Assembly: GCF_033568475.1 (NCBI RefSeq)
Contig: NC_133121.1
Coordinates: 132,650,375-132,714,374 of the forward strand
From: Henckelia pumila
Taxonomy: Eukaryota > Streptophyta > Magnoliopsida > Lamiales > Gesneriaceae
Length of the DNA stretch: 64,000 nt
Direction: 5' to 3'
Shown here: positions 1 through 64,000 of the stretch, piece by piece
Layout: every line of letters starts with the position of its first letter
Numbering within the stretch: position 1 is the stretch's first letter
Position numbers and translations under genes: made by a program
Notes under the pieces: generated by a model
Databases searched by the model: none
The model's input: the letters and a program-made list of their open reading frames with translations, nothing else
What the model was told of the DNA's origin: nothing

Positions 1-827
1 CCATCCGGACCTAAACAATCATCACCATCGTGGGTCTGGGAAAGGACATGGGTTGGACCCAATTTAATCCCAAAAGGACTTTTTAGTATTAATATTTTTT
101 TAATATTATACCAAAAGAAATTATGAAACTATATAAATTGCAAAGTACAATGACATTTCGAAATTTCTTAATTCCTCTCAAGGATGTAAAAATTGAGTCT
201 TCTTAAAAAATTTAATCTGATATACTATATTATAATTATTATAAACTATAAAATACCCTGTATAGTATTAAAAATCATTAAAAAATTAACACATGCTTAG
301 GGGATATATAATTTATAATTTCCAAAAATAAAAAAATCTTTGGCACCTAACTTGTGAAACTAATTAGTGAGTAAAAGATCATCATAGCAGATAACTAAAT
401 GATAATTGACATTTAAATTGTTTCTTTAACGTTTCATCTTCGGCCATGCGTACTACAAATAGAATTATTATAAAAAATAAAATAGGGTCAAATTTTCCGA
501 GTAGGTATCTGGCTCCGGCACAGCTTGATGTTAATTAGAACTGCCAGCACATTCTAGAACCAAAGCTAAGCCAAACGAAGGATCATTTCAACTGGGATGA
601 AAGAACTCACAAGTCTTAGGGGGTGAAAATCATTTTGCATCAATCAAGTTGTTTTGTAATGTATGAAGGCCACTTTAAAATGTGACCATATTTTCAATTG
701 GACAACAGATATGGAGAAAGAAATTATGCATGTTATCAGCCGAAATGCAACTCAATTTTAGCAAGCCATGCATCATGATAATGTAGAATATCATTCTTCA
801 CCTTTCAATGGAAAGGTCAGTCCTCTT
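1..827. other. Intergenic, no gene seen
   Basis: AT-rich DNA downstream of the zinc-finger gene, with no coding exon, RNA gene or clear repeat that I can support. The 3' untranslated region of the gene ending at 828 must lie in its right part. Confidence 0.6.
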
Positions 828-3800
828 CTAACTCGGAGACGTAAAAAGTTTTCTGACAGAAGCAACTGGATCATCCACCTTCACAGGAATGACAATAGAA
901 ACAATCAGATCATATAATGATAAACCAAAAGTAAAGCGCGCTTTATGGGATAACGACATTCCTGAAAATTATGCAGTCAAAATTTTAAATATCTGAAGTT
1001 AGGATCATGTATCTTCAAGACAAAGGAATAATAAGGAAAAGAAGGGAGCGTTTTTGGGAAAAGACTATTTCACACGTCGCAACAAAGGCAATTAAAGAAG
1101 AATTCCTCAGGATAGTTTTCTCAGCATCAGTTTCCATGTTAGTTAGACACAATACCACCTCCGTGTGAAACACAACACTACAAGACTACTGTTTCAAGGG
1201 GATTAAAAAACACCTCATGTTGCAGCACCCTTTTGACTTCTTGAAGATGAAACACATCATATTTCTATTTCTTGCAATAGAAAATCAATCAAAATCATCG
1301 TCATCCAAAGCTTAGTCATGAACTAATTGGTTAATAGGTCTATCTTCTCCATCATATTCTGATAAAAATTAATCTAAATCCTAACGAACACATCAAAAGA
1401 TAGATGTTGAACAACCACAAATCATCTTAAAGGAATACTCCCTGGAATAACAACCACAAATATAGTGTTCCCCTGATAGTATATAGGGTTCGTAATTACT
1501 CTTTGAACAATAATAACAAAGACGATAAATTATCCTTTCGGTTAATATCTCCTATAAGAACTATAAACTTCTGCTTTTTAGTCAATAAACCATTTCCCTA
1601 GGTTCATTCTTTTGGCTGTCAGACCACCACCATCTTAACAAAAGTATTTTCAGCACTCACACATTGACATTCTTTTACCTCGATCACAGAAGATTCAGCA
1701 GAAAAAGGGAACTCCTTGTTCACATGAAGAGCAGATAGTGTTTGTTGCCATCCAGGGGAAAAATTAGAACTCGACACAATCCAGGGGCAAAAGTGCCTGT
1801 GCTGCTTGATTGGATCAAACTTTATTGCTTCGTCAACTGATGGCAGTTTTGGATCTGGTCCTGCATTGAAAAGATTAGAAACCTTATCATAGTGAAAACA
1901 ACGTATATAAACCTACAGCATAAAATGTAAAATATCAAAACCTCAATCCTAAATTTTAAGTTACATAGCCATAAATTTTGAGGAAAATCATGTTAATCAA
2001 AGGCTTGGTAGCATAAACAGATAAGCTTGGCAGCTCCATTAATAGAATGTAGGACAACCGCAACTCTTAAACACCGTTTGGCTCGTGGGATGTGATTATA
2101 AATTGAAAGACAGAGGTTACATAAATATGTTTTAACTCCAATAATTGTAAAACTTGAACTTAACTCAGGATTATGCAAAGATATTGAATCTCATCATTCG
2201 CACCAAATGATGTCTTACAGTATGATGTACGACTTTATTTCATCTATATCAAAAGTTTATTTCAGATAAAACACAAACACCTAAACACACACACACACAC
2301 ACACAAATCTATAAAATACAGGGCTGCAATGTAAGTCATACAAAACACAAGATTCACATTGGAAAAAGACTTAGACTAAGATATGAATTAACTTACTAAT
2401 GCTAATAGATTTGTATTTTATAAATGCCCCTGCTTGGCACTTACTCTGATAGTTATCTTCTTCATAATTTCTCGCATCAACCATATCTTCTCTATTACCC
2501 TTGCTTGCCTCACCATTTTTACTTGTGAAACTATCCTCCAGCTGTTGCCGAGAAAACTCTCCAACTGAAGAAGAAACACACTGATTTACAATTGTTCTTT
2601 CAGTTTCATTCTCCGCCATGTTCACATTTAAACTAGAATCTTCTGCCACAATTTGAAGAACTTCTGATGACTTTGTGGCAATAGCATCTGCTCCAGTGGC
2701 TCCAAGAGTTCCATCTGTAGTGGTATTTACCCTTTCAGGAGATGTACACGGGCCCTTGCCCAATTTTGACAACTCATTAACACCTAATTGATCCTTAGAT
2801 TCAGCTTGCATTGGGATTCGTGCAATCAAACTCTTTCCAATTACAGGCAAAGATATGGACGCATTGTAATTCAGCATTGCTGGTGGAGGACCACCTGCAA
2901 TTGTGACGCCTAAAGACGTGGAAGCAGTGGTAATAGCATCTGTCGTGCCTTCCCTACTTCCAGAATGAATCAAGCTGTTCGAAGAACCTTCTGCTGCACT
3001 TATTTGATCTGAAGCAGAATCACTTATGCCATTAACTTCTGTAAATCCAACTAATCTTATATACTCCACTGGACGAGGATCTTTACAGAAAGCCCATAAT
3101 CCAACACTTGCACCACATAGATTGCAATTCAAAACAACACAACTGGGATCAAATTCAGCAGAGGCCTTTGCATCCTCATTAGCACTAACCAAAGAACAGA
3201 CACTAATTTTTTGCCTTTTGCGATTACTAACCATGATAGTCGTATCACTTATGGATCGACATTCTTCATCCTTGACATCAACCATGTAAGATAACATATG
3301 AGGTTCCCAACCACATAAACTTATGAGCTTCTGCGCCTGCATATACTTCCAAAAGTTATCACTCTCCATGAAAGAATTTATACGCAAGTTCATAACATAT
3401 GATATGACTTAAATCATGGAAAGATAAATTATGCAATAACAATCTAAGCACATAGAGATAAGAATGGAGTTCAGTATCAGCGTAAAGTAACATAGCTAAA
3501 CTACCATCTGGAATTCACCTAGTGACCAACAAACCAGGATTGGTATCAATAAATGGGAGGATACAAAAATTCATAATTTTGAGGGAAATTTGATAATTAA
3601 AACCACTTTCTTTCAATATCTGCCAATGAAAAAGGGCCAAATTTTACAACGGGTTTTAAGAATTTCAAAACACATAGGCAGGATTACACCAGTTTTTGTG
3701 GAATTTTGATGCCATATTTCACCAAGTAACCTAGTAATGGTAACTTGAAATGATGAATGAAGTCTGACGAAGCAGAGAGTGAAGACATTTAAATTTTGAT

Positions 3801-6136
3801 TTTTGTAAGCAAAAAACTTTTCAAGCATAGAAATTTGGTAAAGGATTATAAATTCAATTGATTTTTTTCTTAACTTCAGAAATACTTTGACATCATATCA
3901 CCAGTTTTAGCACTTCTTGCAGCTTAGAAGCAAACCTGATAAAATGAGATGGAGGAATTTGAATTAGGTTCATCCAAAACACACTCTTTCCTGGAAGTTT
4001 CGTCAGGCACCAAATGCACTGAAGTAGAAAAATCTCTCAAAAAGTTCTCCAACATAGGGCTTCTCATGTTATCAACAGCTAAGGGAGAAATGATGGGAAG
4101 AGCTGTCAACTGTGATAGTGCATCATATCGCCTTTTGTAATCCTCTATCAAATCATCCCTTGAAACAGTTGGGAACTGAGCAAGTTCTTCAGAGCAGGCA
4201 CTGTTAATCCATGGGCATAAAAGTTTATGCCCACTTTCTAGCTTCAAGCTAAATACTATGGCTGCTTTTTCAACTGACCGCACATCAAATACCAGACAAA
4301 GGAGTCAGTGCACGGTTTTATTTTTCCACGTCCTCTTAAATAATTTTCTTCCTTGAAATAAATGGAAAAGAAAAGAGAAGGATAATATTACAGTAAAATA
4401 GCTATATGGAAGAAAAGTATGACTTGCCTTGTTGCAATGTCCAAGCTGTTGGTGTAGAAAAGAAAAGACGAGTTCCACATGATTTACAAGCAATTGTATC
4501 TATGTCAACATTAATCCAGCCTCTCCTAGCACAATTCACAGGACTGACAACCTAAAATAGTGCATCATAATCTTTTAAAATGAATTTAAATACATTATAA
4601 GAAATGTAACGAAACAGGATATGGGAAATATAATAGAAAAACATACATCACATGAAATAAGATATCACATCTTAATGATGTGAGAAGATTTTGAAATAAT
4701 AAAATTTGGATTTGAGCTCTTATCTTTATTATGGCCACATCTTTTGTACTTCACAACAAATAAGGAGATTACAATCTTCATACGCAGGAATGTGTGATTA
4801 GAAAATGACCTTGTAGCTTCTCAAATACCAAGAAAGTAACAGAGAATGTTGCCTTAGCTTGTATATGCAAAGTCATTGAATTATCATGCTGCACTTAAAT
4901 CTCTTTGTTGTGTGACATCGATTTTAAAGGTACTATTTTATGTCTAACTCATGATGAGTTACATTAATGGTCTTCTCTCAAATATGAAGCACCGTAGTCT
5001 AACAAATTACAGAAGATACTCACCCTCATTCAGCCAAACTAAACATATGCATTGGCTCGCATAACAATGATATGTTTCTAATTTTGCCATAATAAAATGT
5101 ATAGCATAAACAACTGAATGGCTTTGGGATAGATTCTAAAGAAAACTATTTAAAAAATTAGCAGGCATGTGTCAGATTTTAGGAAGACAATCAAGATTTA
5201 AATCATGTCTAGCAGTGCGCAATTTTTTCATTCAAAGAATTGCACATAGTCCAAATACAAAGCTATGGTCTATCGTGTATATTATATATAGCAGACTTAC
5301 AAAATTTTAGCTGAAACGTGGATAGATAAAAACAAATATCAGCACTCATTTCTTAACTACAGTGAGAAAACTTATAAACAAAGAAGCAGCTTGCAAGTTG
5401 AACCTGTGGCTTGGCAAACCATGTCATGGATTTGAAAGTTAACAACCTCTGAAACAAATCATCGCGGTCCCAAGGCCTGCACGGTGAAGCTTGATCTGAT
5501 CCGGCTGAAATGGAACTTTCTGACACATCAACCACTCTCCCAGCAAAACTCACACCAGCGGTTGCTGAAGCAGATGATGAGCTCCAGCGCCTCTTCCCTC
5601 GTAATGATTGAACTCCCTGTATACTGCATATATCCATAAATTTTAGCATGCCTTGAGGATTTTATTTGGACAGAACGTCGAATCCAAATGAAAAAATTAA
5701 TTAGGACGCACATGAAACAAAAATTGGTCGATAATTCTATACAAATGGGCAGGTGACTGAAATCAAAATTTTCAATTTAAGTTTTTCTCGGTTGGTCTAA
5801 ATACGAGCAACACAAGAAATGTGACCTCGCTGAATTTCCAAGTGGATTATATGCCAAAATACTTCATTTTTCAAATCGAAATCCAAAAAATGAGTCACAG
5901 CAACAAGATTATCTCAAAATGATTTCTCAATAACCTTGTTACTAAGAAAACTAATTATCGGAAAAAAATTCAAGCTGGATGTATGTATGCGCATTTCAAT
6001 TATGCTAAGCATTTACAGAAATAAATCAATAACCGGAAATTAACCTCTTCTTAGAAGCGATAAGCTTGGATTTGTGAGGAGCACCAAATAGTTTGCTCAT
6101 AATCGCTTCAAATCTCTTCTCAGTTTCTTCGCCCAT
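828..6136 (-). CDS. C3HC zinc-finger / Rsm1 domain nuclear protein (NIPA/ZC3HC1-like)
   Basis: Seven exons (6136-6045, 5623-5404, 4551-4428, 4273-3936, 3336-2445, 1860-1679, 878-828) give 632 residues with every phase matching. The N-terminal C3HC zinc finger is seen as a CARRGW...CKSCGTRL stretch followed by GHKLLCPWI. The C-terminal Rsm1-like half has CGWEPH, CNLCG...LWAF and HRHFCPWI, separated by a long low-complexity Ser/Thr/Glu linker. The protein ends in DDPVASVRKLFTSPS. The family includes animal NIPA/ZC3HC1 (nuclear basket) and Arabidopsis IAP-like/MEM1 C3HC proteins; length and exon content resemble the shorter plant type (from memory). The start MGEETEKRFEAIMSKLFG is the first ATG. 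The intron between exons 3 and 4 has a GC donor. Expected in the nucleus; the exact role here is unknown. Confidence 0.88.
2286..2305. repeat. (CA)n microsatellite
   Basis: A run of about ten CA units inside the intron between the fifth and sixth exons of the zinc-finger gene. Confidence 0.85.
4274..4427 (-). other. GC-AG intron of the zinc-finger gene
   Basis: The donor reads AAG|GCAAGT and the acceptor TCAG. Only the GC border joins the zinc-finger exon (ending TLQQ) in frame to VEKAAIVFSL. The nearby GT two bases downstream would shift the frame and meet a stop at once. AG|GCAAGT is the usual context of real GC donors. Confidence 0.8.
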
Positions 6137-7629
6137 TTTTGCCGGTCTTGGGTTTTCGACTGCTCGCCTTTGGGTTCTGTTCTGTAATCTTTTTAATTGT
6201 CGTGGAAAACATTAATGAAACTATATTTATTTTATTTTAAATGAATTAAAATTTTGTTTTTTTCTAATATTTTCATAATATTCGTAAAATAGCAAATAAA
6301 GTTAATATTATTTTGAAATAAATAAATTTATGTATTTGGAATAATAGTATATAGAACATTTAAATATTATAAAAATTCTAGTCGAACATAGTTAAACGTA
6401 AATTTATACATTTGATTTAACATAATTGATAATATTGATTTATATTAAATTCATCTGTTAAATATTTGATTAAAGAAAATCATTTTTAATTGTTGTATTT
6501 TCTTGGCTTCTAAAGATTACGACTCAATTATTTTTTTTTAAAAAAACTAAAATAGCATTCCTTGTTCATTAATCATCAATTATAACATCTTGAGATAGGA
6601 TATTACAAATCATGTTTGAAACATGATACTTAACAACAGGACTAGAACAAGACATGGGCATTCAGACATGAGTAGGAACCATCATATTCGCTCGTTTTCT
6701 AACTTGTTGAATTTTAAATGTTAGATATTCAGTAAGAGTTGTCGATAACCTATGATAATAAATCTAAAATCCGAGACATTCATGTTTTTTGTAGAGATTG
6801 GATTCACCACAATCTTCGAGTCAGTTTCAAAAATAGTGACATGGAGATTGAGAGAGGTTGTCCACCCATATGTTCCAGGAGTGCAAGTTTCTGTGTCTTT
6901 CAAAATACATACAAGTCATTCGTCACGTGTGTTTTTACATATCATAAATACTCCAGTCGAGTAACACATGATAGCCCCTAAGCTAACTGATGCAGAGTCT
7001 TTGAAAACGACTGCATCGACGTTGCATCTCATAGATGGGTCGGATGATTTTGTCTATCGGAAATCGTCAAGTTCACAATCAACGTCAATTCTTAAGCTTT
7101 AAAAAAAATAGCAAAATTAGTCATCACGGTAAATCCTTCAATATTTGAATCAAATTTATAATAATTGGAGCTAAAAAATATCGACATCCCGTTAAATCCA
7201 AATGATGTTATGTCTTATCTCACATTTTAAAAAGATCGAATTATTAATTAAAATCAAATTTTATTTTTTTTTACTTGTTACTTGTTATTGCCTATTGGAT
7301 TTTTAAATAAATTTAGCAGAGCTGGGCCGAGAAGACTGATATTCGGATTTATTGCTGGGCCAATGATGTTTGATGGCCCAACCCAGCTCATACTTTTCGA
7401 CCGTTACAAGTATCATCACAGTGGAGTTCAAAAACATCTCCTTTCCTAACCGTCAATCTCTTTCACATCTACGGTTCATAATTCGAATCCCAAAACCCCA
7501 AAGCAAATCTTGATTCTCTGTCAAGACTTCAACCCCTTCACTGATTTCCCAGCTGTGAAATTTTTCACTTTGCATCGAATTTATCTCATTTTCCGAGATA
7601 GCGTTAATCAAGAAAGCCCTCTGTGTAGG
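6137..7629. promoter_or_regulatory. Shared head-to-head intergenic region
   Basis: About 1.5 kb separates the divergent start codons of the zinc-finger gene (-) and the kinesin gene (+). It is AT-rich with no other gene. A single AACGG core of the mitosis-specific activator type lies near 7401-7405 on the minus strand, about 225 bp upstream of the kinesin ATG. It is only a partial match to the full element and may be chance. Confidence 0.5.
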
Positions 7630-10600
7630 ATGCCCGTGTCGACAAGATCACAGAATTCGGGCAGCCAATCACAGAATGATCGGAATAAAGGGAAAGAAAG
7701 CAGAGAACCCAAGAAAGAAGAAGCCCAGAAGATGGTTATAAACCCGCACCATGGCCTCAAAGAAAAGATGAAAGCGTTGACGCTTTTGTACGAGCAGCAG
7801 AAACGGGGCCGCAACGAGCCTCGTTTTTTTACGCACCCGAGTGTCGACCTCATCGGTTCTTCCAAGAGAGATGAGAAAGAGAACAAAATTGTGAAGCCCA
7901 ATTCGGGAAATGTGATGAGGGAGCACGCATTTAGTGCTCATTTACCGTTGAAGTTGCCGCCACGCTCAGCTATTGATGATTTTAAGGAGGCAAAAAGGTC
8001 GAGTGCAGTGGTGAGGAAACTCTCGATGGGGCCTAATGTGGAGTTAAGAGAAGCTAAGAAGGAAAATGCCCAAGAAATTGGGAATCTTGCTGAGAAAACG
8101 AGAGCCGGGGCGAGCCGAATTCTTGTGTTTGTGAGGTTGAGGCCTATGGCGAAGAAGGAAAAGGAAGCTGGATCAAAGTGTTGTGTGAGAATTGTGAATA
8201 AGAGAGATGTTTATTTGACGGAATTCTCGAATGAGAATGACTATCTTAGGCTAAACAGAGTCCGTGGACGACACTTCACATTTGATGCTGCCTTTCCAGA
8301 GTCTACTAACCAACAGGAAGTTTACTGTACAACGTGAGTTCTTATAAAAAAGATAATCTCTTCTATAATCCATTTCATTATCTTTTCATAAGATGCCGTG
8401 AGAAAGCAAAATTAGTTTCAAGTATCCTTGTTCGTGTTTCGAAATGAACTACAGTTAATTATCATGGTCAGAAGCTGCTTGATTTCATTTATTTTGGTGC
8501 TATTGTTTGTCAGAAACTGAATTAAATGCAGAGTAGCTGCTAATCAATTTTTTTTTCCCTAACAGGGACATAAGAGAATGGCCTTTTATGATGTTTTGTG
8601 ATATTATTGTGATTTTTTCAAGGAAATAAATGTTTCCATTTTGAGCTTAAACACGGACTTTATTAAATTCTTGATATGCATTATTAACAATCAATTTTCC
8701 TGTTCCTATTCCTCCTCTTGATATTCATTGGTTTTCTCCAATTATAAAGCACATCTGGATTCTGGTCCATCTTTGTCTTCATGAAACATGACTTTACAAG
8801 AATGGTGACTTGGAGTCCTTGTGTTTGTTTCATGAACTTGTTGGAAATTTTAGGAACATTGTTATTTGTTTTATTAGGGGAAAATAAGAAATGCATATGA
8901 TTCCAGTTAAACACGGACTTTATTTAATTATGAATTGCATCAATTTTTTTGTTCCTTTTTACTGAATGAGAATCCTACACATTTTTCTTCTAATCGCTTC
9001 CAACTCTAATCTGTCCGAAAAACTCATTTCTTCGGTCAGATGGCATGAGAATACTCCGAGGTTACTTTCACTTTTAATTGGTTATTGAGAGACTTTTGGT
9101 TAATTAGCGATCTCAGCCTCCTATGATAATCCTGGTGTACTATTGTTTGCTTATGTTATGTAAAGAATTTCCTTTAGTTGTATGACCAGAAGAACCGAAG
9201 AAATCATGCAAGTTTGAAATGCTTTTTGGTAACTACAATGTAGCTCCGATCTCCAGGGGCGTGGTGTCCTCTTCCTCATAACGGCTTCATGTTAATGGCT
9301 CTTTGATCCTAGACTTAATGTTTGCCACTCATCATTTATCTCCTAGATGGATACCTACATTGAATCAAATGATTGTTTGCTATTATAATTCCTGGTCTTG
9401 GATATTTGTTTTCATTATAGGCATTCCATGGACAAAAATGTTTTACCTTAGTATAATGTTAATTTTTCAGAACAGAAGAACTCGTTGAAGCTGTTTTGCA
9501 GGGAAGAAACGGCTCGGTCTTCTGTTATGGTGCCACAGGAGCAGGAAAGACTTATACAATGCTTGGTACGGTTGAGAATCCAGGGGTGATGGTTTTAGCT
9601 ATTAAGGATCTCTTCAACAAAATAAGACAAAGGAGTTTTGATGGGAATCATGAAGTCAATCTATCTTACCTCGAGGTCTATAATGAAACTGTAAGGGATT
9701 TACTGTCCCCCGGAAGGCCTCTAGTTCTCAGAGAAGATAAGCAGGTACGATTTTTGAAAATATGAAAAATTACTTCTTTATACTTGCCATGATAGTTAAT
9801 TCCTTCCCATATTCATATTCTGGCTCCAATGGACTCTCTGCTTCTAGATATTGGTCATTGTTTACAAACAATGGAAAGTGTATCCGGAACAGGATTCTGG
9901 TTACAGGTGGGAAATGGGAATCAGTTATAAAAGTATAGTGGCCAAAAATACATCATTATCCTTAAATGTATGTAAAAATCATATTACTATCAAATTTCCT
10001 TATTGACCAACTATAGTGCAAAATTTTTCAGGGTATTGTGGCAGCAGGTCTTACTCAATACAGGGCATTTTCCACTGATGAAGTAATCATGTTCTCATTT
10101 CACTTGATTCGTTATCAACTAAAGGCTTCTGTTCACCAAAAAAATCATGGAATTCGTATTGAACTTTTTATTTCCTAAAAAAAATAACAAATACAGGTAA
10201 TGGCATTACTTCAGCAAGGGAATTTAAATCGTACAACAGAACCAACTCGTGCAAATGAAACTTCTTCCAGATCACATGCAATTCTGCAGGTGATTCTGAT
10301 CCTTACCTTTTGCAGAGTTTGATAATAAAAATTGCTTATTAATATTGCTTTTATATGCTATACAACTTCAGGTCATTGTTGAATATCGAACAAAAGATGC
10401 TCTAAACAATGTTGTCAACCGAATAGGAAAGCTTTCACTTATTGATCTAGCAGGTTCAGAGAGAGCTCTTGCTACTGATCAGAGAACTCTTAGATCTCTC
10501 GAGGGTGCCAATATTAATAAATCACTTCTTGCCTTAAGCAGTTGCATTAATGCTCTGGTCGAGGGTAAAAAACACATCCCATATCGTAATTCGAAGCTCA

Positions 10601-11927
10601 CTCAACTGTTGAAGGACTCCCTGGGTGGATCTTGTAATACAGTGATGATTGCAAATATTGGTCCAAGTAGCTTTTCATTTGGGGAAACACAAAACACACT
10701 TCACTGGGCGGATCGAGCCAAAGAGATCCGTTTAAAGGTCAGCATACAACATTAAGCTTCTCGCATGTGCTTTACAAATCCCCCCTCCCCCTATTAAAAT
10801 AAAAAGGAAAAAGAAAAAAGACAAGAAGGAAAATAATATACTCTCTTCAAATTCATAAACTGTGTTTGCATTATTATAAATTTATATGTGAGCTTGTGAT
10901 TCCTATTTTTCTTCTCCTCCGATTCTTTCATTTTTGTCCCTTTTCCTTCTGTCTTGATTCTTCATCAATTTAATGTCTACACGAATTTCTCCAGCCACAA
11001 CACCTAGCACCAAGTAAAGCCACTTTTCAAAACACTTACAATAGCTAATTTGTTATTTGGTTGCAGGCATCTGAAGTAAATGAGGACATGCAAATACCAG
11101 ATTTCGAAACAGATCAAGCCAAGTTGTTACTTGAGTTACAGAAAGAAAACAGAGAATTGCGACTGGAGTTGGCTCGTCAACAACAAAAGTTGCTAACTAT
11201 CCAAGCACAAAACTTGGCCTTAAATTCCTCACCCACCCCTTCCACGGTCTCTTCTCTCATATCCCCGGTTCCATCCTCGTGTCAGCCAAACGAAAAACGA
11301 AAACCAAGATCATTTTTCTTGGAAAGAAACTGCTTCACACCTGAATCAAAGAAAAAGGTCGGGACTGAATCTGTCAGAGACCTTTCAAAAACTGTTAAGG
11401 CGTTGGAGGCAGAAATAGAGAGGATGAAGAAGGATCATGCATTGCAAATAAAACAGAAGGATGGTTATATTAACGAGCTTTCACAAAAGGTTGAAGCACT
11501 AAGCCGAGTAGGTGGTGGCGAAGGGGTGGCAAGGGTCATCACCCGATCAAGATTGAACCCGAAGGAACCAAATAAGGGCGACTCTAAATGCCCTTCTCAT
11601 CGCTTCCTGTCTCCTGCGCCGACTGCTAAAAAACGAACCTTTTGGGACATAACTGCAGCTAATAGCCCTTCTGTCGCTACATTAACTGGACGAAAGACTC
11701 GAAGCCATTATGTTGCTGGTGTTGCACCCCCTTCTATGCTTCTACAGGTACTCCATGATCAAGAATTTCATTCCTCAAGTCATTGCTCTTTTTTTTCATC
11801 CTCAAATCTTGAATAGATTTTTAAGTGTTAAACTATGTCTTTCGTTTTTTTCTGGTTCCTCATGTGATCCATGACAACTTTTTAGCCTGGTTTTTCTCGC
11901 CAAATGACCGAAACATTGAAGCGTTAA
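7630..11927 (+). CDS. KIN8A: Kinesin-8 motor protein (KIN-8A type)
   Basis: Seven exons (7630-8333, 9471-9744, 10032-10082, 10197-10289, 10372-10737, 11067-11747, 11886-11927) give 736 residues with consistent phases. A basic, low-complexity N-terminal extension of about 160 residues starts MPVSTRSQ. The motor domain (about 163-500) follows: [11 protein letters not shown]-loop GATGAGKT at 255-262, switch I NETSSRSH, switch [10 protein letters not shown], then [16 protein letters not shown] and [11 protein letters not shown] short coiled-coil segment ([19 protein letters not shown]) and a basic Ser/Pro-rich tail end in [13 protein letters not shown]. Kinesin-8 proteins are plus-end motors acting on spindle or cytoplasmic microtubules; the motor sequence looks like plant KIN-8A. 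An in-frame ATG at 7510 would add 40 residues without family support, so 7630 was chosen. The last exon and 3' region are duplicated at about 14590-15060. Confidence 0.92.
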
Positions 11928-12399
11928 AGACAGACTACATCAGACAACAGACAACGGGGTTTGCTGCATTGGGTGGCACATTCTTTGCTTGCACCGTGAC
12001 AAAGTATTCGCCGAGTGGGACATTTCAGATGTTATATATGTCATGTAGAGGCTAAATGATGCTAAAGACATCATTTGAATTATTTTATTCTGTTCTAAAT
12101 GATCCTTTTTATCCTTGGTTTGTTTTGTTTTGATGTTTTTTTATATAGCAAATTGTTTTATGGTGTTCCTGAAATTTGTTGCAATTAAGCTTTACCGGCC
12201 CGCTGCATAATGCCCTAATCCTGTATCAAGATTCAAGCCCATCGAATTTTTTAGTACTTGTAAAAAAGAAAAGTTAGAAAGGGAAAAAAAATAAAAACTT
12301 ATTTTCTAGTTAAGAAGTCTCTTATTGTTTATTACGTAAAGTACATGAGACAGTACTTTATACACCCCATCAAGGTTTACTAAAATCATTCAGAATTAT
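11928..12399 (+). other. Kinesin 3' region and short spacer
   Basis: This holds the 3' untranslated region of the kinesin gene (its text is repeated at about 14707-15060) and an AT-rich spacer up to the MITE. No other feature was seen. Confidence 0.55.
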
Positions 12400-12571
12400 G
12401 AGTAACACTCCTGTGCAACGGTCTCATTCGTGAGACGGGTCAACCCTATCCATATTTATAATAATAAGTAATACTTTTGACATAAAATGTAATACTTTTT
12501 AATGGATAACCCATATAAGAGACCCGTCACACGAATATGACCCATGCAACGGTTGCATACAAGTGTTTGCC
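12400..12571. mobile_element. MITE, Mutator-like, 172 bp
   Basis: The insertion is flanked by a perfect 9-bp target duplication CAGAATTAT (12391-12399 and 12572-12580). Its ends are imperfect inverted repeats (GAGTAACACTCCTGTGCAAC against GGCAAACACTTGTATGCAAC), with inner mirrored blocks around GACGGGTC and TTATCCAT. A 9-bp duplication points to MULE-type transposition. The equivalent site in duplication copy 2 (near 15180-15200) lacks the insert, so it arrived after the duplication. The GTGAGACGG-like text resembles a MITE common in many dicots. Confidence 0.85.
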
Positions 12572-12699
12572 CAGAATTATATTCATACTTTCTAATTATT
12601 AACACAAAATACCTAAAAATACAAAGTGCAAGATAGTAATTGTTGTCAGATTATTAGAAACATATAAAAATCGCCAGATAGTAATGTTTGTCAGAAATA

Positions 12700-12712
12700 T
12701 TAAACTGATATG
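12700..12712 (-). terminator. snRNA 3'-end box of U5 copy 1
   Basis: Minus-strand CATATCAGTTTAA fits the plant snRNA 3'-end signal CA(N)3-10AGTNNAA, just downstream of the terminal stem-loop of the U5 gene. Confidence 0.75.
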
Positions 12713-12713
12713 T

Positions 12714-12839
12714 TAGGGTCTTCTAAAAAAAGAACCCTTCCAAAAAATAATGTATGCTGCTTGAATTGCAACGAACACACGGTATTCTTTAGTAAAAGGC
12801 GAAAGAATAGTTCGCTTTGTGTTCATTGCGCAGCTGCAT
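12714..12839 (-). ncRNA. U5: U5 spliceosomal snRNA, copy 1
   Basis: Read on the minus strand, this contains the near-invariant U5 loop 1, GCCTTTTACTA, at 12800-12790 inside a CGAACTATTCTTTCGCC...AAAGAATACCG hairpin. An outer stem pairs GCAATGAACAC with GTGTTCGTTGC. The Sm-binding site ATTTTTTGG (12748-12740) and a short terminal stem-loop (AGGGTTCT...AGAAGACCCT) follow. U5 aligns the two exons during both steps of splicing. The length of about 126 nt fits plant U5. A TATA-like ATAAATAA lies about 30 bp upstream and an upstream sequence element further on. Ends are estimated from promoter spacing and folding and may be off by a few bases. Confidence 0.9.
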
Positions 12840-12860
12840 AGCATTTCATGTTGCTTCAGT

Positions 12861-12924
12861 GCTTATTTATGCGGCAGAGCCGCAGAGGTGCCAAGCTTAG
12901 AACATTGATCATACGATGTGGGAT
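12861..12924 (-). promoter_or_regulatory. Pol II snRNA promoter of U5 copy 1 (USE + TATA, long spacing)
   Basis: The minus-strand upstream sequence element ATCCCACATCG (12924-12914) matches the plant consensus RTCCCACATCG exactly. The TATA-like ATAAATAA starts at 12870. The spacer is 43 bp, not the 33-34 bp expected for Pol II snRNA genes of dicots. A short direct repeat (CTCTGCGG / CTCTGCCG) within the spacer accounts for most of the extra 10 bp relative to copy 2. Confidence 0.8.
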
Positions 12925-13741
12925 CCTAGTTTTCCATCGGTTCAAAGTTCCCAACCCTTGGCTCGGTGAAGGAAAAAAAGAGGTGGTGACCCATCATTAA
13001 TGCCCGTATAATCGCGTTTCATTAAATAAAGAAATGTTCGTAGAACTTGATATATAATAATAAATTAATATTAAACAAATATGTCACACAATTCTATGGG
13101 GGCCATATTGGTTTATTTGGTAAAAGATGGTGTTTTATTAGTTGGTTTGCTTCGGTTAATTCATTTTGTTGTTTTTTTGGCTTTTGAGTTTAGAAATATA
13201 TTGTTTGATATCCGAAATGTTTTTCTCAGTTCGATTTGATATTCTTATCAAAGAGATTCGATTATTTCAGTTTTGTTTATTTGGTTTTAATAATTATTTA
13301 TATCGATAATAAAAACATTTTTTAAAATATCTTAAATTACTTTTTTAAATAATTTTTTGTTACTGAATTTTTTGATATAGTTTAAAATGAATTAAATAAA
13401 ATACAATCACCAAAAAAAATTAAAATGATTTTTAATTCAAAGAAATTCATCTCAATATATATATATCCAGGTAAAATTATTTCCGTTTTTTTTCGATTGA
13501 CATTCAATCTGAAACTGAAAATAACAAAAAAACATTTATTTCTGAAATTCGATTATTAAGTTTTCCATTTGAATTTCAACTTTTTTTCATTTCAACGTTT
13601 TTGCAACTATATATAATTCATCAATGATTAATTAGACAAATTTTAGGAAACCAATTTGGCCAAGTTCTTTAAATCTAGAACTGCCCCATGAACAAAATTT
13701 GACAATTTTATTTAATTTATTTAAAATTTAAAACTAAAATT

Positions 13742-13903
13742 GGCAGGGGCCGCGCGAACGCAGGCCCCCTCTATCACAAATTATGACGTAGGCTCGACCA
13801 CTTGGATCGACCTTAGGCAAGTGCCCCTCCTAAGTGCAATGGAGATCACTGTCCTAGGCCATGGGCCTTCTTGATCACCCATCAACCCCGTCCAGGTAAG
13901 TAT
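13742..13903 (-). ncRNA. U1: U1 spliceosomal snRNA
   Basis: The minus-strand RNA begins ATACTTACCTG, the canonical U1 5' end that pairs with 5' splice sites. It then shows the stem-loop I region GATCAAGAAGGCCCATGG, the stem-loop II/III region ATTGCACTTAGGAGGGG...CCAAGTGG, a GAGCCTACGTCATAATTTGTG stretch with the Sm site (about 13782-13775), and a strong GC-rich terminal hairpin GGGGGCCTGCGTTCGCGCGG closing at CCCC. The total of about 162 nt matches plant U1. TATA and an upstream element sit at Pol II snRNA spacing. No disruption of the main stems was noticed, so it is probably functional. It lies about 0.9 kb upstream of the U5 gene on the same strand. Confidence 0.95.
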
Positions 13904-13925
13904 GGAGCTTCAGCATTTTCCTTCA

Positions 13926-13978
13926 ATTTATATTACCATCAGTAATGTTTCCATCCAATTCCACGTTCAATGTGGGAT
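13926..13978 (-). promoter_or_regulatory. Pol II snRNA promoter of U1 (USE + TATA)
   Basis: The minus-strand element ATCCCACATTG (13978-13968) has one mismatch to RTCCCACATCG. The TATA-like ATATAAAT follows after 34 bp, and the U1 start lies about 30 bp further. The 34-bp spacing is that of Pol II snRNA genes rather than the about 24 bp of Pol III U6/U3. Confidence 0.85.
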
Positions 13979-14589
13979 TACGGATATCAAACAAACACTC
14001 CAACCATTCCTTCCACTCCTATTTTGCCAAAACAGAACTTAATTGGTCACACAAGACCCGTCACGGACTGGCTATTAGGCTTATATGACAGATATTGTCA
14101 TATTGATGGGTTCAACATCTATCTCTTGACGGCGAATAGATGGCGTCGGCCGAGGCCTTCGAAGAGTTATTTTCATAGATTTCGATGGACAAATCGATTA
14201 AAAAAAAGCCGATGAAAATTGAAGTAATTTTAATTCTAGTTTCTTGATATGTATCATATCTAAGTGGTATTCATGTGTGATTTGTGCATTTTGTTGCTAA
14301 TGCTAGAAAGCATACACACACTTTTTGACACTTGCATCTAAGCTATTTACTGTGATCAAACAAGAATTTAAAGGAGATTTACTACTGCATATATAACATA
14401 TGGAATCTAAGACGCACATTTTGCGTACCTAATTTCGGCTTGTTCTTAAGCTCTTTTTACGGGAATCAGAACACATTACATGAAAAGATGTCAGAAGATC
14501 AGTGAGCACGAATTAGTTCATGTAAATGAAATTAATACATCTATCATAAACTACGTCTTGAATGGATTTGTCATGGATCTAAGAGCACT

Positions 14590-15060
14590 TTTTTTTTCAT
14601 CCTCAAATCTTGAACTACGTCTATCGTTTTTTTCTGGTGCCTCATGTGATCCATGACAAATTTTTAGCCTGGTTTTTCTCGTCAAATGACCGAACATTGA
14701 AGCGTTAAAGACAGACTGCATCAAACAACGGGGTTTGCTGCATTGGGTGGCATATCCTTTGCTTGCACAGTGATAAAGTTTTTGCTGAGTGGGACATTTC
14801 AGATGTTTATATATGTCATGTAGAGGCTAAATGGTGCTAAAGACAACAATTGAATTATTTTATTATGTTCTGAACTATCCTTTTTATGTGCTTTAACTAA
14901 CAGTGTTCATTCATGTGAGAAAGAAGAGCTAACAGTTTTTATTAGTCCCCAAAACACTAGAGGCCTTGGGTTTTTTTTTTTTTTATATAGCAGATTGTTG
15001 ATGCTAAAATTTTCTTTTATGGTGTTCCTGAAATTTGTTGCAATAAAGTGTTATCGGCTC
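14590..15060 (+). pseudogene. Duplicated terminal exon and 3' region of the kinesin gene
   Basis: Nearly identical to 11795-12190: TTTTTAG|CCTGGTTTTTCTCG at 14661-14680 corresponds to the start of the last kinesin exon at 11886. One A is missing in the GAAACATTG stretch, so the last codons would differ. No motor exons accompany it and it has no promoter of its own, so it is a passenger of the tandem duplication and not a gene. Confidence 0.85.
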
Positions 15061-15303
15061 GCGCTAATCAAGCCCATCGTATTTTTAAGTACACATGCAA
15101 AAAAAAAGTTAAAAAGGAAAAATAAAAATAAAAAAAATAATGCCCTTATCGGCCATTACATCATCAAGGTTTACTAAAATCATTCAGATTTACATGCATA
15201 CTTTTTAAATAACATAAAATATATTAAAAGATTGTATCATATCATATTATAAGAGCTAAAAATATAAATTGACAGATATTAATTGTTCACGGATTAGAGA
15301 AAA

Positions 15304-15319
15304 TTTAACTGTTATGATG
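15304..15319 (-). terminator. snRNA 3'-end box of U5 copy 2
   Basis: Minus-strand CATCATAACAGTTAAA contains AGTTAAA preceded by CA at allowed spacing, fitting CA(N)3-10AGTNNAA, directly after the terminal hairpin. Confidence 0.7.
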
Positions 15320-15443
15320 GGTTTTCTATTAAGAAAAACCCTCCAAAAAATAATGTATGCTGCTTTAATTGCAACGAGCACACGGTATTCTTTAGTAAAA
15401 GGCGAAAGAATAGTTCGCTTTGAGCTCATTGCACAGCTGCAAT
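15317..15443 (-). ncRNA. U5: U5 spliceosomal snRNA, copy 2
   Basis: Paralogue of 12714-12839. It keeps loop 1 GCCTTTTACTA (15403-15393), the CGAACTATTCTTTCGCC hairpin, the Sm site ATTTTTTGG (15351-15343) and a terminal hairpin GGGTTTT...AAAACCC. The outer stem carries paired changes (GAGC with GCTC where copy 1 has GAAC with GTTC) plus one U-U mismatch, a pattern that suggests the RNA structure has been kept under selection. Its promoter has normal spacing, so of the two copies this is the better candidate for strong expression. Confidence 0.9.
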
Positions 15444-15467
15444 ACTTTTAACGTAGCTTCCGTGATC

Positions 15468-15517
15468 ATTTATGCGGCAGAGGCACCATCTTAGAATATG
15501 ATCTTCTGATGTGGGAT
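15468..15517 (-). promoter_or_regulatory. Pol II snRNA promoter of U5 copy 2 (USE + TATA)
   Basis: The minus-strand USE is ATCCCACATCA (15517-15507), one mismatch at the last base. The TATA-like ATAAATGA starts at 15473, after 33 bp. This is the regular Pol II snRNA spacing, in contrast to copy 1. Confidence 0.82.
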
Positions 15518-16214
15518 CATAGTTTCCCATTCTGTTCAAAATTCCCAACCCTTGGCTGGCTCGGTGAAGAAAAAAAGGTAGTGGCGTGGACTGTGGAATA
15601 ATATATTTTTAAAATCGAAAATCGAAAAAAATAAAATAAAATACCCAAAACTAAAGCCAAGCAACTAATAAACACCTCAAAAATCCAGTTCGATTTGATT
15701 TTCTATCCGGTTCCGTTATTTCAGCTCCATTTATTTGGTTTTAATAATTATTTATATCAATAACAAAAAAAAATATTTTTTAAAATATCTTAAATATCTG
15801 TTTTAGATAATTTTTGTTACTAAATTTTTAATATAATAATATAAAGTTTAAAATTAATTAAATCCTAAACACAATCACCAAAAAATTGAAAATGAATTTT
15901 AATTCACAAAAATCATCTGAAAATATATATCCAGATAAAATTATTTCCGTATATCCGATTTTGATTTTTAATCGGAAACTAATAAATACAAAAAAATTAA
16001 TTTTTTACATAATTTTTTTATGGAATAAAAATTGCAATTTATAGTACAATGTTTTATAAGCTTTCCATTCGAAATTGGTTTTTGAATTTTAACTAATGAT
16101 TACGGGCCCGTGAATGAATTTGACAAGGTTCTTCAGTCGACTTCTGACAAGTCTTTCACAAGCGAAAAAATTTGACAAAAAACAGAACTTAACTTGGCCG
16201 AGGATTCTCCTTCG

Positions 16215-16267
16215 ATTTATATTACCATCAGTAATGTTTCCATCCAATTCCACGTTCGATGTGGGAT
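16215..16267 (-). promoter_or_regulatory. Orphan U1-type snRNA promoter
   Basis: The minus-strand USE ATCCCACATCG (16267-16257) is a perfect match and ATATAAAT follows after 34 bp. The flanks match the copy-1 U1 promoter closely, but downstream there is no U1 sequence: about 160-180 bp spanning the RNA are absent. Any transcript would begin near 16185-16190 and would be unlike a known snRNA. Confidence 0.8.
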
Positions 16268-16627
16268 TTCGGATATCAGACAAACACTCCAACTATTCCT
16301 TCCACCTCTGTTTGCCAAAACAGAACTTAATTTGGCTTATAATAACAGATATCGATGGGTTCAAAGTGTATCTCTTGACTGCGAAAAATCGATGGCATCC
16401 GCCGAGGCCTCGAAGAGTTATTTTCATGGAATTCGATGAAAAAATCCGATAAAAACAGAAGAAAATTGTAGTAGTTTCGATAATTTCGGCTTGTTCTTAT
16501 GCTCTTAATTATACGAGAATCAGAACACATTAGTCATCACATGAAAAGACATGAGAAGATCAGTAAGCATGAATTAGTTCATGTAAGTGAAATTAATACA
16601 TCTAGCTTAAAAAAGAAGAAGCATCAA

Positions 16628-17625
16628 CTAGGTTCTGAGAAAGTAAACACTAAGTTCAGGAGCAGCCTTATTATCAGGATTGATCATATAGAATGCCTCA
16701 GAATTTGCAGTTCCCACAACTCTTTCGAATTTAGCCCTCATATATATCACTTCTTCTTTTTCTTTCCTTATAACACCAGCTCCCATAGATATCGGCTCCA
16801 CGGCCTTCAGTATCTTCCATTCCTTCTCCCCACATTCCACCCTCGTCGCGAACCCGAGCTTGTTCCCATTGCAATAAGTCCTCCACGCCGGCTCGTCTAA
16901 GAGACTAGCCTGACTCGTCCGGCCTCTGTTGTCACACTCGAAGGCAATGCGAACCAGCCCCGGCCCCATCTCTCGGACCAAACCTATCAAAAAAATCCAA
17001 GAATTTTTTTTAGTCAGTTTTTATAAACTCTCTAAAAATAAGTGATTATGGATATACACGAGATTTTGAACTACACTGACTAGTGTAGTTCAAGATTTTG
17101 AACAACTTGCACTCGAGTTGAGCTCGAGCTTTACTAAGGGAATATTTTAATAAATGACCAAGGTCGTTTTGCATATTATCCCGGCAAAACTAACAACAGG
17201 GTATGCATGGACGACATACCTGTTATCGGTGTTGCGAGTTCGACCAACAAAGTCGGGGCGGATTTGGAATCCTTCTGGAAAGCCAGATGCGCATTGCCAC
17301 GCTTGTTTCCGAAAAGGGTTCCAAGAACTAGCCGTCGCTGAAACTGCGATGATCGAATTCTGATGAAGGAATTCAGCACGGCTTGCAGCCTGGAAACAGA
17401 GACTGCGGCTAGTTTCTTTCTCCTCGAATGGCAAGATTTTGGTGCTTCTGCCTCTGTGAAATTGTTCTGATCGTACGGTTTCTTGGAGGAAGAGTGTTGC
17501 AAGATCTTTTGGGGTTCTTGGAGGAAAAAGGACACATTACTTGTATCATTTTTCTCTTCGATATTGCTGATCTTTGTTGTCCACTGGAAATGCTTCTTGT
17601 TGGATGTTTTGATCTTGTTGTTCAT
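16628..17625 (-). CDS. MIZU-KUSSEI1-like protein (DUF617)
   Basis: Two exons (17625-17220 and 16983-16628) joined in frame give 253 residues. The conserved DUF617 core runs from GTLFGNKRGNAHLAFQKD and LLVELATPITGL over the splice site into GLVRIAFECD, WRTYCNGNKLGFA, VEPISMGAGVI and the terminal EAFYMINPDNKAAPELSVYF. The first 75 residues are polar and unconserved. The family founder MIZ1 is needed for root hydrotropism in Arabidopsis and associates with the cytosolic face of the ER; other members are mostly uncharacterised. At 253 residues this is a normal-length member. The first in-frame ATG was chosen, but a shorter start further in cannot be excluded. Confidence 0.87.
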
Positions 17626-17670
17626 TATCCTATGTTTTGTGGAGATTAATAATCAGGATGACAAGTCCTA

Positions 17671-17689
17671 TATATATATATATATATAA
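17671..17689. repeat. (TA)n microsatellite
   Basis: About nine TA units upstream of the MIZ1-like gene. Confidence 0.8.
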
Positions 17690-19472
17690 TACATACGCAC
17701 ACATATTGAAATTCCAAAGTAATATGAATTCATAATAAATAGTTTTTCACTTTCACCTTTGGAAGGGTTGCCTCCCTTATTGCAAATATAAATAGTATAG
17801 ATGTTGCCAAATGCCTATATTCTATTTACACTTATAATTAGCATTTTTATTTTCACTTTCCGAAATAGAAGAAATATGTTTCAAAACATCAAAAAATATT
17901 GTTAAAAAATGTCTGAAATGCACCTTAGAATTGGTAAGGCCGATCAGAGACTAATTCTGATTTGTTCTTTTTGTTTTCTGACTATTTATTTTATGTCTTT
18001 TACATTTAGTTAATTATTAATTAATTATTATTATTATTAATTAATTAAAAGAGTAAATAAAGCTAAAAAGAGATGCCCCCACTATCTCGGGATTGGGAAA
18101 ATAAGATCACAATTCACTTCTGTAAGATATGTCTTTTGACCAGTCACATAATTTTTATTTTATTTTTTTAAAGAAAAGAGAATCTAGGAGACAAATGATG
18201 TGCTACGTTACTTTCGTGGGAGCCAAAATGAGATAAAGTAAATTCTTTGCTCACTTTTTTGCCAATTGATTATTATATGATAAAATTTCACTGATATTTT
18301 TTCGACAAATGAGTTGTATATATAGAGTAAATATTATTTTTTTCATTTAAAAATAATACTTTTTTATCAATCAAATAGACTAAGAAATCACTCTCTAAAA
18401 TTAATTTGTGAGAAAATTTCACGTGAATTTTTATATTGACCAAGAGTCTTAACTGAGTGATAAAGGCAAACCTTGGCTTTACTTTCAATATTTACTAATT
18501 TAATTTTACTTTATGAACAAGATGTTTTGTTCTTCGCTAGATGGCATATTAATTAGAAAAGATTATGATATTACATAATATATATTTTATTAATAATAAT
18601 AATATGTTGTGTTTTAAATTTTAAAACATGTTATAATTAATAATTTGTTAACGAAGATGTGAAGGAGATGGTAACGAAATTCGACTATTGCCTGTGACAA
18701 GTTTATATTTATATAATGCTTTATATCCTAGCTAGGATTGCATACCAAATTTAATGCTATGTAATTTATGTAGACTAGGACATGTGGCATATTTCCTTTT
18801 TTCACTTTCTTATTATTTTTTTTCAAAAAATAAAGATGTTTTAGAAAATAAAATCATATCATCAAAACAAATATATTATTTTATGAAATCCATATATTTA
18901 AATCAAATCATTACATCCAAATATAGCAGAGTGTGGTGACCTTTGAGCCAAAAATAAAGAACTTCAGCTTGTGAAATTGACAACGGCTTTTGAGAACCAA
19001 TCTTCTGAATTTGAATTTTGAACAAGTAGCGACTACTTAAATCTAGCTTTTAGAGTAATAAAAAAAATCTAGCTTTTTTTATGGAGGGCTTTTAACTCTC
19101 AAATTATCAAATTAGAAATTTTTTTCCCCATCTTTTGTATTTTCTCCCTATGTAATAAAATAAAATAAAATAAAAAGACGTCGAAAATACGCTTTCGGAC
19201 TAATATTCAGTAACCGGGTCGGGATAGCTCCATATCCAAATTGGACATAAGGCCATATTTGATTGAAGTTAAAACCTAGAAGTTTGAATATTGCTAAATA
19301 TATATATGTAACCTTCTTGATAAAGACGTAGTTGTAACATAAATAAACGGGCCAAAACTTCTTCGCAACACAAAAACATTAAAAACATAAAATTGAAAAG
19401 AAAAAAATTTTACCATACCTTATTATCCCGCCTGATGAATAATAAATCCGGCAATACTCCAGTTGCACCAGT
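17690..19472. other. Intergenic, very AT-rich
   Basis: About 1.8 kb between the MIZ1-like promoter side and the 3' end of the kinase gene, with many A/T homopolymers and TTA/ATT runs near 18010-18045. No exon, RNA gene or transposon ends were identified. Confidence 0.55.
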
Positions 19473-22400
19473 TCATTCAGAAAATTTTGAGATCAACTTA
19501 TCAACATGAATTATGATATCACCAATGCAAGGTCGAACGGCAGCCTGGGGCTGCAACATCCATGTTACAAACTGGTGAAGTGCCTCTGGATATGCATGAT
19601 TAGGTCCAGTTGGCCACTTTATTTGCGCGTTTACTATCGCCAACTGCAAGCTTCCTCCGGATTCCCCCAGTGCATACTCAAATGGGGAGACACCGTACCT
19701 ACAAAATACATTCATTTATACATGGAGATAGGTTTAACAGAGGAATGGACTCGCAGACACCACATGAACGACCAAGTAGTGTGACACAAACAAATATCTT
19801 GGTAAACTATAGGGCCAATAAATACATTCATGCCAAATTTTCAGCCCAAACCATCCCCTCAAACTTGGCAGGTGCACCTAAATCCCCCGAACTCTCTCAT
19901 GCCCGGCTGCACCACAATCAAATTGTTGTGGGATACTTGAGAGGTGTTTGAAAGGTGAGTGTGTCCCGTCCCACATATTTCTCCACTTCAGAGTATGTAA
20001 GTAAGACTGTAAACCAGTGAACCACAGCCTAGGTCAATATCAAGTTTTTCGACCCAAAAAAAAAAAAGATATCACAATGTTATTCAAATATAGGACTGGT
20101 CTCAGGAAACCAATTTGCTCAGCCGATGCTAATTAATTGCCATTATTCAACTTAAAGTTAATCTTGCCACACAACCAGCAATAAATAACATCTATCCCAA
20201 TTTTGCCACCTAAAACACTACATTTCCACCCAGTGACAACCTTCGTCATCCCCCAACTGTCATACAGTTACAAACATCACCAACGGTTCCTCAGCAGTAT
20301 GCCACAGGTCATATTGATTCCATGTAAACGAGGAAAGCAAGACAAAAGAGACCAGAACTAACACCAGCCTTTTATTTTGGCAACATTACGCTCACTTCCG
20401 TGTCCATCACCCAGTAACAGACCCCACCCATGTTGTGATCTTCGTAGTCATGGCAATAATATCAATTAATAATGGTCTCTCAACAAGCATCAGCATAAAA
20501 TTACCAGAAGAAGGCAATATAAGATCTTTTTTCGAGAATAAGATGTAAGATGCAAAGGCTCCAAGACATGATGAAAACGGGCCTTACATGATTGCAAACA
20601 AAGTGCAGCCTAATGACCAAATATCAGTTCTCTCATCAATGTCAGCATGGCTTGGGCAATCCCATAATTCAGGAGCTCTAAAAGGAGCTGAACAGTGCTC
20701 AGATGCCCATTCCTTAACAGCAGCATACAGAAATCAAGCCCAGATAATACAAAACACAGACAACAACAGAGACCAGATAGAACTTTTATAAGAACCTGCA
20801 GTTGTAGCGCTTCAGAACGAGATCTAATTTGCTTCCTTGCAGGACGTGTACTTCCAAAGTCCATCAATATTGCTAAAGGTGGCAGTCCTTTCCTGTATGT
20901 CACAAGGACATTTCCAGGTTTGACATCATTATGGGCATATGGAGGATCAAAACTGTGCATATGCTCAAGTCCTGAACAAAGCTGAAGATGAATGCTCACT
21001 TAGTAGTTTTTTTATTCTCAAGGTAAACATAGGTTGAAACAGCTATAGTACTGAGTTACAAGCCATTTACCGGTGCCATTATTATCCTCCTAATGCGTGC
21101 TAACATAACTAATCTTGGGACATGATACAAATGCATTTCACACACAGAGCTATATCACTGTATGGTATACTAAGAGTTTGTTCACGACCAAACCTTTTAA
21201 GTACTTGAATTCAAATAGCAGTTTATGCTAACAAATTGCACCACATTTTAAGAAGGAGAATAATGAGATGAAGACCAATAATATGGTAAGGACAGCACTG
21301 AACTCAATGGCGGAGCCAGAAATTTCATTCTACCCAGGCTACAATTTTTATCCCTTGAATCCTTCAATATTTTGGAATAAACTACCCGGGCTATTATCAA
21401 ATTATTCCAAAATCCTTCAAAATTAATATATATAATTTTTTGAAAAATTTTTGTGGCACTAAGTGTGGCTCCGCCACTGACTGAACTCGTGTATTATACA
21501 AGGCAATGCCAATTTGTACAAATTTGGTAGGCAGGAGATATTATCCTTATCTACCTGGCGAAATATTTGAAGCACATCTGAGGTTGAAAAGAACTCCTTC
21601 TTAGCTTGCATAGTTTTGGCGTTGTCCAACAATGTTCCATCTAAATGAACGGGAAACAACAGGTATGCTTCATTTTTCCAGGATTGATCTTGTGAAGCCT
21701 GCAAATTAAACAAAAGCTTATTGATAAACGACAAACCTAAAGAGGTTGACAAACTCAGTAGATGGAAAGCAATAGATGAAATATTGAAATGTTCTAATGA
21801 GGTATTTCAAATCTGTGCCAAGCAGCTGTAGCCTTAAGAACCCGGTAAGCAGCTCATGAACAGCAACTACCTTGACTGCAATAATTGCATGATCAAGAAG
21901 AGGAAGCAGATTGGGGTGGCTAAACCGCGATGAAACACGTATTTCCTCCCTCACCAACTCCAGCTGATCATTGTTTTGAATGAGAGCTTTCTTCACAGCA
22001 TATGTTCCATCATCTGCACGTTAAATAACTCAGAGAACCAGTCAGGAAATTACTATATTGTCCTGTTTAGCTCAAACCGACCATTGTTTCCTTGAAACAT
22101 TCATGTTGACTTGTGATTCAAATAAAATCAAAACGAAATTCTAATCAACAGTAACAACTAGACCTGATTCGAATCACTTGTTTCAAATTGTATCTTATCC
22201 CCATTATAAATAATCTACGAAAATGAAGAATTGCCTCCCCTTCACATAAAACACGGAAATCGAGATCAAAACACCAATTGCAACAGGAAATTCGAAGTGT
22301 GCAGAGATCCTTCTCACAAATACAAGCAATTCCAAATCCACGGATCCTCATTAACAGCGAGCAAAATAATAGTCATACCCGCGAAAAATCAAGAGAACAA

Positions 22401-22640
22401 TAATTAGGAAAACAGAGCAAATGACGGATCAGTACCAGATATGTGAGAAGGATCTTTGATCTTGCTGGAAATTCCGGGAGCGGAAGGATCAGAGGGAACC
22501 TCCTTGACAAGGAAAACATAGGCGAATCCACCTTCGCCCAGCTTCCTCACAATCCTGAAACGGTTCTCATTGATCCACACATCTCCTCCGCCGTAAACGA
22601 CGTCTTGCAAGACGTTCAAACCCGAGAGAGAGCAACCCAT
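19473..22640 (-). CDS. Ser/Thr protein kinase, STK16/NAK family
   Basis: Six exons (22640-22436, 22013-21871, 21698-21555, 20981-20796, 20712-20588, 19698-19473) give 342 residues, about the size of a single-domain STK16-type kinase. Glycine loop GEGGFAYVFLV (about 35-42), ATP lysine in YAVKKA (76), catalytic loop HNDVKPGNVL (181-190; Asp183), DFG at 205-207, then APFRAPELWD and SLGCTLFAI. The catalytic loop reads HND, not HRD, so the arginine that contacts the activation loop is absent. The N-terminus MGCSLSG offers a myristoylation glycine and a palmitoylation cysteine, suggesting a Golgi or plasma-membrane location as for animal STK16. The C-terminal half is extremely like the plant AtPK3/STK16 type from memory. 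An intronic hAT MITE lies between exons 3 and 4. Confidence 0.9.
21305..21479. mobile_element. hAT-type MITE, 175 bp, in kinase intron
   Basis: Terminal inverted repeats CAATGGCGGAGCCA and CAGTGGCGGAGCCA are flanked by a perfect 8-bp target duplication ACTGAACT (21297-21304 and 21480-21487). The 8-bp duplication and the GGCGGAGCC ends are typical of non-autonomous hAT elements. There is no coding capacity. Confidence 0.85.
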
Positions 22641-23779
22641 CTCTCCGATAACGTAGACAGATTCACAACCAAATTCTACTTTTTTTTTTTGGAATTCCAA
22701 CGTCTCAATGAACTTGAGCTCCCTCACTTCAGTTTGCCAAGTTGGCGACTGTTGAAAATCGTTGTCTTAAAAACGTGGTGCGCTTTTTATTCTTGAAAAA
22801 AGGAATAAATCGCGTGTCACCACAAACGCGCTTTTCTAGCTAAACCCATGAGTCATGACACCTTAATTTTATGGGGTTACTCTGACCAATGTTCTAAAAG
22901 ACGACATCTAACATCGCTTAGGTAACGTCTAGATGCTAGATGATTTATCACCCGATTTTTAAACAGATGAAATTTTTGGATGTTATTACATTAAGTGACT
23001 TTCTAGGCGGCTCGAAATCCGTCTAGATTAATATATATTTTTTTATTTTGTTAAAATTTATTTTTTTAAAAAAAAAAAATTATTTGACCTATTTTGCTAT
23101 CAATTTGTATCGAATGAGACGAAAAAAATATATAATGTATTTTGAGTTTGAATTCGATAAAAAAAAATTATTAAAAAAATATTAAGATAAACAAGAATAA
23201 TTAAATATTTATGTTAATGAAAAAAACCGCCTACACGACCGCCTAAGCATCTATGCGCTAAGAGGTGAATGACTGCCCACCTACTGCCTACCGTCTATCA
23301 CTTTTTAGAATATTGTTCTTGCCTTGGATGTGATAATGAAATAAAATACAAAATATGAAACTATTTTTGAGGTAAAAAAAATATTTTTAAAATGGATTTT
23401 ACTTTCAGTGAATAGTTCGTTGTATTTTAATATCCCATTTAATATTTAATAAAGTTCTATTCTGTATTATTCTATTTTTAATATTTGATTTATGTTAGTA
23501 CACAATTTGTAGTTTCCGGTCGGTAATAAATATCCTTCATGCAAAACCACTTTCTTATTCAAACTTTTCTGTACGGCATAAAAAAGAAGAAATAAAAAAC
23601 TAAGTGCAGTGAATTTTTTACATATGGGAGGGAAAAGCATTGGCACAAGAGGGTGAAAAGATAAAACATTCATTTACATGAAATGAAAGCAAAGAGAAAC
23701 TAAAGATGATCTTACATGTAACATACTCGGGGTATTTTCATGAAACCACAGAGCTATATACAATGGAACATGATGTTGT
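22641..23779. other. Intergenic between kinase promoter and DUF639 3' end
   Basis: The left 150 bp is the 5' flank of the kinase gene. A foldback-like repeat occupies about 22888-23315. The rest is AT-rich with no gene seen. Confidence 0.55.
22888..23315. mobile_element. Old foldback / MITE-like repeat
   Basis: The left end CAATGTTCTAAAAG mirrors the right end CTTTTTAGAATATTG. Inner mirrored motifs (TCTAGGCGG near 23004, ACCGCCTA near 23226) resemble a common plant repeat with TAGGCG-rich subterminal DNA. Flanking 8-bp sequences agree only partly, so the family is uncertain (hAT-like is a guess). Confidence 0.5.
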
Positions 23780-26700
23780 TCACCTTTTCTTTTTATCGTC
23801 ATTATATCTTTCGAGGGCGACGGGAGCCGCTGGTATGCTAAACCACCAATCTCGAAATCGTCTTTGCCACTTTTCAGTGTTGGCTCTTCTAATGGGTGAA
23901 TATCTGGTAAATGTTTCCAGAAAAGCCACTAGAACAATATATTTAACAGGCACAAAAGCCAGAACCAAACCTATGACCAAAAGCGCTCCGGCACATCTCT
24001 CTGTAGCCTGAGTAGAAGAAGATGCACATGGTAAATGAATGCAAACTCCTCTCAAATAAATTAGATGACAACAGAATATGGGACTGACTTGTTTTCTGAA
24101 AAACGATGCCCATTCTTCTAAGAGTTTCAAGAACCAAGAAAAAACAATCGTTGACAAGAACTAGAGAAGAAGTGGCAGCTGCGAAGATCAACGATGCTTT
24201 TCCTTTTCACAATTCTAGTTCTACATCAATAATGTACTTGAGGATACAAAGAATTTGAGGAAGCATGTTCCTATACATCAGGAACTGACACACTCAAAAG
24301 TTCTTAAAAAAAACAAAAGTGGTTCAAGTAGTTCATGGCGGGGGATTGGCGTACTCAGAGTTGAAAACATTGAAGAGTGATTCTCAATAAATGTACATGC
24401 CAATAAGTTCTCTACTTTGCTAAAATTAAATGGGTGAGACGAAATGGAAAGCGGCAGTATTAGCCTTTCATGGCCCACAAAATTATGTTTCTCGATTACA
24501 GAACTATGAAGAGAATATTGCAAGGATGGAAAAAAACTTCAAATGATACCTGCGGGAAAAGCGATAGTAGCAAGGCGCGGTATTTGAGAAGAAGTATGTT
24601 TCCTTCCTGGATAAGATTTTCAGCTTGGGAAACTGCATTTTGAACTGCTAAAAGCTGTTCCATTGTGTTCATGGCAGGAGGTGCCATTACTTTCAGTTCA
24701 TCAACATGCCCTCCTTGAACATAACGGTTAAGCAACATGAAGATCGCCAAAAATAAAAGTAATGAAGCAAGCACATGTCCCAACCAGCCTCTGCAAAAAA
24801 GGTAATATTAAGTCACTCAATAGACAATTGTTTTCCTCAGAATTCCATCCACTTGCATCATGTCTCCAAATGCGTGCACAATTAGTAAAATTGGGATTAC
24901 TTTCACATTATTTACTTCTTGATTACTGCTTGGATGGTAGAACTAGTAATGCTAGTGAGTAGACATTTACAGTCATTCATCCGCAAGAAAAAGAAATTGG
25001 ACTCCAATCCAATCCAATCCAAATTGTTTCATCTAAATACGAATAAGATATCTTACTTTTCCAGAGTACATGTTTGTATCTTAGTGAGATTTCTGGTTAA
25101 AGAAAAGGGTAAAATTAGTTTTACATTGACCTGGGATATAGATTGCATTATTTTTTTCTTTCAGCATCCAACTAAATTATTTATGACTTCAATTGATGAA
25201 CAATGTCATTCTTCATAATCCAGAACACAGGCTACAAATGTCTTGTGCACTTGTTCTTTTCATCATGAGTAGGATGACATAAATGGAAGTCTAGATACAA
25301 CAAACTCGCAGGATGAATGAAATCAGCTAAACTAGGTACTCACCTGCACAAAATATAAGTGGAAACCAAGCAGAATGCAAGGGATTTCCACGGGTGTTCC
25401 CAGTAGAGCAGAAGAAGAACCCAATTCCAAATGTCTGCCATGGGAGAAAGCAATTCCTGCATTAACATGCACATCCTGAGAACTACACAACTTAAAAGGC
25501 TGGTAAGTTTTTTCTTTTTTAAAAACAAGTAAAAGCTAGTAAGTTTTAGAACAACAAGATGGGAGAAATAATAGAATGATTTACACCTCAAAACCCTTTT
25601 TTTGTTCTGACCGCTGCGTTAGTGATCATCAGTTTACACATCAAAGCCATTTATAGAAATTAAAATACAAGGGATTCAGTGATATCACTTCAAAACACCA
25701 TATTTAATGTCTAATATATATCCAATACAAAAGCACCAAAAAATCAGCTGCTTCATATCCTAAATTTAAGTGCATGAAAATCTGTTAGACAAAACAATGT
25801 TAATACCTTCATCACTGCCAAGTTAGTGTCAATACCATCAACTTTAACTCCATCAACTGTGGCTTGTGCAAGAATTACGTTTTCATAGCTGCTTCTAGCT
25901 TCTTTAACTGCTTTCTCTAAAGGTGTTATCTCTCCAACAGCAATTTCACCAACGACCAGGGCAGCCTCATTAGCATTGCAAGAACTTGTCCCATAAGCAA
26001 AGCCCAAGTTAGAAGCAAGTGCTAAACCTGAAATTGAATACATCCCATTTATGGATTTTGTAGCACTTCTCCGGTCTATCTCTTTTATGGTCAACATGTT
26101 TGCAACACTTTCTAGAATCAGATCCCCACAGGGCAGCTTGTCACAAACATTGAACATAAGAAGAGCCTCACAGCAAATAGGGATGGCGGAACTTATTTCT
26201 TTAAGGGCTTGTACTCGCAGAATACCAAAAACTGCTTTAAGTAGCGCTTCATCTCTCCCAAGACCACCAAGCTTAAACTTGCGAATGAATTTATGGGCAT
26301 ATAGAACTTCACGAATAACAGCTAACCAATAGTCACGGCGGGTATGACCTTTAAGCTCTGGAAACTCCATAACAACCGGTTCTGATCTACATTATAAGTC
26401 CCAAAAAAATCAGCTTCCAAAAATACTGAGCTACTTAGCTTGTTAAAGTATTTTGTAATTCACCAAGGCTTACAAAGAATTTGATTTGTAAAAGACTGCG
26501 GTGTCAAAAAGCCTGGTACCCCATGGCCCAGAGAGCTCAGGTCTGATGATTTGCTGTAAGTCATCTGCTAGATCATACATCTTAGCTTTGTCATAAGAAA
26601 CAACCTGAAAATCTTCGAAGTATAGCGCATGGTCTGTCAGAGTTAAACGACCTGCAATCACAAATATGTTTTCCCGTCTTTTCAGAAAAAAATAAAGCGC

Positions 26701-28457
26701 TGTGTCCATATTCCCAGTTCCCAGGAATCAACTCAATTCCATACTGCATTTCAATACTTGCCTGGCCATGCAGATACACCTACATGTTCAATAACTGGTT
26801 GGCTAGCGGCTGTTCCATCAACTTCCAGAACTTTTTCTCCTCTTCCTAATCGTTGGGATGATAGGAGAGATGATTCAGATTGAGACTGAAATTTTCGTAT
26901 TACCCTATTAAATAAGATGAAGTAAATGATTAGGAGCCTAACGTATGAGCTAAAGCTGTAACAGGGCATCATTGATGGTAAAAAAAATGAAGTTGAACAA
27001 GGACACTATCCTGTCAATCATTTGTGATTCACAACAAAACCATGAATTAACTGAAGTTGTATATGTAGAGTTTCTCATATCCTGTTAACTAACTGAAAGG
27101 TGGAAAACCTATCACCGCGACTTATATTTGAAAACCTATCACAACATATTTGGCATTATGAGTATTTATTTTATTCTTAATTAAGTCCAATGCAGTGCGC
27201 ATGCATAACAAGAAGGATGACATCAAAGTTGAAGAAGCTTTCCCATTAAACAACCATTTCTGAAACAAGAAGGCAGCGGCAGGTAGTACCTTTCCAATCG
27301 AATGAGGTACTTGTCATAGATAGAGAAATGAAGCCGGCGGCTCGTTGAATCTGAAAGCACCTCGAATATCTTATCAGCGACAATCACATTACCAACAAGG
27401 GGAACTGCAGGAGCGATTCGACAAAAAGCCTCTATTCCAACTGTGGCATCATCATCCAACTGAAACAAACACAAGACTTCAACAAAGACACACCAGTTAC
27501 AAGCAGAGAGATTCAATCTCCAGACCATGATCTACGATGTAGGGAGCACAATTTTGATTTCAGTTCTCATCGTAGAAACAGTTTTATGGCATTTTAACAT
27601 GTTACAACTGGTCAGACATGATAACGATAGTTGAATAAAACCACACAATAACTCTAACAGTAATCAGCATACTGCTTAAATTTGTTCTGCTTATGTAACT
27701 TGAAATCGTACACTTGGAAACGGTTGGCTGGAAGCTGCAGGAAATTCCCAGGATATCATCATGTCAAATATAAGCCGGCGAAAGTTCTTGTCATCTAGAT
27801 AATTGATTACTCGAACAGAACGAGAAAGAGCCAGGAAGCAACAATATTCCAAAAGGTTCCGCGCAAAATTGGCATGATGCTTAAGAAAATCAGAAGCCTC
27901 TCCATCAAAGTTTTCTCGAAGTTGGCATGTAGAAAGGCCAAGGATTCTGTAAGATATCATGTCAAAAAAGTTAGCTCAAGGATAATCCAGGTTGCAAACA
28001 AACGAATGTTGCGATGTTCTCGTATCTTCGATATATAAAATAATTTCACGATAAGCATTCAGTTCATTCTTAATTACTGGTGTGCTGCTTCACAAACATA
28101 GCCCCACTCTATAGCCATTTGTTTCTGAACTGCGCGTGAGAGATAATTTTCTATCTCATACATTTCGCTTCGATTAATTTTCATAGATGATTTGGCCTTA
28201 TCTAGATTAGCGTAAGAAAAGAAAATCCAAAAAACAACAAAGCGAAGATTTCGGCAACAAACTAACTTTGAGCATCTGTGAACCACAACATTTGCAGGTG
28301 GAGAGAGCTCTGGTAGCCAATCATTCCCTGCCGACGTAGATCTTCTCAGCTCTTCGACCTCTTCATCAAATAGGCTTCGTGTTCTAGACAACCACTTGAA
28401 TGACCCTTCTTTCACCAGACCCTCCAGCATATTTCGAGTTTTGCTCACCATAGCCAT
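23780..28457 (-). CDS. DUF639 family membrane protein
   Basis: Nine exons (28457-28267, 27946-27712, 27459-27290, 26904-26762, 26651-26474, 26386-25807, 25456-25344, 24790-24550, 24007-23780) give 692 residues with all phases consistent. The N-terminus MLEGLVKEGSFKWL, then ARNLLEYCCFLAL, DDDATVGIEAFCRIAPAVP, QPVIEHVGVSAWPG and VVMEFPELKGHTRRDYWL are hallmarks of the plant DUF639 family. The C-terminal third has about three hydrophobic segments (about 512-536, 541-560, 622-648) and a basic tail ending DDKKKR, compatible with an integral membrane protein whose tail resembles an ER-retention dilysine motif. The function is unknown in the family. A start at 28451 is also possible. One intron uses GC-AG borders. 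Confidence 0.9.
26652..26761 (-). other. GC-AG intron of the DUF639 gene
   Basis: The donor CCAG|GCAAGT and acceptor TTGCAG join SAWPG to RLTLTDHALYFE in frame through a split glycine codon. The next GT would shift the frame. This is the second GC donor in the window. Confidence 0.8.
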
Positions 28458-29395
28458 TTCCACCTATCTGTTTTCAGGTACCACACACAGGTATGGAAGT
28501 CCAAATATCCTGTTTCAAAATCACTTTGCAATCTCATTAACTATAACTTATTTGTTTAGATAAATGGCATTGATTAAAATGCAAACGATTGTCTTGTCTA
28601 TGTTCATATAATTCCAAGCATATTTCATTTCCATGTGTCCGCTGTAAACAAGTATTATTCGTCTAATATCCAGAGTAACACGAGTTTTAATCTAAAATAT
28701 GTGACCGGGATTGCCATCGCAAACGTGAGAAATCAAGTTCAGATAACCAACACGACATCATCCCATGAAAACCAACAGTAGGTGCAGCATACCTTGCAGC
28801 AAGTTTTCAACTTTCTTAGCACATAAAACACTGATTAAAAAACCCACGGGGAATATCCAGAACTCAGTGATATTAGTTAGAAATATCAACAAAAGAGACA
28901 GTGAAATCACAGTGGAGCAGTACTTATCTAATCACGCAAATAAACAAGAACTCACGGGTATTGGTCGGTACTCGGTGGAGTTAAACTATGAAATCCGATG
29001 AAAAACCATGAAGAGGGGAAATTTTCATGAATTCACATGAGACTGAAGTTCACCTCTGTAATTCGAATCCCCCGAAACAAATTCATGGATAATCAAAAAC
29101 TAGAGCCAGATATGAGACGATTGTAAGAGAGCCAACGCAAATACCCACCGGCAGTTGGGATCATGTAGAGCGACCCAAGCTATGATTTACTGGGATGAGA
29201 ACAGGGATTCGATCGAGATTGACAGATGCAGTCTGGTGACACCCAGCGGGCCCTCTTGTCTGGAAGACTCGAAGACTCGAAGTAGTGGAGCTAAAGCTTG
29301 ATTCCATCTCGAGAGAAAACAGAAATATAAATATGATTAATTATATTTATTGTTGCAAGACTTTCGTATGCAATCTAATCCAATCTGTATATATT
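28458..29395 (-). promoter_or_regulatory. 5' flank of DUF639 gene with probable leader intron
   Basis: A CTGAAAACAG acceptor-like site lies just upstream of the ATG, so the leader is probably spliced, with a first non-coding exon further right (perhaps around 29150-29300). No coding gene was seen here. Confidence 0.45.
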
Positions 29396-30068
29396 TTAGG
29401 GTGCGTTTGGTACAAGTGATGGGATTATTAAGAAGAATGGATAAATAAAAAAATATGAGAGGACATATAATACCACCATCCAATAACATAGTTGTTTGGT
29501 TCATTTTTTACAATTTGGGATAGACTTTACTCACATACATAATTTTACAAATATACCCTTAAACCATCTCAAATTTACAAGCGAGATTTTTCCGTGTCTT
29601 CGAAAATTCTTGAATACAGGTGTAGGGTTTCCCATTCACTTGTTCTTCTCCAGATCCAGGGGAGACAACAAAAACGATGAGTGGATCGCAAATGTAATGT
29701 ATACACAAAGACATAGATTATTTTTGGGAGCACACGACTGATTTTGTATATTTTTTTTAAAATCTTGCATGCTCAAGGGATTTGTGCTCGTGGCTTCGGG
29801 TTCCTGTAAATCGACAATCTTGCTCGGCGAATTCATGGGTGATACCAGAGGAAAGCTTCGGGTGCCTGTAAATTGCCACTCCCGACCAATGGTAATTTTC
29901 CCAACTCGTTTAAAATTTAATTGAATAAACATTGAATTTTCTCTAATGTCTAAAGTGTAGTCAAATGTAGATCTTTTTTCATACTCGTTTAAAATGTTTT
30001 TATTTTGGTTTAATTGATTTTGAATATGTTGTTTTGTCTACGTCGATCTCTGATGCATATTTTTAACA

Positions 30069-30446
30069 ATGCAGCGAAAGTACTACGTGGTTTTCGTTGG
30101 ACGAAATCCTGGTATATACAATAAATGGTGCGACACAAACGCTGAAGTTTGTGGATATCCCGGGGCTTGTTACCAAGGGTTTAACAATAGGAGAGATGCT
30201 GAGGAAGCTTTTGCAGATTATTTCACGAAAGACTCTGCTGGTCCAACAAGTTCGATGCCTACGACTTCCAATCCAGGGTCAAGCAGCAACGAAAACAGTG
30301 AAAGTAAGGGTTGTAAGGATTTAGGACCTTTAATTGAAGCTGTATCAGACTTAGCTTGTGAAACTCGCAAGCTCGCAAATACAATGGAGAAGAATGCCGA
30401 GAAGATCTCCATGTTATTGAAGCAAATGAAAATGTTTGAGCCGTAA
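30069..30446 (+). CDS. RNase H1 N-terminal (viroplasmin-like) domain protein inside Harbinger element
   Basis: Intact 125-residue ORF. Residues 4-52 (KYYVVFVGRNPGIYNKW...CGYPGACYQGF...DAEEAFADYF) match the RNase H1 N-terminal hybrid-binding domain, also called the caulimovirus viroplasmin domain, which binds RNA:DNA hybrids or double-stranded RNA. A Ser/Asn-rich linker follows, then a C-terminal amphipathic stretch (LGPLIEAVSDLACETRKLAN...) with heptad-like spacing, probably a coiled coil. No catalytic RNase H domain follows. It lies between the left terminal repeat and the convergent transposon genes, so it is element cargo or a lineage-specific accessory gene. A role in R-loop or transposition-intermediate binding is speculation. 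Confidence 0.75.
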   Translation: MQRKYYVVFVGRNPGIYNKWCDTNAEVCGYPGACYQGFNNRRDAEEAFADYFTKDSAGPTSSMPTTSNPGSSSNENSESKGCKDLGPLIEAVSDLACETRKLANTMEKNAEKISMLLKQMKMFEP

Positions 30447-31286
30447 ACATGATCAGTGCTTTTGTTAAGAATGACTTTTATTCGTGTGTTTATTTTGAAG
30501 TTGCATGAACAAACTTGGTTTGTATGAGATATGTGTCTGTGTATTGTGTTTAATTTGAATGTGTCTTGATGTGCTAATGAAAATGCGTTCTAGTATTTTA
30601 AAGAGCTACTGACTTTGATGTACTATGATAATATGAAAGTTTAAACATCGTGGTAATTAGTTGGTTCGATATGTTGAATCCCTCATTATTATTTTGGATT
30701 GGAGGATTGTATTCTACAGATTGAGATAAACTTGCTGCCTTCCAATTAAAAATTCTCTGAAGCACGGTTACAATTGAGATAATGCTTCATTGTGGTATGT
30801 ACAGCTACTTTGAATTTTAATAATTATGGATGCCTAGTTCCATATCATCCGTTCTCCAATATTGTGTTAATTTTGCAGGTTATGTTAAATAGATGTTGCT
30901 GATCAGCATATGGTCACAATTGAGATGAATGGAAGTTCATTTATTGAAGACATGGAAATTCGGTACTTCTCATTTTTTTAAATCACAAAGTTGGATATAA
31001 TATTTTCATGTGCATTTAAAGAAGCAATTAATGTGTGATATCTACTACATTCTGATTCCATCTCCCCTTTAATTAATTTAACACCTTTTAACTGATTTGA
31101 CATGCATATCTCCAAACTCATTAGGATATCTTGATGATTGACTTGTATTTACTACAAGTTGTTGGGTGGCTTTACTCAACTATCTTATATGCATTTATAT
31201 AACAAGCGAGATTTTGTGTTTGACATTATTGTTAGTAGAAAAAGCAACACATATACTCTCATTCTCTGTCCTAACTTGAATTCAAT

Positions 31287-31416
31287 CATGTCTGTGAGTA
31301 CGAAGGGTTGTTTGAAAGACTCTGTTAGTAGCGCATACAACATTCCGGTGGTTAATCTGAGCTCCGATGATGAGAATACAATGTCTACGGAAAAAAGTCA
31401 ATACCAACTGAAATAA
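31287..31416 (+). CDS. Short Harbinger cargo ORF with SUMO-interaction-like motif
   Basis: The ORF segment from MSVSTKGC to 31416 contains IPVVNLSSDDE, a hydrophobic core followed by Ser and acidic residues, as in SUMO-interacting motifs. It could be an exon of a longer transcript that includes the RNase H1-type ORF upstream or the segment at 31425; neither start nor splicing is settled. No enzyme domain was recognised. Confidence 0.4.
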
Positions 31417-31424
31417 AAAAAAAT

Positions 31425-31646
31425 GTGCATATGTTCGAACCAGCGGGCAATGAAGGTAATATTAGGAAGAAAATGAAGTCTTATCATCCATCGCTTCCGA
31501 CACTACATGATGAGAAAGAAAACTTACTTGCCACTGGACCAATACTTCCTAGTATCAAAAGAAATGACTATTGTATGGAAAATCTGAAGGGAGAAGGCAA
31601 GAAACCAGTTGAGGTGATTGATCTAACCGATGATAAAAGTGGCTAG
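31425..31646 (+). CDS. Short Harbinger cargo ORF ending in a SUMO-interaction-like motif
   Basis: 73 residues, basic in the middle, ending VEVIDLTDDKSG. VIDLTDD is a textbook SUMO-interacting core. It is in a different frame from the ORF ending at 31416, a few bases after an A9 run, so either an intron or an indel separates the two. The pair of motifs on the same strand within 300 bp suggests they once belonged to one protein. Confidence 0.4.
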   Translation: MHMFEPAGNEGNIRKKMKSYHPSLPTLHDEKENLLATGPILPSIKRNDYCMENLKGEGKKPVEVIDLTDDKSG

Positions 31647-32605
31647 GGTATGATGAATGTATTTAAGTTTATACTCTTGCCCCACCTTTTTTGAGTCTCT
31701 GTCATTTTATTGTACTTGACAGACTTTTTTGGTTATGTTTAGTGGGGAAGAGTTATGTGTATGCTTTGAATTTGGTTGACTTTTTTGGGTTGTGTTCGAA
31801 GGTTTTTATGTAAAACCAATGAAAGACCAGTTATTATTGTCATTTTATCTTAACATGCAAAGTGTAAATGCAATCAAAAAGCTCCTGGCCACACTATGGG
31901 TCAAGTATATAATAATTATTGTCATTTGCTTAGCTATGTCTACTTTCCATTCACCAATGCAGTCACGTGCATATAGTGAACAATTCCAGTGGTGCAATCA
32001 TGGATACGAACTATCAATATTGTTGTTTCTGGTGGTAGGTCCAGCGATCATATTGCTGGTAAAACTATGAATACAAACGAGTCCATAAGGGCATCATGAA
32101 AAGCATTACTGGAGCTGGTGAAACTTTGGAGCAATCTTAGTTATCATTTATCCTTTGGAATTGCTTAAGTTTCACTACATCCATTGGCTAAAAAATAGGA
32201 ATGACCATTGAGAGAATTATTAATACGAGGAATTAATAATTTATTAATGATAATGCATTATAGAGAAAAATTGTGTATACGGGTGGTAAACAAATTCGTT
32301 AGCCGGAGGATCCAAAATATAACCCGATCCTTACTTCTTTTCACAATCCACTATGACAGATTCGTAGGTCACAAAATGGAGCATGTAAGGTAAGGTCACA
32401 AAATCATGTGTGTTTGCCAATGCTGCAGCATCATAAAGATTCCCACAGACACAAAATCAGCATTAACAATACATTGCAAAATCAAAATTAAGTCATACAC
32501 TAGTTTACCCACTTTAACTCAACCAAAATCACTATAATGAGACACTGAGCCACTGAATAACCTTCAAAAACAACACTACCAAAGTTTCATAGAGATACTA
32601 GTCTC

Positions 32606-33643
32606 TTAATCACCTTGTAACAACCTTTTCACTAAGCATATCCTCCCTTTCTCACCGAGACGCTTGAACAGTGCCAATTCGTCATGGCTTTTGAACAGCA
32701 ACTGAGCTGCACGCACTTGCTCTTCTTTATTCAGCTCATTTAGCCCTTGTAGACCTTCTAAAACCATATCTTGTGCATCCGAAATCTTCTCCTTGGCTGC
32801 GATTTCCTTAATCAAAGCTGACATTGTATCTTTTGTGATATGCGCAAAGTTGTTGATTGCCTTGACTATGGACTCATCGACGTCATTCACTTTTGTCCTT
32901 TTGTTTCTCTTTGAAGTTGTTGCGGAAGTTGGTTTTGACAGCGGAGTCTCAGTTTCCGAAATTGAGTCCCCTGAGACTTCTAAGACAGGGGCTGTTGGAG
33001 TATCTACTCGGATGGACTCGTTGGCAACAGGTTCATCTGGAAGTATAAAAACGTCGAACAGTGCATTGTCATAATTCAAGCGTTGGTCTCCAGCAGCACG
33101 ATCATTTCCAAAGATTTCATACCAATCATGAAAATGTATCCACTGCTTGTGTCTCATAGTTCGTAAACTTTGATCTCCCTACGATAATATAGTACGTATT
33201 AAACATTATGGTTTACCAAAAGAGGCCAATAACAAGGTGAGTGTGTATACCTTAATGATGTCTTCCCACGTCTCATCCGTAGCATCAATTGTATGCTCAG
33301 CATCATTCCATCCAACACCACTCCTTGTCAAGATAGTCACCAAAGTGTTGTACGTTTTCTTCCAAACATGGATTTTAGAATTGATATGAGGAATGACACG
33401 TAAGTTACATCCACGAATTTTAGTCTGCATTGCAGTCTCTAGTAAACTTAAATAACCAGATCTGAATCCGTTATCGCTTTTCCAACCCTTACTGATGACG
33501 TCTTTCAAAGCATGGATCAGAACCTCTTCCTCACGTGCGGTCCAACTTCTTCGCGTTTTTTCTGGTTTCTTCGCACTTTCATTGTCACTTCCAGAAGTTG
33601 CGTTGCTGTAAATTTCTAACAGATGATTGATCTGGCACAACAT
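32606..33643 (-). CDS. Harbinger ORF1: Myb/SANT-like DNA-binding protein
   Basis: Two exons (33643-33251, 33178-32606) join in frame. The N-terminal part RRSWTAREEEVLIHALKDV...GWKSDNGFRSGYL...WKKTYNTL...GVGWND is the plant Myb/SANT-like (Myb_DNA-bind_3) domain found in Harbinger ORF1 proteins. The second exon has KQWIHFHDWYEIFGNDRA, an acidic linker, a basic KRNKRTKV patch (possible nuclear signal) and a helical C-terminus. In this family ORF1 helps import the transposase and bind the transposon ends. No internal stop; the true start may lie on a further upstream exon. Confidence 0.78.
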
Positions 33644-33868
33644 TACAGTAGCAAACAAAACATTAAAACTGAAAATTCATTATTAAAACCGAACACAGTA
33701 CATAGGCGCATATATAAAAAAAAATAAACACATAATTAAAACAGCATGCCAACAACCAAGAATTATAAATATTGATTTCAATCCAAACAGATACAGTAAA
33801 TACTCTTCGAAAACAGCCAAGTACTAAGGTCTTTAAGCACAATCTAGACAAGTATTAAAATAGGTAAT

Positions 33869-35164
33869 TCAATAATTGTTTGCATTCCACATTGACGAGG
33901 CAAACTCCTCTCTCCATGCATCCCACGAGTTTGATGTATGGAAACTGCTTATGAACTCATTTTGTGTTTCGTGTGCAGGGCTACCCAATACTTCTTCAAA
34001 TTCTTTCATTGGATCATCAGGCATTTGTGATCGGATGAAATTGTGTAGCAGAATACAAGCGAGAATTATTCGGTTCTGCACTTTAATTGGATAGAACGAT
34101 GGGCTTCGAAGGATCGCCCATCTCTTCTTCAATAGACCAAATGCTCTTTCGATTACATTACGAGCTTGAGAATGTCTCCAATTGAAAAGCTCCTTGTAGT
34201 TTTGTGGTCCATAAGCACGGTTGCCCCATGCGTCCCTATGATATCTAACTCGTCGAAACGGAGTCAAAAATCCTTCGATGTTTGCATAGCCATACCTAGT
34301 TAATTCAAACCTCTTGGAACTTTGAAACTATCATCTCCAGTGAGTGCATCTCTTAAAACCCGTGCATCTGCTGCTGAGCCCTCCCAACCAGTCAATGCAT
34401 ATATAAAGTTCATGTTTATGCCACATACACCCAGTACGTTCACCGCAATAGTACCTTTTCTTGTTCTATATTTTGCTCTATCTTGGCAGGGTACATGTAC
34501 GACAATATGTGTCCCGTCTAATGCACCTAAACAACCCTACAGTAGTTGATAACAAAAAATCCCAGTATAGTGTTACATTTCTAATGCTGCTGATCGACAG
34601 TACTGTCTTCCTTATCACATGTTTACAAAGTAATATAAGTACCTTAAACCATTTCCAGGTCTCATTTGGACAAGTTTCATCAATAGGAGTAGGCTTCACA
34701 AGAAGTAGTGGGTGTAACTTCAGCACACCCTGCAATACTTCATGAAAATGTGCACTAAACTGTCCACTACGATTATAGTCATGTCCAGTTACACGGTTTT
34801 TTTTATGATGCGCCAATATAGACAAAAACATAGCTACCTTTTCCTCAACACGTACATATCTAGAATCAACTACGCCTCCAACGTTAGTCACTAGATAACA
34901 TAGACGTGCAAATGCATTGCGATTCATTCTCAGATTAACAACACATTGGACATCTTCAGCGTCAATGATCCTATGCAAATGACTCATTTGGGCATTTATT
35001 CTTCCTGTCATTGTGTAAGAAGCAATCGGTCTGCGACGGCCACTGCGTGGCCGCTCCAACATTCTTCGACGATGTCGTATTAAAAGACATATCATCAAAT
35101 ACATTCGACACAACATTTGGTGTACCATTAACAAGATGAGCATGTTTCTACGTTTTCTGTCCAT
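33869..35164 (-). pseudogene. Harbinger ORF2: DDE_4 transposase, degenerate
   Basis: The N-terminal exon (35164-34643) has the helical SHLHRIIDAEDVQCVVNLRM...FLSILAHHKKNR region. After an intron (34642-34537) come GCLGALDGTHIVVHVP with the first catalytic Asp and TGWEGSAADARVL. The C-terminal part has RYHRDAWGNRAYGP and the Glu-bearing ARNVIERAFGLLKKRWAIL. Around 34285-34310 the segment expected to carry the second catalytic Asp (family pattern L-x-D-x-GYANT) is garbled: it reads GLN, a stop, then YGYAN in another frame. The product would therefore be inactive. Confidence 0.8.
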
Positions 35165-35229
35165 CTTGCAAGTTTACTGAAACAAATAAAAGTAGTCTGT
35201 TTTGTACAACCATAATAAAGGCGTTGATT

Positions 35230-36016
35230 GCGTAACGAAAAAATCACGAATCATTCCATATATTCAAAACGAACAATATATAAACATATTTGAATGAGCA
35301 TAAGCGCAAACATTCATATGGCAAGTAGTAAAAAAACATAAATGAAATGAAGTACCATTCAAATATCAGAATCTCTTGAAAAAAATGTTGTCCTAAATAA
35401 TGTTAAAGAATAATCTCTTGAGCTCAATATACTCACCGACACCCAGAACACGTGAATCAAGTTCAAGCCAACGCATTAATTTTATCTCTACTGTTAAATT
35501 TCAATACCTGAGTACTGCATAAACGGATGTGATTCCGAATTTATTTTTTTTAGCTCCGATGCTGCTGCGACTACGCTCACCATGGGAATGGTTTTTGTTG
35601 GAAAATGTTCCGATTACCAGCATAGGAATCCGACATGAACAAAAAAATGTATATGAGCTCCGAACATACCTCGTTCATCTGTAGAGACATCTACATATCT
35701 GAACTTCTCATTTGAATCGTCCAGATCTAGATTTGGTTCTCTGTTACGTACATAATAAGGCCCTGGGAAAATGGGGAAAGAGAAGGAAAATTTATTAGGG
35801 CCATGGGTATAATGATAATTGTGCTCCACAATCTCTGTTACTGTTCATAAAAGTTTTCCAATACCTTCACCTGCACGTGGATTTGTTGTCCTATTATTTC
35901 ACGTCTACCGAGTAAAATAATACAGGGCCCTTGGGTTATCAGGAGAAGTGAGAAAAGTGAACCAAACGGAAGTTTATTTATTAATCCTACACTAATACCC
36001 CCTACCAAATAGGGCC
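35230..36016. other. Right sub-terminal region of Harbinger element
   Basis: AT-rich DNA upstream of the transposase, presumably its promoter, with repeated TTTGGTTCAC/GGGCCCT motifs near the terminal repeat. No convincing gene. Confidence 0.5.
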
Positions 36017-36049
36017 TTATTGTATTGTATGATATATATATATATAAAA

Positions 36050-36406
36050 TTGATCCCCGCACCCTAGGATGCGGGAAATCCGTGCACACCCATGCTTAAA
36101 TCAACTCCGTTTGACTTGAAATTTTTATGGTAAAATTGTCTCAAAAATACGAATCCAATCATATATCATATGCTATAAATTTCAATCTCGGTGTCCGAAA
36201 TCATGAAGTTGGTCGAAAATAGGATTAAATGTGCAATTTTCGGCCATCTTAATGATTTTGGCCATCGAGATTGAAAATTGTGTCATATGATATATCGTTG
36301 GATTCGTATTTTTGAGATGATCCTACCGTGAAAATTTCAATTCAATCGAAATTAATTTGAGCACGGGTGTGCACGGATTCCCCGCACCCTATGGTGCGGG
36401 GATCAA
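36050..36406. mobile_element. Foldback MITE, about 357 bp
   Basis: Nearly the whole unit is one long inverted repeat. The left arm TTGATCCCCGCACC...GGAAATCCGTGCACACC is mirrored by the right arm ending GGTGCGGGGATCAA, and AAAAATACGAATCCAA near 36143 is mirrored near 36300. There is no coding capacity. It sits in TA-rich DNA on both sides, which hides any target duplication, and begins only 33 bp from the Harbinger end. The superfamily is undetermined. Confidence 0.8.
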
Positions 36407-36409
36407 GAC

Positions 36410-36411
<2 letters not shown>

Positions 36412-36442
<31 letters not shown>

Positions 36443-36443
36443 G
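36412..36443. repeat. (TA)n microsatellite
   Basis: Imperfect TA run on the right flank of the foldback MITE. Confidence 0.8.
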
Positions 36444-37521
36444 AGTATCAATTCTTAGGTAATTTTTGGGAGAGTTTTTTAAAATTATTTTTTAGCTTTT
36501 TCGTTAATAAAAATTTAAAATTTTATGAAATTTTGTTCATAAAAAACTGAGAAGTGATTCCTAAAATCTCTTCCAAACACTAACTTACAACATTTTTCGA
36601 GAACAAAGGAAAAAACATTTGTAAAAACACTCATGTTGTGTTTAAAGTGAGTGAATAGTTGTAACTTCTTGAGCGATTCGATTTGTTCTCGCGAAAATGT
36701 TAAAAAAATATTAAATTACGCGAAAACATAAAAAGAGTAATATCTTATGATCGATAGCAAAAAAATTTCAAGAGAAATGATGAAGACTATAATATATGTT
36801 GAATTAAAGTAAGAACATCGCATTCCATTTTCACATTAAATCCATCCAAGTTTGATGGAATACGATAGACTTTCTTTCAATAATCACATTTTAGTTATAT
36901 GAGGTGAAATTCTCTCGATAGTCGATATAATACATTTCATTGATAAAAAGAACAATTCACATGCTATTATATATGTCGAACTCAAATTTATCTCACGTAG
37001 ATCATGCATAGGCTCAACGTCTAAATGATTCTCGTCCACAAAGTTAAATGTGATAATGTTGTTATTAATAACATTATTTTGAAAACTAGAAAACCCTACG
37101 ATGCAAGTTTGTGTTTCGAGAAGATTTATTGTACACGAGTTCTTTTTAGTATTCGAATATTTAAAAAAGACATCGGTTTTTAGAATTATAATTATTTTAA
37201 ACTTATTGTGTGAGTTATATTTATAATGTTTTTTTAACATGTGACAAAAAGGAAGGGATTTTTTTTATGGAATAAATTATCTCTAAAATATTTAATAACA
37301 AATTATAATAATATAAACTCATATTCATAACGTATATTAACATTTATTTGGATAAATAAATAATAATTAATAATAAAATTAGAAACCCTGCATCGTTCCA
37401 GTGGGGAAATCTGGAAAAACTAAAACCCTCCCTTGGACTGCACACTGAATCTCATTCCAACACACACACACACACTCTAGGGTTCAAGCTCGGGAGGAGA
37501 AAGGTGATACGCAGCAGATCA
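36444..37521. other. Intergenic and mtSSB 5' flank
   Basis: AT-rich DNA with no gene seen. The last 100 bp before the ATG, including an ACACACAC run near 37462, is the likely leader of the SSB gene. Confidence 0.55.
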
Positions 37522-39970
37522 ATGGCGTCTTCACTTTCAAGAAAGCTTTGTGGTGGAATTTGTGCCAGCTACAAAGCAAAAGCGAACACCTCTTTCGTTT
37601 CTTTCTGCACAAAAAGTCTATCATCTGCAGAGACAGAGGCAGATTCAGATTCTGATATTGAAACGGCCCATCTTTCCTCATCAAAACAGCAGCAGTCTAC
37701 GGTGTATACCGAGCGAACCCTCGAAAACGGTCTGGACTTGGGCATTTACAAGGTGTTTTTTTTAACAGTGTTACCTGTTTTTCATTTTTACAGTCTACAT
37801 CGTGCATAGCAATTTCGAATTCATTTGTTGTTGGTCGTGTCTTTCTGGTCAAACTCATCCTTTTTATTGTTTGTCTGATGGTGAGTAGAGTCGAATCCTC
37901 CCTGCTCAAAAAATACCTATGTCTTTGTTTCATGCCTGTACGGGGCTGAACGCATGCAGTTTGTACATATGTTGGATTGGGACAGTGGTGATCTCTCTCC
38001 CATTAAATTTATTAATTATGCATGTTTATTTTCATTGATTAAACACATACGATATCGCAATTTATTGTAATTGTATACCAGCATAACTTGTGTAGTGGTG
38101 TACAGAAATGTTATGTGCATAAATGAACATTTTTTTACATTATTTGTGCCACAAACTTGTCACTCCACAGTCCACACTGGTTACTGGTTAGTGATTGTGA
38201 TGTTTGATCTGGGTTTGGATTTTAAAAAGCAGGCAATATTGATTGGGCAACTGGGACAGGCTCCTATACCAAAGAAATTGAAGAGTGGGAGGATAGTGAC
38301 TCTGCTCTCTATTGGAACTGGGGGCATCCGGAACAACAGGAGGCCTTTGGATAATGAAGAACCCAAGGACTATGCAAATCGTTGTGCAGTGCAGTGGCAT
38401 AGGGTTTCATTATATCCTGAGAGATTGGGAGAACTTGCAGTGAAGAGTTTTGTTCCCGGGTAACTTTATATTTCCAGTAAAACTTGGATCTGTGGGCAGG
38501 TGCATTGTAGTCCAAGCATTGTTTGCAAATGGAAAATGTTAATTATTTTCAATTATCAGTAACCGCATGAGAAGAACTCCAAGAAATGAAAAGAATGGGG
38601 ATGTATTGTGATTTGCGGTTTGAAATAAGCTGGTCATGAATTTTTTATATCGTCTCGTGTTTATGCAATTTAATTAGGATATAAGGGATTGCTTTAAGCT
38701 AGTGATGTGAATGTCTTTGACCACACCGATCCTATTACTATGTGAAACTATAAATAGTTTTAAACTTAGATGAGTGTGTGCAACTTTTCGTGGCAATGGG
38801 GAATTCGATCTCTCATGCACAGTTGAACTGATCTTTTTTCCACTCACATCACTTTTGTGCTTAGCATGGAGTAATTTTCTTACAGCTCACACGGTCTTTA
38901 CTCATGATTCATGTAAATCAACTAGACCACTTTTATTTTTTTCTTTGTTTCTCAATCGGCTCTATTTTTCTCTGCATCCAGCCTTTTCAATTTCCTCCAT
39001 TTCATAAAATTTTACATATTTTGTTGAGTTCCGGTATTTGATGTATTTCACCATGCTGCGCCTATTGCTATGTGAAACTATAAATAGTTAAACTGGTGTG
39101 CAACTTTTCGTGGCAGTGGAAGTCAATCTCTCATGCGCAGTTGAACTGATCTTTTTTTTACTTGCATCACTTTTGTGTATAGCTTGGAGTAATTTTCTTT
39201 CAGCTCACACAATCTTTACTCATGATTCATGTAAATCAAGTAGGACCCCTTTATTTTATTCTTTGTTTCTCCATCGGCTTTATTTTTCCCAGCATCCAGC
39301 CTTTTCAATTTCCTCCATTTCATAAAGTTTTTCTTATTTTGTTTTGAGTTCTGTTATTTGATTTGAGTTTTACCCATTGTAGTTCTATCTTGTATGTGGA
39401 AGGCAATCTAGAGACAAAAATCTTCAATGATCCCATAAGTGGTCTTGTTCGGCGAATACGAGAGGTTGCCGTACGGAGAAATGGTAAGCTGGCTTTCAAT
39501 TCATATGCTTCATTGTGTTAATGTTCCTTATTGTAATTGGTTGTTTATAGCCAGTTGTTTCATTATATTCATATACTAGTGCAGTCTGTGTGTCCTATTA
39601 CCTAAATATGAAGATCGAGATCCCACCTTGAAAGCTTCTGAGATGTACTTTCTGTTTTAATTTCATGACCTCATGTAAATTATATGTTAAAATTATAAAC
39701 GTTGAATCATCAGTGAAAGCTTATGAGATCTAGTTATAAATCATTCGCAGTTTAGTTGTTCGTCGAACCTGTAATTTGTGGGATCGTTGTGTGATCTAAG
39801 TAGGCTCTTGCTACTTTGTTCGAACGGACTTTTGCTCTGAACTACATCATGATTCTTTTTCTCTGAACTACAGCTATCTTGGTCTTGCAGGTCGGGTTTT
39901 GTATTTAGGAAAGGGAGATGATGCCGAGAAGCTATCAAAAATTGAGTTTGGAGGAGTTGGCTATTATTGA
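37522..39970 (+). CDS. mtSSB: Organellar (mitochondrial) single-stranded DNA-binding protein
   Basis: Four exons (37522-37752, 38233-38459, 39383-39483, 39891-39970) give 212 residues in frame. Residues 1-35 (MASSLSRKLCGG..., Ser/Arg/Lys-rich) look like a transit peptide. The OB-fold SSB domain follows: AILIGQLGQAPIPK, VTLLSIGTGGIRNN, CAVQWHRVSLYPERL, SILYVEGNLETKIF and REVAVRRNGRVLYL. It lacks a bacterial acidic C-terminal tail and ends EFGGVGYY. Eukaryotic relatives coat single-stranded DNA during mitochondrial replication and recombination as tetramers. Targeting is inferred from sequence only. The second intron carries a tandem duplication. Confidence 0.88.
38736..39340 (+). repeat. Tandem duplication inside mtSSB intron 2
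   Basis: Two direct copies of about 280-300 bp (about 38736-39010 and 39066-39340) share TATGTGAAACTATAAATAG, GCAACTTTTCGTGGCA, GTTGAACTGATCTTTTTT and CATCCAGCCTTTTCAATTTC. Scattered substitutions show the copying is not recent. No function seen. Confidence 0.9.
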
Positions 39971-41271
39971 GGTGAATTTAAACATAAAAATTTAGCCTGT
40001 TTCGCTCTCCTTTGGGTCGATTCCTTGGTCTGCCTATGTTGGTACAACCATCTCGATCTTGCCTTACCCTTATGACTCCCCCTTTTTTTATGCCAGGATA
40101 TATATATATATATGTGGATCCTGTCTCCAAAATCCAATGCAAGCAGAGTAAGCTTTTTGGGGTGTAAATCTGAAAATTTTGAGTTCCAGGTTTAGCCCTG
40201 TGAATCATAAAAATTATTGTCTCTGTGTATGGATGATAAGTTCGAACTATAGTCGAGTGGCAATAGTTTGATACCTGGTGTAAGACATTTTTCAATCATT
40301 CGATATATTTCATGTTAGGAATTCTAGAGCAAGTTGCTTGGCTTTGCTGGTAGTGTGTGTTGAATAAAAATAGCGGGTGTGTGATTCGATTGGAGTAGTG
40401 TGTGTTTGTCCATGAATTTTATTTTTGAGAGCAAATTAATTGGTTTCGTAGTGCTCACCATGTTTATATATTTTGTGACCACATCCAACACCAACTTTAC
40501 AAGGCCATTAAGATATCATCGCCCTGCCCAATCCCCCTCACCACCATCCAAACATTATCATATTCCTTAACAAAAGAACTCCAACAATATGTTGCCAAAT
40601 CACAAAATAAATAGAATCTCCACTAACTTTTCTAATATATATTTTCAAAAAGTTCATATTATATTGGTGTCTTGCTATAATTTTTTTGTTCTTTATTACC
40701 ATTTTTCGGGCACTTGCTATCTTTTTTTATATTATGATTATAATAATCCTTTAGTTTTATAAAACATCATTTTTCTTTAGTGAGTAGTATGCTTCAGTTA
40801 TTTTTATGCATTTAAAACTATGTACTCCTTCCGACTCAATTATACGGTTTTTTTTTTCAAGTCGTCCCAAATATTAATCAAAACCTGAAAAACATCTAGA
40901 CATTTTTTGAATGAATAAAATAAAATAAAATAAAATAAAAAGTTTGTATGTAAACTGCCAATGTAGAAAAATAAACACGTACAATGTATATATATATTTG
41001 TATGACGTGAAAACCCGCCGTTGCTACGTTTTGATTCGCATATTATATATTTGATTGATACGGATGAGGTATAAAAATATATCGTGCATATGACATGCCG
41101 CATGCGTGTTCAACTCTTTGCTACCTATCTTTGTGTAGTATATATATATATGGTCATCCCTACTCCTCTTTTAATTATAGAGGGGTATAGGATACAGGTA
41201 GACCCATCAAGAGCCAAATTAAATAAACAAATAAATGCAAGCACCCGCAAAGTTTTCAAGGTTGGAAATTA
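39971..41271. other. Intergenic between mtSSB and USP-like genes
   Basis: 3' region of mtSSB, then AT-rich DNA with short TA and TAAAA runs (about 40100 and 40917-40940). No RNA gene or further exon seen; the last 200 bp is the presumed promoter of the next gene. Confidence 0.5.
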
Positions 41272-41582
41272 ATGGAAGATGTGAGAAAAATAGTAGTCAT
41301 TGTGGAAGATGTCCAAGTAGCAAGAACTGCCCTCCGTTGGGCACTCGAAAACATCCTTCGTTTGGGTGATTCCATCATACTTTTACATGTATATCCCTGC
41401 AACCCCAGATCAAGAAACAAGAAAAAGAGCCGAACCCTTCGCCTCAAAGGTTTCCAGTTGGCTCTCTCCTTTAGAGATATCTGCAACTCTTTCCCTAATG
41501 TATGTATATATATATGACCATCATCATTTTATTTCATTATTTGATTCTTTTTTTTTCTTGAAGAATGGAAGTTAGGAAAATG

Positions 41583-41617
<35 letters not shown>

Positions 41618-43983
41618 GGGACCATGTGTTTGTTTGCAGACGAAGACGGAGATTGTGGTGACAGAAGGGGATGGAGAAGGAGGAAGGATTGGTGCCATAG
41701 TTAGAGAGATTGGAGCTTCCACTCTTGTTTTGGGACTTCATGATCATAGTTTTTTTTACAAGTAAGTTTGAATTTGATGCAATTAATTAAACTTGTTGAA
41801 TTTTTTGATCAAATAATTAATAAGATGGTCGAATTGATTCTTGGGGGGGGGGTTTGAAAACTTACAAAGTAAGATGAAGATGAATGGTTGGTCAACGGTT
41901 GTTCGTTATGGGCAGGCCAAGAACTTAATGTGTTGGTTAGGTAAAGGTTTGATGAAATGAAATGTTTACTCGTGCATTTGATTTTGAGTTTCAAGAAATG
42001 AAAAATTAGTTCGATACATAAGTGTATATATACTAGCAGTCACGACGCGTGCCATGCATATGTACAGACATACAGTATAATAAAACACTATAGTGTTTAG
42101 AAAAATAGATTAATTAATAAGGATAAAATATTATACCATTATTAGAAAAAAAGAAATGAGGGTCGAAGAAATAGAGATAACGCGGAATGGAATTTGAGGA
42201 ATTTTGATGTTACGTTGGTGGAAATTTAGAGTAATTTAATTTAATTAATGGGGTAGAAATGTGAAAGGAGATGATGTTTTTGACCTTTTTGCTCCTAAAC
42301 AATTGGGAGCAAAGTTATTTATGGGATTAGAAATTGGTGTAACCGAGTCGGATTAAAATATTTTTTTTAGAATGCTCAAACTTTATAATAAAGATAGTAA
42401 ATATTATATATATGAGGAAATTTCGAAGATATTGTGAAATTAAAGAATTCCCTTATTAATGAATTTTAAACAAATTGTATGAATAAAACTTATATTTTTA
42501 TTTATTTATTAGTATTATATAATATATAATTTAAGGACATTGCTAGCCAGTGGTGGATGTGTCCACACTTGTACCTCAATTCGAAATCAGTTTGCCACTA
42601 AATAATGAGTATGTGAAAAGGGCTCCACTCGAGTTAAATTTTCTTGCCTTCTTTTTGCGCCTTATTCTTTTAACGAACCAATTATGTTGATTGTGACTCA
42701 GGCCCCAGGATGATCGTATGCCGGTCAATTATTATTATTATTACTATTATTATTATTATTATTATTTTAAAAAAAACCATTTAATTCAGTGATTGAGATA
42801 CTTATTCCAATTTAATAATAATAATTAGTTAGAATATTTCTCTAAAAAGAGATGATGAAACAATTAAAAAATTATATAAAAAACACAATATAAATATTGG
42901 CACGAAACCACACTCAGCTTCTAGGCGTTCATAAAAATGACACAGATTCCATGCAACTAAATACGTGGGTCAAATCATGCAGATATAAAACGCGTGATTA
43001 AATGAACTACCACAAGTTGAATTTGTATTGGTATTTTCATCATGTACGACATTAAAGTTGAAAATTCACTTTGAGCTATTAATTATATGGTTTTGAAATA
43101 TTTTGGTTGTATTGCTATCATATGTAGTACGACGACATATGCTCGGTTCTTTTATGAACGTCAATGACAATATTAGTCTTAATATTTAAATATTATATAT
43201 CTCGAATAAGAAGGGAAGTGCCCATATTGTACGCAAGAAAAAGAATAGATTTATCTCGTTCTTGTGATGCAAATTAACATGACAATGCATCTTTTGGCAA
43301 TATCCCACTTTCAATTCATTGATCTTATGTATATTTAATTTGTTTATGTAGGTTGGTGATGGCCCAAAACAATATCTCGAGTAGCTTGAATTGTAAGGTA
43401 CTTGCCATCAAGGAACAAGCAACTAATTTGACACATAGAACCATCTCATTACAAGGCATCACTTCTACTAATATGGACTTCTCTCAAATCGAAATAGCTA
43501 CATTAAGGTTAGCATATTGTTAAAGTGTTTCTTTGGATTTTGGTTTTTTATATTATCAAATTTCAGCTTTAATTATATGCATGAATCATTATGACACTGG
43601 ATGATCAGTCGGCGCTATGTTAACAATTAACATCATACCTTAGGAAAAATAAAAAGGACCAAAATTGCAATATAAACAAACGTAGCGAACTAAAATTAAA
43701 ATTCGATAACATAAAATACCAAAATCAGAAATAAACGATTATAAATGACCAAGATTGAAATTTTCCTTGTTCCCGACTCTTTTTTCTCCATTTAATTATT
43801 GTATCGAGGATTAACTTTAGTCTACAAATGTGAATTAAGGAAGATGATTAATTATGCAATTAATTTTCATGGTTTTGCAGTGTTCCTGAAGTTCCAATAC
43901 CAAAAATTGAATACCAAATTTGTCCGGATCCCAATGCGATTATGTGGAAGTCGAAGCCAGCAAGAACCTTCAAACATACCTGA
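41272..43983 (+). CDS. Universal stress protein-like (UspA fold) protein
   Basis: Four exons (41272-41499, 41640-41761, 43352-43507, 43881-43983) give 202 residues in frame. The start MEDVRKIVVIVEDVQVARTA, then LRWALENILRLGDSIILLHV, TKTEIVVTEGD, IVREIGASTLVLGLHDHSF and CKVLAIKE are typical of a plant USP subgroup with the adenine-nucleotide alpha-hydrolase-like fold. The ATP-binding G-x2-G-x9-G-[ST] motif of canonical UspA is not seen; the corresponding position is GLHDHS, so nucleotide binding is doubtful. The tail ends KHT. Function is probably in stress response, inferred only from family. Intron 1 ends with a T run of about 30. Confidence 0.85.
41586..41616. repeat. Poly-T tract at 3' end of USP intron 1
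   Basis: About 30 consecutive T residues, 23 bp before the exon 2 acceptor, functionally an extreme polypyrimidine tract. The length may be mis-assembled. Confidence 0.85.
41762..43351 (+). other. Long intron 2 of USP-like gene
   Basis: AT-rich intron with an (ATT)n microsatellite at about 42728-42766. No inserted gene or clear transposon ends were seen. Confidence 0.5.
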
Positions 43984-44510
43984 GACTGATCATTGCACAC
44001 AATTGTTAAAGTCAAATCATATATGTTACCAATGATTTACATAGTAGATTTAAAAAAGATAAATCATACAATGATTTCGCGTATAAGGGTGTGATTGTTT
44101 CTTTTTTTCACTTTTTTTTTTTAAATTTTTTTTTGGGTAATTTCGGGGATTCAGCCTGATGTAGTTTGGTTCGAAATTCGATTAATACGCGTAATATTTG
44201 ATCTTCTTGTTTAGGTTCAAATTATTATAAGAATTGTAAAAATAAATTGCTCAAGGGTAAAGTTTTGCCGCAAAGAGACTTGCGACTGGTCTGGATTTCG
44301 AAATATGATGGGAATGTTTAAGGATGAATTAAGAATTTCACGAAAGGGGATTTGTCATTTTTTCGAATAATATGTACCACGTGTATGTAATACAATTTCA
44401 AGATAATGTAGTTTTATTAAAAACTACTGACTGAATTGGTATAACGAGGTTATGTTGAGTCGTTGACTTTCAATTTTTAAATTTATAATGATCACTTGAA
44501 AATTAATGAT
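43984..44510. other. USP 3' flank
   Basis: AT-rich DNA without a visible gene; the copia element starts at its right end. Confidence 0.5.
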
Positions 44511-44515
44511 AATTT

Positions 44516-44789
44516 TGTTGAAAATATATATAAATATATATTATTATTTATTGTTGAATGTTGAAGGTTGAAAGTTGAAAATTGAGTTGTAAAATATTGA
44601 AAATTAGTGTGTGATGATGTAATTAATGATGTATTAATTTTTCACTAATCTCCAATTGAGATCTATAAATAGGTCTCTCCATTTGTGTAGAAAAACACAA
44701 TTGTGAAGAGAGAAAAATTTTATAAAGTGTAGAATTTGAAAAATTTTGAGTTTTTACTTTTTACCGTAAATTTTTACTTTTTCACAACA
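44516..44789 (+). repeat. 5' LTR of copia element
   Basis: TG...CA borders, with a TATA-like CTATAAATAGG near 44662. Paired with 51716-51997. Confidence 0.95.
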
Positions 44790-45054
44790 CGTTATCAGCA
44801 CGATCGCTCGAAGGTTCTCTATATTTTCCGACGCTCCAAAATACAAGAAGAAGTCAAAAATATTCAACAAGTAAGAATTTTTATTTTACTGTTTATATAT
44901 TTTTATTGTGTATATATTAATATATAATATCATGTTATGAAAAAATAAGTTTTTTTCAAAACTTGTTATAAATCCTGGGAGGATGTTAAGACGACATCCC
45001 ACACTCCCGGTAAGGGATACGACAAGTATAAAAGCCTCTAAGGTTTTTAAACAA

Positions 45055-45365
45055 TAACGTGATATATATTTATTATGTATATATATTAACTATATTAATA
45101 TATAATTTCATGTTATTATATAAAAGGTTGTCTATGACACTGACCTTATAATAACGTGATATGATATATATTATTGTGTATTTATATACTAACCATATTT
45201 GTATAATCTCATGTTATTATATAAAAGGTTGTCTACGACACCGATCTTATAATAATGTGATATGATATAATACCTGACTTTATACTAACTATATTGGTAT
45301 AATTTCACAACATTATATAAAAGGCTGTCTACGACACTGACCTTATAATAATGTGATATGATATA
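45055..45365 (+). repeat. Leader repeats of copia element
   Basis: Three direct copies of about 95 bp sharing AAGGTTGTCTATGACACTG / CTTATAATAA and TGATATGATAT lie in the untranslated leader between 5' LTR and gag. Confidence 0.8.
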
Positions 45366-45783
45366 CATAATTATTTAATTATGATTATCATTATATGCAT
45401 TACATGATTATCACGAATTTTTATTCAACACATACTCAATTTTTTCTTTACTCCCAACGGTCACAAACGGTAACAAAACGGCTAGTTTTTGCCCTATAAA
45501 TATGTTCACTCAAACTCATTTTCAATCACACCAAATTCATTCTTTCTCTCAAAATATTTTATCCTCGATTTTTTCGAAGATGGAGATGATGACATTTATA
45601 AGGATATTTTTCATAACGACTATGATCATCATGCTCACGAGTCTTTTACTCACCAGCGATTTTCCAACACATATTTTTTCTCTATTTGTATACGCACTTG
45701 TAATTTACGTTCTTCCATTATTTTGTATTGTCATATTTATGGAAATTAACTAATAAAATGCATTGTTATTTTCTAGTACCACC

Positions 45784-46824
45784 ATGTCGAACTTGGCGAA
45801 ACTCGAATTCATTGCACTTGATATAACCGGAAAGAATTATATGCCATGGACCCTCGATGTAGAAATGCATCTCGAGTCATTGGGTCTTAACGAAACTATC
45901 AAAGAAAATAACATATCATCCTCACAAGATAAAGCAAAAGCGATGATATTTTTACGCAGACATCTTGATGAGGGGTTGAAATGTGAATATTTGACCGAAA
46001 AAGACCCAATGATTTTGTGGAAAGGGTTAAAAGAACGTTTTGAGCATATACGGGAAGTTATACTTCCGACCGCACGAGATGAATGGAATACTTTAAGATT
46101 CCAAGATTTTAAAAAGGTGAGTGATTATAATTCTGCGATGTATCGAATTGTCTCACAGCTGAAATTTTGTGGGCATAATATTACTGAGATGGAAATGCTT
46201 GAAAAGACATTTTCCACACTCCACGCATCAAATATAACTCTACAACAGCAATATAGAGTGCGTGGATTTTCAAGATACTCAGAACTCATCGCATGTTTAC
46301 TCGTGGCGGAAAAGAATAATGAATTGCTCATGAGAAATCATCAGTCCAGACCTACTGGTTCAACGGCATTTCCTGAAGCAAATGTCGTAAGTAAAAATGA
46401 AAACCAAAATCAAAGATATAGACAAGATTTTGGTCGAGGTCGTGGACGAGGACGTGGGCGTGGACGTGGGCGTAGAAATGATCGCGGTCGTGGTCGAGGC
46501 CGTGGATTTGAAAATAAAAGAGATAGTTATTTCAATAACTCATCTCAAAGGAACGTCACGAACCACCCACAAAAGAGGCAGCATGATAATACGGGTGAAA
46601 ATGAAAATCATCCAAAAAGAACTGAGAGTGTTTGTTATAGATGTGGCACTCCAGGACATTGGTCAAGAACTTGTCGAGCCCCTGAGCATCTGTGTAAGCT
46701 CTATAAAGATTCAATAAAGGGGAAAAAAAAAGAGACCAATTTTACTGAAAACATTGACCATACAAGTGGTTCAATGAATTTAGATGCTGCCTACTTTTTG
46801 AATGATTTCGAAGATATTGATTAA
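45784..46824 (+). CDS. Copia gag
   Basis: Nucleocapsid-type protein starting MSNLAKLEFIALDITGKNY. It has the UBN2-like gag core, an Arg/Gly-rich stretch (GRGRGRGRGRG) and a CCHC zinc knuckle CYRCGTPGHWSRTC. The ORF is open; the start was chosen at the conserved MSNL. Confidence 0.9.
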   Translation: MSNLAKLEFIALDITGKNYMPWTLDVEMHLESLGLNETIKENNISSSQDKAKAMIFLRRHLDEGLKCEYLTEKDPMILWKGLKERFEHIREVILPTARDEWNTLRFQDFKKVSDYNSAMYRIVSQLKFCGHNITEMEMLEKTFSTLHASNITLQQQYRVRGFSRYSELIACLLVAEKNNELLMRNHQSRPTGSTAFPEANVVSKNENQNQRYRQDFGRGRGRGRGRGRGRRNDRGRGRGRGFENKRDSYFNNSSQRNVTNHPQKRQHDNTGENENHPKRTESVCYRCGTPGHWSRTCRAPEHLCKLYKDSIKGKKKETNFTENIDHTSGSMNLDAAYFLNDFEDID

Positions 46825-46996
46825 ATGTACTGGTGGGAAAAGAATGTAACAATGTAATTTTTATATTATAAAACATATTATAATTTGCATGTATCTTTCT
46901 TAATTCATTTTATTGCATATTGTTTTTGAAGATCATTATGGAAAAAGCTATGATCAAAGATGGAAATAATGCACTGGAAGTTTGCATACCAGATAG

Positions 46997-48130
46997 TAGG
47001 GGTGGGCACGGGTCGGGTTTTTCGGGTTTCGGGTTATTCGGGTCGGGTACCCGATTAGTCGGGTAGTGTTTTACACTACCCGAAACCGAACCGAGATGGT
47101 CGGGTACCCGACTAGTCGGTTACCCGATTAAATCAGGTTCGGTTCGGTTTCGGTTTTTCGCTTCAAAAAAAATGAAAAAATAGATACAACCTACAGATTA
47201 ATGTAATAAGAAAGAAACTCAAATGTTATCAAAATATATTATTTTTCAATGTTCACAATAACAAACTAAACAAGAAAATAATAAAATGACACAACAGAAA
47301 TCAAAAGCATCAGTCTTTCTGTGAATAATTCATATTTGTTCAAATTCCTACAACAATATAGAGAGGCTTCTGATCTTCAATATCTTCCGATTCTTCCAAG
47401 ATACCTGCTGCCTGCAAACCAAATCAGTGGAAGATACCACACGAAGCTACTAATGTAATGAACAAATTCCCTCAAACGATTTGAAATTATCATGTTGGCC
47501 GAAAATATTTTTCAGATTACACAAATATCTATCAAATATATAAAGATTCTAACACTTGAGCACACTTACCCGTTACCAGAGCAAGAAGCAAGCCGATAGA
47601 AGCAGAGGAAAAATGAACTCGAACAGTCGAAGTCCAGAAAACTCTTCAAGCCGATCAAAGCTGAGGAAAGACGAACTCGAAATCGATTGCTTTGGCCTTT
47701 GATTAAACTTTAGAAGCTGAGGATAAAATAAAGAACTCAATTGCTTTGAATAATTGAATCGATGAGTGAACACTCTCAAGATCCCATGGAAGAACGAGGG
47801 CAGGCTGGCAGCGGCGGCTCTCTTGAAGAGAGTCTCTTCTCACTTCTGCTACTAGGTTACAGACACTCTCCAAAAATAATCGGATAATGGCCCAAATAAA
47901 ACCAAATAATAAAAGCCCATACCATTTTTATAAAAATATATATAAATAGTCGGGTACCCGATCGGGTAGTACGGGTAGTGTTAAACTACCCGAAACCGAA
48001 CCGACTAAATATATATCGGGTTCGGTTACTACCCGAACCCGACAAAAAACTCAAACTACCCGTTTTATCCACCCGATCGGTTTCGGGTCGGTTCGGGACC
48101 CGAAAAACCCGACCCGATTGCCCACCCCTA
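46997..48130. mobile_element. Non-autonomous hAT-type element nested in copia
   Basis: Inverted ends TAGGGGTGGGC and GCCCACCCCTA are flanked by a perfect 8-bp target duplication CCAGATAG (46989-46996, 48131-48138), diagnostic of hAT. Dense subterminal repeats of CGGGTACCCG, ACTACCCGAAACCGAACCG and TTCGGGT occur on both sides in mirror orientation. The centre (about 47190-47940) has no transposase domain. It is younger than its host copia element. Confidence 0.93.
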
Positions 48131-48138
48131 CCAGATAG

Positions 48139-51100
48139 TGGTACAACGCACACTATCCTCGGAAATGAAAAATATTTCTTGGAATTAAAACCAACAAAAA
48201 CAATGGTGAATACAATATCAGGTCCTGTAGACTTGATTGAAGGATGTGGCAAAGCACAATTTTTGTTACCTAATGGTACAAAATTTTTGATAAATAGTGC
48301 TTTATATTCACCACGATCACAAAGAAATTTGTTGAGTTTTAATGATATATATTCTCATGGTTATGATACGGAAACAATAACCGAAGGAAATGAGAAATAT
48401 ATGTGTCTTACTACATATAAATCAGGAAATAAATATGTAGTTGAGAAATTATCAATGCTCCCTACTGGATTGCATTATACACATATAAGTCCAATCGAAT
48501 CAAATATGGTTATTGGAAATTCTTCAATACTAACAAATTGGCATGATCGATTGGGACATCCTGGTTCAATAATGATGCGAAGGATTATAGAAAATACAAG
48601 TGGTCATCCACTGAAAGACCAGAAGATCTTTCAGAATAATAAGTTTCAGTGTAAGGCATGTTCTCTGGGGAAACTTATTATAAGACCATCACCAGCTAAA
48701 ATCCAAAAGGAATCACCCATATTTCTTGAACGTATTCAAGGTGATATTTGTGGGCCAATTCATCCACCATGTGGACCATTTCGATACTTTATGGTATTGA
48801 TCGATGCCTCTAGCAGATGGTCACATGTATGTTTATTGTCTACTCGGAATGTGGCATTTGCAAAATTGATGGCTCAAATAATAAAATTGCGGAATCAATT
48901 TCCCGAATATACGATCAAGAAAATAAGACTTGATAATGCTGGAGAATTTACTTCCCAGACTTTTAACGACTATTGTATGTCGATGGGAATTACTGTTGAA
49001 CATCCTGTAGCTCATGTTCATACACAAAATGGATTAGCTGAATCATTGATTAAACGTCTGCAGTTGATTGCTAGACCAATGATTATGAGAACGAAACTCC
49101 CTATTTCTATATGGGGACATGCAATTTTACATGCTGCTGCATTGATTCGCATCAGGCCAAGTGCATATCATAAACACTCCCCATTGCAGCTTGTATTTGG
49201 CAAAGAACCAGATATTTCTCATTTGAGAATTTTTGGATGTATGGTATATGTGCCTATTGCACCACCTCAAAGAACAAAAATGGGACCTCAAAGAAAGAAT
49301 GGTATTTATATCGGCTATGATAGTCCATCAATCATTAGATATCTTGAGGCTCAGACAGGCGATGTGTTTACAGCACGGTTAGCTGATTGTCATTTTGATG
49401 AAAATAACTTCCCAATGTTAGGGGGAGAAAAGAAACACATCGAAAAAGAAATCACATGGTATGTACCATCATTATTACATTTGGATCCTAGAACTAAACA
49501 ATGTGATAAAGATGTACAACAAATTGTGCATTTGCAAAGAATAGCAAATCAAATGCCAGATGCATTTGCAGACACAAAAGGGGTAACAAAATCATATATA
49601 CCTGCTGTAAATGCCCCTGCTCGAGTTAAAATTCCAAAGAAACAAAATGAAGACATTCATGATGTCATAAAACGCCTGAAGCGTGGAAGGCCAATCGGTT
49701 CAAAGGATAAAAATCTTCGGAAAAGAAAATACATAGAGAAAAATGATGATCAGAAAATAGAAAATGGTGTTCCAGAAGAAACACACGATGATGAAAATAT
49801 TTTGTCAGAACCACAAACTGACGAGAATCATGAAATCTCTATCAATTATATTAATACTAGAAAAATATGGAACCGAAAGAATGTACAAGATATTGATGAG
49901 ATATTTTCGTACAATGTGGCATGTGACATCGTAAATGAAGATAATGAACCAAAATATTTTGGTGAATGCAAAACTCGAAAGGATTGGTCAAAATGGAAAG
50001 ATGCCATCCAGGTTGAATTAAATTCGCTAAATAAACGTAGTGTTTTTGGACCTATAGTCCTTACACCTAAAGGTGTTAAACCTGTTGGGTACAAATGGGT
50101 TTTTATTCGAAAGAGAAATGAGAAAAATGAAATAGTGAGATATAAAGCTCGACTTGTTGCACAAGGTTTTTCTCAAAGACTTGAAATTGATTATGAAGAA
50201 ACATATTCTCCTGTTATGGATGCAATTACGTTTCGGTATTTGATCAGTTTAGCAGTGTCTGAAAACTTGGACATGCGTTTAATGGATGTTGTTACAGCTT
50301 ATTTATACGGATCACTTGATAGTGATATATACATGAAAATCCCTGAAGGATTTAAGATGCTAGAAGCACAAAGTTCAGAACCCAGAGAATTTTATTCTGT
50401 GAAATTACAAAGATCATTGTATGGGTTAAAGCAATCCGGCCGAATGTGGTATAATCGGCTAAGTGAACACTTGATGAAAAAGGGATATGTAAATGATCCA
50501 ATATGCCCTTGTGTTTTCATCAAGAAAACAACATCGGGATGCGTGATTATTGCTGTATATGTTGATGATTTAAACATCATTGGAACAAATAAAGAAATTC
50601 AAGAAGTGATGTTATACTTGAAGGAAGAATTTGAAATGAAAGACCTTGAAAAAACCAAGTATTGTCTTGGTTTACAAATTGAACAAAAAGAATGTGGAAT
50701 TTTTGTTCACCAGTCTAATTATACAGAGAAGGTCCTTAAACGTTTCAATATGGATCAATCAAATCCTTTAAGTACTCCAATGGTTGTCAGATCATTGAAT
50801 ATAGAAAAGGATCCATTTCGTCCATGTGAAGATGATGAAGTTGTTCTTGGTCCTGAAGTACCATATCTAAGTGTCATTGTTGCCCTTATGTATCTTGCAA
50901 ATTGCACTAGACCAGACATATCTTTTGCAGTAAATTTATTGGCAAGATTCAGTTCATGTCCAACGAAGAGGCACTGGAACGGAATTAAACATATATTCCG
51001 TTATTTACGAGGAACGACGGATTTGGGACTTTTGTATCCAAAAGATACAAATCAAAGAATAATTGGTTATGCTGATGCTGGATACTTATCTGATCCACAT

Positions 51101-51556
51101 AAGGCACGTTCCCAAACCGGATATGTATTTACTCGTGGAGGCACTGCAATCTCTTGGCGATCACAGAAACAAACACTTGTTACAACTTCATCAAATCATG
51201 CCGAGATTATTGCACTACATGAAGCAAGCCGTGAATGTGTCTGGCTTAAATCAATGACTCGGCATATCCAAACTTCTTGCGGATTATCAGTGGACAAGAA
51301 TCCAATCACACTGTATGAAGATAATGCCGCATGTGTTGCCCAAATGAAAGAAGGATACATCAAAAGTGACAGAACTAAACATATTCCTCCTAAATTCTTT
51401 GCATACACTCAAGAGCTGGAGAAGAATAAAGATATTGATATCTGTTACATTCAATCAAGTGAGAACTCATCCGATCTCTTCACAAAGGCACTTCCCACGG
51501 CGATATTCAGAAAACACATTTATAATATTGGGATGCGCAATCTACGAAATATGTGA
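48139..51556 (+). CDS. Copia pol region (integrase, reverse transcriptase, RNase H)
   Basis: In order: pre-integrase zinc region (HDRLGHPG...CKACSLGK), integrase core (GDICGPI...DNAGEFTS...VEHPVAHVHTQNGLAE), RVT_2 reverse transcriptase with YVDDLNIIG, and copia RNase H (GYADAGYLSD...AEIIALHEA). The long frame looks largely open. Coordinates cover only the part outside the nested hAT element. Confidence 0.9.
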
Positions 51557-51715
51557 AGAATCATTCATGTTGACATCAGGGGGAGTTTACGTGGCTGCAC
51601 TCTTTTTTCCTTACTATGGTTTTTGTCCCAATGGGTTTTTCCTAGTAAGGTTTTTAACGAGGCAGTATACAACACGTAATGGAGATAGTCATTCTATCAT
51701 GATCACAAGGGGGAG

Positions 51716-51997
51716 TGTTGAAAATATATATAAATATATATTATTATTTATTGTTGAATGTTGAAGGTTGAAAGTTGAAAATTGAGTTGTAAAATATTGA
51801 AAATTAGTGTGTGATGATGTAATTAATGATGTATTAATTTTTGACTAATCTCCAATTGAGATCTATAAATAGGTCTCTCCATTTGTGTAGAAAAACACAA
51901 TTGTGAAGAGAGAAAAATTTTATAAAGTGTAGAATTTGAAAAATTTTGAGTTTTTGAGTTTTTACTTTTTACCGTAAATTTTTACTTTTTCACAACA
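51716..51997 (+). repeat. 3' LTR of copia element
   Basis: Near-identical to 44516-44789; ends CACAACA followed by the AATTT target duplication. Confidence 0.95.
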
Positions 51998-52002
51998 AAT
52001 TT

Positions 52003-53029
52003 GAGTAGATGTAACTTTGGTTGTTATACTTAATTAGCGGGCTGTGGTAATGCCTATGATGATTACATAAAAAAAATGGAGTTTTTAATTTTAAAATGAA
52101 AGTTTTCATTTTTTTCTGAAAAAAAAAATGAATGGAACGAGAAAAAAAATACTCGGGGATCAGATAAATATAGAATACTATATTTGAGTGGTTAAAATGT
52201 ATTTTTGAAATTATAAAAATATTTTCAACATACCAAAAATCAATTACTATCGAATTATTAATAATAACATGGTGTAGATTATCTATGCAATCCTACTTTA
52301 ATTGGGTAATTATATGTTGAGCTTTTAAGTAAATGACGATTTGAGAAGATGTCAACTCAAAATAACAATTGACGGGTGTACATTTAAGATTGGAATCAAG
52401 CTTATATTTTGCATTTAAATTACAAAATATTCTTGAATTCAATTAGGCTTCTTTTATTATTCTTATTCTCTCTTGCATTTTAAAAGATAAAATGACATCC
52501 GGTATATCAATATAAATGGACATTTAGGATGACTAAAACAAATATTATAAGTATTTTTGTACCAATTTTTTTCCTTATTTAACTGACACTCATAAAAAAT
52601 ATACGGTTAATTCGATGTTATCCTTGAGATATCAGATTTAATGATCGAAAATGAGCCACATTATTTGAGATGGTCCGACATTTGAAAAAACAAAAGTTTC
52701 AAAAAAGTTCAAACCTTCCGTAGTTAAATCAAAACTTCCTAAGTCAATATGGATTTTCCAAACTCAAATAGTCATCAATACATCTTATACGTAAAAAATA
52801 CACTAGCACGTAACAATTCATACCTTCTTAACCCTAGATCGGTGTTTCGAACTCGCGTGTCCAAATAGGTGGAAACTCGAGCGTGACACATCGTTGTATG
52901 CAAAGTTCAAAGTTTCCGAATTCAGCCTATGATAATTGATAGGTCATTCAAAATTCAAATTTTGACTTAAAATTAAAGAGAACTCTCCCGATTCAATTGT
53001 ATATTTTAGACTAGAGTTGGAAGTATGTA

Positions 53030-53072
<43 letters not shown>

Positions 53073-53157
53073 GAATGAGACAATCAGTACAGTATACACT
53101 ATACACTCTTATATGTGCATTTTACTTGTCATGTGATTATTATATTTATGACTTATA
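52003..53157. other. Intergenic between the two LTR elements
   Basis: AT-rich with a (TA)n run at about 53034-53070. No gene, RNA gene or transposon ends were recognised. Confidence 0.55.
53034..53070. repeat. (TA)n microsatellite
   Basis: About 18 TA units. Confidence 0.9.
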
Positions 53158-53162
53158 TGTTG

Positions 53163-55583
53163 TGATGATGTTGATAAAAACGAATGCCCGGGCTATCAAG
53201 GGTAGTATAGTGGGCTTGACGAGCTGACCGGGCTAGTAGGGATGAAGTGTGGTTTGTCCCTCCTTGATCGAGATGATCTGTACACAAGGGAAAAAAATGA
53301 AAGCACGTTAGTGGGACGCCGGAAGGTTTTTCGGCGGGGCCACTCCGATGCTTAAATCAGACTCAAAAATAGAGTGGGCTTCAGGAAAAATGAATATAGT
53401 GCTTTGGAATTTTTGATGAACATACCTCTACAAACACCTGAGGCAAGGTATTTATAAGCCTTGGAGTGAGAGAGTCACTCCGCATTTCCAGGGTAGTGGC
53501 CACGATCTGGGTCGTGGGTGCAAGAGTTGCCCACTTTTACCTGTCACACACGATGAAGCCGAAAGGCTCGGGATTATGGAAATCGTGGGGATCATGCCCT
53601 GGAGAAATGAGCTTTGTCTAAGTCATGAAGACCTCGTCCTCCCGGGATCCTGGAGCTCCAGGTCTGCCTTTATACATCCCTAACGTCCCTGACTCGGTAT
53701 AGCTCTGTTCACTGCCCTGACTAGCATCCCTGATGCTTCTGCTTCTCCTTAGCCCTGATACCCCCGACTTCCCGGGATATCACCACTCCTCCCTAAAAAT
53801 AGTTGGGCTATGTAGTGACCCTACCCGGATCCACTACCTAATCAGAGTTAAGAGCATAATTAATCATGCATTAAATAAATCGCTGCGGAAAACTTAAATA
53901 AAAACAGACCGGCAGAATACAACCGGTTAAATAAATTCGATTTATACAACCATATCGAATAAATAGCCTAAAGGCAAAACCTACGGCTAATCCTGCTGTC
54001 TTCACTGGTCACTGGCTACTCCAAGCTCCTGGTGCTCAATCCTGCACCTACACCAGCCCCGTCGAATGGGATGTCCAGATACACAGAAAAGATTGGACGT
54101 GAGCTCTAAGCTCAATACGAAAGCACTGGGTAAAACATACAAATATGATGCATGCAAATGATAGGGTATCCATATCTGGGATAACTGTATATAAATGCTC
54201 AGTAATGGCGCCTAGGACATGAGTGGTACAACCCGGGGAGCAAACCCTGCGTACACTGCTCATTCCTACAGGACGTGGACTGTGTCCCCAGATGCTAACT
54301 ACCCATGACCCGTCAGTCATTGGGCAACATCACCCGTCCAGACAGGGCTGAGCGGCCCTACATTGCTCATCTCACAAGATGGACATGCACAACATGATAT
54401 GCACATGCTGCATAATAATATGACACACAAATGCAACATATAAGCATGCAAAACCCGCTAGCTATCTCAGTTTGTACTTACGTACCTTACTACAGGCAGT
54501 TCCTAGCAGTCCCACTCTAGATTCCAAGCTACAATGCAAATATCCATGCATCATTATTTAAGCTCTAAAAGCCTTAATTAAGCTATTGCATACTTCTAAA
54601 TAATTTAAGGAGACCATAGTTATACCTGCGTCCGTCGTCAGCCCGCTGATGACAATTGCCTCAAAACTTAGGCACATCTTTGCCTCGACGTCGGGATCGC
54701 TATGCCACTTCCGGATTCCCAATAGGATGCCTAGAACTCCCTAGATCTGAGTTAGAAGGCTTAGGAATCAGAGAGAAGAGAGAGAAAGGTGCACTTGAAA
54801 ATGAAATCTCGGCCCCCTATTTATAGACGAAGTTCGGAGCCTCCGAACCCGGTTTGGAACGTTCGAACACGATCGAAACCTCAGATCCCATCTTCGGAAC
54901 GTCCGATCGCCCAATATTACGTCAGCCATGATGTCACCTTGCTGACGTCAGCAATGACACGTGCCCTGGTCCCGATCGGAACGTCCGATCTCACCGACGG
55001 AGCTTCCGATCTCGATCGGAACCTCCGATCCTGACTTCGGATCCTCCGATCCTGACTTCGGATCCTCCGATCCTGTTCGGAACCTCCTGACTTGGTTCGG
55101 AGCTTCCGAACCCTCCGGACCCTTGGGACCTTCCCGGCTATTTTGAGTGTCCTGGATCCATTTCTGGACTCCGTTAACCCTTTAGGAATTTCCTTAATCA
55201 TGTTTTACTTAATCTAAACATGATTACATGATTAATTACTTATTAATCGTAAATTCTGGATACGGGTCACTACAGGCTAGAACCCTGTTCGCTGTCCTGA
55301 CTAGAATCCCTGATGCTTCTGCTTCTTCTTAGCCCTGATACCCCTGACTTCCCGGGATATCACCACTCCTCCCTAAAAATAGTCGGGCTAGATCCCTGTT
55401 CGCTGCCCTGACTAGCATCCCTGATGCTACTGCTTCTCCTTAGCCCTGATACCCTGACTTCCCGGGATATCACCACTCCTCCCTAAAAATAGTCGGGCTA
55501 GAACCCTGTTCGCTGTCCTGACTAGCATTCCTGATGCTTTTGCTTCTTCTTAGCCCTGATACCCCTGACTTCCCGGGGTATCA
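53163..55583 (-). repeat. 3' LTR of gypsy element, interrupted by solo LTR
   Basis: Plus-strand TGATGATGTTGATAAAAACG to GGTATCA. Without the nested insert it is about 950 bp, like the right LTR. The right portion is built of about four tandem subrepeats of about 110 bp (CTGACTAGCATCCCTGATGC...ACTCCTCCCTAAAAATAGTC). Confidence 0.9.
53811..55274 (-). mobile_element. Solo LTR of another retrotransposon (probably Ty3/gypsy)
   Basis: Begins TGTAGTGACCC and ends GGGTCACTACA, a TG...CA unit with an 11-bp terminal inverted repeat, flanked by the 5-bp target duplication GGCTA (53806-53810, 55275-55279). Near 54835-55110 it carries a local repeat rich in TCGGAACCTCCGAT-like units. A TATA-like CTATAAATAGG near 54822 on the minus strand suggests minus orientation. 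No internal region remains, as expected after LTR-LTR recombination. Confidence 0.85.
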
Positions 55584-55915
55584 CCATTCCGTGGGGCTTT
55601 AAACAAATTGTGAAATTTTGTTAAATGTTGTAGGGCTGACGTCAGCCCTAGAATTTGAAGTGACGGATGGGTGTCAGTGGACGTTACTTGTCCTTTCAAC
55701 TGCCCGCATGATCATTACGCTGCCCGATTCAACTTTCCAAGCTCATCCTTACCCTCCGATCATCTTTAAATCTACGGCCTGGATGTAAGTTCTTCATCTA
55801 TAAATACTAAACCCCTTCCTTCATTTTTTACTTTCTCTGTTCACGCATTCCTTCCCTGCTTCTAAGTTTCTTTGGCTCCGGCGATTCTGCATTTCAAGCT
55901 TATTTCTTACAGCCC

Positions 55916-58349
55916 TTGTTCGTGCTCCGTCCTTCTTCTGTAAGTTTTTACTCTACCTTATACTCAGTGTCCCCTTCTTTTACCTTGTCGTCTTCCCAAA
56001 AAATGTCGGAATCTGCCTCTTCTAAATCTGGTGCTAATGCTCGTGGCTCTGCTAGTGTAGAGTCTGCGGCCCTACGCCATGATTCTCCACCCCCTGTCAC
56101 TTCCGGTGTCCAACCGAGATTAGCCCCTTCCTCCTCTCGTCCAAAGAAGGCCCAAACTGGGACTTCTAAGGATAAAGGCAAAGCTAAAGCTTCTGCTTCT
56201 AACCCTCTTCTTCCTTTGCCCAAATCAAACCTGAAGGTCCCTGGTTCTCCCAATTTACCAGTACCCTACGCCCAGAATCCATAGAGGAGCTTCAAGTTAT
56301 GGGTAACATCCCTCCTGCGTATTCTATTCTCATTCCCGGGCCCCTGGGCCGGGCTGACCAGCCGCCCGAGGGGTTTTATACCTTCTTCAAGGAACAGCTC
56401 AGGAATGGGCTTCGTTTCCCCGTTCATCCTTTCTATTATAAAATTGCTGCTTTTTACAAGGTTCCTCTGAACCAATTTCATCCAAATGTTTTCCGTATGA
56501 TGGTCGCCACTTACGTCCTTTTCAAAGCAAACAATTTGGCCATCACCCCTCTTGTTTTTCACTATTACTATGCTTGTCGTTTCACTGAGATGACCTTCTC
56601 TTTGAACGCCCGGCAAAATGCCCGGTTCCTAGACGACACCCCCTCCTCTTGGAAGGGGTGGAAAGAAAGATTCTTTTATGTTCAGCTACCTAGTGACCGA
56701 ACCAGACCCACCGAATTCTTGACTGCCCTTCCTCCCCAGCCCGAACTCCCTAAGAATTATAAGCTGGAAGAACCATATCTTCGCTCTCAAGAGCTGGTGG
56801 AAAACCAGAAGTTTCCTTCAGCCCCTCTCCTGGAGGAGAAAAGCTTGAATGATTATGGGTTGGGTGCCCAGGTAGTTGATCCGATAGACCGGATTATTGA
56901 TGAGTATGATGCCCCGACCCCGGCCTCTGGTATGCTTTACTGCTATTATGTACTTGTTTCTCTTCCATACTGTTTCTAATGTACCAATTCTTTTCATTCA
57001 CGTTATGTGCAGCAGAACCAGCCACCAAGAAAAATAAAAAATCTCGACTAATGAAGCAGGCCTTTGCCGAGAAACGGGCAGCTGAGAAGGCGGCTGCTCA
57101 AAAAAGAGAGGAAACCAAGGCTGCGGAGGCAGCCAGGAAAGCCAAAGTCCTTCAACTAGCTGAGGAACGGCGGGCACAAGGGAGCCAGGTCCAAGAGCGT
57201 CTATGCTCCCCAACTGGTCCTGCTCCTGCCGCCCCCCGCCTTTTGTTGTAACGCCCGTGATTCCTTTAATGGAAATCAGGGTAGAAGATGAGTCTGGTTC
57301 CCCTGTTGCTGAACCCTCCTCGTTTCTGATCCATAAAAGAAAAGCTGTGGGGGAACCAGACATGGTCATTCTAAGTGACCCCGAAGAGGTGGCTCCCCTG
57401 TCTCCTTCTTTCCAACCCCTGGCACCATTTTATCAAGCTCCACCGGGTTGTAGCCCCCTGGGTGCGAGGGAGAATATATTTCAGGCAGGGTCCTCCGGTC
57501 AGGGAGTACGGATATTGAAAGATCTCCTAACTTCTGCGGAGCAACACTATCTCTGTCATCAAGGCCCTAATGTCAAATACTTCGAGGGCACCAACCGGAT
57601 TATATCTGTAAGTCTAATTTTTCTGGATTGAATGGTTTTCTGACATTGCATTTCTTTTTACACCTGTGTTTATAGGGGCTGCATATGCTGGTGGACAGCT
57701 ATGAAGATGCGACTCGGTTTGGCCGGATTGAAACAGACCGGGCGCATGTAGAGGCTGAAAGGTCCCGGGCTATCTTAGAGCTGAACAAGAAGTTGGAGCA
57801 GGAGCTGCAAATGATGAGGCAGACTCATGACCAAGTGGTGTCAAGCCTTCGGTCCTCCTTAGATACAGATGAAAATGCCGTGCAATCTGCACAGGCTGAT
57901 CTTGATCAAGCTCGGGCTACTGCGGGACAGAGTCAAGATCGTCTTATGGCGGTCACGGCTCAAATGGAGGCAGCCCAACAGGAAGCTTCTAAGGCTCAGG
58001 CGGAGGTGGCAGCGGCCAAGGATAAGGTCGAAAAAGCGGTGTCAGCCCTGGAGCCCGGTTAAAATCTGAGGAAGAGATCAAGGCCGCTGTCCTGACCTCA
58101 GCGGAGTTTCAAGAGGCTGTGGTGGACAAATCCTACGCCTTCTTCCAGACTGGCTTTTACAAGTGCCGAGATCAGTTTGAGGAGGCTGGGCTATGGTCCA
58201 CTGAGCAAAAAGATTTCCCCAATTTGGACAAGGCCATTGACTCCCTCCCTAGTGCCAAAGAAACTGAAGGTGCAGAGGCTGCCCTCCCTAAAGGAGCTCC
58301 GACAATTGAAGACGGGGGCCCCTCTGACAACCCCAGTATTTTGAATTAA
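55916..58349 (+). other. Antisense ORF region of gypsy element
   Basis: Several open segments on the strand opposite to the element. An Ser/Pro/Lys-rich start (MSESASSKSGANARG, from 56003) precedes a segment at 56299-56979 with QPPEGFYTFFKEQLRNGL...RMMVATYVLF and W.GWKERFFYVQ. This resembles the plant 'putative gypsy type transposon' domain found in antisense ORFs. Coiled-coil segments follow at 57021-57190 (Lys/Ala/Glu-rich) and 57685-58062 (Glu/Gln/Ala heptads). Splice-like borders occur between segments, as reported for such antisense ORFs. Function unknown; segments are given separately and not joined. Confidence 0.65.
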
Positions 58350-58460
58350 TTTTTGTAATTGGGCCATAGAAGCCCCTCATCTTGTACTCCTTTATTCGTA
58401 ATGCAATTCGTCTGTTCTCTTTATCCATTGTTTAATGCTTTACTTATAAAAGAGTAGATA

Positions 58461-59577
58461 GTGCCAAGGGCTTATAGATGCCCCGGGGCTGAAGACGGGT
58501 GCCGGGACCTGGAACCTCCCGGGCTTATACAATGCCAAGGGCTTATATATGCCTTGGGCTTAAGATGGGTGTCGGGGCCTGGAAGCTCTTGGACTTATAC
58601 AATACCAATGGCTTATATATGCCTTAAGCTTAAGATGGGTGCCGGGGCCTGGAAACTCCCGGGTTTATACAATGCCAAGGGCTTATAAATGCCTTGGGCT
58701 TAAGATGGGTGCCAGGGCCTGGAACCTCCCGGGCTTATATAATGCCAAGGGCTTATATATGCCTTGGGCTTAAGATGGGTGCAGGGGCCTGGAACCTCCC
58801 GGGCTTATATAATGCCAAGGGCTTATATATGCCTTGGGCTTAAGATGGGTGTCGGAGCCTGGAACCTCCCGGGCTTATATATTGCCAAGGGCTTATATAT
58901 GCCTTGGGCTTAAGATGGGTGCCGGGGCCTGGAACCTCCCGGACTTATATAATGCCAAGGGCTTATATATAACTTGGGCTTAAGATGGGTGCCGGGGCCT
59001 GGAACCTCCCGGGCTTATATAGTGCCAAGGGCTTATATATGCCTTGGGCTTAAGATGGGTGCCGGGGCCTGGAACCTCTCGGGCTTATATAGTGCCAAGG
59101 GCTTATATATGCCTTGGGCTTAAGATGGGTGCAGGGGCCTGAAATCTCCCGGGCTTATATAATGCCAAGGGCTTATATATGTCTTGGGCTTAAGATGGGT
59201 GCCGGGGCCTGGAACCTCCCGGGCTTATATAGTGTCAAGGACTTATATATGCCTTGGGCTTAAGATGGGCGCCGGGGCCTGGAATCTCCCGGGCTTATAT
59301 AATGCCAAGAGCTTATATATGCCTTGGGCTTAAGATGGGTGCCGGGGCCTGGAACCTCCCGGGCTTATATAGTTCCAAGGGCTTATATATACTTGGGCTT
59401 AAGATGGGTGCCGGGGCCTGGAATCTCCCGGGCTTATATAATGTCAAGGGCTTATATATGTCTTGGGCTTAAGATGGGTGTCGGGGCCTGGAACCTCCCG
59501 GGCTTATATAGTGCCAATGGCTTATATATGCCTTGGGCTTAAGATGGGTGCCGGGGCCTGGAATCTCCCGGGCTTAG
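58461..59577. repeat. 70-bp tandem repeat array, about 16 copies
   Basis: The unit contains CTTAAGATGGGTGCCGGGGC, CTGGAACCTCCCGGGCTTAT and GCCAAGGGCTTATATATGCC; the period is 70 bp with few differences between units. It lies inside the gypsy element between the antisense ORF and the pol tail. Repeated short ORFs across it are a by-product of the stop-poor unit. Confidence 0.95.
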
Positions 59578-59627
59578 AAAACGTTCTTGAATGAATAAAC
59601 CCCTTCATTAATAGACATTAATTACAA

Positions 59628-59880
59628 TCAATAAACAAAATATTTCTTCAAATGCAAAGCATTCCATGGTCGTTTAAGGAGGCGTCCCTGACTATCTTGT
59701 AGGTACCAAGTATTAGCACCGACCCTTCTGATAAGCTTGTATGGCCCCTCCCATCGGGCATCTAACTTCCCTACTTCCCCTGCTGGATTAACCTTCTTCA
59801 ACACAAATTCTCCTTCTTTGAATCAGGCATTAGGGTGCGGATTACCCCAATTCCCCTATTTCTCCATTGTTTTTTCCTTT
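59628..59880 (-). other. Gypsy pol 3'-terminal remnant
   Basis: The minus-strand translation shows LDARWEGPYKLIRRV and GANTWYLQD, then RPWNALHLKKYF, the typical end of a Ty3/gypsy integrase in plants. This sets the element's orientation. Confidence 0.8.
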
Positions 59881-60055
59881 GATTGTGGTTGCTTTGTAGC
59901 AGCTAACGACTTCTGTATCATATTCTGAACATATGATTCGAGTTGATCCATAGGAATAATAATGTTCCGGCCCTGCTGGAGGCCATCTGGTGATGTTTGT
60001 TCATGAAAAACCATATCTACGTCTTATAGAACAAGTTTCCCACAGACGGCGCCAA

Positions 60056-61015
60056 TGATGATGTTTGATAAAAACGAATGCCCGGGCTATCAAGGATAGT
60101 ATAGTGGGCTTGACGAGCTGACCGGGCTAGTAGAGATGAAGTGTGGTTTGTCCCTCCTTGATCGAGATGATCTGTACACAAGGGAAAGAAATGAAAGCAC
60201 ATTAGTGGGACGCCAGAAGGTTTTTCGGCGGAGCCACTCCGATGCTTAAGTCAGACTCAGAAATAGAGTGGGCTTCAGGAAAAATGAATATAGTGCTTTG
60301 GAATTTTTGATGAACATACCTCTACAAACACCTGAGGCAAGAAATTTATAAGCCTTGGAGTGAGAGAGTCACTTAGCATTTCCAGGGTAGTGGCCACGAT
60401 CTGGGTCGTGGGTGCAAGAGTTGCCCACGTTTACCTGTCACACATGATGAAGCCGGAAGGCTCGGGATTATGGCAATCGTGGGGATCATGCCCTGGAGAA
60501 ATGGGCTTTGTCTAAGTCATGAAGACCTGGTCCTCCCGGGATCCTGGAGCTCGAGGTCTGCCTTTATACATCCCTAACGTCCCTGACTCGGTATAGCTCT
60601 GTTCACTGCCCTGACTAGCATCCCTGATGCTTCTGCTTTTCCTTAGCCCTGATACCCCTGACTTCCCGGGATATCACAACTCCTCCCTAAAAATAGTCGG
60701 GCTAGAACTCTGTTCGCTGTCCTGACTAGCATCCCTGATGCTTCTGCTTCTTCTTAGCCCTTATACCCCTGACTTCCCGGGATATCACAACTCCTCCCTA
60801 AAAATAGTCGGGCTAGAACCCTGTTCGCTGCCCTGACTAGCATCCCTGATGCTTCTGCTTCTGCTTCTCCTTAGCCCTGATACCCCTGACTTCCCGGGAT
60901 ATCTCCACTCCTCCCTAAAAATAATCGGGCTAGAACCCTGTTCGCTGCCCTGACTAGCATCCCTGATGCTTTTGCTTCTTCTTTGCCCTGATACCCCTGA
61001 CTTCTCGGGATATCA
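60056..61015 (-). repeat. 5' LTR of gypsy element
   Basis: 960 bp, pairing with 53163-55583; includes about four of the 110-bp subrepeats at 60594-61015. Confidence 0.92.
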
Positions 61016-61020
61016 TGTTG

Positions 61021-61999
61021 CATTGCATAACATGTTATGTTTGTTATCCTTCAATATAGTCGTATTGAACAGGATTGCTCACTTCTTTTTCTTGGACAAC
61101 CGGGGTACCGTGTGACATCAACTATCTACGGTGCAGATGTACAGTGTCCGAAACATTACGCCCAAGATCATAGACAGTGTGTGAGGCACCAATAGGATCT
61201 ACAGAACAACATGCGCACACTTAAGTGCCTTTAGACTAAGACTAAGATTTTAGATTTGATATCTGATTACCAAAACATACATGTTTCATGCATTATAGAT
61301 TTGTATACTCATGTTTTACGTACAATGACAATTTGTGGTCCACGTCCTTGTTTTTATTATTGGCTCCTCCATTCTACAAGACCGGTAGTTGGACATGCTA
61401 GACGGTAGGGCAATGGCTAGGCGAGGCCACTGATTATCGAGATGAGATTAATTGAGTTATTCACGTGCGGTTTTTAACATATTTCGATATGATTGTATAA
61501 CAATAAATATTATTATTGTTTTGATGGTGATTGTATAACCATTTAAATTATGTTATGTTAATGCCGTCAATTTGATTATTTGTTTAATTTAACTTATCAT
61601 GCATACTTAATTGGTCAAAGCATTTTTTTTTCATATAACGCGGTTATATATATTGATCCTGGTGAAATATAACACATTTTTACCGTTGAATCAAGTGTTC
61701 GAGAAAATCAAAAAAAATATATATATATATATACCGAATAGCCAATTGACAGTATATTCTTTCTATCAAACTACAGACGTGGCCCGTGGGCTGGCGACCG
61801 GTTCAAAATTTAAATAACAAATGGAAATTTATTTTATATATGGCTACTGCCGATAGTGAAATGAAAATCATACTCTTCAAAACAATTTTCAAATTAATTT
61901 CGGGAAATTGGAAGAAATCCATAATCGATTTCAGATCTACTTTTGAATCCAATAATCGATTCCCATTTCACTTCACTGAGTTCTTGTTGAAAAGCAAAC
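61021..61999. other. Intergenic and MPB2C 5' flank
   Basis: AT-rich DNA with a short (TA)n near 61712-61731. The last 150-200 bp is the likely promoter and leader of the next gene. No other feature found. Confidence 0.5.
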
Positions 62000-64000
62000 A
62001 TGTATAAACCTCAGCAGCAGCAGCATTTGGTAGACTTGCAAGACACCGCCGGGTTCGGTTCGGAGTCATGGCTATCAGGCGAGGACGAATCCTCACTCAG
62101 TCGCACCTTCTCCTCTCTGTCCGCCGCAGCCGCCACCGCCTCCGCCACCGGGAATGTGGACCGTGTTCTTTTTAACGATCTTGTGGAGATTGTTCCTCTC
62201 GTCCAGTCTCTAATTGTAAGATAACCGCTGCGTTTCAGTTCGTTCCATTTTTATTTTGTTTTTTGAAAAATTTGGAGAGATGTGTTTACTGTATTTCTTC
62301 TGTTTGACATTGAAACGCTAGGACCGGAAAGCGAGTTCTTCGTTTACGAGAAAGGGTTCAATGATCTATACCAAAACGCCGTCTAGAGAATCCCTTTACA
62401 AGAAGGTAACTTTTTTGTTCATTTTTTATGGTTTATGGAAGGCAATCTGTTTGAGATTTGTATGTCAAATGACTCCAATGCGTAGAGGGTTTGGGATCCT
62501 TTATAATGGACATTCTAAATGTGCACGAGATATTCAAAATATTACAACTTTGCTGTCAAGTACATCAATCCGAAAACACCCACAATCTACTTCGTTTTGG
62601 TCCTAACTCATGCATCACAAACTCAAATAATTAACAGGTTCAGAAGCTAGACCTTGCCAGAATCCTTCGAAAGTATAAAGAATACAAACAAAAATCCAAA
62701 ATTTTATTGCAGCGAAATACAAAAGGGGGTATTCGAATAGAGGGAGGAGAGGGGCCAAATCAGACATTTATATGAGCATCATGAAAGAAAATCAACATTC
62801 AATCACAAATAATAAAAATATGGGATGGTGTATGTCTATTTTAGCCATTGCAGCATTCAATAATAAATTTTATGGATTGCAATTCATGCTGTTGATTATA
62901 TTTGCCGCAGACAACGGGAAGGAGTGCTCTTCAAACTAAAAAGCAAAGGGAGGAGCCAAACAAAAATACAGCCAATAACCAAGATGGCTGCAATGACAAT
63001 TTCTCAACTTTTTCCTCGAGGTCATTACTATCTGAAAAGGATAGAGAAGAACTGGTGGCATTACGGGACCAAGTGGAGGATCTGAAAAGGCAATTATCAG
63101 AAAAGGATGAACTTCTGAAATCAGCGGAGCTTTTGGAGAATGAGATGACTTCAATGCACTCGAAGTTCGCTGAGCTAAAAAATGAGGTTACAGAAAAGGA
63201 CTCGTTGATTAAGTCCTCACAATTACAGCTCTCTGATGCGAAGGTATGAATGTCCTCAAAATCTGAAATTTTCTACTGGAACTAGGTTTATTATTTTGTC
63301 CTTTGCTGAATCTACCTACTCTTATCAAAAAGCGGTTATCCAAAAACATATCTTTCTCTAGATGTTACCTTGATCAGCTAGATTATGTGCTGATTTCTCA
63401 CTTCTTTGCTTGGAACACTTCCATTTGCATTTCCATCCACTCCCCATTCAACTTAACTCCCAGGCATGAGTAATTGTTGGCCAAATTTGGCATAGACATA
63501 ACCGGAGCATGTAAAATCGAGATTTTATTTTATTTGTTTCTTAGACAGTATTTATAAGACATCCGAAAAATGATTCCATTAGTCTCTCGCCTTTTTTCAC
63601 TATTTCCCAGCAACAACTGTCACAATATATCATGTCAACAATGTGTCGATAACAATTTTAAAACAAGCAGCTTAATGTCTTTTTGATTGTAATTATATTT
63701 GTTATTCATCCCTACCAGCACCCCCTTTGGTGATGAATCATAACCGTCTCCCAAGATTTAAGACCTTACACAAAACTTAACATTTAAGGTGAGCCGCACC
63801 AAACCATCAATCCTTTTAGTCTGGATTTGTTTCTTGGTTGGTTCCTGTTAATAGAGGATAGATGTCCATGTGCGAATATTGCATTGGACTTTACTGAGGT
63901 TAAGAGAAACATATCAAGTGGAACAATGCCATTACACAATACTTGAGTGGAGGTGGCCAACTGTGGAGGTGGTGATATACAAGATGTTCTTGTGTTATAC
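62000..64000 (+). CDS. MPB2C: MPB2C-like microtubule-binding coiled-coil protein, 3' part beyond window
   Basis: Three exons seen (62000-62215, 62322-62405, 62911-63243), all in phase 0, giving the first 211 residues; the gene continues past the right edge. The start MYKPQQQQHLVDLQDTAGFG, then NVDRVLFNDLVEIVPLVQSL, RKASSSFTRKGSMIYTKTPS and the long heptad-rich SEKDREELVALRDQVEDLKR region match tobacco MPB2C from memory. MPB2C is a plant microtubule-associated protein that binds the tobacco mosaic virus movement protein and KNOTTED1-type homeodomain proteins and limits their cell-to-cell transport. No further exon was identified in 63244-64000. Confidence 0.88.
63244..64000 (+). other. Intron of MPB2C-like gene, to window edge
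   Basis: Begins with donor GTATGA after the third exon. AT-rich; no exon continuing the coiled coil was recognised, so the next exon probably lies beyond 64000. Confidence 0.5.

What the first reader, a model, noticed from the sequence alone, without database searches (positions are those of the whole stretch)
12700..13978. Complete U1 and U5 snRNA genes as a same-strand pair
Minus-strand sequence shows a U1 with the ATACTTACCTG 5' end, Sm site and terminal hairpin, and a U5 with loop 1 GCCTTTTACTA and Sm site. Each has a USE and TATA of the plant Pol II snRNA type. ORF-based annotation would miss both. I recall U1-U4 pairs in Arabidopsis; a U1-U5 pair would be a different linkage.
Basis: partly seen in the sequence, partly recalled or inferred. 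Interest (0 to 1): 0.75.

Follow-up and report, generated by a model that had tools for sequence, protein, structure and literature searches.

The report
Plant U1–U5 snRNA gene cluster
This stretch of a plant chromosome carries one U1 and two U5 splicing-RNA genes in a row on one strand, made by a tandem duplication that later lost one U1, and U1 next to U5 turns out to be a recurring arrangement in this genome although it is not the pairing reported for Arabidopsis.

Summary
The locus is a tandem duplication of the intergenic stretch between a kinesin gene and a convergent DUF617 gene: unit 1 = 11789-14550, unit 2 = 14590-16611. Unit 2 keeps the U1 promoter (exact USE, TATA; 16201-16320) but the U1 RNA body is gone. 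Among 61 snRNA hits in the genome, all 8 pairs of different types within 20 kb are U1-U5, all same-strand; none is U1-U4, unlike Arabidopsis (seven U1-U4 clusters, one U2-U5; PMC545797 passages). Most likely all three are ordinary Pol II snRNA genes with separate promoters. Expression and synteny in other plants could not be tested. Passing find: Copia LTRs in this genome carry snRNA-type USE+TATA sequences.

The parts
13743..13903 (-). U1 snRNA gene (RNA body)
   Evidence: Rfam RF00003, 148 bits, full length; compensatory changes against 6 other intact U1 genes of the genome
13968..13978 (-). USE of U1 (ATCCCACATTG, 1 mismatch to RTCCCACATCG)
13927..13932 (-). TATA box of U1 (TATAAA), 35 nt after the USE, at -29
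13728..13742 (-). 3' box-like sequence of U1 (CAATTTTAGTTTTAA); close to but not an exact match to CA(N)3-10AGTNNAA
   Evidence: sequence (no match scored there); consensus from PMC5079582
12716..12835 (-). U5-B snRNA gene, the U5 of the finding; 5' end may be 12839
   Evidence: Rfam RF00020, 89.2 bits, full length; folds at z -4.40
12914..12924 (-). USE of U5-B (ATCCCACATCG, exact)
12866..12871 (-). TATA-like box of U5-B (CATAAA), 42 nt after the USE: about one helical turn further than in the other snRNA genes
12700..12712 (-). 3' box of U5-B (CATATCAGTTTAA)
15319..15439 (-).
   Evidence: Rfam RF00020, 90.3 bits, full length
15507..15517 (-). USE of U5-A (ATCCCACATCA, 1 mismatch)
15469..15474 (-). 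TATA-like box of U5-A (CATAAA), 32 nt after the USE
15304..15316 (-). 3' box of U5-A (CATAACAGTTAAA, within the longer match scored)
16201..16320 (-). Orphan U1 promoter of unit 2: exact USE (16257-16267) and TATAAA (16216-16221) with a 35-nt gap, no U1 RNA body downstream
   Evidence: 89% identical without gaps to 13912-14031; alignment fails just before U1 +1; no U1 hit there down to E = 1 in a scan of 11500-17500; a genome search with 15997-16345 finds only itself and unit 1
11789..14550 (.). Tandem duplication unit 1: kinesin 3' end and 3' flank, U5-B, U1, DUF617-gene 3' flank
14590..16611 (.). Tandem duplication unit 2: copy of kinesin 3' end, U5-A, U1 promoter without U1, DUF617-gene 3' flank

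Best explanation
The region holds three separately transcribed Pol II snRNA genes of a plant: one U1 and two U5, all on the minus strand. Each has its own USE and TATA-like box, a full RNA body and a 3' box or near-box; each transcript would be capped, cleaved at the 3' box, bound by Sm proteins and used in the spliceosome (biogenesis inferred from known plant snRNA genes, not shown here). The layout arose when the intergenic stretch between a kinesin gene and a convergent DUF617 gene, already holding U1 followed by U5, was tandemly duplicated. Afterwards unit 2 lost the U1 RNA body, leaving its promoter as an orphan, and U5-B gained about 10 bp between USE and TATA. U1 and U5-A are probably active; U5-B may be weaker or altered. 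U1 upstream of U5 on the same strand is a recurring arrangement of this genome (C2, twice on C4, and a decayed copy on C3).
For: Full-length Rfam hits. USE-TATA spacing within the range of the genome's other snRNA genes for U1 (35) and U5-A (32); 3' boxes for both U5 genes, chance 1.8% per random 46-mer. The U1 body evolves as a structured RNA: across 7 intact U1 genes 94.9% of cells are paired and 7 pairs changed on both sides, against 2.8 in shuffles (0 of 500), with one such change (columns 56-82) private to this U1. Duplication: 7 collinear segments, 1633 columns, mean 79.2% identity. Orphan promoter. Recurrence: 8 of 8 heterotypic pairs within 20 kb are U1-U5 and same-strand; about 0.0003 same-strand pairs within 1.5 kb expected by chance. 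Separate promoters and gaps of 907 and 1415 nt argue for separate transcripts.
Against: No RNA data. U5 covariation is inconclusive (115 of 500 shuffles reach the number of two-sided pairs), and one of the five U1 measures is not raised (further pair types 24 against 25.0 in shuffles). Single-sequence folds are not decisive: U1 z is -1.03 (31 shuffles fold as well) and the minimum-energy fold of U5-A is not the U5 fold. The U1 USE has one mismatch and its 3' box is not an exact match. C2 and C4 clusters match only in the RNA bodies and a few adjoining bases, so one common origin of the U1-U5 linkage is not shown.
Confidence: 0.85

Rival explanations
1. The genes are decaying copies that are no longer expressed; other loci supply U1 and U5.
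For: Unit 2 has lost its U1 body; U5-B has an aberrant USE-TATA gap; other intact U1 and U5 genes exist; decayed copies occur elsewhere (for example C3:159.64 and C2:151.67).
Against: The window U1 is the best-scoring U1 hit of the genome (148 bits) with a private compensatory change; both U5 genes keep loop, Sm site, 3' hairpin and 3' box.
Confidence: 0.1
2. U1 and U5 are processed from one long precursor (dicistronic).
For: Same strand, U1 upstream of U5, and a C3 remnant with only 75 nt between them.
Against: Each of the three window genes has its own USE and TATA-like box, both U5 genes have a 3' box, and the gaps are 907 and 1415 nt; the C3 remnant is decayed and has no recognisable U5 promoter.
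Confidence: 0.03
3. The U1-U5 neighbourhoods on C2 and C4 arose independently; their likeness is a coincidence of local duplication rather than an old linked unit.
For: C2 and C4 clusters match only in the RNA bodies and a few adjoining bases; no DUF617 match or kinesin-tail match near C4:24 Mb; the U1 tree does not join window and C4 U1 genes with support.
Against: Same order (U1 then U5), same strand and similar gaps (718, 907, 1105 nt) on C2 and C4, with no other heterotypic linkage among the hits; old spacers would be expected to lose similarity.
Confidence: 0.4

Closest known systems
Arabidopsis U1-U4 and U2-U5 snRNA gene clusters (ASRG survey, PMC545797; passages read)
   Same: Different snRNA types close together, with USE/TATA promoters; in the seven U1-U4 clusters U1 is upstream, and the authors suggest multiplication by duplication.
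   Different: Here the partner of U1 is U5; U1-to-U5 gaps of the intact pairs are 0.7-1.1 kb instead of 180-300 nt; no U1-U4 or U2-U5 neighbours were found within 20 kb.
Plant Pol II snRNA genes with USE, TATA and 3' box (PMC9845283 and PMC5079582, passages)
   Same: USE and TATA about four helical turns apart; 3' box downstream; RNA families U1 and U5.
   Different: U5-B has about five turns (42 nt); the U1 USE and 3' box each deviate slightly.
U3-U5 linkage in Euglena gracilis (PMC2784804; title and abstract start only)
   Same: Recurring linkage of U5 with another small RNA gene.
   Different: Different partner and lineage.

Membership tests
U1 snRNA (RF00003) | Covariance-model score over the curated cut-off, full length | tested here: met
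   148 bits against 69.5, model 1-166
U1 snRNA (RF00003) | 5' splice-site-pairing end, U1 loops, Sm site, terminal hairpin | tested here: met
   ATACTTACCTG, GATCAAGAAG and CATTGCAC loops, AATTTGTG, terminal hairpin in the alignment (roles of the motifs recalled)
U1 snRNA (RF00003) | Compensatory changes in the stems | tested here: met
   7 two-sided pairs against 2.8 in shuffles, 0 of 500 as high, 7 of 13 hits used
U5 snRNA (RF00020) | Covariance-model score over the cut-off, full length, for both copies | tested here: met
   89.2 and 90.3 bits against 40, model 1-117
U5 snRNA (RF00020) | Compensatory changes in the stems | tested here: inconclusive
   4 two-sided pairs against 2.7 in shuffles, 115 of 500 as high, 8 of 11 hits used
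Plant Pol II snRNA promoter (U1, U5-A) | USE and TATA about four helical turns apart | tested here: met
   U1 35 nt, U5-A 32 nt
Plant Pol II snRNA promoter (U5-B) | USE and TATA about four helical turns apart | tested here: not met
   42 nt; 2 places in the genome have an exact USE with YATAAA at 37-43 nt, one of them U5-B
Plant snRNA 3' box CA(N)3-10AGTNNAA (U5-A, U5-B) | Exact match just downstream of the RNA | tested here: met
Plant snRNA 3' box CA(N)3-10AGTNNAA (U1) | Exact match just downstream of the RNA | tested here: not met
   Near match only; 0 of 13 U1 hits of the genome match in full
Arabidopsis-type U1-U4 cluster | U4 180-300 nt downstream of U1 | tested here: not met
   0 U1-U4 pairs within 20 kb among 13 U1 and 5 U4 hits; no U4 hit in the window
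Functional snRNA genes | Expression of capped, mature RNA from these copies | not testable with these tools
   No RNA data available

The most novel reading that the evidence does not exclude
In this plant lineage U1 followed by U5 is a standing two-gene unit that has taken the place of the U1-U4 clusters seen in Arabidopsis and is repeatedly duplicated as a unit, with later loss of single members; the orphan U1 promoter left at 16201-16320 may still fire and make an unrelated short Pol II RNA.
Probability: 0.15. Interest if true: 0.5.

Novelty: new variant of a known kind. Interest (0 to 1): 0.38.

Why it matters
ORF-based annotation misses these genes, and the nearest reported plant case pairs U1 with U4. 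A genome in which U1-U5 is the only heterotypic snRNA linkage found suggests that snRNA gene neighbourhoods are lineage-specific. The two units give a natural comparison: a U1 promoter with and without its RNA, and two sister U5 genes whose promoters differ by about one helical turn, which would test how strict the four-turn USE-TATA rule is in vivo.

Tried and rejected
Rejected: chance resemblance (covariance scores far above cut-offs); a U1-U4 or U2-U5 arrangement as in Arabidopsis (none within 20 kb; U2 counts may be low, see below); the C4 cluster as a duplicate of the whole neighbourhood (no DUF617 or kinesin-tail match there; no similarity beyond the RNA bodies and a few adjoining bases, plus strand only); a diverged U1 still present in unit 2 (no hit down to E = 1 in 11500-17500; U1 body against 16200-15997 scores 15, shuffled 95% level 19).

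Led nowhere or weak: resumption of homology downstream of the lost U1 is not significant (score 26, shuffled 95% level 27, maximum 34; with lenient scoring 59, 95% level 54, maximum 69). A 28-nt stretch at the break resembles the unit's own upstream sequence (score 39, best of 300 shuffles 37), a hint of filler DNA. Trees of U1 and U5 copies are poorly resolved: 0 of 8 and 2 of 7 inner branches starred; left out before the U1 tree: C2:151670124 and C2:182435759; before the U5 tree: C2:14354643. The U1 structure count used 7 of 13 hits and the U5 count 8 of 11, the better-preserved ones. No second USE/TATA pair that could be an orphan U1 promoter was found in the roughly 1.5 kb held upstream of the C4 U5 genes at 24.0127, 24.0337 and 24.0577. 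A permissive Rfam scan of 18 of the loci held gave no further U1 or U5 copies. The short-spacing search (exact USE, YATAAA at 20-26 nt) gave 6 places against 67 for its reversed control and says nothing. Literature: searches listed no plant paper on U1-U5 linkage by title or abstract start other than the Arabidopsis survey, but lists were capped (20 of 49, 15 of 498) and most older snRNA papers are not in the library. No plant genome other than the window's own is available, so synteny was not tested. The species was not identified. Part of the sequence downstream of two U2-type promoters reads N, so U2 copies may be undercounted.

Full report
What is there. All three match their models end to end. 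ARAGORN found no tRNA. A permissive scan of 11500-17500 adds only two weak matches far below their cut-offs.

Signals. U1 has USE ATCCCACATTG (13968-13978; one mismatch) and TATAAA (13927-13932), 35 nt apart. U5-A has USE ATCCCACATCA (15507-15517; one mismatch) and CATAAA (15469-15474), 32 nt apart. U5-B has an exact USE ATCCCACATCG (12914-12924) and CATAAA (12866-12871), 42 nt apart. The other U1, U5 and U4 hits with a recognisable USE have gaps of 31-36 nt, except the decayed U1 at C2:182435759 (18); the scan did not place the USE of the decayed U5 at C4:24033697. The alignment of the two units shows the extra bases of U5-B between USE and TATA. A genome-wide search for an exact USE with YATAAA at 37-43 nt finds 2 places, one of them U5-B (reversed control 1); an exact USE with TATAAA at 30-36 nt occurs 144 times (reversed control 1); an exact USE with YATAAA at 20-26 nt occurs 6 times, fewer than its reversed control (67). 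A review states that plant Pol II snRNA genes have USE and TATA four helical turns apart and U6 and U3 genes one turn fewer (PMC9845283, passages); U5-B would be at about five. Whether that works is not known to me.

Downstream, both U5 genes match the plant 3' box CA(N)3-10AGTNNAA (consensus from PMC5079582, passages) and U1 has a near match; 1.8% of random 46-mers of the window match in full. Among the 30 snRNA hits examined (13 U1, 11 U5, 5 U4, 1 of 10 U2), 4 match in full, all of them U5, so an exact match is not the rule in this genome.

Are the genes constrained? For 7 of the 13 U1 hits, the intact ones, the Rfam structure projected on the window gene gives 94.9% paired cells and 7 pairs with changes on both sides (shuffled mean 2.8; 0 of 500 as high); values fall when the partners are slid (at most 49.5% paired). 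One measure, further pair types, is not raised (24 against 25.0). One two-sided change (columns 56-82, C-G to U-A) is private to the window U1. For 8 of the 11 U5 hits the same count is inconclusive (115 of 500); one stem does not vary at all. Single-sequence folding is better than shuffles for U5-B (z -4.40) and U5-A (z -3.63, though its minimum-energy fold is not the U5 fold) and neutral for U1 (z -1.03).

How the locus arose. Self-comparison shows seven collinear segments of 11789-14550 repeated in 14590-16611, mean identity 79.2% over 1633 aligned columns. Unit 1 starts at what I infer to be the last codons of a kinesin gene (motor-domain frame at 10300-10755, Pfam PF00225; following frame 11049-11816 on the same strand, with no family match over its cut-off). 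Unit 2 ends in the 3' flank of a DUF617 gene on the opposite strand (PF04759, 16628-17020). The ancestral order, left to right, was therefore kinesin (rightward), U5, U1 and DUF617 (all leftward), and the intergenic stretch was duplicated in tandem. The U5 tree supports the two window U5 genes plus C3:67.81 as one group (98/96), with U5-A closest to the C3 copy (98/93).

The missing U1. Unit 2 matches the U1 promoter region of unit 1 (16201-16320 against 13912-14031, 89% without gaps), with an exact USE and TATAAA 35 nt apart. The alignment fails just before the U1 start; no U1-like sequence follows. A genome search with 15997-16345 finds only itself and unit 1. Loss of the RNA body after duplication is the simplest reading; what the orphan promoter now drives, if anything, is unknown.

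Genome context. The window lies on C2 of an 885-Mb genome in 133 contigs. Matches: 13 U1, 11 U5, 5 U4, 10 U2, 22 U6 (only the best candidates were scored, so counts can be low). Within 20 kb there are 8 pairs of different snRNA types, all U1-U5 and all same-strand. Four of them, with U1 upstream of U5, lie 75, 718, 907 and 1105 nt apart: a decayed pair on C3:159.64, C4:24.059, the window, and C4:24.566; a fifth is 16.9 kb apart on C4, and in the other three U5 is upstream. Random placement would give about 0.0003 same-strand pairs within 1.5 kb. C4:24.01-24.06 Mb holds four U5 and two U1 hits on one strand. C2 and C4 clusters match only in the RNA bodies and a few adjoining bases, so one old linked unit and independent origins both stay open. 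The U1 of the C3:159.64 remnant pairs with the window U1 (91/86, not starred) and keeps similarity to the TATA region upstream of it, which favours a DNA-level copy over a reverse-transcribed RNA.

Comparison with the literature. The Arabidopsis survey reports seven U1-U4 clusters (U1 upstream, 180-300 nt), one U2-U5 cluster, and a tandem duplication each of U2 and U5 (PMC545797, passages). U1-U5 is not among them. Seven searches listed no other plant report of U1-U5 linkage by title or abstract start, but some lists were capped and the library lacks most older papers. I file this as ordinary genes in a linkage that differs from the reported one.

A passing result that may deserve its own look. 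The 144 exact USE+TATAAA matches include several snRNA genes, but of the 30 fetched (the first listed, all on C1) 28 match the LTRs of a Copia-type retrotransposon (two reference LTRs of 407 and 445 nt, themselves among the 28; one of the 28 matches over 224 nt only), and 2 do not, these lying upstream of U2 hits. In the 8 element pairs compared, the two USE-bearing repeats are 94-96% identical over 408-453 aligned columns. A purine tract precedes 13 of the 30 and a primer-site-like sequence follows 10 others, as expected of 3' and 5' LTRs; 5 LTR copies show neither. The neighbouring frames of two copies match RVT_2 over its cut-off. So an LTR in this genome has the USE, TATA and spacing of a Pol II snRNA gene. 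Whether the rest of the 144 are LTRs was judged only by eye from the listing. That such motifs sit in plant LTRs may be familiar to specialists; (15 of 28 and 20 of 2,005 papers listed) showed no title or abstract start that describes it, and I did not read those papers for it.

Limits. No RNA data, no other plant genome, no species name. Expression, start sites and the age of the linkage are inferred or open.

Noticed in passing
Genome G000, for example L058/L059, L064/L063, L067/L068, L075/L076 (C1): Copia-type LTR retrotransposons whose LTRs carry an exact snRNA-type USE and TATAAA 30-36 nt apart; 144 exact matches genome-wide against 1 for the reversed control, and 28 of the 30 fetched (all on C1) are LTRs.
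   Followed up: partly
window 12866-12924: U5-B has about 10 extra bp between USE and TATA (tandem-looking CTCTGCGG/CTCTGCCG), giving about five helical turns; 1 of only 2 places in the genome with an exact USE and YATAAA at 37-43 nt.
   Followed up: partly
window 13129-13465, related stretch 15686-15996: A dispersed repeat lies between U5-B and U1; one search lists at least 28 other places at 72-75% identity. A collinear counterpart lies in unit 2, so it probably predates the duplication.
   Followed up: no
window 16634-16981 and 17218-17328: The DUF617 gene next to the cluster matches its profile in two separate pieces (intron or damage), whereas the 8 other DUF617 matches of the genome are in one frame.
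   Followed up: no
window 45757-46824 and 47900-51556: Two long frames that look like the gag and pol parts of a Copia retrotransposon (judged by eye from the translations; no family scan run).
   Followed up: no
L019 (C3:159637594-159640705), 1275-1612: Decayed U1 and U5 only 75 nt apart, related to the window cluster; the U1 keeps its TATA region, the U5 has no recognisable promoter.
   Followed up: partly
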